DNA of 27,140 bases. Origin: a virus. The notes under the pieces are model-generated. The model was not told where the DNA came from, did not search any database, and saw only the letters and a list, made by a program, of their open reading frames with translations. The DNA lies in IMG/VR virus record IMGVR_UViG_3300030390_001642, positions 1-27,140 of that record. One strand, given 5' to 3'. This document shows, piece by piece, positions 1-27,140 of the stretch (the stretch's first letter is position 1; each line of letters begins with the position of its first letter). Made by a program: the position numbers and the translations under genes.

Positions 1-1230
1 ATGATGGGATCAACGAGCAATGCTCTTGATAAAGGTGGTAGAAATTATAAAAAATTATATGATGACTCAAATGTTACCAAAAGAAACCGCAATGGACAGA
101 CTAGCTCAGGATTATATAGCTTGTTCATACCTATGGAATGGAACTACGAAGGATACATTGATGCTCATGGATACCCTGTCTTTGAAACTCCAAAATCCAA
201 AGTTAATGGCATCGATGGCCAAGAGATTGAAATTGGCGTCATTGAACACTGGGAGAATGAAGTAGATGGCCTTAAGGATGATCCTGATGCACTTAATGAA
301 TTATATAGACAGTTTCCACGTACAGAAAAACACGCTTTCAGAGATGAAACAAAACAATCTTTATTTAATTTAACTAAAATTTACGAACAAATAGATTATA
401 ACGAAGATTTAAAACATTCAAATGTCATTACTCAAGGTAATTTTCAATGGCAAGATGGAGTTAAAGATACAACGGTTATGTTTATACCAAGTAAACAAGG
501 TAGATTTTTTGTTTCATGGGTGCCAAGCATAAACCAACAAAATAGAATACTTATAAAAAACGGTAGGAAATATCCTGGTAATGATCATATGGGCGCTTTT
601 GGGTGTGATAGCTATGATATATCTGGAACCGTAGATGGTAGAGGATCAAAAGGATCTTTACACGGTTTAACTAAGTTTAGTATGGAAAATGCGCCACCAA
701 ACTTAATATTTTTAGAATACATATCAAGACCGCCAACTGCAGAAATTTTCTTTGAAGATGTATTGATGGCTTGTATATTTTATGGCATGCCAATATTATG
801 TGAAAATAATAAACCAAGATTATTATATCATTTTAAAAGAAGAGGTTACAGAGGTTATTCTATGAATAGACCAGATAAAACAATGCATAAATTATCTGTT
901 ACAGAAAAAGAAATAGGTGGTATACCTAATTCTAGTGAAGACGTTAAACAAGCTCATGCTGCTGCAATAGAAGCTTATATTGAAAGTTTTGTAGGTTACA
1001 ATAATGAACAATATGGAACAATGTATTTTCAGCGCACATTAGAAGACTGGGCTGCTTTTAATATAAATGATAGAACAAGACACGATGCATCGATAAGTTC
1101 TGGCTTAGCTATAATGGCTTGTAATAAAAATAAATATAGACCCGTTGCTGAAATAATAAAACAACCTGTCAATTTAAGCTTTTCTAAATATGACAATAGA
1201 GGCAATGAATCAAAAATAATTAATAGATGA
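1..1230 (+). CDS. terL: Terminase large subunit, C-terminal part (5' end outside window)
   Basis: This is the DNA-packaging motor subunit, partial. The reading frame is open at base 1, and the first residues (MMGSTSN) look like the coupling strand that follows the ATPase Walker B motif, so the ATPase half should lie upstream; the ATG at base 1 is probably not the true start. The rest is the RNase H-like nuclease that cuts concatemers. Candidate metal-binding acids, numbered from the window edge, are D203 in GCDSYD, E268 in LCENNK and D362 in RHDAS, in the D...E...D order expected of the family. The LYSLFIPMEW block near residue 40 recalls marine podovirus terminases. Its stop overlaps the portal start (ATGA at 1227-1230), so the two are translationally coupled. 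The first ~110 codons use ATT/ATC for isoleucine more than the rest, which prefers ATA. Confidence 0.9.
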   Translation: MMGSTSNALDKGGRNYKKLYDDSNVTKRNRNGQTSSGLYSLFIPMEWNYEGYIDAHGYPVFETPKSKVNGIDGQEIEIGVIEHWENEVDGLKDDPDALNELYRQFPRTEKHAFRDETKQSLFNLTKIYEQIDYNEDLKHSNVITQGNFQWQDGVKDTTVMFIPSKQGRFFVSWVPSINQQNRILIKNGRKYPGNDHMGAFGCDSYDISGTVDGRGSKGSLHGLTKFSMENAPPNLIFLEYISRPPTAEIFFEDVLMACIFYGMPILCENNKPRLLYHFKRRGYRGYSMNRPDKTMHKLSVTEKEIGGIPNSSEDVKQAHAAAIEAYIESFVGYNNEQYGTMYFQRTLEDWAAFNINDRTRHDASISSGLAIMACNKNKYRPVAEIIKQPVNLSFSKYDNRGNESKIINR

Positions 1231-3623
1231 AATTAAACACTGGTATTAATAGTGCGTTTCCAGATCAGATGGTATCTGAACAGGAAAAGAAAACGTTAGA
1301 ATATGGATTATTAGTTGGGCAAGCTATTGAATATGAATGGTTTAGAGGAGGTAGAGTAAATGGTAGTAGATGGAATACGGGTTATCAAAATTTTCATAAC
1401 TTAAGATTATACGCTAGAGGAGAGCAAAGCGTAAGAAAATATAAAGATGAATTATCTATTAATGGTGATTTGTCTTATTTAAATTTAGACTGGAAGCCAG
1501 TTCCTATTATACCTAAATTTGTAGATATAGTTGTTAATGGTATATCACAAAAAGAATATGAAATAAATGCTTATGCTCAGGATCCTTTTTCTCAACAAAA
1601 AAGAACTAAATATGCATTAAACATAGCTAATGATATGCTTTTAAAAGATATAGCAGCTCCTTTACAACAAGATTTAGGTATAAACATTTTAAACACATCT
1701 AATCCAGAAAGTTTACCTCAAAATAATGAAGAGCTTGAAGTTCACATGCAGCTTAATTATAAACAAAGTATTGAAATAGCACAAGAAGAGGCTTTAACTA
1801 ATGTATTAGCTTTTAATAAATATCAATTAACTAAAAAAAGATTAGTACAAGATATAGTTACAATAGGTATAGGAGCTGTTAAAACTACTTTTAATAAATC
1901 TGAAGGAGTTGTTGTTGATTATGTTGATCCTGCTAATTTAGTTTATTCATATACAAATGATCCTAATTTTGAAGACGTTTACTATGTAGGTGAGATTAAA
2001 TCTATGACTTTAGCTGAAATTAAAAAGAAGTTTTCATATCTTACAGATAAAGAATTAGAACAGATGGTTAAATATCCTGGTCGAGATGGTTATATAGCTA
2101 ATCCTAATTATGATAATGATTTAGTTCAAATATTATTTTTTGAATATAAAACATTTATTGATCAAGTTTTTAAAATTAAAAAAACAGAATCTGGACTAGA
2201 AAAAACATTAGAAAAGCCAGATACATTTAATCCACCAGAAAGTGATAACTTTAATAGAGTTTCAAGAAGTATAGAAGTATTGTTTAGTGGTGCTAAAGTA
2301 ATGGGTGTTCCACAAATGCTTGAGTGGAAACTTGCTAAAAACATGACAAGACCTAATAGTGATTTAACTAAGGTTAATATGAATTACGTTATATGTGCGC
2401 CTAATTTATATCAAGGCCGTATAGAATCATTAGTTAGTAGATGTACAAGCTTTGCCGACATGATACAATTAACATCGTTAAAATTACAACAAGTAATTCA
2501 ACGTATGGTTCCAGACGGGGTTTTTGTAGATGTAGATGGTTTAGCAGAAGTTGATTTAGGTAATGGAACTAATTATAATCCGCAGGAAGCTTTAAATATG
2601 TATTTCCAAACTGGTAGTATAGTTGGTAGAAGTTTAACACAAGATGGTGATCCTAATAGAGGTAAAGTTCCTATTCAAGAATTACAATCATCTAGTGCTA
2701 ATGGTAAAATACAATCACTAGTAAACACTTATCAATATTATCTACAAATGATAAGAGATGTAACAGGACTTAATGAGGCGAGAGACGGCAGTTTACCAGA
2801 CAAAGACGCTTTAGTCGGATTGCAAAAAATGGCTGCCAACGCTTCAAATATTGCAACTAAACACATATTAGATGCTAGTTTATATTTAACATTAAGAGCT
2901 TGTGAAAATATATCATTAAGAATAGCCGATGCATTAGAGTTTCCTTTAACAGAAAATGCTTTAAAATCTAGCATTGGAAGATTTAATACATCTACTTTAG
3001 ATGAAATAAAAGATTTACATTTATATGATTTTGGTTTGTATTTAAATTTAGAACCAGATGATGAAGAAAAAGCTATGCTTGAGCAAAATATTCAAATGGC
3101 TTTACAACAAAACCAAATATATTTAGAAGATGCTATTGATGTTAGAGAGATAACTAATACAAGCTTAGCTAATCAAGTTTTAAAATATAGAAGAATTAAA
3201 AAACAAAAACAAGATCAAGCGGCTCAACAAGCACAGATACAAGCTCAGTCTCAAGCAAATGCACAAGCTGCTGAACAAGCTGCATTGAATGAAGTTCAGA
3301 AGCAACAGGCTTTAGCACAAACAGAAATACAAATTGAACAAGCTAAATCTCAGTTTGAAATTCAAAGAATGGAACAAGAAGCTATGATTAAAAAACAATT
3401 AATGGCTGAAGAGTTTCAGTATAGCTTACAATTAGCACAAGCGCAAATAGGTAGAGATAAACAAAAAGAACAGTTTATAGAAGATCGTAAAGACAAAAGA
3501 ACAAAAATACAAGCAACACAACAATCAGAAATGATTAGTCAAAGACAAAACGATACTTTGCCTACAGATTTTGAATCCACTGGAGCAGATAGTTTAGGTG
3601 GTTTTGGTTTAGATCAACTCTAA
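1227..3623 (+). CDS. Portal protein
   Basis: This is the dodecameric ring at the capsid vertex through which DNA enters and leaves. Assignment rests on position directly after the terminase, on length (798 residues, in the range of large P22-type podovirus portals), and on portal-like blocks: an N-terminal region with RLYARGEQS and VPIIPKFVDIVVNGI, a central segment with FVDVDGLAEVDLG, and the helical MIRDVTGLNEARDG block near residue 510. From about residue 655 to 770 the chain is a long Gln/Ala/Glu-rich helix likely to be coiled coil, in the place where P22 portal has its C-terminal helical barrel. It ends in a short Gly-rich tail. The start is fixed by the ATGA overlap with the terminase stop. 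A 34-base all but G-free AT-rich gap separates it from the scaffold gene. Confidence 0.88.
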   Translation: MKLNTGINSAFPDQMVSEQEKKTLEYGLLVGQAIEYEWFRGGRVNGSRWNTGYQNFHNLRLYARGEQSVRKYKDELSINGDLSYLNLDWKPVPIIPKFVDIVVNGISQKEYEINAYAQDPFSQQKRTKYALNIANDMLLKDIAAPLQQDLGINILNTSNPESLPQNNEELEVHMQLNYKQSIEIAQEEALTNVLAFNKYQLTKKRLVQDIVTIGIGAVKTTFNKSEGVVVDYVDPANLVYSYTNDPNFEDVYYVGEIKSMTLAEIKKKFSYLTDKELEQMVKYPGRDGYIANPNYDNDLVQILFFEYKTFIDQVFKIKKTESGLEKTLEKPDTFNPPESDNFNRVSRSIEVLFSGAKVMGVPQMLEWKLAKNMTRPNSDLTKVNMNYVICAPNLYQGRIESLVSRCTSFADMIQLTSLKLQQVIQRMVPDGVFVDVDGLAEVDLGNGTNYNPQEALNMYFQTGSIVGRSLTQDGDPNRGKVPIQELQSSSANGKIQSLVNTYQYYLQMIRDVTGLNEARDGSLPDKDALVGLQKMAANASNIATKHILDASLYLTLRACENISLRIADALEFPLTENALKSSIGRFNTSTLDEIKDLHLYDFGLYLNLEPDDEEKAMLEQNIQMALQQNQIYLEDAIDVREITNTSLANQVLKYRRIKKQKQDQAAQQAQIQAQSQANAQAAEQAALNEVQKQQALAQTEIQIEQAKSQFEIQRMEQEAMIKKQLMAEEFQYSLQLAQAQIGRDKQKEQFIEDRKDKRTKIQATQQSEMISQRQNDTLPTDFESTGADSLGGFGLDQL

Positions 3624-3633
3624 ACAAACAATT

Positions 3634-3657
3634 TTATTAACTTTATATTATTATATT
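3634..3657 (+). promoter_or_regulatory. AT-only leader before the scaffold gene (candidate initiation region)
   Basis: TTATTAA is followed by exactly 17 A/T-rich bases and then ATGTCA. The same arrangement, with the same 17-base spacing, precedes the gene at 6426; the two leaders agree at 19 of 24 positions. No Shine-Dalgarno sequence is present. It may be a translation initiation region of the Bacteroidota kind, or include a promoter; the low complexity means chance similarity is possible. Confidence 0.4.
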
Positions 3658-4818
3658 ATGTCAACAGAAGTAAAACAAGAAGGTTCGTTTAAAATTAAAC
3701 GTAAACCTAAACAATTAGTAAAAGACGATATTATTAAAATCGATTTATCTAAACCTAAAACAGAAGAAACAGATGCCATTCAAGTCGGAAAAACAGAGAA
3801 GGTGGTTGTGGAAGAACAAACCGGAGATAGCGTTAAAGTGGACGAACAAGTACCAGAGCCCAGCCCAGTTTCTGAAATTAAAAAAGAAGAAGTAAAACCT
3901 ATTGAAGAAGTAGTTGAAGAAGAAATACAACAAATAGGTGAAAAAATAGAAGAAAAAGTTATTGCTCCTACACCTGAAGAGGTAAGAGAAGTAGCTAAAC
4001 TACCTGATAACATTGAAAAAGTCATTGACTTTATGAAAGAAACAGGTGGAACATTAGAAGATTATGTAAGATTAAATGCGGATTATTCTAATGTAGATAA
4101 TGATACTCTTTTAAGAGAGTATTACAAACAAGCCAAATCGCATCTTGACTCAAGTGAAATTAACTTTATGATTGAAGATAATTTTTCATTTGATGAAGAG
4201 GTGGATGAGGAGCGAGACATTCGTAAGAAAAAACTCGCTTATAAAGAAGAGGTTGCTAAAGCTCAAAAGCATTTAAATGGTCTAAAAAGTAAATATTACG
4301 AGGAAATCAAGTTGAGACCTGGTACTACTCAAGACCAACAAAAAGCTATGGACTTTTTTAACCGATACAATGAAGAGCAAAACACAGCTCAACAACAACA
4401 TGAAGATTTTAAATCTAATACTAAAAAATTCTTTTCTGAAGATTTCAAAGGTTTTGACATCGCTGTAGGAGAGAAAAAATTTAGATATGGAATTAAAAAT
4501 CCTAATGAAGTTGCAACTAAACAATCAAATATTACAAACACAATTAAGAAGTTCTTAGATGATAAAGGTAATGTGAGTGATGTTAAAGGTTATCATAAAG
4601 CTATGTATGCCGCTGAAAACGTTGACAAAATTGCAAATCATTTCTATGAGCAAGGTAAATCCGATGCTACTAGAGATCTTATTGCAAAATCTAAAAACAT
4701 ATCCGAGGATGTTAGGCCTGCGCCTACCGGAGACGTATTTGTTGGTGGATTAAAAGTTAAAGCTATAAGCGGTCTTGATTCTTCTAAACTGAAGATTAAA
4801 ACAAGAAAATTTAACTAA
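3658..4818 (+). CDS. Capsid scaffolding protein
   Basis: This protein probably guides assembly of the capsid shell and leaves before or during packaging. It lies between portal and major capsid genes, the usual place of scaffold genes in podoviruses. The 386 residues are very charged. Residues ~30-115 are a Pro/Glu/Val/Lys-rich, probably disordered stretch. Residues ~122-220 contain a helical block with ETGGTLEDYVRLNADY, DNDTLLREYYKQ and EEVDEERDIRKKKLAYKEE, which I recall from scaffold proteins of uncultured marine phages. The C-terminus is basic (KLKIKTRKFN), as in scaffolds that bind the shell through a basic C-terminal segment. There is no protease gene next to it in this window, so whether it is cut or recycled cannot be said. 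The start follows an AT-only leader with no Shine-Dalgarno site. Confidence 0.8.
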   Translation: MSTEVKQEGSFKIKRKPKQLVKDDIIKIDLSKPKTEETDAIQVGKTEKVVVEEQTGDSVKVDEQVPEPSPVSEIKKEEVKPIEEVVEEEIQQIGEKIEEKVIAPTPEEVREVAKLPDNIEKVIDFMKETGGTLEDYVRLNADYSNVDNDTLLREYYKQAKSHLDSSEINFMIEDNFSFDEEVDEERDIRKKKLAYKEEVAKAQKHLNGLKSKYYEEIKLRPGTTQDQQKAMDFFNRYNEEQNTAQQQHEDFKSNTKKFFSEDFKGFDIAVGEKKFRYGIKNPNEVATKQSNITNTIKKFLDDKGNVSDVKGYHKAMYAAENVDKIANHFYEQGKSDATRDLIAKSKNISEDVRPAPTGDVFVGGLKVKAISGLDSSKLKIKTRKFN

Positions 4819-4835
4819 AAACAAAATTAATTATT

Positions 4836-6353
4836 ATGGGACAAATTTCTCCTGTGTTTGGAAGCGTAGTACCTTCTCAAACTCAATTAGCTTTGCAAAA
4901 TAACTACCTAGCGTTTAACGACGGAGCTGGAGTTAACTTTGCTCAGCAATACCTACCTGAGGTTTATGAAGCTGAGGTAGAAAGATATGGAAACAGAACT
5001 TTAAATGGTTTCCTTAGAATGGTTGGCGCTGAAATGCCAATGACATCTGATCAAGTTATCTGGTCTGAACAAAATAGATTACACGTTTCTTATACTGGTG
5101 TTACCTTAGTTGGTGCAGCTGCTGCAAACGGTGTTATCTTTACTTTTCCATTAGCTGGTGGTGTTCAAAACGCTATTTTTGCTAATGATACAATCGTTGT
5201 AATGAACCCAGCTACTGGTGTTACATTAAAAGGTGTTGTAGGAAACAGCCAAAATATCGCTGGTCCTTTAGCACAAATTACTGCTTATCCTTTTCAAGGA
5301 GCTAACTGGAATACTTTACAAGATCAAGCTGGTGCACCTATGTCAACTCAGTTGAAAATATTTGTATACGGTTCTGTATTTGCAAAAGGTTCTTTTGGAC
5401 CAGTCTCACAAGGAGCTACTCCTGCCGCTGGATCTTACAAATCAATTCAGCCTCAGTTTACTCAATTTTCAAATCAACCAATTATTATAAAAGATTCATT
5501 TGAAATTAATGGTTCTGATATGGCTCAAATCGGTTGGGTAGAAGTTGCTACAGAAGATGGTACGTCGGGATACTTATGGTATCTAAAGTCTGAGTCTGAA
5601 ACAAGACTAAGATTTGATGACTATTTAGAAATGGCAATGGTTGAAAGTGAACTAGCTGCTGGTGCCGCTGGTCAAAACTTTGCTAATCAAGCTGCTGGTG
5701 CAGTTCCAGGATTTACCGCTGCTGGTGGTGCTGCTGTTGCTCATGGTTCTCAAGGTCTTTTTGCTGCTATTCAAGCAAGAGGTAACATACTATCTGGATT
5801 TTCTGGAGGTACTGGTATTTCTGATTTTGATCAAGTACTTAAAAACTTAGATACTCAAGGTGCTATCGAAGAAAACATGCTTTTCTTAAATAGAGATCTT
5901 GATTTAGAATTTGACGATATGCTAGGGCAAATTTCCGCTGGACAAGCTGGTGGTACTGCTTATGGTTTATTTGAAAACTCTGAGGATATGGCACTTAACC
6001 TAGGTTTCTCTGGTTTTAGAAGAGGTTCTTATGACTTCTATAAAACTAGCTGGAAATACTTAAACGATGCTTCTACAAGAGGTGCTGTTGCGGTTAATAA
6101 TATCGAAGGTGTATTAATACCTGCTGGAACGTCAACAGTTTATGACCAACAGTTAGGTACTAACATAAGAAGACCTTTCTTACACGTTAGATATAGAGCT
6201 TCACAAACTGAAGATAGACGATACAAAAACTGGATCACAGGATCTGCTGGTGGTGCTTACACTACTAACTTAGATGCTATGCAAGTTAACTGGTTGTCTG
6301 AAAGATGTTTGGTTACTCAAGCTGCGAATAATTTTGTATTATTCCAACAATAA
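4836..6353 (+). CDS. Major capsid protein (HK97-type fold expected)
   Basis: This is the main shell protein. Position after the scaffold and size (505 residues) fit, as do recognisable capsid-like blocks: an N-terminal FAQQYLPEVYEAEVERYGNR helix, a C-terminal domain with RRPFLHVRYRASQ and the terminal segment with LDAMQVNWLSERCLVTQAAN. Residues ~87-162 are a Gly/Ala/Val/Thr-rich beta segment that may be an inserted surface domain. The fold is inferred from the family, not visible directly. Codon choice differs from most neighbours: AAC, TTC, TAC, GGT and GCT are frequent, as expected for the most highly expressed gene of the phage. The start (ATGGGA) follows an A/T-only leader. A GC-rich hairpin with a TTCG loop lies 17 bases after the stop and probably ends or attenuates transcription. 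Confidence 0.9.
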   Translation: MGQISPVFGSVVPSQTQLALQNNYLAFNDGAGVNFAQQYLPEVYEAEVERYGNRTLNGFLRMVGAEMPMTSDQVIWSEQNRLHVSYTGVTLVGAAAANGVIFTFPLAGGVQNAIFANDTIVVMNPATGVTLKGVVGNSQNIAGPLAQITAYPFQGANWNTLQDQAGAPMSTQLKIFVYGSVFAKGSFGPVSQGATPAAGSYKSIQPQFTQFSNQPIIIKDSFEINGSDMAQIGWVEVATEDGTSGYLWYLKSESETRLRFDDYLEMAMVESELAAGAAGQNFANQAAGAVPGFTAAGGAAVAHGSQGLFAAIQARGNILSGFSGGTGISDFDQVLKNLDTQGAIEENMLFLNRDLDLEFDDMLGQISAGQAGGTAYGLFENSEDMALNLGFSGFRRGSYDFYKTSWKYLNDASTRGAVAVNNIEGVLIPAGTSTVYDQQLGTNIRRPFLHVRYRASQTEDRRYKNWITGSAGGAYTTNLDAMQVNWLSERCLVTQAANNFVLFQQ

Positions 6354-6370
6354 GATTGCTTTAAAGTTTG

Positions 6371-6406
6371 TCTCCGTCTTCGGGCGGAGATACTCTTTAT
6401 TTTATT
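6371..6406 (+). terminator. Intrinsic terminator-like hairpin after the capsid gene
   Basis: TCTCCGTC (6371-6378) and GGCGGAGA (6383-6390) form an 8-bp stem, with one G-T pair, around the loop TTCG, that is a C(UUCG)G-type extra-stable tetraloop in RNA. A T-rich run (6391-6406) follows. An outer AAAG/CTTT pairing (6364-6367 with 6394-6397) is possible. Being GC-rich in an AT-rich region, and just after the capsid gene, it fits a terminator or attenuator that raises capsid message over downstream genes. Confidence 0.75.
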
Positions 6407-6425
6407 AATTATATTATATTATATC
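6402..6425 (+). promoter_or_regulatory. AT-only leader, second copy
   Basis: TTATTAA plus 17 A/T-rich bases, made mostly of ATATT repeats, ends at ATGTCA. It matches the leader at 3634-3657 in motif, spacing and start context. It directly follows the hairpin at 6371-6390, so ribosome entry here may be tied to whether transcripts read through that hairpin. Confidence 0.4.
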
Positions 6426-7190
6426 ATGTCAAAAACTAAAGAAATACAAGCCCCTAAATGGGAGATGAAAAGTAGAACATATTTACTTTCACATGGCAAA
6501 GAGCCATTAACATATACATTAGGATCTAAAAACTCAAGACGATCACCACTTATGTGGTTTGACGAATCTACTGAAACTCAAAGAGAAATTAGATATGCAA
6601 CTAATCAAAACTCTTGTTTTGTTGATGAACAAAAAGGAGAGGTAACATTAGGTCATATTATATTTGAAGAAGGTGTTTTAACAGTTCCTAAGGAAAAACA
6701 AAATTTACAAAAACTATTATCTTTATATCATCCAAGAAAAAATCATGTGTATTATGAATGGCAAGCAGACGAGGTTGCGCAAGATGAACTTGAAGATATA
6801 AACTTAGAAATAGATGCTATGATAGCTGCAAAAAACATGGACATTGAACATGCAGAAGCAGTGTTAAGAGTTGAAAAAGGATCTACTGTTTCAAGTCTAA
6901 GCTCTAAAGAACTAAGAAGAGATTTACTTATTATGGCTAAATCAAATCCTTCTAGCTTTTTAGCTATAGCTGCTGATGAAAATGTAGGGTTAAGAAACAT
7001 TGGTATTGTAGCTGCTGAGCAACAAATAATTAAACTATCACAAGATCAAAGAGATTTCTTGTGGGGTTCTAATGATAGAAAATTAATGACTATACCATTT
7101 GATGAAAATCCATATTCAGCATTAGCTGCTTGGTTTAAAACGGATGAAGGTGTAGAAGTTTTTAAAACAATCAAGAAAAAGTTACAATAA
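6426..7190 (+). CDS. Conserved-looking protein of unknown function after the capsid gene
   Basis: I do not recognise a function for this 254-residue protein. The N-terminal ~115 residues are mixed, with KWEMKSRTYLL, PLMWFDEST and LGHIIFEEGVLTVPK, and look like a small beta-rich domain. Residues ~118-190 are helical and acidic (DELEDINLEIDAMIAAKNMD). The C-terminus has a distinctive block, LWGSNDRKLMTIPFDENPYS, followed by LAAWFKTDEG. No signal peptide or membrane segment is seen. It lies between the capsid and connector genes, where head-completion, decoration or minor capsid proteins are often coded, so a virion or head-assembly role is possible but unproven. It is flanked by strong hairpins at 6371-6390 and 7206-7240, so its message may be set at a level separate from those on either side. 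The start at ATGTCA is the only good one after the first hairpin. Confidence 0.8.
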   Translation: MSKTKEIQAPKWEMKSRTYLLSHGKEPLTYTLGSKNSRRSPLMWFDESTETQREIRYATNQNSCFVDEQKGEVTLGHIIFEEGVLTVPKEKQNLQKLLSLYHPRKNHVYYEWQADEVAQDELEDINLEIDAMIAAKNMDIEHAEAVLRVEKGSTVSSLSSKELRRDLLIMAKSNPSSFLAIAADENVGLRNIGIVAAEQQIIKLSQDQRDFLWGSNDRKLMTIPFDENPYSALAAWFKTDEGVEVFKTIKKKLQ

Positions 7191-7240
7191 TATGTAACTA
7201 TAATTATAGTGAAGGGTCACTATGTGGCCCTAATCACTAT
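7180..7240 (+). terminator. Tandem hairpins between the unknown gene and first connector gene
   Basis: Two inverted repeats follow each other. AGTTAC (7180-7185) pairs with GTAACT (7194-7199) around the previous stop codon. Then ATAGTGA (7206-7212) pairs with TCACTAT (7234-7240), enclosing AGGGTCAC (7213-7220) and GTGGCCCT (7224-7231, one G-T pair) with a 3-base loop and a 2-base bulge: about 15 pairs. No clear T-run follows, so a classic terminator is uncertain; an RNA processing or mRNA-end protection element is equally possible. Confidence 0.55.
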
Positions 7241-7256
7241 TAACTAAAATATTAAA

Positions 7257-8219
7257 ATGGCAATAAACGTAAATACTGTATATCAAACCGTTTTATTAAT
7301 ACTAAACAAAGAGCAGAGGGGTTACATGACACCTTTAGAGTTTAATAAAATAGGTACACAAAGTCAATTAGAAATATTTGAAACATATTTTGATAGCTTA
7401 AATCAGCAAATACGTATTCCACAAACAAACACGGACTACGCAGATAGAGTCGTAAGTCTTGATGAAAAAATCTCTATATTTAAAACAACTGGATCATGCG
7501 TTTATGCTGATGGTCAGTTTTCTCTTCCTGCTCAATATTCCGGAGCTATAACAATAGGTGAAGGTATAAATGCCACAGCCAACACTTCAGTATACACTTT
7601 AACAACTATAACCGCAGCTCAAGTTGCAGCTGGCGTTTCTTCAGTATTTATTGGAGCAGATGCAGAAAATGCTATAGAAATAGCTTCCAGTGCTTATACA
7701 CTGTCAGGAACTACTTTAACTTTAGCTACAGCCACTTCAGGTTCAGGTAATCAAGCTTTTATACAAATACAAGTAACACCTAAACAATTTTATAGACTAG
7801 GTGTAGTTACACATCAGTCGGGTGCGTTACCTTTTCATGAACTACAAAGAGTTGATAAAGGAGAGCTTTACCACTTATTAAGCTCAAATCTAACTAAACC
7901 TAGTAAATCATATCCTATATATACATATGAAAACAATAAGCTAACCGTATATCCTAATGATTCTGTAACTGGCATTATATCAGGTTTACAAGCTAATTAT
8001 ATAAGAAAACCATTAAATCCATTATGGTTTTTTACAGGAGGAACTACTCAATATATTTATCAAGCTTCAGCTTCACAAAATTTTGAATTACACGCTTGTG
8101 AACAAACAGAATTAATATTAAAAATATTATTATACGCTGGGGTGGTTATTAAAAGTCCTGAAATAGTACAAGTAGCAGCAAATCAAGTTGCACTAGAAAA
8201 TATAAATCAACAAAGATAA
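7257..8219 (+). CDS. Head-tail connector (adaptor/ring) protein, first
   Basis: This 320-residue protein probably forms a ring below the portal. The opening (MAINVNTVYQTVLLILNKEQ, then GYMTPLEFNKIGTQ) is helical and recalls a structural protein common in uncultured marine podoviruses. The C-terminal helix (CEQTELILKILLYAGVVIKS) resembles adaptor-protein ends. Between them, residues ~105-176 form a Thr/Ala/Gly-rich beta segment that looks inserted. Position after the capsid block and before the tail genes supports an adaptor role. It is followed after 6 bases, with tandem stops TAATAA, by the second connector gene, so the two are probably co-translated. The exact family (P22 gp4-like, T7 gp11-like or a crAss-like ring protein) cannot be settled from sequence alone. 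Confidence 0.68.
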   Translation: MAINVNTVYQTVLLILNKEQRGYMTPLEFNKIGTQSQLEIFETYFDSLNQQIRIPQTNTDYADRVVSLDEKISIFKTTGSCVYADGQFSLPAQYSGAITIGEGINATANTSVYTLTTITAAQVAAGVSSVFIGADAENAIEIASSAYTLSGTTLTLATATSGSGNQAFIQIQVTPKQFYRLGVVTHQSGALPFHELQRVDKGELYHLLSSNLTKPSKSYPIYTYENNKLTVYPNDSVTGIISGLQANYIRKPLNPLWFFTGGTTQYIYQASASQNFELHACEQTELILKILLYAGVVIKSPEIVQVAANQVALENINQQR

Positions 8220-8225
8220 TAAACT

Positions 8226-9638
8226 ATGCCTATACCTAATGGTGGTTTAATAACCGAAACTAACAGACAATATTACGCTGGAACACAGCAGTTTTATATA
8301 GACACAGCGGGTGCGGGTAAAACTTTTACTAGTACCTTTAATACTGATTTAATATTTGGAAGCTCTGACAATGCTAGTAGTCAATATGGGTTAAATAATT
8401 TTCATCTTTTTTCAAGTGCTGATGCGTTAACTTGGACAGAAATGACACCCAATAACACTAAAACAACAGCTACAAGTAATGGTGTTGTTGTTGCTGTTGG
8501 AGAAAATACTTTAACTATTAATGTAGCTAACGCAAACATTGTTGCGGGTATGTTAATACAAAATACCGCAGGCACTACAACTTACGGAACTGTAAAACAA
8601 GTTTTATCAACAACAACTTTTACATGTACAATAGTAATTCAAATACCAGCAGCTACTACTTTAACATTTAAACTTGCTCAACCTTATAGCGAAACAGGAA
8701 ACTTAATTACAGTAAACTCTTATTTAGCGTTAGGTACTTATATAAAAATACAACTAATTGAATCAGCTATAGAAGATAATCATGGTGAATATTCATACAC
8801 CAGATTAACTGATGTTATAGATAATTTTTTAATAGCTTACGTAGGAGTTGGTAAACTTATAAAAAGTGTCAAAAGATCAGATGTAATATTTCACGCAAGA
8901 CGTGGTTTACAAGAATTTAGTTACGACACGTTAAAAAGTATTAAATCAACAGAGCTAACAGTTCCTTCTTCATTAAGTATAGCTATACCACAAGATTATG
9001 TAAATTATGTAAGAGTTTCTTGGGTTGATGAATTAGGCGTTTTACATATTATATACCCTACTAATAATCTTAATGAAAGTCCTTATTATACTTTTACACA
9101 AGATGACGAAGGTAAACCTATTCAAGATAACTTTGATAGTAACACTGAGGTTACATCTCAAGCAGATGCTGCGTGGGATAAAACAAATCCTAGAAATATT
9201 AGTGGTGGTTTTATAAATGATTTAAATAATGCTAATGCCGTATTTGATCATAGTGTATATGATGGGGCTTTAGGTCAAAGATATGGATTAGAACCACAAA
9301 CTAGTCAAAAAAACGGTTGGTTTAAAATTGACGAAAGAAAAGGTAACTTTAGTTTTACTAGTAATTTAGCTAATAAACTTATAATATTACAATACGTTTC
9401 TGATGGCAATGCTTACGATTTAGATGCTAGAATACCTAAGCTTGCTGAAGAAGCTTTATATTCTTATATAATATATTCTATATTATCTGTATCAACTGGT
9501 ATACAAGAATATATAGTAAGAAGATTTCAAAAAGAAAAAAGTGCTAAACTAAGAAATGCAAAAATTAGATTATCTAATCTTAAGCTTGATCAAATTGTAC
9601 AGGTTATGAGAGGTAAATCTAAATGGCTTAAATTTTAA
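8226..9638 (+). CDS. Head-tail connector/ring protein, second
   Basis: This 470-residue protein probably forms a further ring between the portal and the tail hub. Residues ~1-80 are beta-rich. Residues ~85-148 hold one copy of the beta-module seen repeatedly in the next gene. The remainder is the conserved core: RLTDVIDNFLIAYVG, then DVIFHARRGLQEFSYDTLKS, LSIAIPQDYVNYVRVSW and IYPTNNLNES. This helix-then-strand layout recalls connector proteins of marine podoviruses and, more loosely, ring proteins of crAss-like phages. The C-terminus is basic and helical (EYIVRRFQKEKSAK, ending RGKSKWLKF). The next gene starts 4 bases after the stop, indicating close coupling. A T7 gp11-like gatekeeper role is possible; confidence in a structural connector role is moderate. 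Confidence 0.65.
   Translation: MPIPNGGLITETNRQYYAGTQQFYIDTAGAGKTFTSTFNTDLIFGSSDNASSQYGLNNFHLFSSADALTWTEMTPNNTKTTATSNGVVVAVGENTLTINVANANIVAGMLIQNTAGTTTYGTVKQVLSTTTFTCTIVIQIPAATTLTFKLAQPYSETGNLITVNSYLALGTYIKIQLIESAIEDNHGEYSYTRLTDVIDNFLIAYVGVGKLIKSVKRSDVIFHARRGLQEFSYDTLKSIKSTELTVPSSLSIAIPQDYVNYVRVSWVDELGVLHIIYPTNNLNESPYYTFTQDDEGKPIQDNFDSNTEVTSQADAAWDKTNPRNISGGFINDLNNANAVFDHSVYDGALGQRYGLEPQTSQKNGWFKIDERKGNFSFTSNLANKLIILQYVSDGNAYDLDARIPKLAEEALYSYIIYSILSVSTGIQEYIVRRFQKEKSAKLRNAKIRLSNLKLDQIVQVMRGKSKWLKF
8478..8672 (+). repeat. Beta-module copy 1 (protein-level repeat, in connector)
   Basis: Residues ~85-148 follow the pattern: short beta strand, T-x-I-x-N, N-I-x-x-G-M, a G-rich hairpin, V-x-x-V, and a final LTF. 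It shares this pattern with the copies at 9855, 10461, 11797 and 12601 in the following gene. DNA identity among copies is not obvious, so this is an old domain repeat rather than a recent duplication. Confidence 0.5.
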
Positions 9639-9641
9639 TAC

Positions 9642-12600
9642 ATGGCAGAAATCAAGAATAGTTTTCTAAGATCCAAGATGAATAAAGACTTGGATGATAG
9701 ATTAATACCTAACGGTGAATATAGAGATGCGCAGAATATATCTGTAGGTAAATCAGAAGATGATGATATTGGTGCGTTAGAAAACGTTTTAGGTAACTCT
9801 TTAGTTCAACAATTACCCGATGGTTCACAACTATTAACATACAACAATCAAACTGTAGCTGTTAATGGAGCTGGTAATTCTATTACTATAGCAGGTAATT
9901 TAACAGGTAAAATTTTACCAGGTATGAACGTTACAGGTGTAGATTCTGCAACTGGTTTAGCTTTTGCCAACATAATAACTACAGTAACTTTTGCCAATAA
10001 TCAAACAACTTTAGGTACAGTGTATGATACTCAAACAACTTCTGTTGGAGATAAAATAAATGCTTTTTTTCCTTTGGAAATTATAGGTCAATATACTGAT
10101 AAAACAAAAGATAGAATAATATTATTTTTAACAAATAAAGATGTTAATCAAACTTGGCCTCCTAATATAAATAATTACTACAATACTATTACAAATGCTT
10201 ATAACTACATACTTTCTTACACTCCAACAATAGGCATTCAAACAATAGCTTCAGGAGCTTTTTTAAATTTTTCTATAAATCAACCTATAACTGGTGTAAC
10301 AATGATTGAAGAAATGTTGTTTTTTACAGACGACTTTAATCAACCAAGACAATTAAACGTAGACAAAGGTATTGCTACGCCTACATACTATAGCAACGAA
10401 GATCATATTTCAGTTGCTAAATACGCGCCTTTTACACCACCTAGTCTAGTAAGAGAAACTAGTGGAGTTGTACAAGGTACTATAAGTGGAAGCGCTGCGG
10501 CAGGTTATGAAATACAAGTTCCAGCAAATTCAGCTATAACAAAAGGTATGTCGGTTGTTAGCAGGGTTACAACTGGTAATTCACCTAGAATAACTGGTAA
10601 TGATTTTATATACGTAGCAATAGATCCAACAACGGCGGGTGGAGTTACAACGGTAACTTTATCTCCAGCCACAGCTCAAACTTCACCAATACCAGCACCG
10701 TTAGTAGGTGATATAGTTACTTTTTTAAGCTCAACTATGACTAACCAATCTCAAACTGCTAATTGGCCTGGTGATCCAGATTTTTTAGAAGATAGATTTG
10801 TAAGGTTTAGTTACAGGTTTAAGTATGATGATAATGAATATTCTTTAATGGCACCTTTTAGTCAAATAGCTTTTGTTCCTATGCAGAAAGGTTATTTTTT
10901 TAATGGTGATGAAGATGATGCTTATCAAAGTACTGTTGTAACATGGATGGAAAATTTTATACAACAAATACAATTATTAATTCCTCTTCCAACTAATGCA
11001 ACTAGCTTATCTAATAGTTATAAAGTTTCTGAAATTGACATATTGTATAAAGAATCAGATGCTATAGCTGTTAAAGTTGTAGAAACAATAGACGTTACTC
11101 AAATTGGCGGTGCAATAAATACAAATAATACTAGGCCAATATTTTATGGTGATGGTTCTTATTTACCAGGCTCTACATTAGTTTATACTTATCAATCAAC
11201 AAAACCTTACAAAACTTTACCAGAAGCAGACACTACAAGAGTATATGATAAAGTGCCTGTAAAAGCTTTAACACAAGAATCAGCAGGTAATAGAATAATT
11301 TATGGTAATTACTTTGATAAACATACTCCTCCTTCCTCAATTAATTATAACGTTGCTTTTGTAAATAAAGATTCTAACCTACAAAACAATTGGATAGAAT
11401 ATCCTAATCATTCTGTTAAACAAAATAGAAACTATCAAGTTGGTTTTGTTTTAGCAGATAGATATGGTAGACAATCACCCGTTATATTGTCTTCGGTTCA
11501 AGAGGTGGTTTTATCTAACTATGTAGGTTCTACTGTTTATGCTCCTTATGAAGATTCAGCCTTTGATGTTAAAGGGTGGTTTGGCAAAGCTTTACAGGTA
11601 ATAGTAAATGATACTATTAAATCTTCTGTTGATCTTGATGGAGCTGGAGCTCCAGGTTTATACAACTCAACATTAGGTGCGGCTTATAATCCATTGGGTT
11701 GGTATTCTTATAAAGTTGTAGTAAGACAACAAGAACAAGATTATTACAACGTATATCTTCCTGGTATATTAAATGGTTATCCTTTGCAAATATCTACAGC
11801 CTCTGTAACTGGTGTTACAACTCAAACATATAATGCAAATTCAGTTTTAATTCAATTAAGTTCTAGTCCTAATATATCTGTAGGAAATACAATAACAAAT
11901 TCTGGAGGCACAGAAATAGCAAGTGTTACAGGAATTACTCAAAATGGCACTGGATCTTTATTAGATGTTACACCAATAATAAACTCTGTGCTTTCTGGAG
12001 CTACTTTAACTTTTAAAAATCCTAAAACATTTATACCTTTTCCAGTTGGAGAAACAAATAAAACAGCAAATATAGTGTTGTTTAACGATAATATAAATAA
12101 AGTACCAAGAGATTTAGCTGAAGTTGGTCCAGAGCAAAAACAGTTTAGAAGTTCTGTTCAATTGTTTGGTAGAGTTGAAAATCAAATAAATAGTGGCACT
12201 ACGTTTAACAGACAGTTTTATGGAACACCTCCAGACAATGCAAGAGCTTCTCATACTGTAGTTTCTATTGGAGAAGCTGAAGATTTAAATATAGTTTATG
12301 ACGAACTATCTAGCCCAGGTGGTCAACAAAACTTTTATCAAATAGATACAAATCCTTTAATAGGAAGAGTATCAACACCTTTCCCTATTGGAGTTATATC
12401 TACAACAAATGTTGCTACAAATATGCAACCGTTTTTAGCTGTATACGAAACTGAACCCGTAGAGTCTTTGTTAGATATTTTTTGGGAAACAGCAACAACT
12501 GGTTTAATTTCTGAATTAAACACAGCGGCTCTTGTAGATAATACAAACCCTAGTTTTTTTACTAACACTAGTTATTCTCAATTTGAAAATCAACAAGCTA

Positions 12601-14531
12601 ATGGAATTGTAGGTACGTCAGTAGGCGCGGTAAGCGCTGGGGCAGTACAAATTACATTATCAGCTGCTAATTCTAATATAGTCGGAACAATGGAAGTTTA
12701 CAATGCAGCTGGAGATAGAGTTGGTAACGTAGTTTCTGTTGTGGGAGCAGTTATAAACATTACAGCGGCTCAAAGTGCTATTAGCGCAGGAGCTCTTGTT
12801 ACTTTTTATAGTGCCGCGGCTGGTAATCAATACAGTAGATATGTAACAGATTTCTTTTGGCCATCTACAGCTTCAGGCGTAAACATAACTAATGCAGCTT
12901 TAGTTTTAACAAATGTTGTTACGCAGGCTGGTGTTGCAGATTCTAGATTTGCTTTATATGGTCCTGGTACCGTAGCACGTGATGGCGTTGGAAATGTTGG
13001 CGCATATAGATTAATGATAATAAATTCTAATTTTTCGTTTTTATTTAATTCTTTAGCGTCAACTAATGCTAGAGATAAATATATATTTACAATCGCTGTT
13101 ACACCTAGCGGAAGCACAACTACAACTTTAACTACAAACGGTAGTTTAAGTAATATTGCTCCTGTAGTAACAAACATTGCAACTTCTGCTTTAACAACTG
13201 ACACAACTCTTATAGATTACAAAGGACTTAATAGAGTTACAAATGGAAGTGTTGATACGTCTCAATATAAAAACGATTTAAAATTTACATTAGGAACAGT
13301 TACGCCAACACCTGCTGGTGGATTTTCTATTTTACCATATAGTGGAGTTTTATCTCAAACAGCTAACACTAATACACAGGGAACTTATACTTTGCCTATA
13401 ACAGTTGAAGATGCCGTTAACACAAGCACTGGATCTCAAGCTTTAAATGGTTTAGATACTTTAATAAATCAGCAAATAACTATAGGTGCTCAACAAGTTA
13501 ATGCTACTGCTATTGGACCAGTCCAATGTGTATCAGACGTAGTTTTACCTTGGTCTGATTCTAATTTAAAAACTGATTTAGCTGTAAAAGCAGAAGGATT
13601 ATTTAGTGATGGCAGTTCAGCTCCATATGATATAACGGCTGTTTGGTATGTAGCAGACAGTAATTTAGCTAATAGCGATTTACCTATAACGCCGGATATG
13701 CCTAGTGGCTTTACACCTTATAGGGTAGGAACTGGAGCACACATTACGGGTGATATAGCATTTTTATTAAATGCTAGAATAGAAAAAGTAAGTTCTATAT
13801 CAAATAACCCTAGATCATCATTAACTTGGAGGATGTGGAGAAGACCTGTAGGTGGAGCGGTTGGTGATTGGACTGAAGGTTTTTCAGACATAAACGGTAT
13901 TACAGCTAGTAGCGGTGTTGCTATTGCATTTAATTCTACTTATGGAGCTTCATCAGGGGAAACAATGTATAACCAAGTAGTAAAAGCTTTTGCTAGAGGA
14001 GCAGGTTCTGATAACTTTGAATACTGTATTGCTGCTGTTAATATGGGTAATACAATGACTGGAGGTAATGCTAAAGAAACTATTGTAGCTTGGGTAAGAT
14101 CTACTGATCTAAACTATCCAGCTTGTGTAGTAGAAAATGGTTCTACTGTAGTAAATTCATATAGTGGTTCAACATATTATGGCTACAGACACGTTGGTGG
14201 CGGCACGCTGCCTTACACTTGTGGTACAAGTACTCAAGGACCTTTATATTCTCCAATACCATATGGTGAATATATTAATCAGTTTTTTACTAATACAGCA
14301 AGAACAACGGTTTGGACTCCTGTAAATTATAATACATCTACACCAGTATACAGGTGGAATACATACACAGACAGCTCACCTACAATTAAACCTTTTACCA
14401 GTTTAGTTTTATCTGGAACATTTACATCAAGCGATGGAGCTGTTTACAGAGCTGGTGCAACACCACATGTATATAGTTGTTGGCCTGGAAATGCGGTAGC
14501 TACAACCATACAAAGGCAAGGTAAGAGTTAA
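9642..14531 (+). CDS. Giant modular tail protein (hub plus receptor-contact region)
   Basis: This 1629-residue protein begins with NKDLDDRLIPNGEYRDA near residue 14, a signature I recall from large tail/stabilisation proteins of marine podoviruses. The N-terminal half has tail-hub-like blocks (RFVRFSYRFKYDDNEYSLMA, then NRIIYGNYFDKHTPP and YQVGFVLADRYGRQSP) suggesting a beta-rich hub that binds the connectors. Four beta-modules interrupt it at about residues 72-143, 274-364, 719-793 and 987-1061. Residues ~1170-1286 resemble a cadherin/Ig-like domain (APVVTN ... ITVEDA). The C-terminal ~350 residues are Gly/Thr/Tyr-rich with YGEYINQFF at 1541 and PVYRWNTYTD, fibre-like features fitting receptor contact. 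No signal peptide or membrane segment is seen. It lies between connector and second tail genes. Exact role (hub, nozzle or fibre) is inferred. Confidence 0.65.
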   Translation: MAEIKNSFLRSKMNKDLDDRLIPNGEYRDAQNISVGKSEDDDIGALENVLGNSLVQQLPDGSQLLTYNNQTVAVNGAGNSITIAGNLTGKILPGMNVTGVDSATGLAFANIITTVTFANNQTTLGTVYDTQTTSVGDKINAFFPLEIIGQYTDKTKDRIILFLTNKDVNQTWPPNINNYYNTITNAYNYILSYTPTIGIQTIASGAFLNFSINQPITGVTMIEEMLFFTDDFNQPRQLNVDKGIATPTYYSNEDHISVAKYAPFTPPSLVRETSGVVQGTISGSAAAGYEIQVPANSAITKGMSVVSRVTTGNSPRITGNDFIYVAIDPTTAGGVTTVTLSPATAQTSPIPAPLVGDIVTFLSSTMTNQSQTANWPGDPDFLEDRFVRFSYRFKYDDNEYSLMAPFSQIAFVPMQKGYFFNGDEDDAYQSTVVTWMENFIQQIQLLIPLPTNATSLSNSYKVSEIDILYKESDAIAVKVVETIDVTQIGGAINTNNTRPIFYGDGSYLPGSTLVYTYQSTKPYKTLPEADTTRVYDKVPVKALTQESAGNRIIYGNYFDKHTPPSSINYNVAFVNKDSNLQNNWIEYPNHSVKQNRNYQVGFVLADRYGRQSPVILSSVQEVVLSNYVGSTVYAPYEDSAFDVKGWFGKALQVIVNDTIKSSVDLDGAGAPGLYNSTLGAAYNPLGWYSYKVVVRQQEQDYYNVYLPGILNGYPLQISTASVTGVTTQTYNANSVLIQLSSSPNISVGNTITNSGGTEIASVTGITQNGTGSLLDVTPIINSVLSGATLTFKNPKTFIPFPVGETNKTANIVLFNDNINKVPRDLAEVGPEQKQFRSSVQLFGRVENQINSGTTFNRQFYGTPPDNARASHTVVSIGEAEDLNIVYDELSSPGGQQNFYQIDTNPLIGRVSTPFPIGVISTTNVATNMQPFLAVYETEPVESLLDIFWETATTGLISELNTAALVDNTNPSFFTNTSYSQFENQQANGIVGTSVGAVSAGAVQITLSAANSNIVGTMEVYNAAGDRVGNVVSVVGAVINITAAQSAISAGALVTFYSAAAGNQYSRYVTDFFWPSTASGVNITNAALVLTNVVTQAGVADSRFALYGPGTVARDGVGNVGAYRLMIINSNFSFLFNSLASTNARDKYIFTIAVTPSGSTTTTLTTNGSLSNIAPVVTNIATSALTTDTTLIDYKGLNRVTNGSVDTSQYKNDLKFTLGTVTPTPAGGFSILPYSGVLSQTANTNTQGTYTLPITVEDAVNTSTGSQALNGLDTLINQQITIGAQQVNATAIGPVQCVSDVVLPWSDSNLKTDLAVKAEGLFSDGSSAPYDITAVWYVADSNLANSDLPITPDMPSGFTPYRVGTGAHITGDIAFLLNARIEKVSSISNNPRSSLTWRMWRRPVGGAVGDWTEGFSDINGITASSGVAIAFNSTYGASSGETMYNQVVKAFARGAGSDNFEYCIAAVNMGNTMTGGNAKETIVAWVRSTDLNYPACVVENGSTVVNSYSGSTYYGYRHVGGGTLPYTCGTSTQGPLYSPIPYGEYINQFFTNTARTTVWTPVNYNTSTPVYRWNTYTDSSPTIKPFTSLVLSGTFTSSDGAVYRAGATPHVYSCWPGNAVATTIQRQGKS
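9855..10070 (+). repeat. Beta-module copy 2
   Basis: Residues ~72-143 of the giant tail protein. Pattern seen: NSITIAG, then a G-K-I-x-P-G-M-N-V turn, a hairpin, TTVTF, and a closing G-D-K-I strand. It sits near the N-terminus between the signature motif and the first hub-like block. Confidence 0.45.
10461..10735 (+). repeat. Beta-module copy 3
   Basis: Residues ~274-364 of the giant tail protein. Pattern seen: YEIQVPANSAITKGMSVVS, a longer loop than in other copies, TTVTLSPAT, and closing G-D-I-V-T-F. It directly precedes the hub-like block with RFVRFSYRFKYDD, as if inserted at a loop of that domain. Confidence 0.45.
11797..12020 (+). repeat. Beta-module copy 4
   Basis: Residues ~719-793 of the giant tail protein. 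Pattern seen: VLIQLSSSPNISVGNTI, a Gly-rich hairpin with EIASVTGI, and closing SGATLTF. It follows the block YYNVYLPGILNGYP. Confidence 0.45.
12601..12825 (+). repeat. Beta-module copy 5
   Basis: Residues ~987-1061 of the giant tail protein, the clearest copy. Pattern seen: VQITLSAANSNIVGTMEVYN, GDRVGNVVSVVG, INITAAQSAISAGALVTFYS. Codons here are visibly richer in G and C than the surrounding gene, a possible sign of separate history. Confidence 0.5.
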
Positions 14532-14553
14532 TTAAAATAAGTGATAATAAACT

Positions 14554-16038
14554 ATGGCGGCAACACTTGAATTAAAATATTTTAACACTTTTTGGCTTAA
14601 AAAAGTAGCTAGCATAACTGCTCAAGCAACACCACCAGCTATAGGTGCGCAGTATGGTAATACTACTTATTCAGGTGTTCCGCAAAATTATGCTGCTGAC
14701 AATGCAAAAGATTGGTACATAGAAGAGTCTAGAATACGTGGTGGATATAATAACACAATAACTGATCTTGGTGTTAAAGCATATGTAGTAGAAGATAACC
14801 CTAATCAACAACATTTGTTTTCATCATTAATATACTCAGGAGTATTTAATTCAAGAACAGGTGTTAATGATACAAATGAATTTTCTGTTGGTCAAGATAT
14901 AACTAAAACTGTAGATCCAGTTAATGGATCTATACAAAGACTATATGCGGAAGACACTAACTTAATTATATTTCAAGAAGATAAAGTAAGTAGAGCTTTA
15001 ATAGATAAAGATGCTATATATTCTGCTGAAGGTAATGCTGTTGTAACAACTAGCCCGTTAGTTATTGGCCAAATTGTAGCTTACGCGGGTGAGTATGGAA
15101 TATCAAAAGATCTTTTTAGTTTTGCAGTATATGGTTATAGAAAATATTTTACAGACAGAAAACGTAACTGTATTTGTAGATTATCAAGAGATGGTATAAC
15201 AGAAATATCTAGTTACGGTATGCATGATTTTTTTAGAGATGAACTATCTAATCTTGCTAATGCTAAAATTGTAGCAGGTTTTGATATACACACTAAAAAC
15301 TATACTGTCTCTATACAAGAGCCAGTTAGTTCTGAATTTCCATATAGACCTAATCAAAAACAAGTAAGTAGTGGTAATAGCCCAGCTTGGAAAATAGCAG
15401 ATCGAAGTATTCCAAGCTCTTCAAAATACAGCACAGCATCATTTGACGAATCTGTATTAGGTTGGACTAGCTTTTATTCATATAGCCCAATGTTTTACAC
15501 GGTTGTAAATTCTAGTTTTTATACAGCTTTTAATGGTGGATTATGGTTACATCACACTTTAGGTAATCAAACTAAATATTCAAATTTTTATGGAATTAGT
15601 TATAATTCTGATGTAACATTAATATTAAATTCAAACCCATCTGTTGTTAAAAACTTTAAAACATTAAATTATGAAGGTAGCGATGGTTGGGCTACTGATA
15701 TAATTACTACAAGTTCTGGAGACGCAGCGTTACCTATAGCTAAATATGTTGCTATAAATAATTACAATGCTTTAGAAAATAATATGTTTGCTAACAACTT
15801 TAAACGAAAAGAAAATAAGTTTTTTGCAAATTTATTACAAGATATAGGTGGACAACCCGCAAAATTAGCTGGTACAGATATTGTTGTTCCTCAATCTGGT
15901 GAAATATTATGGGGCTTTGAAGTAAGTGGTTTAAAAGGATTTTTTAGCACCATAAAAATAAAAACAATTAACAGTGTAGAATCTGGCAAAAAAGAATTAT
16001 TTGCAGTTTCGTCTACAATAGTAGAATCATCATATTAA
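14554..16038 (+). CDS. Tail protein, probable hub/needle component
   Basis: This 494-residue protein opens with NTFWLKKVAS and soon has DWYIEESRIRGGYNN, followed by GVKAYVVEDN and IYSGVFNSRTGVN. I recall this set from a tail protein conserved across marine and some crAss-like podoviruses, but its precise place in the virion is not known to me. The middle is strand-rich (NLIIFQEDKVSRALIDKD; GEYGISKDLFSFAVYGYRKY; RLSRDGITEISSYG), which could be a beta-propeller like P22 gp10 tail hub. The C-terminus also looks like beta structure (EILWGFEVSGLKGFFSTIKI). It follows the giant tail protein by 22 bases and precedes the internal proteins by 11. Together with its upstream neighbour it may form the tail tip. 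The initiation codon lies after GATAATAAACT with no Shine-Dalgarno site. Confidence 0.62.
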   Translation: MAATLELKYFNTFWLKKVASITAQATPPAIGAQYGNTTYSGVPQNYAADNAKDWYIEESRIRGGYNNTITDLGVKAYVVEDNPNQQHLFSSLIYSGVFNSRTGVNDTNEFSVGQDITKTVDPVNGSIQRLYAEDTNLIIFQEDKVSRALIDKDAIYSAEGNAVVTTSPLVIGQIVAYAGEYGISKDLFSFAVYGYRKYFTDRKRNCICRLSRDGITEISSYGMHDFFRDELSNLANAKIVAGFDIHTKNYTVSIQEPVSSEFPYRPNQKQVSSGNSPAWKIADRSIPSSSKYSTASFDESVLGWTSFYSYSPMFYTVVNSSFYTAFNGGLWLHHTLGNQTKYSNFYGISYNSDVTLILNSNPSVVKNFKTLNYEGSDGWATDIITTSSGDAALPIAKYVAINNYNALENNMFANNFKRKENKFFANLLQDIGGQPAKLAGTDIVVPQSGEILWGFEVSGLKGFFSTIKIKTINSVESGKKELFAVSSTIVESSY

Positions 16039-16049
16039 AATATAAATAA

Positions 16050-16817
16050 ATGTTAGGATTATTAATAGGTAGTGCCGCAATAACAATAGGTGGAGGTTTG
16101 TCAGCTAGAAGCAAAGCAAGAAGCGCAGCGTCTAAAGCTAGGGGTTTAAAAATACAAGCTGAAAATAGATTAAATGAATTAGAAAGCAGTAGGCAAACTA
16201 TTATAAATCCTTTTCGTAATATAGAAAACTTAAGTGACATGGCACAAGATTTAAGTAGTATGATTACTAATCCTTTTGCTAATTTAGGTGTAGCCACAAG
16301 CGCAGCTGAAATACAAATTGAAGAAGCTGATATTGCTTTAGCAAACACATTAGACACTATAAGAGCAACAGGCGGTAGTGCTGGTGGAGCTACAGCTTTA
16401 GCTCAAGCTGCATTACGAAGTAAAAAAGGTGTTGCGGCTAGTATAGAACAGCAAGAATCACAAAACGAAAAGCTAGCAGCTCAAGGTAAACAACAAATGG
16501 AAAGAGTACAAATGCAAGAGGCTGCAAGAATACAAGGTATAGAAATAAGCGAAGGTCAAAGAACTCAAATGGCAGAAGCACAAGGTGAGCAATTTATGTT
16601 TCAAACAAAAGAAGGTAGAGAAATGCAAGCTTTAAATAGGCAAGCAGGTTTAGCAGATAGATATGCTAATCAAGAAATGGCGGCAATGCAAGGTGCTCAA
16701 GCTGCTAATTCAGCTATGTTAAGTGGGCTTGGAAGTTTAACTGGATCTGTTATTGGAGCGTATGGTAGTTTTAAAGGCGCAAATCCTCAAGGAACATTTA
16801 GTGATTTTTTAAAATAA
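16050..16817 (+). CDS. Internal virion/ejection protein, T7 gp14-like position
   Basis: This 255-residue protein has the outline of a small ejected virion protein: hydrophobic Gly-rich ends (GLLIGSAAITIGGGL at residues 3-17, MLSGLGSLTGSVIGAYG near 221-237) around a long Ala/Gln/Glu-rich helical middle (QQESQNEKLAAQGKQQMERV). T7 gp14, which forms the outer-membrane part of the ejection channel, has a similar size, composition and place before two larger internal proteins. The middle is suited to coiled-coil or amphipathic packing. No conserved catalytic motif is visible. Function is inferred from composition and order, not from sequence identity. The start ATGTTA follows AAATATAAATAA. Confidence 0.6.
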   Translation: MLGLLIGSAAITIGGGLSARSKARSAASKARGLKIQAENRLNELESSRQTIINPFRNIENLSDMAQDLSSMITNPFANLGVATSAAEIQIEEADIALANTLDTIRATGGSAGGATALAQAALRSKKGVAASIEQQESQNEKLAAQGKQQMERVQMQEAARIQGIEISEGQRTQMAEAQGEQFMFQTKEGREMQALNRQAGLADRYANQEMAAMQGAQAANSAMLSGLGSLTGSVIGAYGSFKGANPQGTFSDFLK

Positions 16818-16830
16818 TTAAAATAAAAAT

Positions 16831-18597
16831 ATGGGAGCATACGAAAATCCAAACGTTAACGCAGGTGTTGATACTAAATCAGGTTTAATTAGAGCCCAGG
16901 GAATACAAGGTTTTGCTCAAGGCATTGCAAAAGGTGTTTCGGCTTATGGAACTGCTATGGCTAAACAAAAACTTATAGATGATAAAGTAAAAAAAGCCAA
17001 TCAAGTAAGTCTTGCTAAGTATAATGAAAAAGCTGTAGCACTTACAGAAGATATAATAAATCAAGCTGATAAGTCTGGTACAGATCGTGTTGATACAACA
17101 CTAGGAAATGGATTTTATGATTTAGCACAAGGAGAAATGGCTCCTATATTAAGAGAAAATGATTTATCTCCTGATGGAATAAATTTCCAAAAAAATAAAG
17201 ATAAGATTAATGGTTTTAAAATAGGGATAAGCGATGTAGGTTTTGCAGCTGTTGGATTGACAGAGCTTTCAGAATTTTTTCAAACTGGTGGTGCTGACAT
17301 GGAAAATAGCACTGCAGGGCTACTTCAAACGCTTCCTGGTAACGGCACAAAAGTTAATTCTATTGTTCGTATGGAGGGCAATAATCTTATTGCTAAAACT
17401 ATATATTCAAGCGCTGCTATACAAAAAATAAACGAAGCTGAAGGAAAAAAAGGAAATACTTTAGAAGTAGATTTAACAAATATGAAAGACATTGGTTTAA
17501 ACGCTAATATATTTGGATCTGTTACAGCTGGTATATATGCAACAAAACCTTATGCTATAAATTCTTTTGTTGCTAAACATGTAAAAGAAGCACCGATTAC
17601 AAATAATTCTAAATCTGCAAGTAATCAAATTGTTATAAATGGAAAAAATAACGAAACATACAGTAGAACATATGAAAGTGCTGAACTACTCGTTACAAGC
17701 GCTGAAAATTATGCAAAAGGTGAAGCTGCTGCTTTATTGTCTCAATATTCTGGAAATTTACCAGCAAACGCTTATTATAATAAATTAAAAGAAAGTGGCA
17801 CTATACTAGAAAGATCTGATGGTAGCATGTATATGATGGTGCCTGGTAGTATAAATGAAAAAACTAAAGTAAAAACATTTCACTTAACAGATGAACAGCT
17901 TAGAAATTCAAGTGGGGATTTTAAAAATGGTCCTGAAAACTTTATTGAAATGGATGTTCCAAAAATATTAATTGACCCTACTGGTAAAGATAGTAAAAAA
18001 TTAGGTTTAAATCTTTATACACAAGAAGGTTTTGATGGTTTAGTTAATGTTATAAAATATCAAACGTTAAAAGAAAGAGGTTGGACAAACACGACTAAAA
18101 GCAAAAAACCTATTTCTAAAATATCAAATGTTAATTCTGAAGGTGGGCTTGGTAATCTTCTTGCAGCGGAAATAGAAGCTATAGATATTGTTGATATTAG
18201 AACATCAATGGCCTTAAGTGGTTTAACGACTAAAGAACAAGCTGAAACAGGTACTTTTCAAACAAAAGAAAATATTAGAGAACATAGAGAGTATTTGGAT
18301 AGATATGGTATTAGAACAAAAACTAAACCAGAAATGATTAAATCTTACAAAGATTTAATAGGAACAAAAAGTTCAGATGGTCAAACATATACAAAAGAAA
18401 TAGTTGATGGGTTTATTGAAGATTTAGGTAAATACATACTTTTTGACGCTCAAACAAATGAACCTTTTTCACAATATACAGACCCTTATACTAATGAAGG
18501 TATAAAAAATATTATGGCAAAGAAAATAGGTATTACTTTAAAATCAAAAGAAACACTACTTGGATCACAAGTTAATAAGGATTTAGACGTTGATTAA
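16831..18597 (+). CDS. Internal virion protein, T7 gp15-like position
   Basis: This 588-residue protein is mainly helical with no motif I recognise. The N-terminus (GLIRAQGIQGFAQGIAKGVSAYGTAMAKQKL) is a Gly/Ala amphipathic helix followed by Lys-rich helix, then an acidic soluble body with ENDLSPDGINFQKNKDKING near residue 110. There is no signal peptide and no clear membrane span. It is placed between the gp14-like gene and the giant internal protein with gaps of 13 and 17 bases, all three apparently one operon. By position it corresponds to T7 gp15, part of the ejected channel. It could instead be a structural core or tail-lumen protein; the role is inference. Confidence 0.5.
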   Translation: MGAYENPNVNAGVDTKSGLIRAQGIQGFAQGIAKGVSAYGTAMAKQKLIDDKVKKANQVSLAKYNEKAVALTEDIINQADKSGTDRVDTTLGNGFYDLAQGEMAPILRENDLSPDGINFQKNKDKINGFKIGISDVGFAAVGLTELSEFFQTGGADMENSTAGLLQTLPGNGTKVNSIVRMEGNNLIAKTIYSSAAIQKINEAEGKKGNTLEVDLTNMKDIGLNANIFGSVTAGIYATKPYAINSFVAKHVKEAPITNNSKSASNQIVINGKNNETYSRTYESAELLVTSAENYAKGEAAALLSQYSGNLPANAYYNKLKESGTILERSDGSMYMMVPGSINEKTKVKTFHLTDEQLRNSSGDFKNGPENFIEMDVPKILIDPTGKDSKKLGLNLYTQEGFDGLVNVIKYQTLKERGWTNTTKSKKPISKISNVNSEGGLGNLLAAEIEAIDIVDIRTSMALSGLTTKEQAETGTFQTKENIREHREYLDRYGIRTKTKPEMIKSYKDLIGTKSSDGQTYTKEIVDGFIEDLGKYILFDAQTNEPFSQYTDPYTNEGIKNIMAKKIGITLKSKETLLGSQVNKDLDVD

Positions 18598-18614
18598 TAT
18601 TAATAAAATTTAAT

Positions 18615-21600
18615 ATGACAGATTATACAATAAATGGTGTAGCTTATACTGAAGATACACTAAAAACTGAAGCTGAAAAAAGAGGTTTAGATTTAGAAAC
18701 TTACAAGTCTAAACTTAAAAAAAAGCATGGTGAAAATTTTCAAAACGATCCTGCGGCTGCGGAGACAAGTGTAGGATCAAAAACAAATACGGTCTCCAAA
18801 TCGGATCCTGGTTCTTCGGATTTACCAAAAATTCCTAAACAAATTGGAACAGAATTAGACGGTGTTACTTTAGATGATATAAAAAAAAATACTAAAGAAG
18901 CAGAAAAAATAAAAACAGACAATATATATAATAAAATAGGATCAAATGCTTTTGCAGGAACAGTAGAAGAAAAAGTTGAAATATTTAATTCTTTTGGAAA
19001 ACAACCTAAACTAGTTGAGGCGGGTGTTCCTGGTTTTGTTGAAACAAAAATACAAAATGAAGATTTTTTAGATGGTTTTAACTTAATAGAATTTCAAAAT
19101 AGATGGGTTTCTGAAACGGGAGAAGCTACAAAAAACAATGCAATTAATCAAGGCATAGATGTAAACAAGCAGGCAAAAGATAATGGTATAATATTCCTTA
19201 ACAAAAATGACAAAGCTGTTAGAAACTTAGAAATTAATTTAAAAGGTGCTAATAAAAGAGGTGACGTTGAAATGGCTAAAGACCTTGAAATAAAGCTAGC
19301 TGAAGCAAGAACAAAAGTTAACGCTGGTTCTAGACTTTATGATCCTGTTACTGGTAGTTTTGAAAATTTAGAAAAATTATCTCCTCAAGGACAAAAAATA
19401 GAACAAGATGCAAATGTATTATCTATAGCGAGTGATTTAAATTCTTTAGAAGAAATGAGAACTAAAGAATATTATGAACTTATAGCGCTGTCTAAAGAAG
19501 CTTTAAATAGATTTGAATCAATAGGTAAAGAAAGAACTGGTGTAGAAAAATTAATAGGACCAATAAGAGGTTTGTTTACGGAAGACACTTATGGTTTTGA
19601 TAAAGAAGTGTTACAACAAATTGCTAACACAGAAACTTTACCTGAAAACATAACTTCATTACCAGGTGAGCATCCTATAGCTTTAGCTTTTAATGCAAAA
19701 TTAAATAAATATACTACTTTAAATAGAGCTATAGAATTAAATAGTGATCCTGTAACAACAGAAAGAACAAATGAGTTAACTAAAAATTTAAATAGGTTTG
19801 TAAAAAACGTAAGTAATAGAGATGTGTTAGGTTCTGAAGACACCGATGCTGCTGTTAATATATTTAAAGAAATAGTTAATGAAAATGGCGTTGGTTATGC
19901 GGATCAAATGATGGTTGATACCAGAAGTAAAACGACAATAACTGATGCTATTTTAGGTATGACAGTTGATTTAGCTCCTTTAATAGCCACGGTAGTAGTT
20001 GCTAAAAAAGCACCTGGCTATGCTCAAGCTGAAAAAGGATTAGCTAATTTAAGTAATTTTTTAAAGCAAGTTGGTCCAAAAAGCAGCGCTTACAGAGGAT
20101 TAATTAATACTACTTTTGGTTTAGGCACTGGTTCTAGTGCTGTAAAAGAAATGGCCACTCTAGGCGCAGCAGACGAAATAGGTGCTGTTCTTATTGGAGC
20201 AGAAGCTGTAGATCCAGTTTTTGCCGCATCTTTAGGTGCTGGTCAATCGCTAGCTCAACAAGGTATGGGTAAATTAGTTGAAAAAAGACTTGAAGGAAAG
20301 CTTAAATTTATTACTCCAGTATTAGCGGCTTTAAATAAAAGTAAAGGTGCTACAAAATATATTCAAGGGGTTCAAGGCGCTACAATAGGTACTGCAACTA
20401 TGGTTGTTGCTGAGGGTGTTTCTTTGCAATATAATTCTTTAATGGAAGAAGGAAAATTTGCAGAAGCCGAAGAATTATTAGAACTAGGAACTCCGTTTCA
20501 TTTAGCTGAAACATATTACTCTTTAAGATTAGTTGGTTTGGCAGGAAGTGGTTTAACTAAAGCTATTGGAAAAGATATTTTAGCTTTAAAAAATCAAACC
20601 ACTGAAACTAACGCGGCGGCTAAACTTTTAAATATTTCTAAAAATGTTAGCAAAGAATTAACACCTACTTACAATGTTGAAGGAAGTATTATTGGTGCTA
20701 AAAAAATTAATAGAATACAAGAAATAGAGCAAGCAGAGCAGTTGGCTTTAGAAAAATTGAAAAAAGAATACATGCCTAAGGGTGAAGGAAGTTCTGAAAC
20801 TTTTGCAGATGGATCGTACGTAAAAAAAGTTAAAGAAATAAGAGACGCGGCACAAACTTTAAAAACACAATATAATTTAGTATTAGATCAAGATCAAGTT
20901 AAAAGAGATGAAGACAACGCGGCTTCTAATACTGAGCTTTATGTAACTACAGAAAGATTAAAACGTGGGTCAAAGCTGGACACAAAAGATTTAGAAACTA
21001 TAGCAAAAACTCCAGAATCAATTTTACTGGATCAAATGGGAGCTGGTAATAATTTAGTAATAAAGGAAAATATAAAAAAAGTAACAAAATATGCTAACGA
21101 AATATTAAATGTTGTAGATTCTCAAGGTTTTAAAGGTGAAAGCAAGCAAAGAACAAGAGCTATTAAACTTTTACAAGACTATGCTACAACAGGCTCTAAA
21201 ATAAAAAGCTTAGAAAATCAACTTAAAAGTCAGCCAAATCTTAGACCTGTATTAGAGAGAGAAATAGAATTTCAAAAAAATAAAAACGAAAAAACATTAG
21301 AAGATTATAATTCTAATTTAAAAGAAAGTCAAGATTTAGCTGGAAAAGAAATAAGCGAAACAAAAGATGTTTTTGAAAGAGCTGGTATTAAAAACACGAT
21401 AGAGTTAAATGCTACAGAATTTCAAAAGAAAGTTAATGAACTGGAGCCGGGAAAAGATGCTTCATCTACTAGCGGTGTTATTGATAGAGCTACAGGTGAA
21501 CTGTACATTAACGCACCTTTTTCTAAAACAATGCAATCTCGTGGTGTTACTGTACACGAACAAACGCATAACATTGTAAAAGAATCATTAAGAGGTAAAG

Positions 21601-24600
21601 ATGGTAAAATAACAAAAGAAGGCTTACAAGTTATTAATCAGTTTAGAGAAGGTTTAAACCCTACTGAAAAAAAATTAATTGATCAAAGGATAAATGAAAA
21701 TTATAAGTTTGATGAAAACGGTAAAGAAAGACCATACGAGGAGTATGCTGAGGAATACGTAACTGTTTTTGGAGATTTAATTAGAGATAAAAGAATTAAA
21801 TTTAAAAATAAAATAGAAGCTACAGACGCTAGTAGCATAAAGTCTGGTGCAGAGCTTAAAAATTTAATTAGAAGAATAAATGAAGAAGTTGATAAAGGTA
21901 AGTTAAGTCAAGATGTAATTGACGCGGCAAACAAAAAACAAGCTGGCGAAGGGATTGATCAATCAAGAGACATTGCAAAAATTAAAACTCTTGAAACAGA
22001 GTTTAGAGATGTTAAAAAAGCTGAAAAAAGTAGAAAAGAATCATTTCTTAAAAGAGCTAAAGAAATTGAAAAAGATCAACCAGAAGTAGCTAAACGAATG
22101 AGAGAAAAAGTTGACGAGATGTCTAACAAAGAAGGTGCTTTAGTAAGAAAAATTGCTAAAGAATATTCTACTTCTATTAAAGCTATTGTTAGGAAAAATC
22201 CTAGTGTTTTAGATACTCCAACATATGAAAATTTTACATCTACAGAGGCTAAATTAGATGCTATAGTAGAGCAAACTATGCCTGAACTTATTAAACATAT
22301 TAATAATTTTAAAGATTTTAATACTAATTTAGATGCTTATATAAATAGTTATTTAGTTAAAAAAATTGGTACAGCTACAAGTAAAAAAGGTTTTAGAAAA
22401 GAAGAATTTACTAGTAGGTTAGATAATGAAGCTTTTAAAATTGCTGCAGAAATAGATGGACCAATTGAAATAATAAAAAGTGAACAATCTGAATTTAAGA
22501 AAACTATAAAACCTACTAATGAACAAAGGGTGGATATATTACAAAAATCAGTTGATGTTCTTGTAAAAAACTTAAACAAAATAGACGCTAATGTTAAAGG
22601 ACAACCTAGACCTTTTTATACAAATGCAAAAAAACAAGTTGAAAAAGAATTATTTAAATTAGTAAAAAATAGATTAAACACATTAAACCCTAAAGGTTAT
22701 AGAGCTTTAATGAATACTAAACAGGGCGTTGAATCTGTTTTAGCTATAGATCTATTAACAATGACTAATTCTTTAAAAGGCGGCAAAGGAGGATTTGATT
22801 TATTTTTAGAACCTGTGCTAAAACTTGACGGTACGCAAGAAAGATATAGTAAAGAAGAAGCAAATAAACTAGGTATTCCATATGAAAAAGCTGGTTCAGG
22901 ACCTTTAAAATACAAAAAAAGATCTATTAATGATTTTATAAAAGACGGTGAAGTTACCAAAGAATTTACTGATTGGGTGTTAGACAAAAATAATGCTAAA
23001 CCTAGAATTGACGGTAAAAAAGATGCTATTGCAAAAGCATTGGCCGGAAATTTAGGGCTAGATGCTATGATGGGTGGAGTTAAAACTCCTGTTTTTGAAA
23101 TTAAAAAAAATGAATATGTAGATCTTTTAAAAAATGCTACACCAGAACAAAAAGTTTTAATAAAAACAGATGCTTTTTTAAGTAAACTATCTGATAAAAT
23201 AACAAGAAATCAAAATATAAGTTTTAGTGTTAGAAAACAGACTGAAAAATTTATGTCTCAGTTAGAAAAATTAACTAATGATCAAAGCAGAATAGAATTA
23301 TTTGAATCTCAAAATGGTACGTTAAAAGATATTTTTAATAGAATTATTCCAGGAGGTGTTGTTAATACAATAAAAGAAATAGATAAAACTAGATTAAAGC
23401 TTGAATCTGAAGCTGCAGATCGTATAACGAGAGAAGAAGGAATTCCTTACAGCGAAGCCATTTTAAGAGTAAACCAAGAAATAAAAAATTATTCTAGTTT
23501 AAGAAAAAATAAAAAAACTGTTCAACTTCCAAATGATCCAGTGATTCAAAAAAGAATTTTACAAGGTTTAATTCCAAAAGGAATGAAACTAGGAGATTTA
23601 TCAAAAGATGTGCAACAGCAAATATATAGTGAAATGCAAGGTGGAAACACTAGGTTTATAATTGATGGTAGAAAACTTACATATTTAGATTTTGCAACAG
23701 AGTTAAAAGCTAAGCTTAAAAAAGAAGGAAGAGATTCAACAACTCCTATGGCAAAAAATAATCCTGCACCTAAAGAGTCTACCTATGCTGACTTATTTGA
23801 GGTTGCTTATGGTAAAGATGCTACTATAGGTACTAAACCTATGGGTAAAAACAAAGACGGATCAGTTAAAAGTATAGATGGAGCTAAATTTTATTCTAAT
23901 TGGGGTGGTATAAGTAGACAATTTGAAAGCATTATAAATAAAAATCTTAAAGAATATGGTGATACCTCTAAAGCTAGATTAGAAACAAAAAAAGAAATAG
24001 AAAATTACATGGCAAAAGAAGGTTTTACTATTGATCAAACTATAGCTGCTAATAGAGTTATGTTAGAAAGAAAGTATGATGTGCTTATTGATATGTTTAT
24101 AGAAAAACCTACAACTAAAATGTTAGGTAAAATTATTGATGCATTACAACCTTTAACAAATCAAGCTACTTCTATTTCTAAAGGAAATATTCCAATGACA
24201 TTAGTTAATATGTTTAGCGAGGTTGGACCAAAATATAATTCTAAAGGCAAAGAATTAAAACAAGAAAAAATTAGACACAACGAACATTTGTTAGAGTTTT
24301 TTCAAATGAATAGTAGGTTTGTTGATTTATTAGATAATTATAAAAATAAAAAAATTAATAAAACTCAACTAAGAGAGCAAACGGTAAATCTTTTAAGACA
24401 AGCAGAACAAGCTAGCACCTCAGAGTTTCAAAGATATAATAAAGATAAAACTGGACCTTCTACTTCAGACGCTTTAAGTACTATAGAATTTTTATTTAAA
24501 AAAAATAAAGCTAAAGATGTTATTACTATTGGAAGTTCTAGGGAAGGATCAAATTTAGCTGAATCAGTTTCTAAAACATTAAATCCAAAACAAAGACAAA

Positions 24601-26861
24601 TTGTTAAAAACACACCTAATTCTAAACTTACTACAGAAGGGGTAATGGTAAAACAAAGAGTGGTAAATGTAAAAGAATATGAAAAAGTAAAAATTAATAA
24701 TGAAAAAATAGCTAAAAAAGCTGGTGTTTCGTATTCAGATTCTAAAAAAATGAATCAAGGAGAATTGTTTGAAACATTAAAAAATATAGATAAAAATAAT
24801 GCTGAAAAAATTAACAATAAGTTTAGTGAAAAAGATTTATCTAAAGAATTTAATAATATATTAGAACAATCTAGTGGTGTTGAAAGTGTTAAAGAGTTTT
24901 CTGATATTAGAGCTAAAACCACAGGTAGAAACAAAAGAAAATGGCAGTTATTTATACCAGATTCTGCAGCTGATTTAAATGGTCTTATAGATGTTACATT
25001 AGGTAAAGGTAAAACAGGTGATGCACAAAGAAAATGGTACAAAGAAAATATTATAGATCCATTTAATAAAGCTGAAGATGCTTTAGTTAGAGATAGAGTA
25101 GCTTTAACATCTGGTTTTAAAGCTTTAAAAAAGCAATTAAAAGTTGTGCCAAAAGATTTAAGAAAAGAAGCTATAGAAGGTTTTACATTTGAGCAAGCTA
25201 TTAGAGTTCACACATGGAATAAACAAGGTATGAAGGTAGAAGGTTTATCTAAAAGAGATCTTAAAGAGTTAAGTGAAATAATAGAAAAAAACCCTGAATT
25301 AAATGCTTTTTCAGAACAGTTAATAGAGCTTGGTAAAGGCGAAGGTTATCCTGCTCCACCTAAAGACTGGTTAGCTGGTAGTATATCAACAGATCTTAGA
25401 ACTGGATTAAATAGAGGAGGTAGAGCTAAATATTTAGAGGCTACAGGTTATACTGAAAATATAGGTAAAATATATTCTAAAGAAAATTTAAATAAATTAG
25501 AAGCTTTGTACGGTAATAAATACAGAGTAGCTTTAGAAAATATGTTAGGCAGAATGAGGACGGGTATTAACAGAAAACCTTCAGCAAACGCTTTAGAAAA
25601 TAGAGCTCTTGATTGGATTAATAACGCTAATGGTGTTACAATGTTTTTAAATGCTAGATCTGCAGTGCTTCAAACAATATCATCTTTAAACTATATTAAC
25701 TGGACAGATAACAACCCATTAAAAGCTGGTAAAGCTTTAGCTAACCAACCTCAGTATTGGAAAGATTTCATGGAAATAATGAATTCTGACTACTTAGTTG
25801 ACAGGCGTAATGGCTTAAAATTAAATGTTAGTGAATCAGAAATAGCTGATGCAGCTAAGTCTTCTACTAATAGTGCTAAAGGTGCAATAAGCTATTTATT
25901 ATCTAAAGGTTTTTTATTTACAAGAATAGCAGATAGTTTTGCTATTGCTTCAGGTGGTTCTACATTTTATAGAAATAGAATAAATACTTATAAAAAACAA
26001 GGTTTAAGTGAGGCTCAAGCAAAAGAAAAAGCTTTTAAAGATTTTAAAGAAATATCAGAAGTTTCTCAGCAATCAGCTAATGTAACTAAAATTAGCATGG
26101 AACAATCAAGTTCATTAGGTAGATTAGTTTTAGCTTTCGCTAACACGCCTATGCAATACGCTCGATTACAAAAAAGTGCTATAAAAGATTTAGCTAATGG
26201 TAGAGGTGATTATAAAACTAATTTTTCTAAAGTAATGTATTATGGTTTTGTTCAAAACTTAATGTTTAATGCTTTACAAAATGCTTTGTTTACTAATATA
26301 TGGGAAGACAATCCTGATCCTATAAAAGAAGACATGAAAAAAGCTAGAATAGCAAATGGTATGGCTGATTCTATATTAAGAGGTATGGGTATTGGTGGAG
26401 CAGCTTTTTCTACTATAAAAAATGTAATGCTTAAAGTTAAATCAGAGTCTGAAAAATCAAGACCTGATTATAATAAAGCAGCTTCAGAAGTTTTTGATTT
26501 TATTCCACCTATAGATACTAAAATTAGAAAACTAAGAAACACAGCTACTTCATTTAAATACGATATAGATGATATGCGAAATATGAGTTTAACAGATATT
26601 GATAATCCTGTTTATTTAGCTGGTGCAAATGTTATATCAGCTGCTACTAATTTTCCTGCTGATAGAATAATTAGAAAAACACAAAATATGAAAGGTGTTT
26701 TAACTGATGAAATGGAAATGTGGCAACGTATAGCAAGGTTTGCTGGATGGAGTGAATGGGAAATTGGACCAAACAATGAAAGCAGTAAGCCGTTTAAATT
26801 ATTAAAACCACCGGTACTAAAAATTAGAAAACCAAAATTATTAAAACCTCCTAAAATATAA
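18615..26861 (+). CDS. Giant internal/ejected virion protein with a HEXXH motif
   Basis: This 2748-residue protein fills about 30% of the window. The N-terminus (YTINGVAYTEDTLKTEAEKR) resembles a short motif I recall at the start of large Bacteroidota-phage virion proteins. Residues ~441-465, 523-551, 585-606 and 633-652 are hydrophobic and could meet membrane. Coiled-coil-like helices span ~837-915 and ~1118-1194. Between them, SGVIDRATGELYIN then VHEQTH (H981, E982, H985), with acids at 1042-1047, looks like a zinc protease. The rest to ~2420 is mostly Lys/Glu-rich helix. The C-terminal ~330 residues carry hydrophobic segments (~2424-2455, 2502-2521 with AFANTPMQYARL, 2537-2563, 2582-2606). 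Its place as third internal gene matches T7 gp16, but no lysozyme-type transglycosylase motif is evident. It may cross or open the cell envelope in infection. No frameshift is seen. Confidence 0.75.
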   Translation: MTDYTINGVAYTEDTLKTEAEKRGLDLETYKSKLKKKHGENFQNDPAAAETSVGSKTNTVSKSDPGSSDLPKIPKQIGTELDGVTLDDIKKNTKEAEKIKTDNIYNKIGSNAFAGTVEEKVEIFNSFGKQPKLVEAGVPGFVETKIQNEDFLDGFNLIEFQNRWVSETGEATKNNAINQGIDVNKQAKDNGIIFLNKNDKAVRNLEINLKGANKRGDVEMAKDLEIKLAEARTKVNAGSRLYDPVTGSFENLEKLSPQGQKIEQDANVLSIASDLNSLEEMRTKEYYELIALSKEALNRFESIGKERTGVEKLIGPIRGLFTEDTYGFDKEVLQQIANTETLPENITSLPGEHPIALAFNAKLNKYTTLNRAIELNSDPVTTERTNELTKNLNRFVKNVSNRDVLGSEDTDAAVNIFKEIVNENGVGYADQMMVDTRSKTTITDAILGMTVDLAPLIATVVVAKKAPGYAQAEKGLANLSNFLKQVGPKSSAYRGLINTTFGLGTGSSAVKEMATLGAADEIGAVLIGAEAVDPVFAASLGAGQSLAQQGMGKLVEKRLEGKLKFITPVLAALNKSKGATKYIQGVQGATIGTATMVVAEGVSLQYNSLMEEGKFAEAEELLELGTPFHLAETYYSLRLVGLAGSGLTKAIGKDILALKNQTTETNAAAKLLNISKNVSKELTPTYNVEGSIIGAKKINRIQEIEQAEQLALEKLKKEYMPKGEGSSETFADGSYVKKVKEIRDAAQTLKTQYNLVLDQDQVKRDEDNAASNTELYVTTERLKRGSKLDTKDLETIAKTPESILLDQMGAGNNLVIKENIKKVTKYANEILNVVDSQGFKGESKQRTRAIKLLQDYATTGSKIKSLENQLKSQPNLRPVLEREIEFQKNKNEKTLEDYNSNLKESQDLAGKEISETKDVFERAGIKNTIELNATEFQKKVNELEPGKDASSTSGVIDRATGELYINAPFSKTMQSRGVTVHEQTHNIVKESLRGKDGKITKEGLQVINQFREGLNPTEKKLIDQRINENYKFDENGKERPYEEYAEEYVTVFGDLIRDKRIKFKNKIEATDASSIKSGAELKNLIRRINEEVDKGKLSQDVIDAANKKQAGEGIDQSRDIAKIKTLETEFRDVKKAEKSRKESFLKRAKEIEKDQPEVAKRMREKVDEMSNKEGALVRKIAKEYSTSIKAIVRKNPSVLDTPTYENFTSTEAKLDAIVEQTMPELIKHINNFKDFNTNLDAYINSYLVKKIGTATSKKGFRKEEFTSRLDNEAFKIAAEIDGPIEIIKSEQSEFKKTIKPTNEQRVDILQKSVDVLVKNLNKIDANVKGQPRPFYTNAKKQVEKELFKLVKNRLNTLNPKGYRALMNTKQGVESVLAIDLLTMTNSLKGGKGGFDLFLEPVLKLDGTQERYSKEEANKLGIPYEKAGSGPLKYKKRSINDFIKDGEVTKEFTDWVLDKNNAKPRIDGKKDAIAKALAGNLGLDAMMGGVKTPVFEIKKNEYVDLLKNATPEQKVLIKTDAFLSKLSDKITRNQNISFSVRKQTEKFMSQLEKLTNDQSRIELFESQNGTLKDIFNRIIPGGVVNTIKEIDKTRLKLESEAADRITREEGIPYSEAILRVNQEIKNYSSLRKNKKTVQLPNDPVIQKRILQGLIPKGMKLGDLSKDVQQQIYSEMQGGNTRFIIDGRKLTYLDFATELKAKLKKEGRDSTTPMAKNNPAPKESTYADLFEVAYGKDATIGTKPMGKNKDGSVKSIDGAKFYSNWGGISRQFESIINKNLKEYGDTSKARLETKKEIENYMAKEGFTIDQTIAANRVMLERKYDVLIDMFIEKPTTKMLGKIIDALQPLTNQATSISKGNIPMTLVNMFSEVGPKYNSKGKELKQEKIRHNEHLLEFFQMNSRFVDLLDNYKNKKINKTQLREQTVNLLRQAEQASTSEFQRYNKDKTGPSTSDALSTIEFLFKKNKAKDVITIGSSREGSNLAESVSKTLNPKQRQIVKNTPNSKLTTEGVMVKQRVVNVKEYEKVKINNEKIAKKAGVSYSDSKKMNQGELFETLKNIDKNNAEKINNKFSEKDLSKEFNNILEQSSGVESVKEFSDIRAKTTGRNKRKWQLFIPDSAADLNGLIDVTLGKGKTGDAQRKWYKENIIDPFNKAEDALVRDRVALTSGFKALKKQLKVVPKDLRKEAIEGFTFEQAIRVHTWNKQGMKVEGLSKRDLKELSEIIEKNPELNAFSEQLIELGKGEGYPAPPKDWLAGSISTDLRTGLNRGGRAKYLEATGYTENIGKIYSKENLNKLEALYGNKYRVALENMLGRMRTGINRKPSANALENRALDWINNANGVTMFLNARSAVLQTISSLNYINWTDNNPLKAGKALANQPQYWKDFMEIMNSDYLVDRRNGLKLNVSESEIADAAKSSTNSAKGAISYLLSKGFLFTRIADSFAIASGGSTFYRNRINTYKKQGLSEAQAKEKAFKDFKEISEVSQQSANVTKISMEQSSSLGRLVLAFANTPMQYARLQKSAIKDLANGRGDYKTNFSKVMYYGFVQNLMFNALQNALFTNIWEDNPDPIKEDMKKARIANGMADSILRGMGIGGAAFSTIKNVMLKVKSESEKSRPDYNKAASEVFDFIPPIDTKIRKLRNTATSFKYDIDDMRNMSLTDIDNPVYLAGANVISAATNFPADRIIRKTQNMKGVLTDEMEMWQRIARFAGWSEWEIGPNNESSKPFKLLKPPVLKIRKPKLLKPPKI
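21555..21569 (+). other. HEXXH zinc-protease-like motif in the giant protein
   Basis: Codons for H981-E-Q-T-H985. The motif is preceded by a strand ending in LYINA and followed by helix NIVKE, as in zincins; candidate third ligands are E1042, E1043, E1046 and E1047 in PYEEYAEEY. Fold and activity are inferred. Confidence 0.6.
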
Positions 26862-26864
26862 ATT

Positions 26865-27008
26865 ATGGCAATATTAGCAAAAATGAAAAAACCAAGCTGC
26901 TGGAAAGGATATGTAGCAAAAGGTAAGAAAAAATCACCTAGTGGAAAAAGAGATAAAAACGGAAAAATTAAAATGGTTAACAATTGTGTTAAAAAAGGCA
27001 AAAAATGA
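26865..27008 (+). CDS. Small basic protein with two cysteine motifs (47 aa)
   Basis: This 47-residue gene reads MAILAKMKKPSCWKGY, a Lys/Gly-rich stretch, then MVNNCVKKGKK. Small proteins with a CW-K-G-Y start and an N-C-V-K end are, as I recall, common next to structural genes in marine phages; their function is unknown. It is very basic (about 18 Lys/Arg), so could bind nucleic acid, and the two Cys could pair or bind metal. It starts 3 bases after the giant gene's stop, at ATTATGG, and its TGA overlaps the next ATG (ATGA at 27005-27008). Coding is supported by overlap, start context and familiar pattern. Confidence 0.7.
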   Translation: MAILAKMKKPSCWKGYVAKGKKKSPSGKRDKNGKIKMVNNCVKKGKK

Positions 27009-27118
27009 AAGCTAAATTAAAAAAAGTCAGTAAAGAATTAAAAGGTGCATCTGCTATGCACAAAAAACAATCTAGTATTATAGACAAAATGTTAAAATCT
27101 TTAAAAACTAAAAAATGA
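27005..27118 (+). CDS. Very small basic helical protein (37 aa)
   Basis: The product starts MKAKLKKVSKELKGASAMHK and ends MLKSLKTKK: one amphipathic, Lys-rich helix, no cysteine. I recall a similar pattern (eL..AS..H..Q) in small proteins near the ends of structural operons in marine phages, function unknown. ATGA overlap with the 47-residue gene upstream suggests coupled translation. Confidence 0.6.
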   Translation: MKAKLKKVSKELKGASAMHKKQSSIIDKMLKSLKTKK

Positions 27119-27140
27119 AATTATGGAAAATTGTCCTTAT
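27115..27140 (+). CDS. Start of another gene, cut by window end
   Basis: An ATG at 27115 overlaps the previous TGA as ATGA and reads MKLWKIVL before the window ends, which would suit a signal-peptide or membrane-anchored product. An alternative start at 27123 (MENCPY, other frame) follows AAATT as at 26861-26864. The right one cannot be chosen here. Confidence 0.3.

Follow-up and report, generated by a model that had tools for sequence, protein, structure and literature searches.

A predicted zincin-like metallopeptidase domain in the giant, putatively ejected protein of a marine crAss-like phage

The window analysed here, i.e. the whole stretch of DNA under study, is a 27.1-kb part of a 27.5-kb IMG/VR virus record and derives from a marine crAss-like phage. 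In the window, genes for the terminase, the portal, a scaffold-like protein, the capsid and several structural proteins are followed by the muzzle (two ORFs), two cargo-like ORFs of 255 aa and 588 aa and a giant ORF of 2748 aa (18615..26861; all features described here lie on the plus strand). The C-terminal part of the muzzle protein (14554..16038) provides context and was recognised by Pfam crAss_MUZ_C with 35.5 bits against a cut-off of 27. The giant, a large multidomain protein in the late gene block downstream of the terminase, portal, capsid and muzzle genes, was listed as a putative ejected (cargo or polyvalent) virion protein based on the ORF list, on synteny with crAss001 gp47 and the giants of flavophages, and on its C-terminal 680 aa, which are common to hundreds of environmental phages. 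The order muzzle, two cargo-like genes, giant is also found in crAss001 and in the gut crAss phage cr55_1, and therefore the giant was placed as a cargo/ejection protein. Its positional equivalent in crAss001, gp47, was detected in virions by mass spectrometry (PMC10172136), and in cultured flavophages the syntenic equivalents bear the annotation of structural or virion protein. PMC13288928 was checked for virion proteomics of cultured equivalents, and gp101 of phi38:1 was absent from it. By synteny, the giant is likely to be carried inside the head and to leave the particle before the DNA. An earlier note, made from the letters of this DNA, had called it an ejected virion protein; the synteny with crAss001 and the flavophages supports this as a probable assignment for the phage of the window.

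Judged by the portal protein, the closest cultured phages are the Flavobacterium elemo phages, Maribacter Panino and podoviruses of Cellulophaga and Tenacibaculum. Since a profile search of genome contigs matched solely metagenome-assembled contigs, the host of the window phage had to be inferred; it probably belongs to the Bacteroidota. Comparison of the giant with 50,697 phage records, at the DNA level and by tblastn, gave no matches, and relatives were therefore reached via the capsid, the portal and the C-terminal domain.

Residues 981-985 of the giant read HEQTH (21555..21569), as the earlier note had reported, and this is the only HEXXH across the main ORFs of the window. Based on a motif scan, a 76-row alignment and the presence of HEXX(X)H in 76/83 unselected giants, H981 and H985 are predicted zinc ligands and E982 is the predicted general base. 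The strand-like segment that had been noticed ahead of the motif is a predicted beta-hairpin, GVIDRATGELYIN (residues 954-966; 21474..21512), located N-terminal to the active-site helix; GVID (954-957) and ELYIN (962-966) were modelled as its strands, and all 76 sequences have G or A at position 954. The acidic stretch PYEEYAEEY, likewise seen before, corresponds to residues 1040-1048 and includes E1047 (21753..21755), the predicted third zinc ligand, which is situated in a helix (1041-1057) 62 residues C-terminal of H985.

To compare relatives, ~160 loci were gathered by capsid and C-terminal-domain searches, longer pieces of 18 records were added, and after removal of duplicates 83 long giants were analysed. 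Exactly one HEXXH was obtained in 74/83 giants, with ~0.004 expected per protein, and none in 9/83. Two of these nine (L103 and L148) carry HEXXXH, in four (L153, L154, L165 and L173) the domain is present but its first His is replaced by Glu (EELFH or EEIFH), and three (L119, L120 and L089; 3/83) are without a detectable domain, so that a peptidase-type domain is kept in 80/83 giants (about 96%). The earlier note had named disappearance of the motif from close homologues as a refuting result; HEXX(X)H is retained in 76/83, a rate that is unaffected by motif-based choice of rows. In a 15-row full-length alignment, only H981, E982, H985 and E1047 are invariant or nearly so between residues 647 and 1278; a 15-row alignment of the domain was too divergent to serve as a seed for a collection scan. 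The same four residues form the least variable columns of the 76-row domain alignment, followed by Y1030 (63/65), G954 (G or A), E1046 and D1054 (D/E in 74/76). The 76 rows were selected by HEXX(X)H and therefore H981, E982 and H985 are fixed by construction, whereas E1047, D/E1054 and Y1030 are free of selection. The downstream Glu whose conservation the earlier note had proposed to examine together with the three motif residues is E1047, which is Glu in 75/75 aligned sequences. The 76 aligned domains are ~18% identical to the window domain, and their mean pairwise identity is 21% versus 54% for the C-terminal domain. Hence, most relatives retain the four predicted active-site residues despite surrounding sequence that has changed almost beyond recognition.

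These comparisons bear on the simplest objection, namely that HEXXH is a chance motif within a helical region. A Pfam search with the window protein alone finds no peptidase, which is what such a reading would predict, but with 9 His in total the giant is expected to contain only ~0.0025 HEXXH by chance, and position and flanking fold of the motif are kept in 76/83 relatives. The survey of the 83 giants led us to reject a chance origin, which is exceedingly improbable.

The domain was delimited to residues ~915-1059 (21357..21791) on the basis of the 76-member alignment, an AlphaFold2 model and a profile match to the N4 metallopeptidase (MPTase) family (hhalign, P=1.7e-6). With the 76 sequences as input, AlphaFold2 gave a mean pLDDT of 84.5, with values >90 through most of the core. 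The model consists of a strand (927-931), a helix (933-943), two strands (954-957 and 962-966), a helix with HEQTH (977-992) and a helix with E1047 (1041-1057). The predicted order, strand-helix-strand-strand-HEXXH helix-Glu helix, is a minimal zincin topology and fits the core described for MPTases of polyvalent proteins (PMC5512222). Two models were compared with the PDB by Foldseek, and neither had a significant match; the top rows, all with E above 1, include the zincins collagenase T, ColH (both clostridial collagenases), anthrax lethal factor and selecase. The zincin fold for which the earlier note had suggested a structural check is supported by the predicted topology and the confident core (pLDDT >90), and the zincins among the PDB rows are suggestive only. 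Among viral models, the best match was a protein of an uncultured virus (E 1e-7); next came giant proteins of podoviruses, one of which is annotated as a large polyvalent protein.

The family was assigned by profile comparison. Pfam scans of the whole giant and of the isolated domain identified no peptidase in the window sequence, and among PDB sequences an HMM found noise only. We relied on hhalign, using as N4-type profile 68 MPTase domains collected from a scan of viral contigs. The window domain matched these with a probability of 90 (P 1.7e-6), HEXXH and the preceding strands being in register, while the control alignment of the same query to the C-terminal domain of the giant itself gave 0.1. 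When HEXXH was masked on both sides, the alignment to the N4 type was still in register, with P weakened to 0.0014. The zincin family of crAss001 gp47 was matched with P 1.5e-5, gp18 of phage elemoF with a probability of 95 and the giant of the Manatee Spring podovirus with 84. Among the 76 members, weak Pfam matches were obtained, the commonest of which were the zincins Peptidase_M78 (seven members) and SprT-like (six), with best E values of 0.00026 and 0.0093; the window domain itself had no Pfam match to Peptidase_M78 (ImmA/IrrE) or SprT. Around E1047 the consensus is EE-x-x-T-x-F-S-E/D, and the thermolysin-type signature NExxSD is absent there from the 76-row alignment. A thermolysin-type gluzincin was rejected for this reason; of the earlier designation as gluzincin-type, Glu as the probable third ligand stands and the thermolysin signature does not. 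Taken together, conservation, predicted topology and profile homology strongly support a metallopeptidase domain of the zincin type that has both an intact HEXXH and a Glu further downstream, and we are highly confident that residues ~915-1059 are a zincin-like metallopeptidase domain whose predicted active site is intact, belonging to the class known from phage polyvalent proteins. Such zincin-like MPTases, including HEXXXH variants, were described by Iyer et al. 2017 (PMC5512222), and by its sequence the domain represents a divergent clade of them that is missed by Pfam.

The domain lies in the variable part of the giant. At the N-terminal end, ~150 aa (18615..19064) are semi-conserved between giants with unrelated middles; in the pair L106 and L107, residues 1-155 match at 45% and the middle is without a match. 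The C-terminal domain (residues 2040-2720; 24732..26774) is 40-51% identical across 13 relatives, with many invariant columns, and is a candidate packaging/ejection module, a role suggested by analogy with the C-terminus of the N4 virion RNA polymerase (vRNAP) (PMC5512222). Over the ~1,900 residues in between, the median pair of giants has a BLAST match over only 13%. The C-terminal thirds of L106 and L107 are 92% identical and their middles have no detectable match, while L107 and L167 share 66% identity over the first 1,150 residues versus 51% at the C-terminus. As identities in these pairs differ between regions, the middle is held to be exchanged by recombination; the idea that the peptidase is swapped alone was rejected, since the entire middle differs between L106 and L107. 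The middle of the window giant further contains hydrophobic segments (445-463 and 522-540; 19947..20234), detected by a hydropathy scan and sometimes missing in relatives, that may interact with the membrane, and a weak match (residues ~1224-1266; 22284..22412) to a segment that is sigma-70 region 2-like in relatives; with the A5 profile it scored only 4.6 bits in the window. In 19 relatives the sigma-like segment was found with this profile at E<1e-3, and sigma factors made up most of the PDB matches of the profile (best E 0.032). Nothing else found in the middle is as constant as a domain of the peptidase type (80/83), compared with 57 for a HAD-like DxDxT motif, which the window giant lacks, and 19 for a confident sigma-like segment.

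Several known systems resemble the giant in part. As predicted for the giant, gp50 of N4, the vRNAP with its MPTase at residues 2130-2448, is a giant virion protein delivered with the DNA. The MPTases of gp50 and other polyvalent proteins share with the window domain a three-strand core, the HEXXH helix, the later Glu helix, the occurrence of HEXXXH variants, a large region after the domain and in-register profile homology. In contrast to gp50, the window giant has no RNA polymerase domain and carries its peptidase domain at one third of its length; an N4-type vRNAP was rejected, as no vRNAP match was found in the giant by Pfam, which matches N4 gp50 strongly. From the described polyvalent MPTases it further differs in that Pfam finds no peptidase in the window sequence, the members being mostly ~18% identical to the window, and in its host, probably of the Bacteroidota. 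The order stabilization/muzzle, two cargo genes, giant is shared with crAss001 gp47, a virion cargo protein annotated as RNA polymerase subunit, and with the giants of cr55_1, cr108_1, cr112_1 and cr85_1. The giants of crAss001 and the gut Crassvirales also have a HEXXH and Glu-helix domain; in gp47, HEAFH at 2157 is followed by an EENMAEGF helix. The position differs, however, as the zincin of gp47 is close to the C-terminal end (2157 of 2341), and the remainder of gp47 is not detectably homologous. The same domain was found in two further positional equivalents, gp18 of Flavobacterium phage elemoF, a 'structural protein' of 3694 aa (A4 profile, 33.6 bits), and the giant of the Manatee Spring podovirus (3859 aa; 19.1 bits). 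In both, the C-terminal domain is not recognisably homologous, and the Manatee giant differs in having two HEXXH domains. T7 gp16 is a large protein from inside the virion that leaves it before the DNA, as presumed for the giant, but it carries a transglycosylase and not a peptidase; a T7 gp16-type (N-terminal lytic) transglycosylase was not found in the giant by Pfam. The earlier note had expected a different enzymatic cargo, which applies in comparison with T7 gp16, whereas peptidases in injected giant phage proteins had already been described in 2017 (PMC5512222).

As to the function of the domain, our working model, which we hold with slightly better than even confidence, is that the giant is packaged and ejected and that its zincin peptidase cuts the giant itself after entry. 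The giant would be packaged and ejected by way of its conserved ends, would pass through the tail threaded and partly unfolded, and would refold in the envelope or cytoplasm. H981, H985 and E1047 would then bind zinc and E982 would activate water, upon which the domain may cut the giant and release pieces of its variable middle, its conserved C-terminal third, or both. That the giant itself is the substrate is a tentative assignment with somewhat less than an even chance. Self-processing was favoured over cleavage of host proteins because the peptidase stays in place as the domains around it in the middle change, as expected of a processing device, and it was proposed for the polyvalent MPTase class by Iyer et al. 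(PMC5512222). Loss of the first His in four giants and of the domain in three shows that the domain is not indispensable, which counts against the model, and no cleavage site was identified. The N4 vRNAP retains its HEXXH domain and is yet packaged unprocessed (PMC5512222), and for the purified full-length N4 enzyme no evidence of degradation was reported (PMC12633501). Since N4 vRNAP is packaged whole and was reported undegraded after purification, self-cleavage, if any, may await entry or a trigger. Proteolytic activity is largely a prediction for known polyvalent MPTases too.

Alternatively, the peptidase might be an injected effector that cuts one or more host proteins of the envelope, defence or transcription after delivery, its fast sequence change tracking these targets. 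Fixed catalytic residues in an otherwise diverging domain (21% identity vs 54% in the C-terminal domain) that is exchanged along with the middle are in line with this, and Iyer et al. 2017 allow such a role, MPTases being effectors in other conflict systems (PMC5512222). We regard it as possible but doubtful, because the domain is present in about 96% of giants while other middle domains vary, and an effector aimed at host proteins should be lost or exchanged more often. Cleavage could also precede packaging, with the domain processing the giant or neighbouring scaffold or cargo proteins inside the infected cell or the procapsid. This was proposed for DdrB of phage P1, which has a C-terminal MPTase and is cleaved before packaging (PMC5512222), and upon folding of the protein the domain could work in cis. 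The homologous domain of N4 vRNAP is, however, packaged unprocessed, and crAss001 gp47 is listed with 262.5 kDa, possibly a calculated mass, among the virion proteins (PMC10172136), which makes an assembly-time protease unlikely. A little less probable still is a non-catalytic zincin fold, with or without metal, that serves the ejection protein as a structural or regulatory part, e.g. as linker between the middle and C-terminal parts. The four relatives that keep the domain with EELFH or EEIFH would be explained by this, and in N4 the C1 subdomain with HEXXH is part of a C-terminal region that was reported to inhibit the polymerase (PMC12633501); against it, all four catalytic residues are near-perfectly retained across divergent sequences, and a purely structural metal site does not need E982.

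The kind of domain described here is already known, and the finding is less novel than the earlier note implied. In the open-licence literature, we did not find a description of a near-universal peptidase in the giants of this phage clade; giant virion proteins of crAss-like phages were described as channel-forming cargo or as associated with RNA polymerase, with no mention of a peptidase (PMC10172136, PMC10136315, PMC7886860). We speculate, at rather low probability, that the giant is an injected protein with constant ends and an exchangeable middle, whose near-obligatory peptidase frees changing payload domains; in some lineages these are sigma-70-region-2-like and could redirect the host RNA polymerase. 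If true, this would be the phage counterpart of proteins that self-process after delivery. The fate of a 300-kDa protein after threading through the tail is a long-standing question, and it is now testable in a laboratory phage because the peptidase is conserved in an abundant environmental clade and has counterparts both in gp47 of crAss001 and in elemoF, a Flavobacterium phage in culture. If active, the domain would represent a phage enzyme that works at the moment of entry.

Sequence comparison among the related phages argues that the middle of the probably injected giant protein is swapped wholesale. The giants of loci L106 and L107 have near-identical C-terminal thirds, to which unrelated middles of 1,900 residues are attached; the giants of L107 and L167 are a further case of such exchange. 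Just upstream of the conserved C-terminal domain, usually about 165 aa before it, a HAD-phosphatase-like motif (FDFDDT...TARP...) was found in the giants of L002, L089 and 55 others, i.e. in most relatives, and is absent from the window's giant.

The zincin-like motif, or a variant of it, also stands in other giants. In crAss001 gp47, HEAFH (L187:27588-27602, residues 2157-2161) is followed by an EENMAEGF helix, and the motif is kept in the gut relatives cr112_1, cr85_1 and cr55_1, with HESFH in cr108_1. This gp47 is annotated as an RNA polymerase subunit. The 3859-aa giant of the Manatee Spring podovirus (MW202828.1, L181:741-12320), annotated as 'reticulocyte binding/rhoptry protein', harbors two HEFGH motifs, both in zincin-like settings. 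The giants of L153, L154, L165 and L173 keep the peptidase domain and its downstream Glu helix, while the first zinc-ligand His is replaced by Glu (EELFH/EEIFH). Their domain may be a pseudo-enzyme, or its metal site may be altered.

In the giants of L095, L096, L100 and L090, a segment like 'DEIETGVGGILDLISKYDPKEGTPLAAYINKYLPVRAI', located 165-255 aa downstream of HEXXH, resembles sigma-70 region 2; the window's giant matches it weakly at residues ~1224-1266 (22284-22412). Sigma factors made up the majority of PDB matches for the profile of this segment at E up to 1 (best E 0.032), and Pfam gave no sigma-factor match. A sigma-like module would be notable if delivered by the virion.

Finally, the window's muzzle/stabilization protein appears to be divided between two adjoining genes (9642-14531 and 14554-16038), which match separate parts of the 1474-residue family phrog_14478.
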